A DNA stretch of 64,000 nucleotides from Polytrichum commune (lineage: Eukaryota; Streptophyta; Polytrichopsida; Polytrichales; Polytrichaceae). The notes under the pieces are model-generated. The model did not search any database. It was not told the origin of the DNA and saw only the letters and a list, made by a program, of their open reading frames with translations. Of this stretch, positions 1 to 64,000 are shown piece after piece (the stretch's first letter is position 1; each line of letters opens with the position of its first letter). Both the position numbers and the translations under genes were made by a program. The DNA is taken from contig OX485803.1 in the NCBI GenBank assembly GCA_950295325.1, positions 61,273,554-61,337,553 of the forward strand, written 5' to 3'.

Positions 1-894
1 AAGTATCATAACAATAGAATATTTATTATTACGAATAGAGTGATTTCATTTATTCTTTAAATGAAACATTATATGTCATTGTCAAGAAAATTGAAGGTCA
101 CTGGGACCCAAAAAAGAGAAGAGAGCTGACTTTTCAAAGGACAAACTCTTCTTCACTGCAATGCAAGGGTGGGTGGTAAGGATTTCCACTAAACTCTTTC
201 AACTTCTTTTGCATCACCCTAATTTGTAACAAATTGACTACTTGTATAATGATGTAGGTTTGCTTGCAAACATGACTAAGTGGATGTAAAGATAAGATGT
301 AGATAGGTCGTGCATTGGAGTTAGTTGCTTTCCGAAAATGTGTGCCTTACTTAGGGATTCCAATTTCAAATGATATCCATCAATGAGGGTTTGACTTCAA
401 CTTTTCATACCTTGGAAGTTCAAGTAACTGCCTCCTTTCTTCACTAAAAAGTGTACTATGTAACGAACCATAACAGTCATGGAGTACTTACCAGGGTAAA
501 AATTCCTAGTAATTTCAACCAATAAAGTTGCATAAAATGTCATAAGCATAATACATCATTATATTTGTTGAAGGTGCAAAGGGTCTGGCTCACATGTGCC
601 CATGCAATCAACCAACAAAAATATTTGAGGATTAGAGGATTGTTGACATACACGGGGTGAATAACAACATGACCTAGTTGTCATCCATGTATTATAGTAA
701 CTCAAATCACTACACTCATTGCAAGATGACAGATGAGTATTCAAACTTATTTCTTTCCCACGATTGGGTTGCCCAAAGTATTATACTCCTTTTATTGATA
801 ATTGGGCTAAGTTCTCACGCTTGACATGTATCTATTGCATTAGTAAGTATAGACAATGCAAGCAACTCCTCTCACTTGCGTGAATGGTAAATAT

Positions 895-934
895 AAATAC
901 ATACATACATACATACGTATTATATATATATATA
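895..934. repeat. Compound microsatellite (ATAC)n / (TA)n
   Basis: A run of ATAC units followed by about seven TA units is read directly from the sequence. No function is implied. Confidence 0.9.
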
Positions 935-1063
935 ACACTTCTTTAGGGTGCAAGGCTTATATTGGGGAACTTAATTGCACTACGTTTCTAGTAACCTTAA
1001 TATATTCAAGAAGACATGTGCTAGGTAGATCAAGATTTTTTTTAAATTAGATTACATGGCATT

Positions 1064-1080
1064 AAGAGAGAGAGAGAGAG
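1064..1080. repeat. (GA)n microsatellite
   Basis: Eight and a half GA dinucleotides in a row, read directly. Confidence 0.9.
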
Positions 1081-1664
1081 ATTCCTTGATATTCCAAGAG
1101 ATCTTGAAGTGGATTTAGAGAGTCAATTTGGTGTACATAATGATGAGTTGAAGAGTGCATTCGGAGTTCAACTATGGTATTGTAAATGTTGTCATAGCCA
1201 TCAAAAGTTATTATTTCTCCGACGTCTGCCAAAAGAAACAACATCCATGGGGACACCTTATTGCTCACTTCCAAAATGTTTCTCATCCTACTTTCACAAA
1301 TTGACATCATCACCCCATGATCACTTTTCAAAGCAACAACCCCAATAGTCAAACATCGGATGTGATGTTGTGATGTAAATCACACTTTGTAGCCTATCGT
1401 GTTATTATTTAGAGAAACCTAGCTTCGTTTTGACAATGATGTTTCCATTAGTCTTAGCAACTCTAACGTTTAACCCTTCATATGCAAACATATAAAACAT
1501 CATGAACTTGAAGAAGACACTATGTCTTCATAGAATTAACTAACATGAAAAAGGTTTTTAGGGTTTGCAACTCCTACATATGACATGTGACAGGGCCCTT
1601 AATCCATGGCCACTCTTTGGAGCCACGGGACCTACAAATAGGGAGATCTGACCACTAGTTATGG

Positions 1665-1821
1665 ATGGGCTGGTTGAGTTTGAGAAATAACTGGTTTAAG
1701 CTCAAAACTTTAGGCAATTCACAGATCATGTTGAAGGAATCTATAATTTGTACCTTCTATTCATGAAGAAAAACCAAAAGATATAAATATGTAACCAGTT
1801 GGACGGGGAAACACTTGGATC
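1665..1821 (+). repeat. Interspersed repeat family A, copy 1
   Basis: One of five copies in this window of a roughly 160-365 bp sequence. It begins near a 'ggttgagtttgagaaataac' block, contains 'gaggaatctataa' and ends near 'atgtaaccggttgg' (here with small differences). The other copies are near 2238 (minus), 19676 (minus), 25299 (plus) and 60796 (plus). No coding capacity and no clear terminal repeats were seen, so the element class is unknown; it could be part of a longer retroelement. Confidence 0.6.
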
Positions 1822-2237
1822 TGTCGCTGCAAATGAGATTGGGCACCAGACAAGGGTGAAGGAGGTTTCTCAAAAGCTCGTCTTAAGTAGCAAATTAATG
1901 TTGGGGGGATTTGACGGTGAAAATGGAAGGAAACTGAATGAGCACATGTGTGCTTGTGTGTTGAGGATCATCTCATCTGATGAAATAATATGAAATCAAT
2001 GGGCACACTGGCAGCACTAGATCACACAAGAATGCACAGTATCCAAAATATTCTCTTCCAAGTATACTTCAACTTAAAATCACATTGACATGATGTGTGA
2101 GCACTTCAAAAGTTGGTTGACGTGAGTCCTTTCAATGTTCTCAACAGCCTTCGACATACGACCTACTTTATAGCCAAGTGTATCTTTGTTGTAAGGACAA
2201 TGGTTTGGATCTCATAAGCACATATTTGGGCACGGTG

Positions 2238-2403
2238 GACCAATGTCTGGGGAGATTTTTGGGCATAATCGGTCAAGATCCTAGTGTTTCCTAGACCAAC
2301 CGGTTACAAGTTGACATCTTTCAACTTTTCTTTATTAGATTGAGGAATATTTTGCAAATTACTCTAAATAAATCGGTAATTTCCTGAGCTCTTGAATTTG
2401 AAC
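2238..2403 (-). repeat. Interspersed repeat family A, copy 2
   Basis: Inverted relative to copy 1. It reads 'ttgggcataatcggtcaag', then 'accaaccggttacaagttg' and a diverged body that matches the copies at 25299 and 60796 when reverse-complemented. It lies about 400 bp from copy 1 in opposite orientation. Confidence 0.6.
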
Positions 2404-2647
2404 ATGCTATTTCTTAAACTGAACATTTGTAACTGGTGGTTGGTTCTCCCTGTTCATTGTAGTGGACCTTGTTCAAAGTGGGTAGGGCAAGCCTTTAGTA
2501 GTCGAAAATTTGGTCCCATTAAGAACATGGTATTAAATAACACGATTGGAGAATTGGCCCAATATATTTATAAGTTTTTTAGATTGACCATGTCAATTTG
2601 ACAAAGCATGTTGTTTGGAATTGTGTAGTTTGTGATCATGTTTGGTA

Positions 2648-3180
2648 CTACACCATGTATGATAGTTAGTGTCACATGCATAATAGTGTCACTTGCCCTG
2701 TTTTGGGGTGTATGGTAGGTTACACTAATGATTAACAAACTCATCATTAGTGTCACCTCATGACACTTGGCGTTCAAGTGCACATACTAAAATCTTGGCA
2801 CATGTATTCTCAACAGTGTTATGGAGTTATTGTCTATGCTACACAATGGTCTACAAGATGATTGAAGTGTACACAAATGACACATATGCTCAAGAAAATC
2901 TTCCTCTTGTATACTAAAATATAAACACATGAAACTTGCCATTAGTATGCTCACTAATATCTTCCCCTTGCATGCTAAAACACAAAACTATCATCTCAAG
3001 TATCCCAATGTGCTACGCAAAATGTGATAAAGTCACTAAATTTTCACTTTAGAAAGCTACTTATGTTGACAAATAGTATCATATTGGCAATTAGCGGACG
3101 TGACACTTAGAGACCTCTAGGCATCTAGTATAGGCCCTTTGCAAAAAGTGCACATGACACTAAATATCATAAATAGTGTG
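2648..3180 (-). mobile_element. TIR element family B, copy 1
   Basis: The two ends are inverted copies of a block like 'gatatttagtgtcac' (start: 'gatagttagtgtcac'; end: 'gacactaaatatcat'). The interior is shared, reverse-complemented, with copies near 3887, 19152 and 28712: 'gcaaagggcctaaactag', 'gagcatactaatg' and 'cattagtgtaacctac'. No transposase frame is present, so this looks like a non-autonomous DNA element (MITE). Superfamily not assigned; boundaries are approximate. Confidence 0.6.
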
Positions 3181-3182
3181 CA

Positions 3183-3404
3183 CAATTTATGGTGTTTAGT
3201 GTCACTTACTATTTGGACATTCATTGTGTTATAACTTTTTATTATAGATCAGATTCTCTTTTTTACCAACAAAGCTCAAATTGGTTATTTGGACACTATA
3301 GAACATTAACAACTTTATTTAGCAAAAACTTACATTAACAATATAATGTTATAGCAATACATAACTCCAAATAGTAGGTGACACTAAATACCATAAACGG
3401 TGTA
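3183..3404. mobile_element. Short TIR element (MITE), family C-like copy 1
   Basis: The left end 'tagtgtcacttactatttgg' is repeated in inverted form at the right end ('ccaaatagtaggtgacacta'), giving inverted repeats of more than 30 bp around a short AT-rich core. Length is about 220 bp and nothing is coded. The inner motif with 'ggagttat' and 'gctataac' also occurs in the elements at 22689, 47777 and 48447, so they form a loose family. The outer 'tttagtgtcac' is shared with family B, whose copy ends immediately to the left. Confidence 0.6.
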
Positions 3405-3886
3405 GTTGTTTGAGATGAATTGCGTACTCATGCTAGTTAATCTTGTAGTTGTCATTCAAAAGTTAATGTCCACACTTTTACTCCAGGGCTTTGGATTCGT
3501 GGCAACCATGTTAAGAGGTTTGGTATAAATCTACCCGGGATACAAGTCAACACATTTTTATCACATATGAGCATATATACTTCGATCCATGCAACATAAA
3601 ATCTTGTCCCTGTGCATATTCGTGATTGTTGTCCACTCTTTCACACTAGGATCTAGGATTTTGGATTTTGGATTTGTGGTTATGTAGAAATCTACCTGGG
3701 CTACAAGTGAACACATATTTATCACATATGAGCATACCTCTGTTCCATGCAACATAAAATTTGTCCCCGTATAGGCTTGTCGTTGACTCACCTTAAATAA
3801 CTCTGACTATAAGTGTTGGAAATTGCAAGGATTCAAACCTCTCACCTCGAATGACTTGTAAGGAAAGCAGAATTGTACCACTGCAT

Positions 3887-4945
3887 CATTTATGGTATTT
3901 GCAAAGGGCCTAAACTAGATGCCTAGAGGTTTCTAAGTGTCACGCCCACTAATTGACAAAATGATACCATTTGTCAATGTAAGTAGGTTTTTAAAGTGAA
4001 AATTTAGTGACTTTATCACATGTTGAGATACTTGAGATGATAGTTTGCGTTCAGGTATGCAAGGGGTTGAGCATACTAATGGGGGTGCAAGCAGGATACA
4101 GTGGACAACTCTTGATTCTTGCACATGTTTAAGTGAAAGTGTTTCAAAATAATATTCTAACTTTCAATTTTGTGAAAAAAAGAGATCATAAACTTTAAAA
4201 AAAATATTGATCTACAAAAGTCAAGCAATTTATGTTGACAAAAACAATCTCAAAAAGGTCTACATATTTTAGAAAATGGTGCAAGTGGTGATATTGAACA
4301 AGTAATTGCCAAGTTTTTGTTTAAAATGTGGTAAAATTACATTGAATTGATGATTTTCTACGAAAATATTTGACGATGACCTCAACTATATAATGAATTC
4401 AAGGAATGTGAAGATAAAAAAGAATCAAGTTAAAAATAGCTAAGGTCATGAAATTTACATCCAAAGCCAAATCTAGTCATTTTCTTTTGAATGTTATTTT
4501 TGAGGATAAGTTTTCAAGATCTCATCTTGGTATTCTACATTTGAGTAATTAGCACAACAATAGGGGTCATCATGACAAAAATCCAAATTGAACAATATTT
4601 TGGTACTACCTTTAGGCATTTGTGGTTTTATGATACCGGAGCCCTTTTTGGTCCACTTGACCATGCTTGCACCCAATGGCAAGTGTCACGTGTTTACATT
4701 TTAGCATGCAAGAGGAAAATATTCTTAAGTATACTAATGCCAAATATCATTTGTGCATACTTTTAGTGAACTTGTAGACCAATGTGCAACATATACACCT
4801 CAAATCACTACTTGAGAAACTCATGTCAAGATATTAGTGAGTACACTTGAACGTCAAGTGTCATGAGGTGACACTACTAATGAAGTTGTTGATCATTAGT
4901 GTAACCTAACATATGCCTCAAAATAGGGTAAGCAACACTCTTACA
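3887..4945 (+). mobile_element. TIR element family B, copy 2, interrupted by an insertion
   Basis: The left part (about 3887-4081) and right part (about 4675-4945) match the copy at 19152 in order and orientation. The two parts are separated by the inserted segment 4083-4674. The outer end is more decayed than in the copies at 19152 and 28712. Confidence 0.55.
4083..4674. mobile_element. Nested DNA element with 11-bp TIRs and a 5-bp target duplication
   Basis: The insertion begins GGGTGCAAGCA and ends with its exact inverse TGCTTGCACCC. It is bounded by direct repeats 'aatgg' (4078-4082 and 4675-4679). The flanking sequence rejoins as the family B reading 'gcatactaatg(g/c)caagtgtca', which is how intact copies read, so the host provides the empty-site comparison. 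There is no transposase frame, so it is non-autonomous. Superfamily not assigned from a 5-bp duplication alone. Confidence 0.7.
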
Positions 4946-5160
4946 AATAGGGTGTAAAACACATGTTTATTTCCCAAAAATATTCATTTCCGAATAACAA
5001 ACATAATTATAACCAGAAACACCTTACAACGACTTGTCTGTAATACATGCTCATCAACATTACATAAGTTACTGACCAAGGTTGGGTCATAATATTCTTG
5101 TTGTGCCGATTAATTAGAACATTATCTCACTTCCTTTAGTGAACTGCATGATGATCTTGT
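4946..5160. other. Spacer
   Basis: Short AT-rich spacer with no feature recognised. Confidence 0.6.
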
Positions 5161-5440
5161 TGGTTTTGAGTTCATGTAATTCTATTCATCATAGCCCAGT
5201 CTCGTGGCAATATTGTTGGTTTTGAGTTCATGTAATTCTATTGATCATGGCCCAGTCTCATGGCAATATTGTTGGTTTTGAGTTCATGTAAATCTATTGA
5301 TCATAGCCCAGTCTCATGGCAATATTGTTGGTTTTGAGTTCATGTAATTCTATTGATCATAACCCAGTCTCTCATGGTAATATTGTTGGTTTTGAGTTCA
5401 TATAATTCCGTGATTATAACTCTGGCCAGTCTCTCATGCT
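5161..5440. repeat. Tandem repeat, ~56-bp unit, five copies
   Basis: Units begin 'tggttttgagttcatgtaat' at 5161, 5217, 5273, 5329 and 5387, so the period is 56, 56, 56 and then 58 bp. The first four units are nearly identical and the fifth is diverged. No open frame spans the array. Confidence 0.93.
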
Positions 5441-8400
5441 GAATCCAACTTCACCCCCTTTTTTTTTTCCCTGAGGGGAAGGTTAATTTCTTTTTTCTCC
5501 AAACAAATGGTAGCAAAGCTGTCACGTATGTATGTTGTATTAGTCTTCATGTTCAAGGCACATTAAACTCCACGCTTTTGCCTGCTACTTGGTGTTGGGT
5601 CATAGCCTTGTCCGATTCCACTTTGTCCCGATTGATCATCTAAGTAAGTTAAGCGGTGACTTTGGGTCTGTGTGATGCGGCAGTTGGCTTTCACAACTTG
5701 GGATTTTATAATAAGGCGTCCATGTCCCACTTGTAACATGAATAAGGACTGGATCTGATGTCCTCGCGTTTGCCAAAGTAGGCATTGTGTTGAGTGAAAG
5801 TCAGAGTCGTTAATTAAGTTAATCTATCTGGCTTCCACATGGCATACAGCAATTGGTGGAACCAGTCCTTCCTGCTGGCCACTGACACAGACCTTTTTAT
5901 GTATTGGTAGGCTTCAGGATACCAACGAAGCAACTGCTTTGGAGGCTTTGCAGAGCATATGAACTCTGCACTCTGGAATTGTTTAGAAGCCAAATGCGGA
6001 GGGTGGGGGATGGGTGTAATATACTTTCTTGTTTCCAAGCTGGATTTAGAGGTGTCTATTTTTCCTGTGATCCATAAACATACTGCATCTAATTCCCCAT
6101 GCGGCACTGAAGCTTGGCCTTCTGAATTGTTTACATTATCTGAGCCCCCAACTGGTTTTAAGAAATCCTTTCTATTGTTATTTTTCCTGCACACTGCGCC
6201 ATTTCCATGCCAGCTTGGCACAAGAATAAGTTAGGTATTGAGATTCATCCCACAAACCTTTAACAGATCCCAACAGGTACTTGTATCTAGTGTGTATGTC
6301 TATCACCTTTGGGCACAAAGAGCCCGAGGAGAAATAAAAATAAAATGAAAGCAACATCAATGCTTTTTGCACACTGACATGGAGCCTGAGGAGTCTCAGG
6401 TAACCGTGGAGTGTTCAGCTTCTTGTAAGGTGTGTGGCCCTATTGTGGGCACTGGGCATGTCCAACTCCACAAAACACATCGGCTGTTGGATCGGTTGAG
6501 GAATTGCCTTCTGCGGTTAGCAATTGTGAATCACAAAGATTGTAGACATTTCAAGTTTCACAATCGAAGTGCAGATGTGAAATTCTAAGAATCCAAAATA
6601 AAGAGAGAACTCTTTCTCTCTTTAAGTGTCACATGGACCCTCACAGAATTTTGTTAACATTTGATCCTATAATGATGTCTATATTTTAAACATGTCATAA
6701 TCCAATCTCATCGTAAAACTTAATGTGTTTTTGGGTGTAATGTATATAAATAAAAGACTTGCCACATCATATACCTTTCCATTATATGTGTTCGCACAAG
6801 GACGGCAAGTCACCACACAAGGCCTAGATTCCTTCCAAGCATCTAAGGTGCTCCACCCCCAAGTAAGTTCAACTTGGTCTTTTGCACCCAAAAGGTAAAA
6901 GAAAAAAAAGAAAAGAAAAAGGGGACAAAAGAGAGGTCAGTTACATTTTGATACATATTAAACATACAATAGAATTATCCACAAAGTTTTCATGTCAAAT
7001 TTTGGGTGGGTTGGTTAAAAGGTGAGTTTGAGAGCTTATGTGTAAAATCACGCAGTTAGTGGTACTTGTCACGCACATGGGCGTTGACAACTTGTTGTAA
7101 CATGTCTGGGTTGGCGGCCTAGCGCCTAGTCCAACGACAACACAAAACATAGAGGATGACGATTTTGTGAACATCACAAATGGTTACAGACATGTTATGG
7201 ATTTGCTAATTATCTGGCACTAATTGCATGTTACATATCATATAAAAAAATGGATGTAGAGAGAAAATATTCATCTAATAAGGCATGGACTCACCTTATT
7301 TTGTACTCAATGCCACATATGATTACTTTCTTTCATCTTTGGCTTACTAAAGAAAAAGAAAAGTAAACAACATCAATGTTTAATTACATTGGCATGCGAT
7401 GTCCATTCACCATCTCCTACCAATGACTAGCTAGATGGTCATGTGGGGTGTGGGGGTGACTTGGTTTTTGATTCATAGGTGGACCGTATGTTAGTGTTAG
7501 TTAGTATATAGGTAGAGTTTTTAGGGTTGGGAACTTTTTTCTTATTCTTTCAACACTATATTAAACATTTTGGGACTTTAAGAAAAAATTGGGACTACTT
7601 TGAAACTCATTGGGAACAACAACCCATACCATGCCATGCATGCATGCTTTGAAATACATGGGGCTTTTGTACAATTCTTTTTTGTTTACCACCAATATCT
7701 ACACGAGGCTCCAAGTGATTAACAACACACAATTCTGCAAGTGTTTTTATTGAATGGAAATAAATCGTCATACATTGAATGAGTAATGCACCAAAAAGAA
7801 ATTAAATCGAATCCTAGGTCTATGCTACACTCTACTAATGAATAAGTCTTGTGACACTCTAAATTGTAAATTTTACTTCTAGTTTTTTCTAGTTGATATG
7901 CTACCATTCAACATGTGTTTGACAAAAGAATATGAAATTAGACTAATTTATTGATATGATTGATCATCATATTTATGCCACAATGGAGTAGGTATTCCAA
8001 ATAAGGTCGAGGCTTCCAACATAATTGTCTCTATGAAATACAATTCTTAGATATATCTTTGGAAACACTTTAGTTGGGGACGATGAGCCCTAAGTACTTA
8101 GCAACGCGCACCACTTGATTTACTTCTTTTGACGGTTTTTAATATGCTCAGGCCACTGAGGATCATCAAGAAATGCCTTTGTACAATCACTCACAGTATT
8201 GGGCTCCGGAACAACCTCCATGTACACCACCAATAGAAATAACACACTACCGACACAACAACATTACAACATAATTCCGTGATCAAGTTGCGCTCAACTT
8301 TAGTTAACTAGACATTTAGTTAACTGGATATAACTATAGTTAACTAGATTTTTTGGCAGGTCAAATCGCAAACAACTATAGTTATGAAAGGCATCTAGTT

Positions 8401-10071
8401 AACTAATAGTTAAATTAGTTGGTTATTTGTCCAAGGTCTGCAAAGTTTGGCCGCATCATATATACTTGCACTATATGAAATACAAATATGGATGTGTCCC
8501 CACATGTTTGTTAGGGGATGGTTCAACTTCTAGCATATGTAGGATACAAGCGGAAACTTTGCCCATTAGACTTGTAGTTATGTTTTGTGGCTACCAAAGA
8601 AGGGTTGACTATGGTCCGATCCGGTGAAACACATGGTCTTGGCAAGATCAATCAATCCAATACGCTAAAGACTAACACTTTTTGAATTAGGGCCTCAGTC
8701 TTGATTTGATAAGCGCAATTTGGTCCTCGCAGATAGCAATGGGACGCGTGATGGCTAATGTTTCACAAGGAGGTGTTGAATCTTCCATTGGGGGGACCAT
8801 ATTGAGGTCAACATCCTACACGGTCATAAGGGGACAAGCATTCTCCAATTTACTTCATCATATGATTATATTCATATGCATCCATATATATATATATATA
8901 CTCATACATGTTCATGTCTATTCATATTATATGAGCTTGAATTGAAAATAAATTGTGAGTTGGGGCTCTTATTTACAAAAATGGAGTTATTACACAATAA
9001 CATTGTATGATTGTCCAGGAAGTGTGAAGTAACCAAAATTTACTAGATTATGTCCTTGAGCCAATTCCGAGTGGTGTAAGTGATCTTCAGAGTGAGTGAC
9101 CTTGACAATTGGAACCTACAACGGATGATTGCTAATGAAGGTTCTTGCACCGTGACTAGACGTGTTGGGCACATGAATGCAAAGTGCGTAAAATTGGAGG
9201 GTGTGTATCCAATAGGAGGAAAATGAAGATAGAAGATGGTATAGAATACACTATGCTACATGACATACAATCCTACTTAATACTATAAGTATTGCAATTA
9301 TCTTTGCACATTCTCTATAGGTTGCAAGTCGGATAAATTAGAGAACTTGTTGGATTTCAAAATTGCTATCTTGATTGCCTCATTATGCATGATACGTTGT
9401 TGCCCAAATCTACACTCAACACAAAATCGTGTGTGTTAGACATTGATGAGTAGAATATGCATTGAAAGAAAGGGAGGAGAATCTTTGTCATATCTACATC
9501 ATTGACCATCATATTAGTGAAGGGATTGGGAAACAATCCACACTCGTCCAGATTACAAACAAACTTGTAAGGGCAGTCATCTACAAAAAGAGTGTTTGAA
9601 ATTGTAGTAGTAATCCTCCTGGAATCAAAGGATATAAGTGGCCACCAGAACTTGGATTGCAAATTTTTCAAAAACAAGACAGATTGTGGATTGAAGGGGT
9701 TCCTCATGTCACTTTTCCAAATGTCCAACTTGAATGTGGCGCAATCCTCTTGGCCATGGACTATTTCAAGTTAGGCCATCCCAACAAATAGATACTCCAC
9801 CACAAGATTGACAGTGGTTTTTTTTCATGGAAAGTCATATGCAGACATGGAACATTGTGGACATTCTCCCATAACAACTTGTAACCTAGTCTAGGGAGGA
9901 CAACCTTGGGCTTTACCAATGCAAAAACTTTGTTTGGCGCACAATCTTGCATTATCCAAGTGTGGACAACTACCATATCACAATGACAAGGGGTACAATG
10001 TCAAATTATGCCATTCAAATCAAACACCACAATGAACCTGCGATTGGGTATAGCAACAAACACCTACCGAC
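5441..10071. other. Spacer, no gene recognised
   Basis: No known protein family was recognised. A 135-codon minus-strand frame (5814-6221) lies in a block that is less AT-rich than its surroundings. It has no recognisable motif, and a short open frame occupies the other strand, so no gene is called. Around 8283-8420 there are many scattered 'agttaacta' words. At about 8882-8900 there is a (TA)n run. A 120-codon minus-strand frame (9366-9728) is also unrecognised. Confidence 0.5.
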
Positions 10072-10554
10072 CTCAGGGTGTGCACTATTCATTAAAACCA
10101 AGCATCACGTGCGTGCATGCCCCTTATTAAAATACCCCTGTATACATTTTATTTTTGCTAAAATCAAGCAATATACTTACAAATCTCATTGCTTCAAAAT
10201 ACATTTCCATACGTACACAAGGGTCCAAAAACAAATATAGAAATTGTATATAACATGTGTACAAATGTTTGGAAATGCAAAAATATGGCCCTATTATATG
10301 TATAATATCAAATCATGGATTTTTAGTTATAAAGTCGTTACTTAGTGGATGAAAAAACACATGATTCTTGGTCCAGGTCTGATTTGAACGCGTAAACGTG
10401 TAAATGCGTACTTTACATATATTTTTCTATAGCCTCATGTATATCTACTTCTTGCTTAATAGCAATATGTCTCTTGTACATGCTTGTTTTAAATAATACC
10501 CCTTTTGTGCACCCACGTGTATAAATACAATACTTGAACAGTGCACTCCCTGGG
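10072..10554 (+). mobile_element. MITE of ~485 bp, copy 1
   Basis: The ends are inverted: the left begins CTCAGGGTGTGCACTATTCA and the inverse of the right end begins CCCAGGGAGTGCACTGTTCA. The flanking 8-mers are ctaccgac (10064-10071) and ctactgac (10555-10562), a target duplication with one mismatch. The body is nearly identical to the element at 17170. An 8-bp duplication and CAGGG-type ends fit a non-autonomous hAT-like element, but that class is inferred. There is no transposase frame; short open frames inside are shared by both copies only because the sequence is. Confidence 0.9.
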
Positions 10555-10579
10555 CTACTGACATGAATCTATAGTCAAC

Positions 10580-10705
10580 TTATACTTGCTATAATAAGCT
10601 TAATCAATAATGACCTTGTTAAACTAGCTATAATGAACTTAACCAATAATGGCCTTGTTGAACGAACTATAATTTACTTAACCAGCAATGACCTTGTGAC
10701 AATAA
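10580..10705. repeat. Tandem repeat, 39-bp unit, three copies
   Basis: Units starting 'ctataat' at 10589, 10628 and 10667 each continue into 'ctta(a/c)', 'caataatg(a/g)ccttgt'. The period is exactly 39 bp. The array starts a few bases beyond the right target duplication of the MITE at 10072. Confidence 0.85.
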
Positions 10706-13017
10706 GCTTGTATTACTCCATTGTCATATGGGAGACGAAGTATGGGCGAAAGGGAAATGTGGGCTAATGAGACTAGACCAACGCCTCTCTATGCGTATCA
10801 AATTGAACTCCCACCAATTGGAAAATCCAAAGGAAGGTCTTAAGGACTTCTAGACAGAAGAAGAAGAAGAAGAACTCCGGTCCCTACTAGGGGGACTTCT
10901 AGACATTAGTTAGTTAGCACACGCAATTCCCATCTCCCTTGTGAATGTTTGGAGAGACCTATTGACCTTTGGGTAATTGTCATTGTAAACAAAGAGCTTA
11001 TCATAAACAACTTGGGTGTTATGAGAAAGGTGCATCCACAGCTGTTTGGGTGTATTATTAATCTTGAACTCAAACCCATATAAAGATAAATGCAAGATGT
11101 GGCCAAAAATGTGAAATGAAACGTTATCTCAAAAATCAAATCCAATGGACCCAATGGAAAGTAGGTAGGGAAGAAGCAAACTTACATGGACGCGATTGGG
11201 AAGCATTTCAACAAAATCAACACCATGTTTGAGATCAACTTGATTGTAGAGCATAGTTTCAAAATCATTTACATCTGTATTTTCACATATGAAGTCTAGG
11301 AACATGTTCTTGTGTGGCTATCATTGCAAAATACCTTCTCATTGGATCTAGGACATTATTAGTGACATCAAGATCTTTACATTTTGTTGGGATGACATTC
11401 ACAACAATTTTTGAAGGCCAAAATTTCTAATGTGTACCTGTAGAAGATGACCCTGTCTTGGAAGGCTTGAGTGTAGCCTCAACATTGTATGCAGTCTCAA
11501 CACGTGTGTAGCTAGGATGACGGCTACCTCATTACCACCACTAGGCAAGGGATTTGCTTGATCCAATTTATTTGGAGATGGTGGAGGAGTATCAAAGAAT
11601 ATACACTGTAATGAGCACAATTCCGGTGCCATATGGGTTGAGAATGCAAAAGGTGATGGTCGGTGACAAATTAAAGTACAGTGGCCTCCAATGCTTTGAT
11701 GAGACCGAAAATGGGCAAGGTGTACATGGGTTGGTTGTGGACTAGAGCAAGGGATGTTGCAAGAGGCACTATTGCACATGTTGGTAGATGGACCAGTCAA
11801 AGATTGGCCAGGAAGCATGTGAATTGCAAGGGTTCATTAAAGACTGCAAAACAACATTATAGGAAATAGAAAGACAATGTTTAAGGCAAAATTAATATCA
11901 CTTAGTTGAACATTTGAAAGTGCATATCTTGCATCTTCTCCCTACATGGAGTATGTTTAACTACATATTCAATGCCAATGTATGGTTCATAATATTGGAC
12001 GTCAATAGGACTAGAGATGAGATTGCACAAGCATATTACACACACACAAAGACATATGAACAATGCTTTGAGTGAGATAGTCTCATCCTCTCCTTGCTTT
12101 GTCTTTTTATTGTTTTTCTTCTTTTCCTTGGTTCATACAAATAATATGGGATACATCTTATCCCTTTCGGACTATCATTGTGGCCTTATTCTAACCTTAT
12201 TGTTTCTCATGCCTCTTTCATTACATTTCTATTGACTATGAGCAATCTAATGCTCCACCTTCAACACATTTCGCATTAATTGTATTGGTATAAAATGGGT
12301 ATTTGATGGTTTTATGTTCAATACCCTTTGGGTGTATATAATAAACAATGACCTCCATATTTTGATAAAACTGATATGATATCAATATGGTTTCGAATAG
12401 TACCGATTCAAATATTGATTCGAATATATAAATATTCTCAATTTCACACACCTATCAAATACCAATATTTGCTTGATGTTAAAAAAAATTGAGTCACGAG
12501 TAGGTGTTTACATGCCATTGTTAATATCATCCACACATATATACCAATCCAACATTGTTCCTACATTGTCCCAACATCAACGTCGTGGCTAGTACAACCA
12601 CAGAAAGGACAATAGTGGCTCTACTACATGATCTTGCCAAATGATCATTTTGTCCTTCAAGATAGGTTTGTGTAGAATATGAGAAGGAAGGGAACCTTAA
12701 AATTTCAATAGGGACTCTACATGGATTCTCCACCAAAATTATCTTGAGTTGAATATATAAGGCTCCATATCACAATACAACCTTTTTCTATCGCTCACTC
12801 TTCCACGTAGTCCCCCATCAGCTCTTAGAGGTTCAGTGTTGCTCTTCCTTACCATAGAGTATACACCGTGCTTTCTTTCAAGGTGTTGTTTTATGTAGTG
12901 TGGGGTTTAGTGGTGCCGTTAGGTATGCCCTCACCCTATATGACATTTGGATGTTAATATTGGACATTTGTATGGAGGACACATGGCATATATATACATG
13001 ATGCACATCACCTAAAG
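10706..13017. other. Spacer, no gene recognised
   Basis: It contains an (AGA)n run at about 10854-10874. Overlapping frames of up to 139 codons lie at 11399-11869, but they occur on both strands and match nothing I recognise. The plus-strand reading across 11540-12230 looks like decayed coding sequence broken by stops and could be an upstream part of the relic at 14430. That is not established. Confidence 0.45.
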
Positions 13018-13185
13018 GAAGTTCCATTTAACCAAGTGGGACCTTTTTGGAAGTTCTATGTGGTCAACTAGAACCTCCTTGGAAGTTCTACTTGATCGAC
13101 TAGAACCTCTTTGGAGATTCTATTTGGTCAAATGGAACCTCCCGAGTGGAATCTCCTTGGAAATTCTACTTGGTCAAGTGAAAGG
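13018..13185. repeat. Diverged tandem repeat, ~37-bp unit
   Basis: Four to five imperfect units, each built around 'ttggaagttctacttggtc' and 'aactagaacctc'. Unit length varies between about 35 and 40 bp. Confidence 0.75.
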
Positions 13186-14429
13186 AGATTTGTTGTGATA
13201 GTATATAGGTCAATGGACTTTATGAGCACGTATTACAATTATAAGGTCAACTTAATCATGTAATTTTGCCTAATTGGTTGTTGGTTATTGGTAGTCTAGT
13301 TATGGACGTATTTGAAATTGTTAAAGGTTGCACTTAGGACCCAAGAATATTCCACTTGATCAAAGTAGAAGTCTCTAGTGGTTGATTTTATTGTCCTAAT
13401 ACTTGCTACAAACATGCTTAATGTCGACTTATGACATACACATAATCCTTGGAGCTTGGACTTGAACACTTTCAAGTACATATAATTGATAGTATCACGA
13501 ACTTCTTTCTACTTGAAGAATCCTAATAGAATATTTATTATCAACTTAGAGTATGCAATGTGTTGCTCATGTTTTTGTATGTGGTGGAATATTTGTTACT
13601 AATGATGAAATTCACATGTTTTAGGCTAAGTGAGCGAATGGATTTGGAATCAGTCAAAACAGAGGTGATGATTTGTTGGTTGCCATATACTATTATATCA
13701 TGCACCCCACATATTGCGATGTCATGTATTGTTTTGTAGAAGTATTCATAATACTTTTCCATGCAGGGGTCATCCTTATTTGAAGTAATATTCACAAAAA
13801 AAAGAATGAAGTATGCATTGAAGATATTGATCAAGATTGTAGTGGGCTTCGAGGGGAGGATTAGGTGAACATTCTAGTGGTGCTTTTGAACAAAGATGGA
13901 CAAAATATAACAAAAGAACATTTCTGTAATGTCAACTCAATCAACTACATCGGAGACAAATGTCTTGAAGGAGATCACGGTTGTGTTCTTATTATGGAGC
14001 CATCCAGAGAATAATGGATAAAGGGGTCATGTTCTTTTTGAGGATGTAGCTACTTTCTTGTGTTTTTTACTAGGAATATATGCTTGCACATCACCTTTTC
14101 ATGAGCACCCACAAGTCATGTGCAAAATCCAACTTATTAAAGAAACGGAGAAAAGATGGTAGAAGAGCCTATGACACATTGCACATATCAATCCATACTA
14201 AGTCCACAAAAATCTCATGTACTTAATAATGCAAACATACAAGAATTTTATATTGTTATATGTTGCAATCATGAGTGCCTTAGATTATTTGCTAGGGATG
14301 AGGCATTGGTCCTCCGAACCAAGTTTTAAGAGTGCTCCACAAGGATAAGACATGCCAAACAATTTGAGATCCAAGGAAATTTACATGCACTTCCGAGGGG
14401 TTCTCCGAATGTTGTCACTTTAAGTGGTT
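13186..14429. other. Spacer, no gene recognised
   Basis: AT-rich with only short frames on both strands. No motif was recognised. It lies immediately upstream of the decayed coding relic and may contain more diverged parts of it. Confidence 0.45.
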
Positions 14430-16680
14430 ATGATATATGCCTCAATATGTGGAGGCACATATTTGTGATCTTAAATCCACATCCTATGGAAAACCGTTCG
14501 GAGTTCAAATGTGATGTGCGTCTACAAAAGCATAAGAACCTAAACATCAAAAGGAATAATGTATCCATTGAGCAAGCTATTGCCACTCTTAAGACCTTAC
14601 TTGAAGACAAAGCGGACACGATGCCTCACAAGTCATGCACGTTGCCAAATGGCACACGTGCAATTAAAACAGTCTTGTATTGTAGAACAAAATAGAAGAA
14701 TTTCTTTTGTTACAATCAATGTGGTAAGAGTTTTTGATATGGTTAAAGTTCTACTTGGACAACTAGAAATGAGTGGTATATTATGCATGAATCCAAGAAT
14801 ATTTTCATTTGTGGCATGTATCACTAATGATTGCATTTTTTGCGTAATTTGCAGGTAAATGACAAATGTAGTTTACTACCGATCTCTCTTTAGACTCTTA
14901 GTCGGATATGGTAGAACTACTTTAAGCAATTGTTCATACTAGTTTTTCAAAATAGTTGAAGAAGCATCAAGCGTAACAAAAGTCTTCTGGCAATGCTTAC
15001 CATGGCATGAAGATTTTATCTCTTGAATATTCCCAGAAGGTATTGACCATCATTCGCAACAAGATGGACCATGGAAAAATTTCCCCTCCTTCATTTTAAA
15101 GAATAAAAATATTGATATGTTTACAAACTACTACTTCCTGTAATAAGCATAATGGCTCATAAACATAGAGATGAGAAATATGCTCATTATGCATTGGATG
15201 TGTATCATAAAGATGGCAACCATATTGTGGGCTCATTCGCGAGACTCCTCCACGTTTCAGAAGAACATTGGGCATTTTTATTTCATTGTCTTTTTCATGG
15301 TGATGAGCGTTCGACTCTTTATTGTATTTTTCTCTACAGAAGTAATGTATCTTTGCAAGGATTGTGAGCTCCACCTATGGAAACCAACCTAGTTATTCCC
15401 TTTCCACCTATTTTGCATGTTTAGCTTGATAATTGCTGGAAGGACACCAAATGTAGGTTCGTAAAGGCATTTTGGTCTATGCTTGTGACCAAAGGGATAT
15501 TAAAAAATGTCCATATGTCTTACCTTTTGGCTATTAATCATATTCATAACGACATCAATGCATCATTTGGAAGGTACAATATGAACTTACATGAACATGA
15601 TTACCCCACTATCTCCCCCCTCATGAAATCCTACATGGACATGGAGAAGGTGCCCATCATTCCACATATGATAGAGAAACTCCCTAATTGCAAGGTCTTT
15701 ATTAATGACTACATTCCCAATGGATAAGAAAAAACGCATTAGACACACAAAGGCTCAAAAATTCAAATTATGTGTCTGAGATGATGGCTGGTATATTATG
15801 CATTACAAAACCTTTAGTATGTATGACGAGTGGTTGTCCAAAGATGGTATACTAACGTGAAAATCAAATATAAAGGGGAATCCGATTCTTCGCACTGGGG
15901 ATTCATTTCCTACAAAGCCCTGAGATATGGCTAAACTTGAAAATGTTATTGAAGATCTATAAGGGTTTATTGATTAATGGCAATCAATATGTGAGCATTA
16001 TATGACCGGAGTGTATAAGGATTCATATGGGCACCTTTTACAATATTGGATTGGGTGAAGGAGGCATAAGATGCATCTCTCACACATTTATACACCATGG
16101 GATTGAAACTAAAAAAGGGATTTTGGCCACCTAGTAAAATTGAAGCAAAAAATTATTTGTCCTTGCATATTGGTGCACTTTGTGAGGAGCACCAACCCGA
16201 TGACCAATATGTTGAGACTTCAAATCCTCATCCTACACATGTTTTCCGCATTATTGAGAATGTGCATGAGGAAGATCTCCTTATACTCCATCCCCAAAAC
16301 CAAGATATAGCTAGACCTATTTGTGTATGCCATGCTTTGTCTCCATCTAATTCGGAGGTCATTGGGGAGTATACCTATTAGATTCTTGTGTGGTGGTCCA
16401 ATCCTACTTCAATTGCTAGAAACCTATCAAAGAAATGAAATGGTTGGGACTCAAACTTGACTTTCAAGTGGAAATACGACTCAAAATGCTACATTCATGA
16501 TCGGCAACCAATCGATTGCATCTTGGCAGCTTGGCCTTTGCCCAAACATGAAGATGTTGAGCCCCTAAACATTACTATTCCACCAAAGCAAATCAGAGTT
16601 GCCAAAGATAACCTTCATCATTGTTTGGCCCAAGAGCATGGATGGAGGGTGGTTCAAGAGGACGTTGGTCTCTAGTGCAC
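14430..16680 (+). pseudogene. Decayed transposon-type gene, DUF7869-like
   Basis: A broken coding region read in several plus-strand frames. The clearest stretch (15425-15727) reads LDNCWKDTKCRFVKAFW, then INHIHNDINASFGR, then DYPTISPLMKSYMD, then VPIIPHMIE. This matches what I remember of the DUF7869 family, which has a conserved LDNC...NK core followed by a GHTH.DID-type motif; here it has become NHIHNDI. The codon before LDNC is TAG where the family usually has Gln, so a CAG-to-TAG change is likely. Downstream, a second frame reads DDGWYIMHYKTFSMYDEWLS (about 15780-15850) after another stop. Frames at 16097-16381 and 16457-16675 (start LKKGFWPP; KYDSKCYIHDR) look like its C-terminal part. 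An N-terminal fragment is possible at 14447-14695. Such genes behave like repetitive, transposon-borne genes; function is unknown. It is not translatable as it stands. Family name is from memory; outer limits are approximate. Confidence 0.6.
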
Positions 16681-17169
16681 GATGAGGAGGCTATGGTCAT
16701 GCAACCTATGGACATCTAGCTCATGGACACCTCCCCCCCCCTTCCTCCGCATGGGTGATCAAAGGTTGAAATACATAGGGTAGAAATGAAAATGAAGATT
16801 TGTCAGGCCTTGTATTTTGTTAGTTGATAGTGTGGGCCACTTCGACAAATACCATTTAGAGATTTTGCATTGTTGCTAAATAATTTTGGGTTGCTAGTCC
16901 ATGGAGACCATGCCGTCATAAGGTTACGGGGAATATCTTTTGTTGATTTATTAAGTGGACACTATAACACATGCACATTGTAACAAATTATGTTGTTGCG
17001 GTATATACATGACCTTAATGGAAGGCTTGGTGTTGAGCAATGGATATGTTAGCATTATATTTGTTTTTGCATTTATCGAATATGTGTCATCCTCTTGTTG
17101 ACCTATCTAGTGTGTAGTGCTACATAAACACTTTAATATTGTCATTTCTATATGTAAGACTAGTAAGAG
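16681..17169. other. Spacer between coding relic and MITE
   Basis: AT-rich sequence with no recognised feature; it may include 3' sequence of the relic. A C-rich run lies near 16732-16741. Confidence 0.5.
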
Positions 17170-17657
17170 CTCAGGGAGTGCACTATTCATTAAAACCAAG
17201 CATCACGTGCGTGCATGCCCCTTATTAAAATACCCCTGTATACATTTTATTTTTGCTAAAATCAAGCAATATACTTACAAATCTCATTGCTTCAAAATAC
17301 ATTTCCATACGTACACAAGGGTCCAAAAACAAATGCAGAAATTGTATATAACATGTGTACAAATGTTTGGAAATGCAAAAATATGGCCCTATTATATGTA
17401 TAATATCAAATCATGGATTTTTATTTATAAAGTTGTTACTTAGTGGATGAAAAAACACATGATTCTTGGTCCAGGTCTGACTTGAACGCGTAAATGCGTA
17501 CTTTACATATATTTTTCTATAGCCTCATGTATATCTACTTCTTGCTTAATAGCAATATGTCTCTTGTACGTACATTTTGTACATGCTTGTTTTAAATAAT
17601 ACCCCTTTTGTGCACCCACGTGTATAAATACAATACTTGAACAGTGCACTCCCTGGG
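17170..17657 (+). mobile_element. MITE of ~485 bp, copy 2
   Basis: The same element as at 10072, in the same orientation. It starts CTCAGGGAGTGCACTATTCA and ends with TGAACAGTGCACTCCCTGGG, a near-perfect 20-bp terminal inverted repeat. The flanks are an exact 8-bp target duplication, agtaagag (17162-17169 and 17658-17665), which fixes both ends. It differs from copy 1 by a few substitutions and small indels: a short block containing 'acgtacattttg' near 17570 is missing from copy 1, and 'aacgtgta' near 10396 is missing here. The perfect duplication implies a recent insertion. No transposase frame. Confidence 0.95.
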
Positions 17658-17665
17658 AGTAAGAG

Positions 17666-19151
17666 GTGGAGATGATGTATGTTGTGGAGATCAACATGGA
17701 TGTGAGTGTTACCACGATCTAGTGTTCTCATATTCATAAATCAACAAGTTCTCACATTCTCGTGTTCCCACATGCACGTTCCCATGTTCCCACGTGATGT
17801 TCTTGTGTTTCGGCATAAACATTCCAATCTTCTCACAAGCACATTCCTATGTTCCCATATGCATAATATAAACCTTTTTGCATTCTAGGACTCCCCAAAG
17901 TCATGTAATGTTTAATATCGTGTTTTTTCTTTTTCTTTTTTTAATAGAGTGGGACTAGGGATTGCTTCTTTTGTTGTTTCTTTTTATTTAGTATTATATG
18001 GCTTAAAATATCTTATGGCAATTTGCAAGAAGGTTTCCATTAGTTTCTGCATTTTGAAAGTAGGAATTTGGAGGTTTCAAAGGTTTACAGTGGTTGGGGT
18101 ATGTATGGTTGTCCTTATTCTTGCAGTTTTAACAATGGGCAGGAGTACTTCCCACCTTGTTGTTTTAGTAATAAGTGGAAGGTGCTATATTTGTCTATTT
18201 TTTGCGTTATGGCTTCTGTGGGGAATCTATCAATGCAATAAGTAAATTTGAATATTTGTACTTTAAAGTTCGGGTTGGGTATGAAGGGTGATTTGGCCGT
18301 GAATGCGATTCCTATGATTTCCCCTCTATGTATGGTTTTAGGCAGGTTGGGCATTTGCACCTTGGTAGATAACATGTGCACGGGAGTAGTCATGAATGCA
18401 TGGTGTATTCCGGTATGTGATTTTTAGTTTTACTAGCATTTATTAGGATGAAACATTGTGTAGTGGAATGGGCTAAGAGCGTGTTGGCTAGCACATGTAC
18501 TACTTTGTTGTGGCAATTGTGTAGGTTGTTTATGTGTTTGTTTTGTACAACATGATAGTAGGTGGAGGCACATATCATTTTGGCAGGATGTGCATAGGTT
18601 GCATAGAGAGGATATGTCTTGTTTGAGGACATTTTTTTTCTCGTAATTGCTTAAATATCTTCCATATTAGTTGATAATGACTTACGTGAATTATGCATCA
18701 ATATCCATGGGGCATCCTAGAAGAGGTTGGACCATTTAGATGGTTGTTGGTGGTGGATAGCCATTTGTTTATGTAGGCTAGTGTGTCGGTTGATTGGGAA
18801 ATGAATGTGCTTTCATATTCTTTTGTGATGTAACTTTTAAGGTTGCGGACCGACCATCATGTTGCGTGGATGTTGGGGGAATTGATGATTGATTTGGTGT
18901 TTGATGTCCAATGAGGTGAAAGGGATGGGTTATGAAATGTGGTTCTTTTGCTCCTCTTTTGGTGAGTTTATTGGCTTTGTCATTTCCATTTATATTTATG
19001 TGAGCTCTAATAAGTTTGCATATGATGATATTATGTTGTGAGGTATTAACTATGTTTACTATATGGGCTATGAAGAGTTTTTTTGGGGTGGTTGTATTGT
19101 ATTCGGAGGAGGGATTTCTAATGTGGTTGTATTAGGGGGGTAAGGTTTCTA
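17666..19151. other. Spacer, no gene recognised
   Basis: The plus strand is T/G-rich. Frames of 80-98 codons occur on both strands without recognisable motifs. One plus-strand frame (17949-18245) is hydrophobic, but only because of T-rich codons. No gene called. Confidence 0.5.
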
Positions 19152-19580
19152 TACTACACCCTTAACGGTATTAATTGTCATGTACACTAATTGCAAAGGG
19201 CCTGAACTAAATGCTTAGAGGTCTCAAGTTGTCATGTCCACTAATTGCCAAATATGATAATATTTGTTAACATACATAACGTTAGGTGAAAATTTATTCA
19301 CATTAAGAGGTTTGGTGTAGCACATTGGAATACTTGAGATGATAGTTTCTCGTTTTAGTATGTAAGGGGAGGATATTCTTAAGCATACTAGTGTCCATTG
19401 TCATTTGTACACTTTGGTCAACTTGTAGACCATTGTATATATACATGCCGAGATATTAGTAAGCAGATTTGAACACCAAGTGTCATGAGGAGACACAAAT
19501 AGTGAAGTTGTTGGTGATTAGTGTAACCTACCATATGCCTCAAAATAGGGTCAGTGACACTAAATACCATAGACAGTGTA
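19152..19580 (+). mobile_element. TIR element family B, copy 3
   Basis: The most compact copy, 429 bp. It starts 'actacacccttaacggtatt' and ends 'gacactaaataccatagaca', which are inverted counterparts. The interior carries the family markers 'gcaaagggcctgaactaa', 'cttgagatgatagttt' and 'agtgtaacctaccatatgcc'. It is useful as the reference for measuring insertions in the copies at 3887 and 28712. Confidence 0.7.
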
Positions 19581-19675
19581 ATGACAGTGTCTCAAATGAT
19601 AGAAACATTTTTGCCGGTATGTGTGCAGACATAGGCATGGATAGCACTCTACCTCGTTTGCACCACAAGCAGCAG

Positions 19676-19860
19676 TGATGGGGGAGATATTTGGGCATAA
19701 TTGGTTGAGATCCCAGTGTTTGCAAGTCCAAACCAGTTACATGTTGACACCCATCAGTTTTCCTTCATTAAAATTGGGGTATATTCTTCTACAAATTCCT
19801 CTAAAATGATCGGTAATTCTCCTGCAGTCTTGAACTTCAACCGGTTCATGTGTAACTAAC
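19676..19860 (-). repeat. Interspersed repeat family A, copy 3
   Basis: Reads 'ttgggcataattggttgag', 'ccagttacatgttgacac' and 'acaaattcctctaaaatgat', the reverse complement of the family at 25299 and 60796. Similarity may continue a little to the right, to the 'aactgccgtttctccctg' block. It lies about 100 bp beyond family B copy 3; a family A copy is likewise near family B copy 1. Confidence 0.6.
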
Positions 19861-22280
19861 TGCCGTTTCTCCCTGATCATAGACCACAAGTTTGCTCTCA
19901 TCGATGAAAAGGCTAGATCCAAGTGGATATAATGCTGGCCGGGTCTCCTTGTTATTCGGTCCAGTGACCTTGGAAATGTGACAAGTCTACTAATCACTAC
20001 TCCAATTCTGACAAACTTGACTCGTTCCATGGCCCCATGTCATAGAACCTCCTTATATACGGTTCCAGAGTGCAGGACATTCACAATGTGCATTCATGAA
20101 AACGAGTCACAATCTTGTTCTTGTTTTGGAGATTTCTGGTTGCAGACTGACTGGCCTGCCTGTCTTAAAGATCGCTTGTGCGTTCAAACTCCACAACCAG
20201 CATAATTCATCATGTTCATAAAGGAGGATGTACTCTATACTGCTCACTTATATATGCTTGTGCCCACTTTCGGAAAGGAGGGTTATACCATGGCAATGAG
20301 GATGTCCCAGAGGCCCACATGCCCCACAACATTATTAAGACCATGGAGTATGTTCTCTTTTCCTTTTGAGGGTGCTTCGTTCAAGGAAGGCAGTGCATGG
20401 GAAAGTGCTGACCAAATTGTAATAAGGACTTGGCTGGTGGTGGAGCATGAAAATGAATGTGGGGAATATCCGGGAATGCTACGTGGACTATTGTCAGTTC
20501 CACAAAACAAGTGTGTGTATCTAAATAATGTTTATGTATCATGTCAGGGTGAAGGAAAGACCAAATATGAAGGCAATGTTTATCCGACACGCGATGAGAG
20601 TTGACTGATAATACCGGGAAAGAGAGAAGGCATGCTCTTACATTCAGACCGAGGCTCACCAAATATTTGGATTCCTCGACATAATTCTAGAATCTTAGCC
20701 GTGGCCCACAAAACACCATGAAGGCATTGAATAATGCTACACCTCATGCAATTTTCCCATGCTGATGGCATTGACACATTAGTTTAACTTCCTCCCATAT
20801 TTGTTGGCATGAGAAAAAATTGAAATTCTTGTCCCAAACAAGGTCTCACTCATTTCATAATAACAACCTAAGACTTATTTTATGTGTAGTTATCAAACAC
20901 CCTCTATACTTAATAGCCCTCTATGGCCTGTGGGTACATCCCACTAAACTTGGAACTTTCTGACCACCCCTAATGTCAAGGGCAATTTAACTCACAATCG
21001 CCAACATAAGTTATGATCAACTACTTGGATGTGAAAACCAACTCCATTAACAAGATATGGGAAGAAAGAAATCTTTCTTTCAACAAAACTTGAGAAGATC
21101 CAATGGTCACAAGGTGAAGTTCTCAAGTTGGAGTAGCTTATGAGAATGTTATTTTTCTTCTTCTAAAGTTTGAATGACAGGATCGATGAGAATTCCATTA
21201 AAATTACAAATAGCTATATATATTTATACTACACATATATGATAATTTAAAATTGAAAACTTTGAGTTGATATGTCTATTATGGAGGTGGTCAAAGTTCA
21301 TTGACTAGATGATGAGTGTCTCTCACAATGAACTTGAATGCCACTTCTAAAACATTTTTTTATTTGGGTGTTGCTTAAAATATTAAAGTTAGTTGATCCT
21401 TGTAATGGACAACACCCTAGGCATGGACATTTGCTTCGTCCTTCAAGTCTTAGTGACCTTCTGTGTGGTACAAAAAAGAAAAAAGAAAAAAGAAAAAAAC
21501 ATTGTTTATCTTCAATTAATTTAACAGTAATAAATGAAACTTGCAACAAGTATTCTTCAAGCAATTAGAGAATCTCCATGTTGAGTGGGGGATGAAGACA
21601 TGATATGGCTCCATGGTGGCTTATCTTTATGAGAAAGAATCAGCGAGAAAGCAACACGTGTGCGATGCAGATTTTCTAATGAGTTGGTACACTACTTACT
21701 GCATTCAGTTTGGACCACAATAACTTTGACATAACAGACTAATTTTTGGACTGAAAGTGTAGCATGGACCATAATTTATTGTTTTATTGTCACTACACTA
21801 AATTAAGGATTTAGTGTAGGTTCCATCAATTACCTGCTGAAAAATTTAGTGTGAACAGTATCGAAACATTAGATGAATATGAATGATACTAACTGATTTT
21901 CTATTATAGAGATCATCTCAATTTACAAGACAGCACTACAATTTTCCATTGTAGATCATGCAATCAATGTACATAATTGATAAGTAATGTCAAAGCCCTG
22001 CAGGATACTTACATAAAATATCGACTACGTCAAAGTGATGGTGTTGTCCACTATATCCACCACCTTCGTTGTGTCCTGACTGATTCCAGGTTGGATGATT
22101 GATAAGCTCAATGCCCACCAATTCCTTCCTGGATTGTGAGCTAGACCAGCAAAACAAATGATTATTGTGACCAAACCATATGGATAGCAGTACCCTGGAA
22201 TCAAGGGTTTTGTCGTTTACGTTCATTGCCAATCAATAAATACATACATATATGTGTATTCAAAACATTCTTGAAACTCG
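19861..22280. other. Spacer, no gene recognised
   Basis: A 130-codon plus-strand frame (20212-20604) has no recognisable motif, and the opposite strand is open over nearly the same interval, so it is not called a gene. Near 21782-21850, repeated 'acactaaatt' / 'atttagtgta' words suggest the remains of a short TIR element. Nothing else can be supported. Confidence 0.5.
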
Positions 22281-22373
22281 TACAAGCTGCTCCTGCCTTA
22301 TAGAAGTTCTGTTTTTCTTATGTCACGCAAAGTACAAGGTGCCGCTGCCTCATGTTCTGTGTTTCTTATGTCG
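22281..22373. repeat. Direct repeat of ~47 bp, two copies
   Basis: Two adjacent imperfect copies: 'caagctgctcctgcc...ttctgtttttcttatgtcac' and 'caaggtgccgctgcc...ttctgtgtttcttatgtcgc'. Confidence 0.75.
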
Positions 22374-22688
22374 CTCACAAATCCCAACTTACTTATTCGG
22401 CGTCAAGCCCTTGATATAGGTACTTGCCAGTCTATTACCTTTTCTTCCCCTAAACATGTTCTTGACACGGTCATTCGTAGCATGACCAAGTGTTCTTCAC
22501 GTGAAAGATATATAGAAGCTGACATACAGTCTATTCTTTAACCACATCAGGATTTTACTAAACTGTGTGTCAGCTCTCAAAACAACATATCAGACGAATG
22601 CCATGAGAGGCTTAAATCACAGAGTACCAATGTTGCATTTCAAGCAAGTGTAGATCGTTGGGGTTATCCTCTTCTTCTGTTTTGGGTA
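22374..22688. other. Spacer
   Basis: Open on the plus strand to 22541, but no motif recognised. Confidence 0.5.
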
Positions 22689-22914
22689 CTACACTGATTA
22701 TCCCAAACGGTGCGTGTTACTATTCGGAGTTACTTAGTGCAACAATGTCTTCCTCAGGAGCTCAGTTTTTATCAACGAAAGTTCAATAGGTTGTTCAGAC
22801 ATTATAGAACATAGAAATGACGTTTTGCTTGGAAAAATAGTACATTCTCCTTAACTATTATTGCACTGCATAACTCTGAATAGTAACGCACACTAATTGG
22901 ACTAATCAGTGTAG
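22689..22914. mobile_element. Short TIR element (MITE), family C copy 2
   Basis: The left end CTACACTGATTATCC and the right end GGACTAATCAGTGTAG are inverted. Similarity continues inward: 'gtgttactattcggagttac' on the left, 'aactctgaatagtaacgcac' on the right. Length is 226 bp. The target duplication is unclear. Related to the elements at 47777 and 48447. Confidence 0.75.
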
Positions 22915-23154
22915 TTAGCTAGTATGCTAATTATCTACCTCTGCAAGGTCATAGCAATAATTGATTTGTGAAACAATGAGATATACTTCATTTTGTGATG
23001 GCCTTCGCCTATGACATCATGATGTGAACATACTAGAATGATCAATCTAGATAATATGTGCAGAGTACAGATACCTACAATTGTACAGTGAACTGGTTCA
23101 ATTGTGATTTCACGATGTGTATGACATCAAAAAAGTGAAGGATCCATTCCAAAA
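22915..23154. other. Spacer
   Basis: No recognised feature. Confidence 0.5.
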
Positions 23155-23497
23155 GGTTGATTAGAGTGAGGCGCCCATAACCAATCGCTAAATTCAAAGA
23201 TTCTGCACCAAATCTAGAGAAGTGTAGGGCGGTGCAAATTTTTCCCGTGTAGGAAGACAAAAAATCAGGAGGACTATAAATTATTGATAATTTTATTCTT
23301 GAAGCTGAAATTGTTATGAATTCTTGAAGCCAAAGTTGGTCCGAGCACGTACATGACCAATGTCTAGAGTGTGCCATAACCATTGATTTTGAGATTAATT
23401 CCTCCTCACTTTAGCACTCAACTAGAGACATGTGTCATGGCATTATTGATTCCCTAGTAATACCACAACTGAAGTTGAAGATGGAGGATTAGTTTCC

Positions 23498-23594
23498 ATG
23501 TAGGTTGCTCGCCCACCATATTCTAGTGAAAATGTAGATTTCACCTGGTGGAATGTACGTTTCTATTAGAATTTGGTGGGCGAGCGGCCTACAT
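23498..23594. repeat. Near-palindromic hairpin, ~48-bp arms
   Basis: Left arm 'atgtaggttgctcgcccacc...' (23498-23545) and right arm '...ggtgggcgagcggcctacat' (23546-23594) are reverse complements with about nine mismatches, several of which would be G-U pairs in RNA. There is almost no loop. It could be a tiny foldback element or an RNA hairpin, and it lies just outside the TIR element beginning at 23609. Confidence 0.8.
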
Positions 23595-23608
23595 CGTTTC
23601 TAACCCTT

Positions 23609-24741
23609 AGGGGTTGTTCACACCATGGACCATGAAATCGTCCTAAGGCACGGGTAGGTCACTCTAAGGCATTTTTGTGCACCACGTGCGGCTGGGGGTT
23701 TTTTGTTTTGGGGCTATTTACCTTCAAGGGCTGAATTAAAGCCTCCCTATAATTACTTAAATTTCAAAAATGGCCCATTTTTTTGCACCCTTCCATTACT
23801 TATATTGTCCAAGTCACTGCAATTTTTTGTACTCTATATTCCTTTTAAGTAATAAAAGCTAATCTACCTCCTAACGCATTGACGAGTGTTAAGGGAAACC
23901 ATGGAAACAAAGAAGGGTGCAAACAGTAATATCATTGCAAACAAAGTTATGAAGAAAACACATAGGAGACCATAGCAAACATACTAAACATACCTTCTAG
24001 GATCCTTATCTTCAGCCCCTATATTAATTTTACAAAAAAATAATGGCCCACATTTTATGTCCATCTAACTTACTTATAATGGGATTGTCTACATTTCATA
24101 GCCCCTTCATTATTTGGAATTCCTTTATAATTTTTATTTCAAATGATTTTAATCCTCTCTATATTATGCCGCACGTCGTTTTTTAAATGCACTAAGTGAC
24201 CTACCCGTGTCCTAAGGCCATGTAAAATCTGTGATTGGTTGTTGAACTCATCCAGGGACCACTTCAATTTACACCAAGGAAAAAATGTCAAAGTGACCAT
24301 GAAGTTCGAGATCCCCAAATGATGTATTTAAAGGCCTACATTATCCACTAACAAAGTCCAACGGGTTTTGTGCTGGGAGAGGCAAAAGAGGTGCTCTGGT
24401 AGAAAAAAGGCAAGGGCCCATAGCTAAAAAATGTTGTTATTATAAATTTGTAATGAAATTTTTTGGGGGGGAAGAGATGATGAAGACAAGAGAAGACAAG
24501 AGAAATGGTCAAACTTGAATTCATTTGCTTTTATTCAAAACTGCCCTTGTCGAGGATATGTTAAAAAAATTAGCACATTCATTTTTGGTGTATTGTCATT
24601 CCTCTTGGTCCACGTTCAGTTACCACCTAGTGAGGGGCTCAAAGACCTTTAAAAATAAATTTTTTAAAGAAATTGGACCGTGGAAGTTGGACCATGGAAA
24701 AAGGCCATCTTCCATGGTCCATGGTGTGAACCGGCCCAATG
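23609..24741 (+). mobile_element. TIR element family D, copy 1, carrying a nested MITE
   Basis: The ends are inverted: left 'gttcacaccatggaccatg', right 'catggtccatggtgtgaacc'. The interior matches the element at 61163: 'acaccaaggaaaaaatg', 'gcaagggcccatagctaa', 'aagacaagagaa.tggtcaaacttgaatt' and 'cacctagtgaggggc'. Without the 561-bp nested insertion plus its duplication, the element is about 560 bp. GGNCC/GGGCC-like ends resemble PIF/Harbinger (Tourist) elements, but this is a guess and no transposase is present. Confidence 0.7.
23649..24209. mobile_element. Nested MITE, 561 bp, 8-bp target duplication
   Basis: Starts CACGGGTAGGTCACT and ends with the exact inverse AGTGACCTACCCGTG, with the terminal repeat continuing imperfectly inward. 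Both sides carry the identical 8-mer tcctaagg (23641-23648 and 24210-24217). This fixes the boundaries and shows insertion into the family D element. The 8-bp duplication suggests an hAT-like origin. No coding capacity. Confidence 0.92.
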
Positions 24742-25140
24742 TGAAACCATATAGTACTGAAATCAGCCCACGCTTGATCGACATCATGCCACCCTATAGA
24801 TTCCCAAGGGGGTCCTGATCGGGAATAGGCAGCTTTACTCCATTCATGCCTGAAAAAAATTCTTGCGAATCTTCTTACTTATATTGCCAAAAAAATCATG
24901 AACGGAAGTACAGGAGGGCAGCCACAACAGGGACGACTGAGTACCTAACATGCATCCACTTGAGTCAATGAACCTAACTTATTAGCCTAAAGGTGTTGCT
25001 GGAGCCCTCCCTACCATGAAAACTAACTGGGCCTAGAGCGATTGCTAGCCAAGCTTGGAAGTCCCATACGAAGACTAAGGATTGAGTGTTTCACCACCCA
25101 ACCATAGTTCACCATGGAGGTTGTTATGAATGCGATTTGG

Positions 25141-25298
25141 ATGCCTAAACCCTTGCCTGCGAGGAACCAATGTACGGGTTGGTTCGCCCCAGCCTTATGA
25201 ATGCACGGTCATAGCAAGGCAAGACAATGGGATAAGATGTCTTCAGGGAAGGAGTCCACACAATCGTTTCGGTAAATTATCTCGCTAGTCAATGAAAT
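25141..25298. other. Spacer
   Basis: No recognised feature. Confidence 0.5.
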
Positions 25299-25517
25299 GG
25301 AAGAACTGGTTGCTAGTTGCAAATGAACCGGTGGAGTTTGATAAATAACCGGTTGGAGTTTTGGAATTTAAAGAAAATTACTGACCATTTTAGAGGAATT
25401 TATAGAATGTACCCTAATTTCATAAAGGAAAACTAAAAGAGGTCATCATGTAACGAGTTGCACTTGAAAACACTAGGATATCAACTGCTTATGCCCAAAA
25501 ATCTCCCTAGACATTGT
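25299..25517 (+). repeat. Interspersed repeat family A, copy 4
   Basis: Contains 'aaccggttggagtt', 'attttagaggaatttata', 'catgtaacgagttg' and 'cttatgcccaaaaatctccc', in the same order as the copy at 60796. Confidence 0.65.
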
Positions 25518-26718
25518 TGGTAGTTACTACATTCATCGTTTCAATTTGACCACAAAACTAAAGGACATAGTTTAGAGAAGGGTTGGAGATGTTAAGAAAT
25601 GAAAATTGATGTGTGGAATTTTTATTTGTTACGGGTGTATTATTTGAACAACATTTTGCTACTACGTCTATGTGTTTGATCAAAAAAATTATGGTTTTCG
25701 TATACATGAACTTTTTTTTTCTATATACTTAACCATGCTTGCTCCCGGAGAAGTACTTGACAAAAAGGGGAAAATAATGAAATATGTGATGAAGGGTTTG
25801 GAGGGACACAATCAATTGTTATGATGCAATGTGTTTTCCATTGCTTGATTTGTTTGAGAATATTTTGCATAATGCAATCTATGTCACCAGCACTATTCAT
25901 GCCAATCATGTGGGTTTGCCCAAATCGCTCACTAATAAGATGTTGATTAAAAAACACACACACCAAGGAGTTATGTTTGGTGGTCGCGTTCGTTTGGATA
26001 GTTATGTGCGGTGTCTTGGATCGACCACAAACAAGTTTTGAGTATTTTTGCTCATGCACCCACCATGCACCTCCCCACAACAAAGGGGATTATTGTGATT
26101 TCGTTGGTTGAGATAACCAAAATAATAATTTTCAACACGCAGTGGACATTAACCACTCTATGTACACCTATATAACCACATAGGAAGATCACATATATGC
26201 TCTTTGAAAAGTCGTCCCAAGTTGAGATTGAGTCACCTAAATCTCATTCTTATGATATTAGATTTGTACAAAACTTACTAATAAAATTATATTTTCTTGG
26301 ATTTACTACACATCAAAAGAGGCCAAACTTTCTAAAAAAACCATAATAGGCTTGTCTACCTTAAATATTCTATGTCCAAAAAAAAGAACAATCGCAATGA
26401 ATGAGGGTGGCACTAGATCACTCTATCCACTATTGTTGGTAGTCATGTGCACCAAATCCGAAATGGAGAATCGTGTTCAGCGCAATTTGTGTCCAGGGAT
26501 GGTACCCATTAAATGGACTGCCATGAATAATATTTTGAAACCTTAGGCAGCCCATGCAATAAGAGAATATTGTTGGCTGTTTGGGATGTGTGCCAAGAAG
26601 CACATTGGTGTACACTGTACTTGTATAGCAGACCGTGCTATTTAGTCACTTTAATATAAAAAAAATTCTTCTTTAGTTGGTTCCACAAGTTGACGATTCT
26701 GTACATTCCTCATGTGAA
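25518..26718. other. Spacer, no gene recognised
   Basis: A 120-codon minus-strand frame (25721-26083) overlaps a plus-strand frame and shows no motif. No gene called. Confidence 0.5.
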
Positions 26719-27023
26719 GGCCACACACGTTTAAAAATGTTGGTTTCGAAACAGAGTTTAGTAATCCATGGTAAAAAAAAACTTTGGCCTTGACATGTGC
26801 CTAATTTCAAGGAGCTTGGTTTCAATTCATTTTCAATGCCAATCCAAGATGGCGGTTTTACAAAGCTAAACTTCCGTTTTTGATTGGCCGATTCTCACTC
26901 GAAAAAGAGGGACCGGCCTTGAAACTACGCTCCTCAAAGTTGGGCACATGTCGAGGCCGAAATTCTCTTACCTTAGCTTACCAACCTCTGTTTCGAAACC
27001 GTCCTTTTCAGACATGTGTGGCC
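26719..27023. mobile_element. Foldback element: ~305-bp long inverted repeat
   Basis: Almost the whole element is palindromic. The ends are GGCCACACACGTTT and its counterpart inverse GGCCACACATGTCT. Further inward, arm blocks pair in order: 'ggtttcgaaacagag', 'ggcctYgacatgtgcc', 'gaggagc.t.gtttcaa' and 'ccaatc.aa'. The arms meet near 26865. A transcript would form a hairpin of about 150 bp per arm. This fits a foldback MITE and possibly a small-RNA source. No clear target duplication was found. A 77-codon plus-strand frame in the right arm is incidental. Confidence 0.85.
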
Positions 27024-28545
27024 TCCCCTTCATTGTCAGGTGCTACTTATTTTACGACGCACCTTTTTGGCTCACCCATACCTAGAAGATCATCTCAAAT
27101 AATCTATGATTAGATTGCGTCAAGCCGCTCCATTTGTACTATAACTTATTATTTCTGTCATGTGACTAATGATGCTGACCACTCGATCATCATGTTGCAA
27201 GTGACATGAAACATTCAACGTTTAGGCTGCATATTCCTACAGTTGTGAGTTTAGTAGACTAAAAACCATTCAAACACATTCTCATCTTTAGACACAACTT
27301 GAATAATAACTTCTATCCAGTTACTTCGCAAAGCGCGTTGTTCCTGTTGAAATTGCTGGACCTTGATGTGTTTTTTACAAAGAGAAAAAAAATGATAGCC
27401 ACTGGAGGTTGGCATCAATGGCATGCGTGTAAGACACTTCACCCTTGAGCTAGGATAGGTTGCACTGTAAGCGATGTTATCTACAAATTTTGTATCAATT
27501 GGTTGATCATTGTGAAATCAAAAACAAAAATTCAGGTCAGTTTTCATTGACTGTCACCTACAAACCATCCAATAACTGTCAAGATGAACATATATTTCAT
27601 TTATAAATCTAAAATCAACCATCAAAGGTATGACAATTTAGTGTTAGAATGGGTGCCACATGATTCAGTGTGCTTCCATATTAACTTTTACAGCACTTCA
27701 TAATCAGAGTGGATGTAGGAATGGAAACCATAAAGGCACATGTTCAATATCATAAGGGAAGTGGGTTCAGAGCTAGAAGTGTCCACTTTAGGCCCTTAAC
27801 TCAGCATCATTAAGAACATTAGCTGGCATATAGTGTTGTGTTGTGGGGCGGTCCACCACGAATTAGTGCGGTCTACTATAATAGGGACTCACTTATTGAC
27901 TTAATGAACAATAATAATAAAAGGTGCTCTATATCACAAAACTGTCTTACAGACAAATCTGATACTGCTGTGGTTTAGGGTTAAGAGCATCAATATCAAC
28001 ATTCTGAGGGTATGACATTAGAGGAGACAGCAATACTTTCATGTCATCTGCCCTTCCTCTTCCTCATTTCTAGATGATTATGTGCAAGGGAGCTTCCCTT
28101 GCATAAACCATTGCAAATTTTGCCACTTTAGCAATACAGTAGAGATGTAGGCGCTTTAGAATCAATGTCCGTTTTAGGTACAGATGTGCGTCTGCATATA
28201 ATTTTCACATTTTCGTTTTCACTTCTCAGCCCTACTCTACAGGGTGTAATATCTTACTAGGATAGAATTGGTTAGTCCTGAGCCTTGGACTAATATGTGC
28301 CTTCATAATGACAATATGAAATATCAAGTGCACTTTTGTTGTGCATGAAGTCAGGAAATCGTAAGGAAGCCTGCTGGCACTAACATGGGAATTATGCTTA
28401 GCATGTTGTTCAAGTACTAACCATCCTCTACAAGAATTGCTATCTCCTCGCATGGTTTATGCAGTACAAAAACACTGGAACTGACAATGACCGACAACAC
28501 AAAAATTGAACATCCTGTCTGCTCATTGCTGGAAGACAGCAATGC
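27024..28545. other. Downstream spacer of AAR2
   Basis: No gene recognised. This is the 3' side of AAR2 (minus strand); no confident AATAAA signal was found close to the stop codon. The 3' untranslated region presumably starts in the upper end of this interval. Confidence 0.5.
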
Positions 28546-31500
28546 TCAAGCTTCGTCTTCAGGAACAACCACTGGTGCATACTGCAAGCAACAGAAAAAG
28601 AGCCACCAACCATATGTTAGCATTAGCTTCAGTACTTTTAACAAGTGTGTAAGAAGAACTACGCTGCAATCATATTAGAGATTCCATACATCTATGTCTT
28701 GTGAGTGCACTTCACTCTGCTGTTTATAATATTAAGTGTCACATACACTATTTGCAAAGGGTATAAACTAGGTGCCTAGAAATGTCAAGTCCACTAATTG
28801 TCAACATGACAATGTTTGTCAGTATAAGTAACCTTTCAAAATGAATGATTTTTCACAGTTCGACATTTTGTGTTGCACATTAAAGAACACAGATTAACCA
28901 ATTTAATGCATGTGGTGGTAATTCCTGAAACATGCATTAAATTACCAACTCTCAAAATTAATGAGGGCTGAATTTTTTTACTGAGTGATACATGCTCATT
29001 TACCATTCATGTCAAAAAATTAGTGCGTGCCCTATAGTGATTGTAGAGTGCATAATTTATTTTCATGAGCACAAAGAGGCTTCTTCTTTCAATCTGCACC
29101 ACTCACTTCTCAAGCATCTCGTAACACTAAGAAATTTAAGAGAGTTTGCATTCAGAGTTTCCAGTACTTTGTCACTTTGGGCTCCCAAAACCTAGATCTG
29201 CTGATGACACTAATTGCATAGTGTGAAGAAATTTAGTATCACTTTCATTAGTTTCCCACACGCACTATTAGCCCACCCTCACTAAATGGGATAATCACTA
29301 TACTGAGACGATGGATTACATTTTAGTATGCAAAAGGAAGATATTGTTGAGCATACTAATGCCAAGTGTTACGCATTTACACTTGTTGGTTGACCATTGT
29401 GTAACCTAGGCATAGACCTCATAATACTAATGCCAAGATATTAGTGAACACTAATGCCAAGCCTCATCAAGTTGACCTACACATAGGCCTCATAATAGGG
29501 CAAGTGACACTAAATACCATTAACAGTGTAGTGTAATACACATTTCCAAGCTCCTGATTGTCAGTAAGCTATAATATAGTGTGGTTGCATGATATCTGAG
29601 GCCACCCTCCTAGTTACACATAAAGCGGAGTCCACCAACAAATCAATTTGAGGAGTGATAATATAACTGACCTCATTGTCCAAGTCTGTCTCTGTAAGAT
29701 CATCTACTGTCCATCCAAGGACTGACTCCACTAGTTTTTTCAACCTCTTTGCCTGCATGATATTAACAATTATCATTTATCAAGAAATCATCAGCAGAGA
29801 AACACCTCAAGAAAATATCTTGTTGAATTTGAGATCCAGTTACCCAGACATTGCTTATACAACAGACTGGCATTCTCCTAGCAAAAGGTTTGAAGTCATT
29901 CAGCAAGTAAGATGACAACCTATTTGCATGACATGGAAACTTTATGCATTCTTTATTAGAAGGCACATTTGATGTACTAAAGGATTCTGAATATCATTAG
30001 TTGGTGAAGCTTAAGTGCTCATACTAGCACAAGCTTCTTTGGCATAAAAGTGCACAATATTGGAGAATGAAATTCACATGTTAGACACTGCAAAACCAGA
30101 TCTAGGTTTACTGTATCCAGGACTGCCAAGAGGTACATATTGAACAGGGTGAATTACAATCATCTATTCAATAACAGGTATCCTTATAAGTATCCTCTTT
30201 TAGACAACACACAAATATCAGTAACCAGGGATTGAAGCTAAACAAAATTCTACACCTCACTACTGCAGAGAACACAGAAATGATAGATTTCCCACAAACC
30301 TGGCGTAAAAGGTCACCATCAATTGGATGTGCATCTCTGATGACCGCAAAAAAATTCTGTGCAGAAGATTACAACCATTCAGAACAAGGATTCAAAGATG
30401 AGGCTCTTCTATTTCCTTCTGTATAATTTTTGTATTTAACAGCTTTGTCTGCTAAGAAACATCATGGTTTGGTAACTATTTTGTGAATGCCCCCTGATAA
30501 AAAGAAACACACAAAGTTGCATGGATAGGTTGACTGATACTTAGTTAGACAAATCCAGATGTACACTCGCTCAACATGAGAAAAGTTGCTCACCTTAAAA
30601 TGATGTTTTAAAAAAATATCCTCAGAAAACCAGCTATCATCAAGCATGGGGCCTTCTGATGTTGACGATCCCCCTTGCAGACCTTGCTTCAGCTGCCAAT
30701 ATAGAACCTCCAGGAACTGACACAAAAATTGAGAAGATCTGGTGAGAACTATGTACTTGAAATAAGAACTAATCCATTATGCCAGTAAACCATGAAGTAA
30801 AACATGGAGTAGATTACAAGGACATATACCTTGGTGAACAGATATGTACGGGTGTGCAATGGCTGCAGCAAACACCACACTGTTACTTAGTGCTTGCCAG
30901 ATCATAAGGCAACCATGATCAATTTCAACAAATAAATCCATCAGAAAAATCAATCGTTTTGAAGCATGCACCTGTAATAGGCAACTATTTGTAGGGAAAA
31001 TAAATTACAGGTGGTTTATCAAGAATCTGGGAAACAATATGCAATGGAATTGACATTCTGATCCCCAACTTAGCTGTTTACACTGACTAATTACATCGAA
31101 TGCACTTGAAGGTTGTCCTGGTGAAGTAGACAATGACATCACATGTATCCAATTAATACATACCACATGTGCAATCTTAAGGTAAAGACCAAGAAGATAC
31201 TTACAGCATTCTCACAACCGAATAGAAAGCTCACTAATGCCTTCCACTGTCCAAATGCTTCGAGTGATTGCCCCATCTGATATCAACAAGACTTAACTTT
31301 ATAAATGATAGCACTCTATCTTTTCAAGATTTTATCTTACCAAAGCTTCCTCAGTGATGGGCAGAGATGATTGAGGGTTAGGACTGAAAAGATTAGAAAC
31401 TATTAACAAGTTGACCACTGTAAGATCAGGAGTGACGTTTGAGCACATAATCATTGATGAACAGCTGATATCCTAATACAGATAAGGATATGAGAAGAAA

Positions 31501-34500
31501 ACCTAGACCCAAGAACATGACACAACTCTGAATTACACTGCTGGATGGTGACATATTTGACAAGCCAATTTAACAGTATGATCTATACCCTGGAGTGTAC
31601 CCTAAACTGCACCCTCACTCTGAGCAGTACAAACTTCACACTAAAATGTCTGGATAAGGTTGTTCAACTTGTAGCTCTACATAAACCAACCAGAAAACAC
31701 AGGGGTATGCCATTGAGTTCTTATGAAATGCAGGTATGTGGATCATGAACTCATTGTCAAACCTCTAAGGTCACTCTGAAATCATCACTCTGGGTTTGAA
31801 CGTTGGGTTGAACCTATAAAATCATGTCCATCTCTGTTGAGTTTGCATTCATGTTCAATACATCACACTAAGAGTGTCACAGCTATTCCTTTGAGGACTT
31901 AAACAGATTTCAATCATTGTTAGCTTTGGTACATGTGAAGTGGTGTGCACTTGGGAGTTCAAGAATAGGCTCAAACCAAAAAGGCAATAAATGCAAATTG
32001 TAGCTCCCCTAAGAGAAGGCCCTCATCCCCTCCATACAAATCCGCCAACAGTGATTCCAACTCTTGGCTCTGCGCACATACCCACAAAATTACTCTAGAA
32101 GTGCAACTACATGACCTGTTAAATTAACTTCCTGCAGCCTACTGTGATCCTAGGCTCGGTAGCCTGAAAGACACGCAGTTCAACAAAGATACTTTGTGAG
32201 ATGCTCTTTTGAGGTTGCACCTACACGACTCAAAGGCTAATGTTCGCCTACACTATTTCATCATTTTACTGTACATATGCTGAAGAGCTACAGGTCTCTA
32301 GGTAGAACCTCAAAAACAGCTGACAATTTCAAACATAGACATGTTGATAGATTGTAAGTTACAGCCCATGATGATACATAAAACTGCATATTTTGAAATT
32401 TGTATCCTACCAAAACCTTCTTGATGCTGGACAGTGGTCATCAAGGGCTAGGGCTAGCAGAATAAGAACAATTCACCTAAAGAGTAAAAGTAACGTATAT
32501 TGTCGTACATCTCTCTCAGGGAATTAAAATGGAGTATTGGGTTGACACCTACTTTGTCCATATTTAGAGCTGTCAACTCTGATGGTGACATCCCAACCCG
32601 TTTGATCAAGCCAGGAAGCTGAGTGTAAAAACAACGACCACAAGTGCTTGGCTTATTTTCTTCTTTGTCTCCAGTTGTCACTTCTTTGTCAAATCTTGGC
32701 TTGAGTTTAGCCATATGCTCATACATTCTCTTCTCTGCAGCAGTTCGTGGTGCTTTGTTCACCAGAGCAGCTTCCGCCATCACCGATATATCACCACCAA
32801 CAGGTTCTACAGCCACCAAGGAGTGTAGAATTGTGATGAAAGATCAAAGTTTTCGTGGGTCAATGTAACCAGATGACCTTGCACATGGAAAATACATCCT
32901 TTATGCAGATTGCTGTGCAATTCACTCAAATGACCAGAATGCGATGATGAGGTTGGCTATACTTACGAAGCCGGTCAATTACATCTGGAGTGATATAGTT
33001 GGAGAGATGCTGCCAGGTTGCATGATGAGGGAGGTCATAGGGTGCTAAATATTGATCAAACTCCATGTTACGTACTCCCTGGGCATAACGCTCTTCCTGC
33101 AATACCATTCTGCTTCTGCAACTGTCATCTTACAACCCTTCCAGCATTTATTTGCCACCTTCTGCACATATCTTGAAACCCAAGGAAGCAAAATGTAGTT
33201 TCTGCCAATGGCCTTATGTACCAGAATAGAAGAGGACAGAGAGTTTTTAAACGTTCCCTACATTCTTTTCCCTCATGGATGACAATTATCTATTATAGGA
33301 ATTTCCTCATGATCTAGAGGATGTTTTCAGAACTATAAGGAAAAACTACAGAAATTCTACTTTTGGCTACTCAGTAAACAAAAAGCAATGTGTTTTCTGT
33401 GGGCAATCCTCAACTTGATGAATTGAGGCTATTGACAACTGCCACATAATTTTCCTTGATTCAAGATCAGATTTTGCCTTTCTTATGCTTCCACTTGTAA
33501 GACCAAACACCAACAAAATTTCCTAAACAGTCACACAAAGTTGGCCTAACCCTAAGGATGTAGCACGCCATACCTCACTAGCATCTGGAAGCATGGCTAA
33601 GTGCTCCTGTTTGGAGTCCCACTGTCTCACAACAACCTGCATCAGAAGTGAGAAACCCTACACTTAGAGCATCATTGCAGTAAGGAAAATAAAATCAAAG
33701 AGAACCAGAACCACAAGGAGTCAGACAAACGCTAGAGATCTTAAACTGATACAGAGGAATCAGATGACCAGGTAAGTCAAGCAGCAACTATGACTCACAT
33801 TATTTAGCATTATCTATCCAACTCTTGTCACGCATGGGAGGCATACCTGAGAAGATACAACATAAACAAAAAAGCCAGTGATTGGTGATGTATCGCCTCC
33901 AAATCTGTGCATGACATGATATATATGAAGTTCATCCAGGAACTTTGCAGCCTTCATTCATAAGTACAGGCATGTTGCAAACTTTACGATTTTACCAGCA
34001 TTATGTTCTGCTTCAATTGGATGTCCCCAAACTATTGCATTTTCTTAATCCTATAGCATTTTCAGCAGCCTTGCACTTAGCAATTGTCATCGCAAACTGT
34101 TTCCTGCTCTTCACCCATTATTTCTTTTTTAGCCGAAATTGTTATTGCCAATATCATCAAATGGTCACTCTTAGACAAAAGTAGACAACAAAATAAAGAG
34201 TATTAGTTGGTTCCAGACACAATTAGGTTGATACGGTCATACCAATATCCAAAATTTACTTGGTGCCTGTTGCAGCGAATGGATACCATAAACTAGCTCT
34301 TGTTCACAAGTCATGTAGGCTGCGATGGATTCAAAGGGAAAATAAGAGGTGCAGACAACCTACCGGCTTGCAGCACTGTAGTAAATAAAATGAGGCCCCG
34401 GAGGCATCATTTTAACTCCTTTAAAATTTGGCCCCACAACAAACATCTGCATGTGCACTTGTTCTATGAGCGCCTTAATGGTGAAGATGAGCTGAGATTG

Positions 34501-35890
34501 ATAGAGTTTAAATATTAAGAAATGGAAAGCTGTGGTGTTGATGCTTCTCAATAATGGATTCAAATGTCACCAGAAACTGCCCACCCCAAAATTATCAACT
34601 CAACACTTTCCAAAAAATTAGTTGCAGAACACTCTGCCATCTCAACCAATGTATTTGTGGAAGAAAAGTCTGGAAATTTCAAGCTCCATTCAAAACCAAA
34701 ATAAGGCCCACTTCTCGTTGTCAAGAAGACTGAGTTCATAGACAATGCTTCCTACAGTGAGTCTGTGCAAAATCTTTTTGTATACATGCACTTGTCTTCT
34801 AGAAGCACAGGCCTAAACCATTGCAAAACTCTGATGAATCAAAAGGCCAGTCCCCTTCAAGGATCGTGGCTTGGCCTCATTCCAAACCTTTGCAGTAGAC
34901 TATTTTCAATCTGAGGGTGGCTTAAAACCAGGCCTTAATCCAGATTCCAAGATAAGCCAACTAAGGTGACCTTCCTAGCGCTTGATTTCTGGTGCACCCT
35001 GCCCCATATGGTCCATCCACACACTCACAATTATAGTGTGGGCATCTGGGTAGACTGGATACTTTCAACCCACCGTGTGGGAACTAGGGGCTTTCCCTTG
35101 GGGAGATAGGTGAGGCCAGCTTGTCCCCAAGCTTTCAAGGCGTTCACCTTTGAAAAGAGAAATTTGTCTTTGGGGCCCGTTTCGGGTCGGGATTACATAT
35201 AGACTTAGACCAACTCAAATAAAAGATGTACCAACAACGGAATCATCTTTCTTTCTTTTCAATTTGATCGCAACATAATACTACAATTCATTAACCAAGA
35301 CAAAAAGCCAAGCCCTGGCATGTCACCGAAGATGGGTGACCTTTTCGGTGCACCTCACCACATATGTCCACCACCACATATGTCCGCCCAATCGTAGTGG
35401 GGTATCCCAACCGTAGTGGGGTATCCGGGTGAATTGGATATTTTCAACCAGCCATGTTGACCATGTTGAAGCGAAGTCCTTAGGGGCTGCCTGCGTGAGA
35501 TACGTCCACGCTCCATTCAAGCTCATTCAAGGTGTTCGACTTTTAAAGAGGGCAGTATTCTTGAGGGCCCTCTAATCCTCCGCCCGTTTTGGGGATTATA
35601 TATAGACTTGGATCAACTCAAAGATGAAGCAACACCATAATTCACACCGATGGCAACATCGGCGTCATCTTTCTCTCTTTTCCAATCTGGTCGCAACAAT
35701 TCGTGAAGCAAGACGAAAATCGAGGCTACAGCATGTAACCGAATGCAACGAACAATGCAGGTGAAATAACCTGGAGATCGATGCCAAAGGACGTGGACGC
35801 AGGTACGTTGAGAAAGAGGAGCGAGGCGCCCGCTTTGACCAGGTGCAGGGCTTGGTCAGAGTCCATGTTCACATGGTAGGGTGTAGCCAT
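28546..35890 (-). CDS. AAR2: AAR2 splicing factor homolog (U5 snRNP / Prp8 assembly factor), 13 coding exons, 400 aa
   Basis: AAR2 binds the RNase H-like and Jab1/MPN parts of Prp8 and holds U5 snRNP in a precursor state before Brr2 joins. Coding exons (complement): 35771-35890, 34364-34446, 33847-33904, 33574-33636, 32967-33096, 32553-32806, 31977-32069, 31205-31276, 30830-30862, 30594-30716, 30300-30356, 29672-29752, 28546-28581. All introns are GT-AG and all junctions keep phase; the sum is 1,203 nt. Family landmarks: FGIDLQ at the end of exon 1; GPNFKGVKMMPPGPHF (exon 2), close to human GPKFRGVKMIPPG; SPITGFFVYVV (exon 3); LSNYITPDVI (exon 5); LLLGELQFAFIAFL (exon 7); LFTKFLEVLYWQL across exons 9-10; LDDSWFSED (exon 10); YAPVVVPEDEA then stop (exon 13). 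N-terminal domain is about residues 1-150, helical C-terminal domain about 200-390. The length is normal for plant AAR2 and no defect is seen. The ATG at 35888-35890 gives the usual short N-terminus (MATPYHVNMDSDQALHLV). Intron 12 carries a MITE. Function is from family knowledge. Confidence 0.96.
28712..29533 (+). mobile_element. TIR element family B, copy 4, inside the last AAR2 intron
   Basis: Begins 'cactctgctgtttataatat' followed by 'taagtgtcac', and ends 'gtgacactaaataccattaa' then 'cagtgtag'. Interior markers are shared with the copy at 19152 ('tttgcaaagggtataaactag', 'gagcatactaatgccaag', 'cataggcctcataatagggc'). At about 820 bp it is longer than the 429-bp copy, with an extra central block (about 28870-29230), so it may be nested. 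It lies wholly within intron 12 (28582-29671) in antisense to AAR2 and spares both splice sites. Confidence 0.65.
34990..35640. repeat. Two diverged copies of a ~300-bp repeat in AAR2 intron 1
   Basis: Copy 1 (about 34990-35250) and copy 2 (about 35340-35640) share, in order, 'ggtgcacc', 'ccacatatgtcc', 'gg(g/a)tattttcaacc', 'aggggct', 'caaggcgttc.ac.tttgaaaag', 'gggattacatatagact' and 'caactcaaa'. The offset is about 380 bp. Together they fill about half of the 1,324-bp first intron. The class is unknown, but the dense, less AT-rich text looks like a repeat family member duplicated in tandem. Confidence 0.65.
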
Positions 35891-35930
35891 TATGTCTCCT
35901 CCACACCTCCTTCCCTTTGCAACACAATCA

Positions 35931-36100
35931 CCTCGCTTGAAGGCTTCAGCTTCCACAGAAACACAAAGAATCCCTTGATTTGCAACACAAATCGCCTCGC
36001 TCGAAAGCTTCAGCTTCCACAGAAACACAGAGAATTCCTTGATTTGCAACACAAATCGCCTCGCTCGCGTGCTTCAGCTTCCCATAGAAACAGACAGGGG
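35931..36100. repeat. 64-bp tandem repeat in the AAR2 5' region, ~2.7 copies
   Basis: Units begin 'cctcgct(t/c)g' at 35931, 35995 and 36059, an exact 64-bp period. Each contains 'gcttcagcttccacagaaac', and the first two also 'ccttgatttgcaacacaaat'. The array starts about 40 bp upstream of the AAR2 start codon, so it probably lies in the 5' untranslated region or core promoter. Confidence 0.93.
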
Positions 36101-36108
36101 ACTTTACG

Positions 36109-36140
36109 TTTAGGGTTTAGGGTTTAGGGTTTAGGGTTTA
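36109..36140 (-). promoter_or_regulatory. Telo-box-like array (AAACCCT)4.6 upstream of AAR2
   Basis: Four complete TTTAGGG units plus TTTA on the plus strand, i.e. AAACCCTAA-type telo boxes in the sense of AAR2, 219-250 bp upstream of its ATG. In plants telo boxes are known in promoters and 5' regions of translation and RNA-processing genes, where Myb-like/TRB and Pur-alpha factors bind. Regulatory function here is inferred from position. Confidence 0.75.
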
Positions 36141-38019
36141 TTCCCCCATTCATCGTCGCATATGGCTTGTGGCTCCACAAATCTAATGAAACAATGAATT
36201 GTGCGGGAACTTCCTTGTGAAAATATTCACCTATTTGGAAAATGCAAACCTCATATTGTAAAGCAGTCGAATGGAGCTATGTATCAATCTATGTATCAAT
36301 TCATGAAACTACTGCAGTAACTTCTCTTCTTGCACAAAGAAATAAATTTTTGGCAAAGATCCAAACCATTACATTTTCGAAGCACTTTAATCGCATTTTA
36401 TTTTTATTGAGGACCTTGGAAGATGGATGGCTCATGTCATTTGCATGCATAACATGTCTAACTTCTTAGTTGGCTTTGAGCAATGTTGTTATTTAGGATT
36501 CTATAACTTTATATCTTTCATTTCTAGATTTCTCGCTTTCTCGTACTATGAAACAAAACAACCCTTCATGGAAAATTGAAGTTCTAGTTATCTTCTTCTA
36601 AAATAAGCATTTTGCAACTTTATAATGCTTCAACTATCAAACCCTCGTTCTTGGTTGAAAATTTTCATTTTCCACCTTATTTTTTAGCCTCCTCTATCAC
36701 TAACTTATAATTTTTATTCATACAATTATACCCTCAGTTTTGTATAAGTACATAAAACATGACTAAAAATTAATCAAATATTTTAGCATACAATTCCATT
36801 TGCCCAATTAAAAGGTTAAAGATCTATATAAACACTTAGCCTATAGCATCAAATTGGCTTGTTAATTAAAACCCCTTGAATCGAGTTGGCCAAGGAAAGG
36901 TAACTTTGCAGTTTTTTTAACATTTAACAATTGATTCAAAATCCAAATTTGCAATCTAAGAATCATTGGAACCAGTGGATATCAGTGTTGGGTAGGTAAA
37001 TGATTTTGTTACTAACCTTCATTTCTAGTTTTTGAAGTCAACTTAGAAGCAAAGAACCTTTGGTTATGAGGTTTTGAAAGTTTTTACAATAATAGAGCCT
37101 TTGGTTCAGGTTATTGAAAAAAAAAATCAAAGATTTAGTGATTTTTATAAAAGAACTAACAAAGAACCGGCGGTTTTTTAGAAGGTCATTTGATTGGGTT
37201 TTGATTTTTTGAGAACCATGGTTATGAATCAAGTATGGCTATTTGAAATTTGAGAACCATGTTTATAGATTTAAATAATCATCCTAATAACCATTGGGGT
37301 TTGGTGCCAATTTTAGTACCCGCCCAACATTTATGGATACCCCTTTCTACTATTTTGGAACCAAATATCATATGTTGGAATACTAAAAAAATCATTCAAA
37401 TATTAACTTAAATGTCATGTCATATACACTATAATTTTGACATGCACGGAACTTGATAACCATCAAAAGAAGAATGGATGACAAGCCGTGGGATTGCGTG
37501 AGTTGTCCACCTACTTGAGCTAATTATTCATCATGAATGATCGGCTCATGGTCACATACTGTGAATTATGGATGTAATCCATGTTTCTATTGATGAAAAT
37601 ATGGATGAGTGTTAATGACCCTTTTGTTCTTTAATGAGCATTTGGTTATGAGTGTAGTTGTACTCATGCAATTCCAAATTATGTTGCATTTCTATATCCA
37701 TTAAACTAAAGAAGAAAACAATGAAGTATGAAGCAACTACAACTAATATTGAGGCATTTATAACCTATACAATCTATAACGGAGTTTGCATCTATTTAAG
37801 AGGAGTACTAGAGGGGAATTAATTTTGTTGTGATAAGAAACATATTCTACTAAGGAGATTGCAATTATTTTAAAACTTAGTGAATATGGAAACTGCTACA
37901 AATATCGAAGCATTAATTATAGGGTTACACATAGTCGATATATAGGTTAACTCATAACCCCTCATCTCAATGGTACTCCTTGGCTACAACAAATGTCAAA
38001 ACTCTTATGAGGGTAATTG
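36141..38019. other. Spacer upstream of AAR2
   Basis: Very AT-rich; no gene recognised. It includes the distal promoter of AAR2, but no TATA element can be assigned. No large repeat was recognised between 36141 and 38019. Confidence 0.5.
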
Positions 38020-38700
38020 ATTAGAGTAGAGGCGCCCATAACCAAACACTCAAGAGATTATGCGTAAGTTTTGAAGAAGTATAAGGTGGTGCAGATGTTT
38101 CCCATGTAGAAGATAAAATTAGGAGGATTGCAAAAAATTTAGTAATTTCATTCCTTTAATTCATATTATTATAAAAATTTAAAGTCAAAAGTTGGCCCAA
38201 ATATATTACCAATGTATAGAGTTTTTCATAACCGCTCATTTTAATGAATCATTGCTCCTCGTTTTAGCACTCAAAACTAGGGCATGTGTCATGGCACTAT
38301 CGATTCTAGCCTAATCAAAATTCAATCCCAACATGATTAAAATTCCAATACCCTATAGATTGCTGATGGGGACCTCATCAAGAATAGGTGCCTCTACTAT
38401 ACAAGCCGCCACCACACAAACTTTAACTTTGTTCATCTGAAAGCGTAAATCTCATCTATGGCAACATTACATGACCCTAGTGAGCGGTTAAATAGACATG
38501 GTCGACTAAGTTATGGATGCCTCGACCTTATACGAACCTCAACAAGGACATGCATGTCGGGTGCCATAAGTGTTGGGTGTCATAAGAGTCTTTTGAGAAA
38601 CCCTGCCGTAGAAGGAAGATTATTATGAATTGCTTCCCAGTTCATCTATTTGGATGCCAAAGAAGCAAAGGATGACATGATCCCAAGCCTATGAAGCTTG
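38020..38700 (+). repeat. Repeat family E, copy 2 (uninterrupted)
   Basis: Matches the two halves at 23155-23473 and 24780-25140 as one continuous block: 'gattagag', 'gaggcgcccataaccaa', 'catgtgtcatggcac', then directly 'ccctatagatt' and 'gggaataggtgcc'-like text. It therefore shows the state without the 1.3-kb insertion. No coding sequence recognised. Confidence 0.65.
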
Positions 38701-38933
38701 GTTTCTTTCTAATGCTACTAAGACCTATCCCCACCTCCACTTTAGATTCAAGCTGACATTGAAACAAGATTCTGTATCTTGCACTTTATTGTAGAATCAA
38801 AGTGCAACAAGCTGGGAGTATACCCAGGAATTAAAACGCATGAGCTCTCTCGACAAAATTTAAGTATAAGTATCTATTGAAAGTACGTATGGTAGGCCCA
38901 ATACAGCTACTAAGAGCCGCTGCAGATATTCAT

Positions 38934-38939
38934 TTTATT
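38934..38939 (-). terminator. Candidate poly(A) signal AATAAA for the GH17 gene
   Basis: An exact AATAAA on the minus strand, 314 nt beyond the stop codon at 39253-39255. It is the nearest exact match seen downstream. The distance is plausible for a plant 3' UTR, but there is no transcript evidence. Confidence 0.4.
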
Positions 38940-39252
38940 GCAAAAACCTGGGCCATCTGCACGGGGATGATGTTGGCGTTGCTGCATTGTCAAAATTGGG
39001 CTCTGCAATTAATGTCGCACACCTGAGGAGACGCGTTGGTGAGAAGATGGATGGATTCAAGAATGATAGAAAATGGCATAAATCGTCAAAATGGGCAGTG
39101 TGAATGTCGGCCCCTGAAGAAGGAATGGGTCCGTGGACCTTCATTTAACTTATTATTGCCGCAGTGTATATGCATTTCCTCATATTTGAGAGTTTCTTCA
39201 ATTGAAGATGATTCAGCTTCCACTTGCATCCTCCGCCATCCATCGTGCATCT

Positions 39253-42200
39253 TCAAGGAAAGGTGCACCCGGAATAGCCTGCAGCAAGCAGCACAGACGG
39301 AATCCCAATGTCAGCAAATCTCTACTAGTTTAGTGGCATATTATTCTTCCCTTTAATCTTGCAAAAACCTCTCCTACAAGAGGTGGTCATGGTGATAATT
39401 TTTTCTCTTCATTTAGAGAAGGAAAAATCTCACTACCCACACCCCTTTCCAAAGGTTGGGCGGCATTAAAGTGCACCAGACTCACCCACTTCTGCTGCAC
39501 CATCATCCCCAGGAGCCACGGAGAAATACAAATCAAGACAAATTCCTCCTCCTCCTCATGATTACATCCAATTGTGACCAAGGTAAACGGGTGTTATTTG
39601 GTTACTTTTCTTACTCGGACGCCTATATTTCAATGGTGTGGGGTTAGATGTGGATCTAAGAACAAACACCATCAAGACACATGTTTGAAAGAGATCGGAC
39701 TACATGTTTAAAGTTTAAGTACTCTGCAATCAAAAAGTCAACACGAGTGGAGAGACCTGTGTACTCATCTAAGGAATCAACACACATGCACTTCCGAAAA
39801 CCGCACATAAATTGGGGAAGGTGTGATTTTCAGGTTACTTCATGCAATGAGAATTTGCGTAGAGAAGAGAGAGGTGAGCATGGAGGGTAGGGGCTTACTA
39901 GGGTCGGTGATGGTGACGACGGCGGTGCCGTTGAAGTAGCAGTCCCAGTAGTTGTTGCCGCTGCGACGGTAGTAGTCATTGTAGGCCCAGGTGGCGTGTG
40001 ACGCAAGTGTGTTGGGCTGGTAGCAGCTGCCTCCCGCCTGGATAGGTCCGCAGTTAGCATAGCCCGGTCCGCACGCAAAGTTCAATCCTGTTGTCAACGC
40101 GGCATCCGATGAGCCCGACTTTGCCACACACCATGTTTTCCCTGCACACATGTCGAGGAGGAGGAGGAGGAATGTCATGTCATGCAACAAAATATCGATC
40201 GACATGCCACTCATAATTACTTCAAACTTGTGAGTCACCATGGTGCTGCTTTGAGAATTGCAACATTTTATGGTTAGCATCCCGCTTCACATCTAGTTGT
40301 TAGCGTCATTGTCGAACATTGGGAATCATTATGGGTAATTGAGTAAGGCATGCTCTCCGGGTGGTAGCTATCTGTATTGGCTCTGTATCTGTATCACCCG
40401 CAAGCTTCAGCGTCTTCGTAACATGGTTCAGTTTGAAGACGCCAAGTGTTGTTAAGAAGCGGCACTATTTTCAAGCCATCTTTATTTTATAAGCATTTGT
40501 AAGACCATAAATCTTCTTAGAAGTGAATTAAATACCTTGGGGGTCGAGATCCTCATAAGATTATTGAACAAAGATATCATGTTCTGTGGGCCTTGAGAGT
40601 CGGAGGTGCTCAAATCAAACTTCGTATGATTCTAGTCTGAATATGAGAAGCCCAACTTAGGTGTGACTATTCATAAGAAGAAAACAAATTCACGAAGCTG
40701 AATAATGCAAGGGTGACCCACGGTTCACAAAAATTGTGTCTAATTATTTCTTTACTTTTTTTTGAGAAAGCAAGCCTTTTCAAATTCACACATAAACTTT
40801 GTAAATGGGCTCCTCTTAACAACCCTGTTTAAACAAGCCTTTTGCTCCTCAACGTTGTGAAATAACAAATTATGCTTTTATTAGAAGCATCAGAGTTGCC
40901 TTAACTTAACAAACTTTGATGGGGAGTTTAGCTTAGTTGTTTTGCATACAACACCTTCCATGTTGGGTAAGTTTTGGGTGCATGCTCAGAAGGAGTTTGG
41001 AGGTTTGGAAAAAGAACATTCTATACATATTGGAACATAGAGGATCAAACTCATTTTGGCATGCCAAAGAGGTGCTAAAATGAGTTTGGTTCTCAATGAA
41101 CTGAAATCGGTGGCTCTTTCATTCGAATTCAAAACACTATCTTCAAACATCCATCACATATGGAAAGAAATTATTGATTTTGTATGCAAAATCATTCGAG
41201 ATCAACTCCCGAAGAAAAGTTCCATTGAGTTTGAGGATAAATCTTTGAGTTAGAACAAGTGATTGGATTTAGAAGCAGGTGTTCCAAAGAGGGGGAGTTG
41301 CCTTCACTCACCTGGTGGGCTGGTGTAGGGAGGGGGGGATGTTCCGGTGCTTGGAGGTGGGGCAGTTGCAGAAGATGGAGGAGTCGCAGCGGCGGGGGAA
41401 GGCGGTGGGGGGCTCGCGGGGGTTGGGGCAGGGCTCACAGACGAATTCGTGGAAGTGGGAGGAGGAGGACTTGAAGAATTCCCAGTTGACACGGCTGTCA
41501 GTCCCACATTGTACACAGGACTCTGATCCGGATTAAAAAGGCCGTAATTCCGCTCGGAGGCTGCCAACCACAAGCAAGAGTCACGAAGAATTAATCGAGA
41601 GCTCAACTTCCAAATCATTACAAATCATCGCGACACCTAAGCTAACAGAGAGTCCTCTGTAGGTGCTAAATTATCATTTTTAAATTGGACGAATCTGAAT
41701 TAGCACGGCTGGCCGCTGAACAGCCTTTAGAGGCTGCAAATTCCACATCTGCAGCCCCGTTTAATTTTGTATCAGGATAAAGTTGAGTAGTCATGTTCAG
41801 CTTGCCAATGATGTTTTGGAGACTCTCGGGAGACTTATTCGCATGTACTAAAATCCATAGCAGTATCAGGAGTAAATTATTCCTCATAGGTCCACTTCAA
41901 TTTCAGGTGTTGGCCACTTACCAGAGATCAGACTGTGGTTTGGAGCTTAACAATTTAAGTAATGAGAGAAAAATTCAGACCGACAATAAATTTTCATAAA
42001 GTTTGTTGCATCATGCCCAGAAACAATTGTGAATTTTCCAACTTTCCTTTTTTAGGCGCACATGAGATCTTTGTAGTCTGCCGCTTCACAGTGATCCGTT
42101 TAATCTTAACTATTCAAGAGTTGTGCGGTAAGGTAGGTGACGAGTTACTTGGACCGGGCTTCAGATTCTCGTTATAGAGGGCGAAGATGTAAGCGTCGAC

Positions 42201-45200
42201 TGAAACGTTGGGCTTCATGGGAGTTCCCGCGTTGGAGGTGATGTGTTTGATAAGGTTCCCGTTGTACTGCTGGGCATTAGCGACGCTCACTCCGATCTCC
42301 GTGGGATCACCAGCTGACGGCCAGCCGGTTTCACCCACCGACACGCTCACGTTTGTGTATCCGAGCCTGGCCATGGCCGCGTAGACGGCGTCCACTTGTG
42401 CGTCCAGCATGTTACCATAGTGCAAGTTTGTACCATTGTCAACAATACCTGTACTCATAGCAAAAACAAACACACCACATAAGATCACAGTGCAGCTGTC
42501 TTTTTACTCCAATCCACATATCAAGGATCACCAAATTACCCTTCGTGATCAATTGTTGTTAATGTTAAATCTGAATATGACACCAGACCGGAACAACCTC
42601 TTGCGACCATTGGCTTTTTAGGCTTTGTAAGGTACAACGGCATGCTTGTCCCTTCATTTGTAACCAAAATTATCCATTGTCCATCAATTATGTTATAGAG
42701 GTCCTCTCTTTGGAGACCTTGGCCAGGTAAATGTTCTCATATTCCCCGGGCAATGCCTCCAAAGAGGGGCCATCTTAACTATAATCGGTAGACAACGAGT
42801 AATTGTGCTTATACATGGATACAAGCAGGCCTCCTTTCCTTAGAAGCTCTTATAGAATTCAAATAGCTGAGTTTACATCAAGAAAACATTTCGAGATCCA
42901 GAAGGCAAGCTCTTACTCTATATGGGACTCTCGCGTGATATCTTAAAAATATCTCTTCCATGGTCATAATTTAGCCTCTTCATTTAGAGGAGAATTGACC
43001 TAACTGCATCTGTGCTTCACCTTCGGCTGCAATGGAGATCAAACTCAAACAGGAGTAGGCGTTGATCATCATCGGGGCGCCGGTCTGGTTGAGGAAGCTG
43101 CGTATAACTCTATTTCATCGAATTGTGACTAGGTTTAGAACTCCAAATCACGGAGTTCTTAGCCGAACAAAGAATGACACAACTCTAGGAAGAAGTACCG
43201 AACGTAGGTGCAGCAGGTGCGGATGGTCTGGTGATCAGCGGATGATCCTGCAAAGGAGGAGGTGGACATGGCGATTGTCGACAGCAGGAATAGTGAGTGA
43301 ATTACCCACCTGTGTTGTTTTGGAACAAGACGTAGTTGAGAGACACATTGGTGGCGTTGGCAGTGTAGGTTAAGTAGGGGTAGCCGTTGAATATCATGGG
43401 CCGAGGCGCCAGTCTGCTTAAGGAAGCTGAGCAACTGCGACAGGGTGGAATTATACTGAGTCTGGAAGACGCAGTATAACTCCATTGCATCGAATCGTGA
43501 CTAAGGTGCACAAGAGTGTCGCTACTCTAGGTAGAGGTGCGGGGCGTGGATGCAGATGGATTCTAATTTCTGGTGATCAGCAGATGATCCTGCAAAGGAG
43601 GAGCCGGACATGGTGATAATCAACCTCAGAATATAGTGAGTGAGTTACCCACCTGTGTTGTTCTCGAACAAGACGTAGTTGAGGGACACATTGTTGGGGC
43701 TGGCGATGTAGGCGAAGTAGGGATAGGCGTTGACCATCATGGGGGCACCAGTCTGGTTAAGGAAGCTGAGCAACTGTGATAAGGTAGAGTTATACTGCGT
43801 CTGGAAGACGCCAGCGGACGGCGGGAAGCTAGTGTTCAGAATTCCCAGCGAGTGCGGGGTCGTAACCCGCACGGTGGAGTCCAGCTTCAAGGTCACCAGG
43901 GCCGTGTGCACGTTGGTGAGGGCGGTGACGAGCTGCGAGGTCACCGACGCTGCGGCCGTTGTGAGCACCTCGTTGCCCACGGCGACCTCCACGATCTGGG
44001 TGGCCGGCATGTAAGTTGCGAGGTTGTTCTGCACCCAGGATTGCGCACCTGCGGCGGACGCAGCTAGCATCGCCACGTTGTCGTTGCCGACCGCCACGAT
44101 CACCTGAATTCCCAGGGTGGCATCAATTATCCCCTTTAGAACAGTTGTTCCTAAATTACTTCTAATATTACTACTTCTAGTGAATTGAAAATTTGTTATA
44201 ATTATATGACAAAGAGGAGCGACATGCGTGGAAAGATGCATAATGGACATTGACAAGATGAATTCATTGATAATGATTTGTGATTGAATTAGAAAAGTTT
44301 CCACCTTGATATTCGTGTTGGCGAGCGCCTGCAGAATGCTGACGTCCGCATCGTAGAGCTTCACGCTGCGCAGGGACGTTGACAGGATGAGCTTCGCAGT
44401 GACCGCTGGTGTGGGCAGATTGTTCGCCACCGTGCCGTAATTGACACCCACCACGCCCGCTCCTGCATACCCGCAAACAACACAATCTCTTGTCAGCAAG
44501 TCCCTCAACAAGATTGAAACGAACCTTTTCCCACTTGGAGAATCAAGAGATACTATGTCTGTCTGACTGACTATCTGGAGCATAAGGACGAATTGAACCA
44601 CTGAGCCCCAGCGAATCGGGAGTAAATCTTCCTACGATGGGTAGGAACACCGAGAGATTGCAGTTAAAGCAGTCTGAGCGCCCTCTGAGCGGAAGAGTCG
44701 GGTTCGTACGTTAACAAGATTCAAAGTATGTACAGGTTGAATTGAACCTTTTTTGTCACTTGTAGAATCAACAGATACTGTGTCTGGCTCACTGGAGAAT
44801 CTGAAGGACATGGACGCTTTGAACAGCTGAACTGCAGTGAATCTTCCTACGATGGGTACAAACACCGAGAACTTGCAGCTAAAAAAAACTGGGCGGAAGA
44901 GTCGGAGATCCTTGCGCAGTATGGCATGCGACCTTCGTCAATTACCAGGGGAAATTCCGATTGTCACAAAATTGAAGTACACTATGTCTGCTGATCAGTT
45001 TCGTTGGACAGATAAGGGAAGTCACTGTTGGCATCTTCCAATTACAGACAGACTTAATTCGATAGGAGTAAGACTTGACGTTTACGAGTGAGGAGGCATG
45101 ATTCAGCTAAAAATCATAGAATTACAGACAAACTACAAACAAAAATAGGTTGAGCACCGACAATAAGCCTTAGAACGCCGGTTTGGGAGGGCTCGGGAAG

Positions 45201-45526
45201 GGTTGGATTCAAAGCTACAGGATTTCGATCTCTGTGACCACAAGCAGGTGCGGTCACGCGCTACTGAACTCTATTACTTGAGGCTCTAGTGTAGGTAAAT
45301 TCCGCAATTTACAAGTTGAATTAATGTATTGCGAGCGAGAAAATTAGCCTGTGCAGAATCGTCAGCTCTTCCACAACCGGCCATGAACTCTTGAGTTTGA
45401 CGTAGCAGACAAATAGCTGTTCAATGTTTAAGGTCTGAGTTAGTTACCTGTGAACGGGAAACAATATGTTGCCAGGAACGTGAGCACCACCAACGCCGCC
45501 ATGAGGCCACGAATTAGGAACTGCAT
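39253..45526 (-). CDS. Secreted GH17 glucan endo-1,3-beta-glucosidase with C-terminal CBM43 (X8), 7 coding exons, 501 aa
   Basis: Hydrolyses beta-1,3-glucan (callose) in the apoplast. Coding exons (complement): 45448-45526, 44305-44462, 43653-44103, 42149-42448, 41312-41560, 39899-40141, 39253-39278. All introns are GT-AG, all junctions are in phase, total 1,506 nt. Exon 1 encodes a signal peptide (MQFLIRGLMAALVVLTFLA...). Mature start VGVNYG; VKLYDAD (exon 2); VAVGNEVL with the presumed acid/base Glu124 (exon 3); SVGETGWPS with nucleophile Glu269 (exon 4); KPGPTSERNYGLFNPD at the exon 4/5 join. Residues about 352-413 are a Pro/Ser/Thr linker. CBM43 spans about 414-501 with six Cys (417, 436, 443, 452, 480, 498); the sixth comes from the 26-nt last exon (YSGCTFP, stop). 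The protein ends three residues after it, so there is no C-terminal hydrophobic tail for a GPI anchor, unlike many plant relatives; a soluble wall enzyme is expected. Introns 1 and 3 contain local duplications. Confidence 0.95.
40918..41245. mobile_element. Possible diverged foldback element in GH17 intron 5
   Basis: Shares with the element at 53536 the ordered blocks 'gttgttttgcatacaa', 'gtaagttt', 'aaagaacattctata' and 'tggcatgcc'. The right end has 'atcattcgag', similar to that element's terminus. Strongly diverged, so this is tentative. It lies inside the intron between linker and CBM43 exons. Confidence 0.35.
43052..43475 (-). pseudogene. Two decayed tandem copies of GH17 exon 3 (3' part) inside intron 3
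   Basis: Copy 2 (about 43310-43472) repeats the last third of exon 3: FQTQYNSTLSQLLSFLKQTG, then in another frame NGYPYLTYTANATNVSLNY and VLFQNNTG with its splice donor. A four-base gain near 43400 ('ccgagg' versus 'gg') breaks the frame. Copy 3 (about 43052-43099) keeps only SFLNQTGAPMMINAY. The spacer between copies is repeated too ('gtataactc.att.catcgaat.gtgacta' and 'ctggtgatcagc.gatgatcctgcaaaggagga'). The spacing is about 343 bp and 325 bp from true exon to copy 2 to copy 3. Neither copy is usable as an exon. Confidence 0.9.
44515..44905. repeat. Diverged direct repeat in GH17 intron 1
   Basis: Two copies offset by about 215 bp share 'aattgaacc', 'agaatcaa.agatact.tgtctg', 'aatcttcctacgatgggta', 'aacaccgaga' and 'ggcggaagagtcgg'-type blocks. 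A third weak piece ('cactatgtctgctgatcag') may lie near 44980. This is a second tandem duplication in the same gene. Confidence 0.75.
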
Positions 45527-47776
45527 GATGATGTCCAAGTATTCCAATCGCCTCCCGCAGCTGCCTTGAATTGTCTGAGTCCTTCTACTTACCAGCCCCA
45601 AATCAATCCTCGCGTCCTCTAAGACCTCCTCACATACAAATCAGCCAAACATCACAGTCACTGCCATCTGTTACCATTGGCAGTCATGCAAAGGGTCAAT
45701 GCCTAGCCAAGTGTGCGCGATGGATAGTCTCTGGCCTCTGGAATGTCAAGCTCACCCCGCTGAATCACAAAATGAGGCCACCTAGCAGTTGTGGACTTAC
45801 GTAGACGATCAGACATTGGTTTGATAGGAGCTAGAAAAAGCGAATAATCAAGGTCCACTGTAACACCTTACCTGCACTTGAAGGGAACTTGAAGTCACGC
45901 GCGCTTGATTACAGTAACTACTCCTCCCCAATGTTGACATAAATTGTCCTACTCAGAATTGGAACATCGTGCGCCCTGTGGAGGGATCATGAATTTCTGT
46001 GCACCACAAAGTAAGTTGGTTGTCATTCAAATTGTGAGGAGCTACAATTCGTCCCTTAGTTGTATACCTCTTCTAAGTGCTGCTTATAGGAGCACTCAGA
46101 CGTATGCTGCAGTGTCATCGACTGCCAAGCTAGCTGTACTTACTTACCTGCAGCAGCAGCGACGAAGATTCTTGATCTCGGATTCGTCTCTACATGAAAT
46201 TGAGCAGCAACGTCGACTCGTAGCGTAGGATCTGGCAACACAAATTCCCACAACGGCGACACTGACAAGAGTGCCAATCAGTCTGGCACCTGTGCAGGTA
46301 GCTATGCGGCTGCTTATACTTATCGTACTGGAATTTCGCAAGCATCCAGGAATCCAGAGTTCGGCTGGTCGGCCGGCAAAGTGAAATACCTATACAGTAC
46401 TAGGACTCGGCGATACATTTATATATATTTCATATATATCATACACTATGCAAACCCACATGCTCAATTTACTGTAAAAAGTAAGTAATTACTGACAAAC
46501 TCGGCTTGCCGGCAGCCCATGAACTCTCCCGGCCTTTGCAACCGGTCAAGTCAACCACAAGCAGAAGGCAGGCTTGTGGTCGAGTATATGTTATATATGT
46601 TTGCAATCCACTGCGCCATGCAGCCTGACTGTGGTAGGGTGAAAGTGTGGACCGACTTCGAGTAGCGAGCCCTAGCTACACACACATGATGAGTCAGTAG
46701 GCTATCCACTGCTATACTAAATTACCTTTCACCATGCACTGATGGCAATTCTTGGGATTGTGATCATAAAACTAGTATTTCATACCCTGATCCCTGCACC
46801 ACTCGTGTGGTACTCTGCGATCAAATCAAGCTCAGCAAAGTGGCCAGCATCAATAAGAGAAAAGTGGGCGGCCTCTTGCAGTGAGGTAAGTTAGCAAGAA
46901 GCTCACTTATGATGATGATGATGATCCTAGGGTTTGAAAAAGCCTTTTCAATGACACCAGACTTCTTCTTTGTCCTTGTTGTCCTCACAAGTTTACAGAC
47001 TTTTGGCTGCGCCCGGCCGGGTGGGCGACAGGCGTAGGTATGTCTGTCTCTCAAGTTCAAAGTCTCCATCTCCATCTCCATCTCCATCAACCTTCGGAGA
47101 TTAATGGAGATGGCCGATTTCGTTCCGTTTGTTCAACACGGGGATTGACGAAAAGTTGGTAACCAGCTCCACGAAATTTAGGAAGGTCTTGGCCAGCGTG
47201 ATACCTACACGTGGCGAATTCCTTCCCATGATTTCATTGTTTTGAGTTGAACCAAACAACAATCTATGGTAATTGAAAACATCTTCAGTTAGGTCAATCA
47301 GTGTAGAGCGTCATTTGGTTCGACATTCAGAGCGACGAAAAAGGTGACAATGACCACATGGAATTCAATATAGTATGACGAATGTGAATATGACATGTGA
47401 CAAATGTATGTTGTATTTCAAATATTAGTTAATTTGTGTCAAATTTTAAGGCAAAGACTTTACAGTAGTAGAGAGCAGTTTTGTCTCTGTCCAATGGTCT
47501 ACATTTGTGTCTAGTTCAACACTTGGAGTGACAAAAGGTGATGATCTTCAAGTGGAATTTTATAGGGTCTTGATGAATGTGAGTATAAGATGTCACAAAT
47601 ATCCTAAAAAATTATTCACTTTTTGTTGACAATGTACAACATGGTGAACATGGTTCCAAGTTAGAACATGCCTGTAAAATTGGCACAACTAATTGAAGGG
47701 ATTTGATTTAGCATGTTGACTTTGAAGTACAAAACAACACCTACTAAATACCATGTTGTTGAGACCAAGTTTCCAA
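45527..47776. other. Upstream region of the GH17 gene and spacer
   Basis: No second gene recognised. The first kilobase must contain the GH17 promoter, but no TATA element could be tied to a start site. It contains AT-rich 'tatata' tracts near 46419-46436, a (GAT)n run at about 46910-46926 and a 'ccatct' hexamer run at about 47065-47088. A minus-strand frame across the last two is low complexity and not a gene. Confidence 0.55.
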
Positions 47777-47999
47777 CTACACTAATTTGTTTAATGAGTG
47801 TGGGTTACCAATCAAAGTTATGTGTTGCTATAACTTTTTACCGACATTATCGCATTTTACCAAGTAAGTTATATCATATTCTTTGGTGTACATACTCACT
47901 ACTATGTTATTTGGGTCAAAATTGAATAGTCTCAATAAAATGCTATAGCAAGGCGTAACTCCAAATGGTAACCCACACTAATTGGACAAAATAGTGTAG
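47777..47999. mobile_element. Short TIR element (MITE), family C copy 3
   Basis: The left end 'actacactaatttgtttaat' followed by 'gtgtgggttacc' mirrors the right end 'ggtaacccacactaattgga' followed by 'caaaatagtgtag'. The inner pair is 'gttgctataactttttacc' / 'tgctatagcaaggcgtaac'. Length is 223 bp; nothing is coded. Confidence 0.75.
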
Positions 48000-48446
48000 A
48001 GATCTCTCACTTTAAGTCAAGTGACCCCCCAGTGCATAATACTTTTAGTCGAATGTCACATAGTTTCCACTTTCGTACATGGCCTGATTTATTGAATGGC
48101 CACCAAAAGAGTGTTTGAATGTTCACATTGGAGTTTACAACCCATGCACTCCCTCACTCACTCACTCGAGTTGGGAATTTTTTAATACCTATGGGTCCCA
48201 CTAGAAAACAATTCTCCCTCAAGTTCGACACGACTCATTCACTCCTTTCGGTTTCAACATAGTGTGTTAAGAGCACACTTCGATGTGCCGGCCAAGTGAC
48301 TTGGCAAAAGCCACCTAATGACAAAGTTTTGAACACCTCCTCCCTCCCCCTCCACATGGAAGTGTGCCTCATTTTTATCCAAAGAACAAGGATTGGTGGA
48401 CAAAACAATTGTAGTAAAAAGTCGAAGTTTAAGGAGGAGTGGTCCA
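48000..48446. other. Spacer between two family C elements
   Basis: No recognised feature; short frames on both strands only. Confidence 0.5.
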
Positions 48447-48659
48447 CTACACCAAACATTCCTATTAATGTGGGTTACCATATGGAGTTATTGCATGTTG
48501 CTATAACATTTTACTGAGAATATCATTTCTCACTCAAATGATATAAGTAGTTAGTATGCACACCGAAGAATATGATATAACTCAGTTGCTTAAAAAAAAG
48601 TTGGTAAAAAGTTATAGCAACACGTAACTTTGAATGGTAACATCAATAAGACAATGTAG
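48447..48659. mobile_element. Short TIR element (MITE), family C copy 4
   Basis: The left end reads 'actacaccaaacattcctat' then 'taatgtgggttaccat'. The right reads 'gttatagcaacacgtaact' then 'tgaatggtaac' and 'caatgtag'. More diverged than copy 3, which lies 448 bp upstream in the same arrangement. Length is 213 bp. Confidence 0.7.
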
Positions 48660-49623
48660 AATACCTCTCTACTATGAATACATTATTGACTTGCATTTGA
48701 ACGGAAAATACTTGATCTATGCAAAAACTTGTTGACCTATGAATCCAAGCTCTTCTTATTTTACACCATAGATTGTTAATGCGATATATCTAGTGTTCAA
48801 ACATTCCCCATTTTTCTTTTTTCTTTTTCAAAATGTCAAGATATAAAATATCAAGTATATACTCATGCAACAGTGTTCAAAAATAAGTACATGGGATATT
48901 AACAGCCATATCTCAACATACACATTTTTAACAGTTACAAAACATTTCATTCATATGTTGAAATACTCTGCATGAAAATGTTGGGACATGATGATGTTCA
49001 AAGCTTTGTCGACACTGGCTAAGTCTAATTTTTGTTTCCCCTAAATGGCGGCAGCACATGGAAGTCTGCCCTAAAATCGGGGTTTATGGTATCAAATAAG
49101 CTGAAAGTCTATGGTTCAATGAACTTGTGTATAAAAAAAAACACCGTTGCAGCATTAGGTACACTCATGCACAGACACTTCACCTTCAAAGTTGTCGTGA
49201 ATTTTTGATGTCCATTTTGGAGCTCTGTAAATCTGAACCATGAACACAACAATTGACAGTGTTTAGAGTTTTTGTGGAAGAAAGTAACTTCAACTTGTTG
49301 CCTTTGCGTTCTGCATAAGTTACGATGTCAATCAGGAGTTTTCAATCAGAAGAGGAGTTTGATGAAGTCCAATTCATGGTTCTTGGACAAGTTTGATTTC
49401 GACAAGAAAGAGCTCCACGAATAACCGTGTGTGTCCTCCTGCAACTTTATTTGACTGCGACTTTCATGTCTTAAAGATGCAACATGAATAACACATGTTC
49501 CAACTTCCATGTAACGCAAATTGTGTAGAAACATAGAGAGCATGAACTAAATTTCACTAAAGTCAAAATGAGGAGAACAATGTTGGGAGTACGTCATACA
49601 TTTAGTGGGGAGGAATCATGAAA
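48660..49623. other. Spacer, no gene recognised
   Basis: AT-rich; no motif or repeat recognised. Confidence 0.5.
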
Positions 49624-50005
49624 GTTACACTAATTAGTCTTATTATTGTGGGTTACAATAACATTCTAGAGTCCACGCTAATTTTCATAATGTGAGTTAA
49701 TGTGGGTCACATTTATTCTCAACTCACGTTAAACCCATAGCAGAGATTAGCGTGGGCCACAGTTTTTGTTATTCTGGAAAATTAATGTGGGTGTTTATTT
49801 AATTTTGTGCTACTTTTGATGTCAGGTGGTTATTTTATTTCAAGCAAGGTGTTGGTTAGAATTATTCATAAAGACTTAGGGGAAGAGTTGGGGTCTTGGA
49901 CCTATGAAAATTCCACCTTGAAATTAGTGTGGCCTACATTAATTATTTCCAAACTAATTCTCCACCCACACTAATGGGACTCTCATAGGACTATTTAGTG
50001 TGCTT
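49624..50005. mobile_element. Possible TIR element
   Basis: The left end 'cactaattagtcttattatt' and the right end 'ggactatttagtgtg' are partly inverted, with 'gtgggttac' and 'cccacactaatggg' further inward. The interior repeats 'gtgggcca' / 'gtggcctac' words. Imperfect and without a clear target duplication. Confidence 0.35.
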
Positions 50006-52994
50006 ATGGTTGAAGTTGTTTTGGGGGTCATGGGTAGAAACTTGATTTTTAACTTGAATTAAGAGGCCTAGCATTTACACATGTACCCACATGTGCAATT
50101 GTGGACTTCAAGGAACCAAGTTGTTTGAGCTTCAACATACATGATCATAAAATCTATACCACATAATAAACTACGATTTAAGTCAATTGAGAGTTATGCA
50201 TGAACTTTGGACAATTTCAACTGCCAAGATGACACACTAGATTGCAAAAACTACACAAACATGATGGTTGGCGAACATGGAATACAAACATTCAAAGTTA
50301 TGGTTATTGTGTTGTTGTTTTTGTTATTGTTGTTTGATGTTCTTGTCCCCACAAGTGCACATCCCCTATTATTTTGGGACAAGTGGTTTGTTCAAATATA
50401 CATAAATGTCATTTACTAGTAGTTACATTTTTTTTAGTATTTGGTGTTAACCCACAAGTGTTTTCTCAAAAAAAAAAGTCAATATCACCTATGACATGCT
50501 TTAGTCTAAATTGCACTTCTCATGTTACCAAAATGCATGTCAAGAAGTGTCCCAATCTTCTTGGGACATGCTTCCTAATACGTGATTGAAGCCACTCACA
50601 TATCCTTGAGGAATATTACTCTATAATCAATCATTTATCAAACGCAAGCTTGCTCAATGCTCATGGCCCACTTATGGTCACATATGATCCAGATTGTACT
50701 TAAAACTTTCTTTATCAACACTTGAAATATCCAAAACAAGCCAGATCGTTGTCAAAATTTGTGTGTTGAGATGACACACCACCTCCAATTATCCTTTTGA
50801 ATTTGGTATCGATATGAGGTCGGGGATGTTTTTGACGTGAGCTAGGGGTTAGGGCGTTTCAGCGTTTCGGCATTTGGGCAAGGCATAGATTGGCATGATT
50901 GCCCAATACATGTTTGTCAAAGTGCAAGCATCGAGAAAACACCTACATCAAACTCAAGTGAATTGAATTGTCGTACATGGGGTTGGGGTTACATTGAAGA
51001 AGGATTCCTCTATCGGGGTTTAGTCGATTTCCTTGATTTGGTATGCAAGTCTTCATTTTTGAAACCCAAAAACAATGTACAAATTACTCAAATACAACAA
51101 CTTATTCATACCCACTATTTATTTTATTTTTCAAATATAAAACATGGATAGCTAAAAAATCATGATATTTTCTACACTTCATGTTGTTTACATCCATTCA
51201 ATTATGTCAATATCTTTGAAAGTCTCTCGATCTTGCTCAACAAATCACCATTGTACATTCAAATCATCTCCTCACTTGGTACATTTGATTGCTAATAAGG
51301 ACCACTTTACACTAGAGCTCGAGGGCCCTCCACCTATGATATACAATTATGTGATTGGTCGAGAAGGGGGCCAAAGACGGTCCAAGTTCACTTAAAACCA
51401 GACCTTGAAGGCTTAAGGGACCGAAAAAATTTGAGTGCATGAAAAAAAATCTACACGACAATAAGTGGACAACCTTTCATGATCTACAAGGTGTTGCATT
51501 GGGCCCATCAAAAAGAAGTGGGTCTAATGCAAAGACAGGAACTATGGCAATGAACCAAACTATGGCCATAGTTCCTGGGACCCGACCATATTATATTTCT
51601 GGGACCTAGGCCATATTATATTTCCATGATGGGACCCGACCAGAATGTATGCTGCACTCCCTCAACATGCTTCACTAAGCGTAAGGACCCATCAGTTGTA
51701 AAATTGGATTCCTATATCTCACGATGACCTTTTGGGCCCATTTATTTCATGGTCACAACTCGTGGCCTTGTATGTGAAGCGGCCCTAAGGCTAGCTCCTA
51801 TCCATTTCTTGCTATGAAAGAACAGCCTAACTTCCTTTCCTTGAGACCCTAGTAGAAGGGTGACCCACATGTTGTGTAGTTCGAGGACACATGGGACCCC
51901 GTTAACTTACTTGCAGACAAAACCCTCCGAACTAAGGGCCCCTCAATAATACACGAATTGGATAGCGCGCCTTCGCATTGCTTGGTGGACCCTGTTGACT
52001 CGGGGTCAGTGATACAACGCCCGTTAAGCTTAATTATAAAAAAGAGGAAAAACAACAACAACAAAAAAGGCCTATTAACTTACACCTTTACTCCCGCCAC
52101 TTTGGGATGACTTGGTTAGCGGCTACCCTATCTTGAAGAGTACTCTAGAAAACGTTGGGTTTGTGGCCCACATTGGAGGTTGTTGGGAAGAACATCCTTG
52201 TGCTGTAAAATCTAGGGTTAGGTGACGTCTTACGACCTATTGTGTTAGGGCACACTTCGTCCATGTGCCAGCCTTGAAGTCGGCGAAAATCCCACTAAAC
52301 GGCCAATTTTTGGAAATGCAAGGTGTGTGTGTGTGAGTGTTGAATTTGTGTCTAGAGAATGAGGATCGGTGGTTGGCATGATGGTGGAGTGAAGTAGACG
52401 TTTGAGGGAGGAGGGGGGAGAGTTGACCGCCTCTTCATTTCAAGGTCGACATTTGGTTTCGATTTGGGTACGTGTAAATCTATTGACGCGTGTCTGCAAA
52501 ATAATGATTGTTTACATGTTTTTAGTATTTCAAGATTTTCACAAAGTGTTCATGTTTTTCAGTTCAGTTTCATCGTCTGAAATTTAGAGTGTAAAAGTTT
52601 GATGAAATTTGCATATGTTGATGACCCCGCCCTCCCAACTGAATATGGAAGTTGCTCGACCAAGTAAATGCTAAAATATCAATATGTGCCAAAGCTCTAC
52701 CGACGTCTCAAAGTCTCATTTCATTTGCCAGAACGGCTGACACGTGGAGTTGTACCCTTAGTGCACGTGTCGCCTACAATGGTCATATAATTGTTGGGAC
52801 GAATCCTCTACACGTACAAATGTTGAAGCGTGCTACAAAAATAGTGCACACACTAGAGTTATCTATAAAGACCCTAAAGGGGGGACAAAACCGTGGGGTT
52901 GATCCTTCTTTGAGAAAACTTTTTATTGAGAGTGCGTTAACTCATCATACACTGAAGCTTATTTTGAAAGTTGGGTGAATTTTTGGGATGTCCT
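50006..52994. other. Spacer, no gene recognised
   Basis: The longest frame (52652-52978, 108 codons) shows no motif. Near 51578-51645 the phrase 'gggaccc.accatattatattt' is repeated two to three times in tandem. Nothing else can be supported. Confidence 0.5.
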
Positions 52995-53200
52995 CTTTCC
53001 ACCTCAAAAAAATAAGATCTAAATTAGAGTATGTGCATGGGACATGTTGTCTTAGATCACAAATCAGCCTATGCAAAGCTAACTTTGGTTCACCCATCCT
53101 AGTAGAACAACCTTGAAAGTCGGTTTTGAATAGCCGGACATTACCCTTTGTGTATGATAATATAAGCACTAAGAAAACTTGGATGACTTTGTGTTAAACT
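52995..53200 (+). repeat. Repeat family F, copy 1
   Basis: Contains 'aagatctaa', 'catgggacatgttgt', 'gatcacaaatcagcctatgc', 'gaaagtcggttttgaatagc', 'accctttgtgtatg' and 'aagaaaacttggatgact'. The same blocks occur in inverted order at 57045-57330 and partly at 57725-57880. Class unknown. Confidence 0.65.
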
Positions 53201-53535
53201 CTCATAAACTCAAGGTTTGGGAGTAATCCCGTGGTTTCATCTGCTCTACTTTACAAATAACTCCAATGTTGCTCAATATGGGACCGTGTGCAAGTCGAAC
53301 CTCCCTTTCATATTTAGGACATGGTGCACCATAACTAGTACTTAACAACCATCCTTTGGAAATTAAGTGTCATGATTAGTACACATTGTTTCCAACATAT
53401 TGGTGCTAGAGTCACAAATCAAAGTGCCATGGTCTAAATTTAGTTTTATTGCGCACCCATGCAGAAAACCTTATTTATGTAAACTCCTTCTCCTCCAAGA
53501 GAATGCTTTTTTTCCCCCACATTAGAGTTACCCTT
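53201..53535. other. Spacer
   Basis: No recognised feature. Confidence 0.5.
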
Positions 53536-53818
53536 TCATTCATATGGAGATTTGGTCGAGAGTTGGTTGTTCTGCATACAATACTTTTCAAATTTTGTAA
53601 GTTTGAACAAAGAACATTCTATATAAATGCAATGGGGGGAACCTAATTTTAGCCCCTCTTGGCATGCCAACATAAGCTTGGACCTCAGTGCACCAATATG
53701 GAAAGTTCTAAGCTCAAACTTCCATATCAACTCCAAGCATGCACCAGAAACTTATCGAACATGGGGACTATCTTTATTCCAAAATAACCAACTCTTGACC
53801 AAAACTCCGGTCGAATGA
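53536..53818. mobile_element. Foldback / TIR element, 283 bp
   Basis: Begins TCATTCATATGGAGATTTGG and its right end, inverted, begins TCATTCGACCGGAGTTTTGG. Both arms continue with 'gtc(g/a)agagttggtt(g/a)tt(c/t)tg'. Because of the inverted ends, the two short frames that run out through them end in similar peptides (QNNQLSTKSPYE and QNNQLLTKTPVE). No transposase. A diverged relative may lie in a GH17 intron (40918). Confidence 0.75.
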
Positions 53819-56777
53819 TTAAAAATAACTCTATTACTTTCATTAATTTAAAAAAAAAAAAATGGAATCGATTCCAAGTGAAGACAAATACATGAGGAAC
53901 TTATCTAACTACTCAAACAACACAATTATGAAACCACATTGAATTTTTTTAATGAATTTTTGAAGTTGAAGAAGCATAAGGGACCTATCATAGTCAAATG
54001 GGTGTCTCTATTAAGTTCATTACTTTGAAGATTTCAATGTGTAAATGGTCTCAACTTGTAAGCAACTCGCATATTTAGGAATTGCATGTATTAATAATGA
54101 GTGCATTTATAGGGGATAGAATAAAGGAACATAACATGTTTACAGTGCCGCTATCATAAGTCTTTCTTAAACCATAATAATTCAAATGGTAGAATCTCCA
54201 CACAAAAGAAGTTGTCATTTAGAGGAGATCATTCTCTCTTCACCAAGCATAGAACGTGCAAGTTATAATTTTCATACAAGAGTTATTTCAATGTAATTCA
54301 TAAAATATAGAGATGTGCTTCTAGTCAACTAGTTTTAAGACACAAGTATGCTAGAGCTACCTTCACAATTAATATAGTCAAATTCATTACTGATATTTGT
54401 AGAATCCAAGTCATCTCATTCCAAAGTTTTCTTTTTAAATTCATGTAATTACAGTTACTATTGAGTATTGACAATATTCATGACTAAATTGAGAACGTTT
54501 CCACTGTCTTGAATGGGATACCTCAAAACTAAGATTGGATTGATTTTAAACCATGATATAATTCATTTTGATTTTATCATTCGTTTTATCCACCCAACAA
54601 AGTCACTTATTAAATACTCATCAAATTTTACTTTTTTGAACCATCCGATTGACAAGTAACACTTAAGTAAATGACGAGTTTGACAAAGTAGTTGAAATTC
54701 TAGTGGCATGTGTGATAATCTACATGAAACTAAATGTGGAGAATTTTTTTAAATAAACTCATCAATACCTTGCACTTTGATTGAATTTTGAACATGTATT
54801 GCAATTGAAGGTCACATTGGGGGGAGGGGATTCAAAACATTCAATACCGTGATTGCCACAAGACTTTTCATGATGTGGCTATAGATTTAGAGGTGCTTGC
54901 GTGCTTCAAGTGGACTATTCAATGTCAAGTATTGGCACACCCATACAAACCCATGAGTTTATGACCGATACATGATTTGGGTGCTTGCCCAAAGTTTATA
55001 CATGAAACCCCTTCTTGTAGAATCCACACACTGAGAACTACAAAATCTTGTATTGTACAAACGGTGCATAGTTAGGCTAAAAATTTTACTCCTCTTGTTA
55101 AACAAAAAATGTAGGCAATCTCATTGTACAACTTGGGTACAACTCATATTGTTGTTTTTTGTGGTCTTTTCCATATGCAATTTTGACATACTTAACAAGT
55201 CCCAACATATTTTTTCTTGTTTATGCTACAATAATAAAAACTCGGTCACGCTTTTGACAAGTCATGTTGATTGGAACTTGTCATTGTTTATAGTAAAAAA
55301 AAAAGTTGTAGAATTTGGCTAGGCTCATGTTGTTATGAGATCCACATATCTTATATGTGAGCGATGAGTGGTGAGCAATTACATGTGAGTTGTAAGCAGT
55401 GAGCAGGAAACTAAAGTGGATTAGCAAGAACAAGGAATCTCTTATAATGATGTAATATGGACCATGACTGACCACTTCCATTGGCTAAGTGTGATCTTAT
55501 ATAATGTCAAATTATAACTAGTTTTTATTACTCATGTGTGTTTTGAATTGTAGGTAGACCACACAAAATACTGACATTCTATTTGTGCAATCCAAGCATA
55601 TATAACTCCAACAATAAATTTAAGGCTATTGTGGATATTGATATTTAATTTCATGATATTAAACTCGGGAATTATCAATGGAGTTGTCATCATTGCACAA
55701 AGTTCTATAACCTCTATTTTTAAAGTCGAATCCAAGTAGAGTTTACAATGGAGATTGTTAATGCATCCTTCTAAAATTGGGTGTGTGAACACATGCCCAT
55801 CCCTTCCATCTCAAGGTAAGCACATGGTTTTACACTAGAAAATAGAACCTCTTAGGTAAACATTACAAAGGCAATGTTTCATATTTACAACATTACATTG
55901 TGATAATGAACCAATGTTGTAGTGTTCCATTGTAACAATATTTTATGATGCCTAAATATTCTCGGTTTAAGAACATGTGAGTGTATTTTGATGATTTGGA
56001 CCCATAACGTTTTCCAAATGGAAACACCGCAAGCAACAACAAAATACATGCTCATCATGCTCTTTGTTATTGATTTTTCTAAAGAGATTTCCATCGAACC
56101 CTCATGAATAGGTGGCTAGCGAGGTTAGTAGGGATCTTGGGATGTAAAGAATTTAGGGTACAATCCCTCCACCCACACATGCACCGCGTAACATTGAATT
56201 ACCATTTTCAGGTAACTGCTTTTGTTTCTAAACAAATCCAAAAGTCTTCACCAGAAAATTAAGTCCCTTGGTTTTGTGCTTTAATCAAAAACTCTAAAGT
56301 AACGCAACATTGAATGTGGTAACCTAATTACTGGGTCTCTTTACCCAAGGTGACCGTTGGGCTCCTATCCCGAGGGGCTTCATAGCCCTCACCATCCAAG
56401 TGGTGTGCCATAGCCAACCCTTTACACATGTTACATTCTTAGGGAATCCACTATTGATTTCCGTATGATGGCACGTGAGACCGCATAACATTCTCAATTA
56501 GCTTATTTAGAATCCAATACAAATGGAACAACTGTTAGGTAATATGAATAACTTGATAATGATTCCATTGGGGAAGCACCTCTTCGAATAAATCTTGGTA
56601 GATGGGAGAATGCTTTGTGTCCGATGAGGTCATGTTTAATGAGAGCTTGCCACTTGACGATGCTTGGCATTCATGCATGTACTCAAGGACCTTGATCTTG
56701 GAACATTTATTCTTGAAGTTAGAATAGGATGTGAGTGCCCTTACTTGTAGTGCTTAAGAATGCTATGCACGAAGAAT
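53819..56777. other. Spacer, no gene recognised
   Basis: Very AT-rich, with only frames under 90 codons. No repeat or motif recognised apart from poly(A)/(T) runs. Confidence 0.5.
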
Positions 56778-56827
56778 ACATGTTGAGGGGATTAATTCAA
56801 AGCCTTGAATTAACCCCCTCAACATGT
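56778..56827. repeat. Near-perfect 23-bp hairpin
   Basis: Left arm 56778-56800 (acatgttgaggggattaatt...) and right arm 56805-56827 are reverse complements with one mismatch around a 4-nt loop (agcc). The right arm runs directly into an ATGT microsatellite. Confidence 0.92.
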
Positions 56828-56846
56828 ATGTATGTATGTATGTATG
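56823..56846. repeat. (ATGT)n microsatellite
   Basis: About five ATGT units adjoining the hairpin. Confidence 0.85.
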
Positions 56847-57044
56847 AAAGATATAGATGTAAGCTATAGATACGAAATAGGATTGTATGATAAAAAGGTG
56901 TTCCAACTCATCACAAATTTATACATACATAGAGGGAGAGGTTCCTCTTGAATTAACATGAACATGTGGATGTAGTTTGATTAAGGTCTCTCATGTGAAT
57001 ACATACCTTTGATAATTATTCAGGCATTAGAGTTATTTGGAAAG

Positions 57045-57330
57045 TATAGCAGATGAAACCATGGGTTTAGTCCCAAACCCTAAGTTTATGAGAATAAGAC
57101 AAAGTTACCCAAGTTTTCTTGATGCTTAAATTACCATACACAAAGGGTGACGTCGGCCTATTCAAAACCGGCTTTCTAGGTTGCCTTGCTACGATGGGTG
57201 GGCAAAGCTAGCCTTGCATAGACTGATTTGTGATTTACAACAACATGTCCCATGTGCATGCCCTATATTAGATCTTAAAATTCTCTCAAACTTTGAGAGG
57301 TAAGAGGAGGTCCCAAATGTTTCACATGAC
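57045..57330 (-). repeat. Repeat family F, copy 2
   Basis: Inverted relative to copy 1 at 52995: 'caagttttcttgatgctta', 'ccatacacaaagggtgac', 'attcaaaaccggctttcta', 'catagactgatttgtgattt' and 'acatgtcccatgtgcatg'. The order is the reverse complement of copy 1. Confidence 0.65.
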
Positions 57331-57675
57331 TTCCAAAACATGCTCCAATGTACGAATAGTTCAACAAGCTCTTAATACAAAAAATTCTCAAAGAAGGATC
57401 AAACCCACGGTTTCGTCCCTCTTTGAAAGACTTCACAGATAATTCTCATGTTAGAAGAAGGAAAATGGAATTACTTAGTGATTTTATAGAAAATAAAATA
57501 AAGTTACTCAAAGAGCTACAAAACCATGGATTTGATCCTTCTTTGAGATAGTTTTCTACTACGAGCTTGGTAGCTTATCGTGTGTCGGAGCCTAATATTT
57601 TGACAGTTTAGGTGAAACTCCTTGGATCCCAAAAACTTTATGATTTAGAATAGGACTTCTCATGGGATTCATCAT

Positions 57676-57702
57676 CCAACCCCCCCCCCCCCCCCACCCC
57701 CC
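57676..57702. repeat. Poly(C) tract
   Basis: About sixteen C residues interrupted once by A. Exact length may be affected by sequencing error. Confidence 0.8.
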
Positions 57703-57724
57703 ATTTAAAACAAAAACAAAAAAA

Positions 57725-57880
57725 ATCATGTATTAGCCTATGCAAGGCTAGCTTGGCCACCCGCTATAGTAGGACAAGCTAGAAACCCACGTTTTAATAG
57801 CCCCACATCACTCTTTGAGTATGGTAATTTAAGCATCAAGAAAACTTGGGTGACTTCATACATAAGCCTTCTTGGTGTTT
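57725..57880 (+). repeat. Repeat family F, copy 3 (partial)
   Basis: 'attagcctatgcaaggcta', 'gtaggacaagctagaaac', 'gtatggtaatttaagcatca' and 'agaaaacttgggtgactt' match copies 1 and 2. Confidence 0.6.
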
Positions 57881-60795
57881 GTTGCCAACCCTTGTGAATA
57901 ACTCTATTGGGTCACAAATTTGAAACATTTTAGGGTAAACATTGGAACAAATGTGCAATACTTTTGAAACATTCTTTTATATTTTAAGGTTCTTTTATTA
58001 TATGTTTGAGTGAAGTTTGGTTTTCTACACATATTAGTGTTTCATGATTCCCCAGAAATGTGATTCATTTTTGTTAGTCAGAAAGTGTAAAATACTAACA
58101 TAATTATTACTTCACTCATAGATATAATTAAGATTTTATGATTCACTATTGTGCAATATATGTTTGACTTAATATAAATATAAGAAAATATAGAAATCAT
58201 TGCATGAAAGTGTTTAAGTTCACACCTCCATACAAGGGAGTAATTTACATTCACAAGAGTAAATGCATACATAATTTAAGTACAAAAGGGCTGGTACTTT
58301 GCTAAAGGTTTTTACTTATAAGTTACATACATAAGACATGGCTTGAAGGAATATCAATCTTATCTGCAAGAGTTGATTCTTCTCGAAAATATATACTTAG
58401 AATTTTTTTCACATTTGTGTTGTTGCATGTGGCTCCCACGTGATGTGGGTTTCCTTGGATTTCTTTGTTAATAATGGAACATCTATAACACTTGGATAAA
58501 AAATTTCACAAGTCTTCACACTATTCAATGGATAAGATATGGATGAAACAAAGTTTCTAAAAATGAAGATCTCTTGAAATGAGAAAGAAAGCATGGGTGG
58601 AGAATTTGAGTTGTATGGGTCCAACATTTGTGTCCCCATAAAATCTACAAATCTATGCAACACATATGCAAGGGATTATGCGGTGACACAAAGCATTGAT
58701 GCATTGCCCAACCTATCTCCTACCTACTTTAATGCCTACCTTACCCTGTTGTAGGTACTTACTTGTCTACCAAGGGTGCACAGATGGACGGGCCATAGTA
58801 TTGTAACAACAATAAGTGAAATCGGTTTTAGAGATGTTGACAAGAGCGTCTCTTGAACTACGTAACCAAATCAAAATCTTATCACGTACATAGAATGTTC
58901 ATATTCCTTCTTCGGGAGTTATCCACCTAGAGTGGCTTTCATTTCTAAAGAACAATCATCTTCCCAAACAAGCAACCAATGTCATAGTGAATGGACCAAT
59001 GATGAAACCTCGAGACTTTGAGAATCATTGAATCCATAACATGTTTGTACTTTTGAGAATGGCAAAACAAAAATTGTTGTATTTCAAAAATTATATATAT
59101 ATGCTATTGAAACCAATAAGTGCATTGAACTGAGAATGGTGCTAGTGCTTCAATTGAGACGTTTTGGATGAGATAAGGCCTTTTGAATCGAGACCTTTGT
59201 TGACGATTTCTATATAAAAATTGCCTCACTTACTTCAAAATGGAGTCACTCTTACTATTATTATGAAGAAGAAGTATTTACAAAATTTAATGCTAGCAAA
59301 CTAGACAAGACATTTCAATGCTTTGAATGTGAAGTGGATATTTTGTATTATTATATTTACTTGCAATTCAGAAAATGTAGTTGCTTAAGTTGCTTAAATA
59401 AATAAATAAATTCTACATCAATATTGTGATTACTTTAAGACCCCAATTTGTTTTTCCTAATCAAGTGAGCATAATCCAATAGGTGCAGCCAAGTGTTGAC
59501 AAGGATGATGTCATATATAAATGGATGAGCTAGTTTATAGTTCCGAACTGATAGTTTCTCCAAATTATTGTATGTTGACATATGGCTTATGAAGTTATGA
59601 TCGAGGCCCAAGTTGGATCATGCCAGAAGTTTTTACATAAATCTCCTTCATGACATCAAAACCGAACATGTTTGAGATTCAGGGATCTAATAACTTAGTG
59701 TAATTAGACAAATGCTACACACTTCCATTTGAATAATAAATACTCCTAAACACCACTTTCCTCATTTTGAATTTTAAAAGCCCGCTACCATGTTCGTAAC
59801 TTGCTCCTAAGTGAAGTGCCAAGTTACCAACATTACTTGGATAAAGGTAGCCCTAACTTTGGTTTGAAGTGGAGGTGCATCGTGGTTCAGAGAAAGATTG
59901 TCAGTGGATAAGTTGTTTTCATCCAATTTACATTTAGTTGACATATAAGTATATTGAACAAATCACGTGTCCTAAAAGAATAAGGGATGCTCACTTGTGG
60001 GGAAAGAACAACAACAACCACCAGCACCACCAACACACAACAAGCACAACTTTGAATGTTTGTTATTCATGTTCGCCAACCACCATATTTGTATGGATGT
60101 TTTGCAATCTAGTGTATGTAGTATTGATATTTGGAACTTTCCAGAATATGCTTGAGATAATTAAGGTCTTTTAATTCCATGAGCTATATTTTGTGTATGT
60201 AATGTAGGTACTTCATATCACACTCAACTGAAACATTAATATAAATACATGAAGCTGTCCATTTTCTAGCATACCATTAGTATACATACATTAGTTTTTT
60301 TTCTATGAATTTTTTTGTATATAGGGGGTTTCATTTCATAGTCACCCACACACATCATTTAGGTTTCTAAGAGTCCACCCCTGGAAAATAATCCAACACC
60401 ATCCACAATCCACCACTCGATGTTCGTATTGTAAAACAAAATTAGGCTTGCATGAGTAAGCAAACTTTAAGAGTGGTCATTTTTATTTTTTATTTACAAA
60501 AATCCTAGGCATCTTTCAAAATTAAAGTTATTATGTTGATCCCAAATTCAAGTTGGCTCATGTGCTCATATATTCATAATCAACTCGATAACTCATTGAT
60601 TGAACAAGTCTCTTTCTTCTAGAAGAAGACTTGAATTGTTTTTCACTTTTTGGTACATGATGCCCTAAGTCTATAATAAAGACATCAATAGTTTAAAAGA
60701 TTTGGACGGTCACGAAGACGAAGATATTGTAAAAATAAAATCCCAGTTTTTCTGATGTTAATGTAAGAGACCCTCGCTTCTTATGCATTTGCATC
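57881..60795. other. Spacer, no gene recognised
   Basis: AT-rich with frames under 90 codons only. An (AAAT)n run lies near 59400-59414. No recognised gene or repeat. Confidence 0.5.
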
Positions 60796-61160
60796 AGGGC
60801 TCGGGGAGAACCGGCGGTTAGTTCCAGATGAACTAGTTGAGTTTGAGAACGCAGTGGTGGTGGCAGGAACGGAGGAGATCAGGGGAGGAGGGTTACATCG
60901 GTCAAATCCGACGGTTGAGAAAGCACAGGCAACGTGGCCTCACTAGAAGCTAGAAGCTGCTTTCATCGCCCATAGACTTCTTCTCGAATAACCGGTTGAA
61001 GTTGGAAACTTCACATGAGAATTAACAATCATTTTAGAGGAATCTATAAAAGAATATACCTCAAATGAATGAAGCCAAACTGGAAGATGTCAATATGTAA
61101 CCGGTTGGATTTAGAATCACTAGGATCTTGACCGACTATTCCCAAAAATTTCCCAGGCAC
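60796..61160 (+). repeat. Interspersed repeat family A, copy 5 (longest)
   Basis: Contains 'gagaaccggcggttagtt', 'gttgagtttgagaac', 'aataaccggttgaagttgg', 'attttagaggaatctataa', 'atgtaaccggttggattt' and 'actattcccaaaaatttccc'. It ends exactly where the TIR element at 61163 begins. Confidence 0.65.
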
Positions 61161-61162
61161 TG

Positions 61163-62287
61163 AGGACCCGTTTACACTATGGACCATGAAGTTGGACTAG
61201 GGCTTTGCAAGGCAGTTGATTGGTTGTTGGAGTTGTCATGAGACAACTTCGGTCTACACCAAGGAAAAAATGGCAGAGGGACCATGAAGGTCAAGGTCCC
61301 CAAAATACAATTTTAAGGCCTAAGAAATGCACTGACATGGTCCAACAGGTTTTGCGGTGAGAGAGGCTAGAGAGGTGGTCTGGTAGGAGAAAGCAAGGGC
61401 CCATGGCTAAGAAATGCCCTTTTAATAAAAATTTAATGAATCTACCCTCATGTGCCTTATTCATATCATAGCCCATGAGACATACCATTACTACCTTGCC
61501 CTATCCATTAAACCGGCTCCCATGTGTTTCACCAAACAACGTGGGACATCTAGAACTTAAGAATTTGAGTGCAGATGTGTTTTTTGCTTTACCAACTGCA
61601 ATGTTTGGAATTTGGGGGTTTTTAATATACCTTTGGAAAGGTCATGAAAATACCTTTCCAACGGTATATTACACATCCCAAAACTTTTTAAGATTACAGT
61701 TGCAAAATGAAAAAGAAAAAGCTATAATCATTTAGTGACTATAGATCAGGGCGGTCAAAAGAACCGCAATGGGAAATCTTCTAACACTAATTTTCAAAAA
61801 ATTAAACTTTAGTGTTGAGCAAGATAGGGTGGTAACAACATTAAATGTAATAAAACACTAAAAAGCTTATTTAGTGTAGTGACAACACAAGGTACATGTC
61901 ACATGTAAATTACATTGATCATGTACAAATTAAATCGCTCATATTTTGTGAAAATTGTTGTGAGAAGATTTGCAAGCCACATCTTCGACACATTTAACAA
62001 GAAGTGAAGACAAAGAAGCCCAAGAGAAGACAAGAGAGTGGTCAAACTTGAATTTTTCCAAAATTGCCCTTTTTGGGCATGTATTAAAAAAATCAGCACC
62101 TTCACTTTTTGGTGCATGGTCATTCTTCTTGGTCCATATTCGGTTTACACCTAGTGAGGGGCCCAAGACTCTCCAAAACTAATTTTTCATGAAGTCGGAC
62201 CATGGAAGTCGGACCATGAACTCAGACCATTGACAAAGGCCATCTTCCATGGTCGGACTTCATGGTCCATGGTGTAAACTGGCCTTG
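61163..62287 (+). mobile_element. TIR element family D, copy 2
   Basis: The left end 'gtttacactatggaccatga' is inverted at the right end 'tcatggtccatggtgtaaac'. The outer bases are GGACCC... / ...GGCC. The flank 'tga' occurs on both sides, a possible 3-bp target duplication. The interior matches the copy at 23609. About 560 bp between roughly 61441 and 62003 is absent from that copy and may be a separate insertion or be deleted there. No transposase frame. PIF/Harbinger-like ends are only suggestive. Confidence 0.7.
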
Positions 62288-63569
62288 ATTTGCATAATTT
62301 GTATACATCTTTGTCATCAAGCCATAGTTGATGATTTTTTAGATACTTTTACACAGTAATAATGGCAAGTGTTGCAATCTGGTTGGTCATAACATTGTTG
62401 AAGCTTGAGCCGAGTTCTGTTTCCATTTACATAAAGAAACTTAAAAATTCCAGTTGGAATCCTAATGTGCATGCAGCAAGTCACCCCTAATGAGGCATGT
62501 AAGGGCCACTCCACACAAGAGCCAAGAGCCATGACCATGAGATTGTGAGAGCCCGAAAGAAAGTGTCCAAAGGCCGTCCCAAGAGACCTATAAAATCACG
62601 TAGTGTAGTCACGGATCCTCAAGTGTAGTGTGAAGTCATATGTGACCGGGCCCTCATCCAAATGCTATTTCAACGAATTTTTATTCATACATGTCCTCAC
62701 ACATGATAAAATAGAATAAATTAACGGTTGTGAACGTTCAGAGTGCCATGGTCTCCCAGTTTTGTGTTAGGCCTACCTCCAAGAGGTGGTTGTTGAGAAC
62801 AGTCCAAGTGACCATGAAATATGATCCATTCAATGCCATGGAGGAATCCATGCAATCTTTACATGCATCTTGCATTCACATACTCGGTTGGTTCCTCAAG
62901 CATAAGTGTGAAACGAACTTGAACCGGCTCCGCCTTTCCCTCTGATGAGAGTGCTTGAAGTTTAATGGTCATGGGCTCTCAGTCTCGTGTGTGAAGTGGC
63001 CCTTATTCGGCTCACAATCCTTGGCTGACAACTTGGTACCCTAAGCTTCTACAAGGACAAACATGGTACACATGTGCATTACCTTATTACCCCGTCTGCT
63101 CTCTCATGAATCGACCACATAAGCTTTTGTCAAGAAACTTATGATTTAGAAATTGACCCCCCACATGTGTCCGATCCCACATGACTCAAATGCCATGTTC
63201 AATTATGTGATGGTGTTGATAACATTCATAGAAGACTACCATGTTATAGAATCTATTGAAAATTGAGGCATTTCAAAAGAAAGAAATACACATGTGCACG
63301 TAAAAGAAGGCTCATATCAACATTGCAATCAATTTTTGCAAAACATTTTCACTAGGATTAGTCACATATTCCATATAGCACAATTTATGTAGAAATATGG
63401 TGAGGGTATTGCAAATTATTGTAGGATGCGAGAAGGCACATAGACCAGCGTAGGAAGGTGGTACATAATACAAGTGTTAGCATACAATGGAGAGAGTAAT
63501 TAGCTCCTCCCATTATGTAGGTTACGACCAACGTTAACAATCCATATGGGACAACATCACCAATGCAAC
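62288..63569. other. Spacer; probably includes 3' LTR sequence of the copia element
   Basis: Directly beyond the stop codon and purine-rich tract of the copia relic (minus strand), so the 3' LTR should begin near 63575 and run towards lower coordinates. The far end of the LTR could not be recognised. No gene seen. Confidence 0.45.
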
Positions 63570-64000
63570 CTAACACCATCCTCCAATACTCCCATTTTGT
63601 GAGGTGGTATTGTACTCCAACACCATAAATTTACTTAACAACTCATGTCTATCTCTTGCTAAAACCTTTGTTAGAATATCCGCTATTATATATTGCGTTG
63701 GACAATATTCCAACTCTATAACTTTGTTTTTAATCTTTTATTTAATGTAATGGTGTTGCACATTGATATGTTTTGACCTATCATGGTTCGTGGGGTTCTT
63801 AGCAAGAACTATAAAACCTTGGTTGTCGCCTCCTCTTGTACACAACCTACATCTTCCATTAGTTGTTCCAGCCAAATGATTTCCTTCGTGCATTGGCTCG
63901 TTGCCAATATTTTGCCTCCATTGTAGATTGTGTTACTGTTTGTTGTCGTTTGCTATTCCGCAACTTGGCCTCCTCTCCAACAACAACCAAAAAAAAAAAA
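63570..64000 (-). pseudogene. Ty1/copia retrotransposon, RNase H and C-terminal tail, degenerate and cut by the window edge
   Basis: Minus-strand reading in two frames. First: TQSTMEAKY, then TKEIIWLEQLMEDVGC (about 63830-63945). Then, after a frameshift: DNQGFIVLAKNPTNHDRSKH, HHYIK, an in-frame TAA, KVIELEYCPTQYIIADILTK and HELLSKFM, with a stop at 63570-63572. These are the classical copia RNase H landmarks (ST.EAEY, KE..WL, DN..(A/F)I.LA.NP..H.R.KHI, ADI.TK). A purine-rich tract (about 63579-63598, aaaatgggagtattggagga) precedes a TG that could open the 3' LTR. At least one frameshift and one stop make it inactive. The upstream part lies beyond 64000. The A-rich plus-strand end (63989-64000) is at the window edge. 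Confidence 0.88.

Follow-up and report, generated by a model that had tools for sequence, protein, structure and literature searches.

We report that intron 3 of a predicted plant-type GH17-X8 glucanase gene in Polytrichum commune holds a tandem array built from the end of exon 3 and the beginning of the intron itself. Most likely, a replication error copied this stretch in tandem, the extra units have since been decaying as intron content, and the gene itself gained its introns 2-4. The gene lies within the 64,000-nt stretch of DNA analyzed here (the window; contig OX485803.1), to which all coordinates refer.

The exons of the gene model (Table 1) join into a single reading frame of 1539 nt including the stop codon (512 aa) without any contribution from the array copies, and all five introns are GT-AG. 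The protein matches Pfam PF00332 (GH17; 8.4e-84, 282.2 bits against a cut-off of 28.2) and PF07983 (X8; 6.7e-18, 65.5 bits against a cut-off of 25.7), scores that were obtained with a provisional 496-aa model a few residues off the final 512-aa one, and a proline-rich linker separates the two domains. Its nearest solved structures are plant GH17 enzymes, and it was aligned to PDB 6jms, 2cyg and 1ghs. The open frame of the 512-aa model includes the acidic motifs VGNE at residue 121 and GETGWPS at residue 268, which we take to have the catalytic roles expected in GH17.

Table 1. Features of the GH17-X8 gene, its array and its repeat elements
Feature	Position	Strand	Basis
Gene encoding GH17, proline-rich linker and X8	39840-45526	(-)	6 exons, in-frame model from sequence alone
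Exons of the gene	45526-45448, 44462-44305, 44103-43653, 42448-42149, 41560-41312, 40141-39840	(-)	In-frame model
Intron 2 (201 nt, phase 0, stop-free), shortened copy of a dispersed terminal-inverted-repeat element	44104-44304	(-)	Genome match rows, aligned copies
AATTCAGG, 8 nt resembling a target site, which separate the element from exon 3 and supply the acceptor CAG	44103-44110	(-)	5/8 match to left exon side
Intron 3 (1204 nt, phase 1), holding the array	42449-43652	(-)	Gene model, sister-gene comparison
Copy 1, exon part E (functional; 3' 159 nt of exon 3)	43653-43811	(-)	Repeat search, alignment
Copy 1, intron part D (180 nt), donor CAG/GTGGGT at 43652	43473-43652	(-)	Alignment
Copy 2, exon part E', +4 nt frameshift	43310-43472	(-)	Alignment
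Copy 2, intron part D', donor CAG/GTGGGT kept at 43309, one variable block	43101-43309	(-)	Alignment
Copy 3, remnant E'' (~50 nt, no donor)	43051-43100	(-)	Repeat search, local search
Fold-back palindrome over the D/E' junction	43447-43483	(-)	Inverted-repeat search, folding, random-end test
Inverted-repeat dispersed MITE-like element in intron 3	~42581-42845	(-)	58 match rows elsewhere, counting both strands; 12 places aligned

An earlier note on this DNA had described a tandemly repeated exon 3 end with downstream intron sequence, the first copy intact and the others decaying, and both observations were borne out. The repeat unit comprises 159 nt from the 3' end of exon 3 and the adjoining 180 nt of intron 3, and direct-repeat pairs occur at a spacing of 339-343 nt (43290-43400/43633-43743, 86% identical; 43405-43472/43744-43811, 88%; 43227-43287/43569-43629, 85%). 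Copy 2 has a four-base insertion, and what is left of copy 3 is 86% identical to 43719-43768, with a flank (43102-43131/43474-43503) at 90%. A small local search of intron 3 against exon 3 returned two matches (E = 9e-44 and 5e-12). E and E' agree at 137 of 159 positions (86%) and D and D' at 136 of 178 aligned positions, so that the exon parts are more alike than the intron parts (Fisher P = 0.026), although part of D aligns poorly. The 46-nt cores surviving in E, E' and E'' differ pairwise at 6, 6 and 7 of 46 positions, and these near-equal distances suggest that they probably formed within a short period. Because Tandem Repeats Finder found no array in 40000-47000, a direct-repeat search was used. 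In a comparison of introns with exons, no exon except exon 3 was copied into introns; besides the copies, this search recovered the fold-back described below (E = 0.005), and a weak inverse match between intron 5 and exon 3 (E = 0.11) was judged to be chance.

The D/D' alignment also contains a block, approximately at ~43490-43574 and ~43130-43232, with an excess of mismatches and an indel, whose worst 60-nt stretch has P = 0.0004. A conserved acceptor block in D was considered and rejected: the longest identical run in the alignment is 21 nt, which is not unusual (P = 0.53).

An assembly artefact, which had been named as a finding that would undo the observation, would make the copies the product of mis-joined or collapsed reads. 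Nothing beyond the repeat itself points in this direction. The copies are 14-24% apart and carry copy-specific indels, a divergence that speaks against an assembly duplicate, and the 781-bp array block matched only itself in the 408-Mb genome, in a DNA search that skips very common words and may let distant copies escape. We consider such an artefact scarcely credible.

The array had also been taken for an exon duplication, and this description does not fit its boundaries. The unit includes 159 of the 451 nt of exon 3, leaves out the acceptor and first 292 nt of that exon, and crosses its 5' splice site, and is therefore not a whole exon. Since it starts within exon 3 and spans the 5' splice site, the copies would have been born inside the intron, as intron content. 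E and E' both run into the donor CAG/GTGGGTAA; the claim that the copies keep donor-like sequence thus holds for copies 1 and 2 (CAG/GTGGGT) and fails for copy 3, which has none.

Could the copies serve as cryptic exons, as the earlier note had suggested? The frame of E, continued into D in the direction of the copy-2 donor, has two more codons before TAA closes it. Fourteen AG acceptors were tried for a cassette ending at that donor, and 13 run into a stop; the pyrimidine-rich acceptor CTCCTCCTTTGCAG at 43589 gives a cassette of 280 nt that meets one, and acceptor 43426 gives a cassette of 117 nt that is open and in frame. The suggestion thus survives for a single acceptor. Copy 2 might then be, or recently have been, a used exon, either as this in-frame insert (43426) or as a poison exon lowering expression (43589). 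This reading gains from the retained donor and from the CTCCTCCTTTGCAG pyrimidine tract, present in both D copies, as well as from the substitutions between E and E': 11 synonymous and 11 non-synonymous differences give a low pN/pS of 0.26, which suggests that amino-acid changes are scarcer than under plain neutrality, although the counts alone decide nothing. In simulations with E constrained and E' neutral, the probability of at least 11 synonymous differences ranged from 0.026 to 0.21 over nine settings and fell below 0.05 in four of the nine only, while with both copies constrained the probability of at most 11 ranged from 0.000 to 0.784 and several settings fit. A used exon is at odds with the +4 nt frameshift of copy 2, with the stops reached from most acceptors and with the unremarkable length of the longest conserved run, and we consider it unlikely. 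Decay of copy 2 is the likely outcome because of its frameshift, the substitution counts being undecisive by themselves. We infer that the array copies are now intron content and that splicing from 43653 to 42448 yields the conserved protein.

How the array arose is suggested by its junctions. Exon 3 contains a hairpin (GCGTCT-TCC-AGACGC, 6-bp stem) followed by AGTATAACTC, and the last 10 nt of D before the junction with E' (GAGTTATACT) are the exact inverse of the exon 3 sequence beside this hairpin. The resulting palindrome has a left arm that is the inverse of exon 3 at 43787-43798, and the end of D', ahead of copy 3, matches the inverse over 11 nt. An inverse match of 10 nt was reached by 4 of 200,000 random D ends, and the fold at the junction beats shuffled sequences (z = -2.74 as DNA, -2.22 as RNA). 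This 10-nt inverted tag points to a template switch during replication. A nascent strand may have folded back on itself, copied ~10-12 nt and then changed template, a single event that would yield both the duplication and the inverted tag, with ~340 bp across the exon 3/intron 3 boundary copied in tandem. The array would soon have expanded to three units; since E' and E'' are each preceded by the tag, the third unit would have copied the junction. Unit 1 would have stayed attached to the rest of exon 3, its donor still joining the exon 4 acceptor at 42448 to give a normal protein, and for this reason the extra units could become intron content and decay, through the four-base frameshift in copy 2 and the loss of most of copy 3.

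Tandem duplication might alternatively have created intron 3 as a whole, with the donor contributed by the first copy and the acceptor by the last (AGGT model). Both ends of intron 3 read ACAG/GT, the sister genes have no intron at this place, and gains of this kind are known (PMC4974935). The structure of the array speaks against the model: both kept copies lead into intron-like D (GTGGGTAACTC or GTGGGTAATTC) and not into exon 4 sequence (GTATTGTTGAC), and no copy of exon 3 was found beside the acceptor, the comparison of intron 3 with the exons yielding the described copies and the inverse of the fold-back only. The intron thus does not appear to be bounded by two duplicates, and we find this origin improbable.

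Template switching within an existing intron, the origin that we favor, leaves the question of where that intron came from, which bears on the gene's relatives. A genome-wide Pfam search for GH17 gave 34 match rows, grouped into 27 genes. The domain is in one piece in 21 of them (in one only to profile position 278) and cut once near profile position 81-103 in five; the window gene is the sole one with the domain in three pieces and the only gene cut at the places of introns 2-4. Of the 26 sister genes, 24 could be read at the place of intron 2, all 26 at that of intron 3 and 25 at that of intron 4, and every readable one is uninterrupted there. The nearest sister, L003, is 61% identical and open from GH17 through X8. 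It carries an acceptor-like AG at the position of intron 1 and so does not resemble a simple retrocopy. In a tree of the GH17 genes that included three PDB proteins and excluded L025 and L028 for short coverage, L003 and the window gene are placed together in a clade with support 100/99.

From these sister genes within one genome, the simplest reading is that introns 2-4 were gained on the branch of the window gene, which looks like an intron gainer; the exon fossils would then reflect the subsequent growth of one of the introns so acquired. Introns 2-4 could instead be ancestral and lost from all sister genes. Introns are known to be lost via cDNA, and the comparison is confined to one species. 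Ancestry would nevertheless have to accommodate the absence of intron 3 from all 26 other GH17 genes, the well-supported clade that the window gene makes with L003 among these genes, the intron 1 site of L003, unlike that of a plain retrocopy, and an intron 2 that consists of a dispersed element. We regard it as very unlikely.

With 198 of the 201 nt of intron 2 as query, the genome gave 28 other match rows; the query is fully covered by two of these, a related pair, and mostly by others. The rows are not independent, as the copies at L031 and L033, flanks included, share 91% identity. Twenty of the 28 places were fetched, and up to two ORFs of 75 codons or longer were listed for each. In 11 of the 20 the alignment shows a longer element of 372-432 nt, in which each end agrees with CCCGGGGTGGCAACTATC / GAGAGTTGCCACCCCGGG at 12 or more of 18 letters. 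The family looks hAT-like. The window copy has kept its right end, 7 nt from the acceptor, and lacks its left part. By eye and with no control, exact target-site repeats were seen at L038 (10 nt), L043 and L045 (8 nt each) and near matches at L049 (7/8) and L048; the other 15 of the 20 copies showed no clear repeat or had ends that were not recognised by eye.

Together with the two G that precede it, AATTCAGG reads, in the exon 3 frame, GGA ATT CAG G (Gly-Ile-Gln), a stretch that resembles TGI or SNIQ of sister genes, and the left exon side reads AAT ATC AAG G. The 8-nt repeat may be an old target-site duplication that contains both splice sites, although it is suggestive only. We infer that intron 2 arose by insertion of the terminal-inverted-repeat element. 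This intron has a length divisible by three and no stop codon (P = 0.021 for the absence of stops, against shuffled sequences), and its donor has no G at +5, properties because of which it may be retained as an in-frame insert of 67 codons. Translation of the flanks of five other copies (L041, L042, L047, L048 and L049) gave no clear case of a second copy acting as an intron.

A broader scenario joins these observations: intron 2 would be a hAT-like miniature element spliced via its duplicated target, intron 3 would then have copied its own 5' splice site by a fold-back template switch, and the gene would be a land-plant hotspot of intron gain whose element family could be a plant introner. 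We offer it as a speculation that is rather unlikely in its entirety.

Other repeats lie in and around the gene. The MITE-like element of intron 3 belongs to a different family from that of intron 2. Intron 5 contains a high-copy dispersed repeat at ~40933-41244 (2840 first-look candidates, of which 40 were scored), and intron 4 as a genome query matched itself only. A second, independent tandem repeat of ~215 nt occupies 44500-44905 in intron 1 (78% identity in its best part, 72% over 173 columns). The ~980 bp at 44734-45714, comprising upstream sequence, exon 1 and most of intron 1, have a 93% copy on contig C7 that is split by a ~736-bp insertion (L029:3264-3365 and 4102-4985).

Boundary-crossing duplications, exon copies in introns and introns made by transposable elements are all known kinds of event. 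Potato RdRp gained an intron via tandem duplication across an intron-exon boundary (PMC4974935). As there, a segment of a plant gene has here been duplicated in tandem across an exon/intron boundary, taking splice signals with it; in potato the duplication involves the 3' side (intron 1/exon 2) and makes a new intron, whereas here it involves the 5' side (exon 3/intron 3) and enlarges an existing intron, with no new one needed. Partial duplications of MSH1 in green plants, such as exons 4-16 inside intron 14 in Vanilla planifolia, beside intron gains, likewise place exon copies within an intron of the same gene (PMC10487979), but these are multi-exon blocks and not, as here, a 340-bp unit that spans a single splice site and whose repeats are decaying. 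Tandem exon duplications that give alternative or mutually exclusive exons (PMC9013439) share the adjacent exon repeats in one gene; in contrast, the acceptor and 5' part of the exon are uncopied here, copy 2 is frameshifted and copy 3 is a remnant. The fold-back resembles template switching at replication forks, where a short inverted copy sits at a duplication junction beside a hairpin (PMC10766183), yet here it is very short (10-12 nt), old and tied to a direct 340-bp tandem duplication.

A survey reports introners in no land plant (PMC9860276). Like introners, intron 2 is apparently made from a dispersed inverted-repeat element, has a repeat resembling a target site and is absent from the 24 sister genes readable there; unlike them, it is a single case, its element is incomplete and none of the five other copies with translated flanks was clearly seen to act as an intron. 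One putative element-derived intron does not overturn the absence of introners from land plants in that survey. A literature search returned, among the matches listed, no publication on this gene or this array.

Taken together, our findings would place two routes in one gene, a mobile element forming one intron and a boundary-crossing duplication enlarging another, and the array may serve as a test of splicing choice between two donors with the same core ~340 nt apart.
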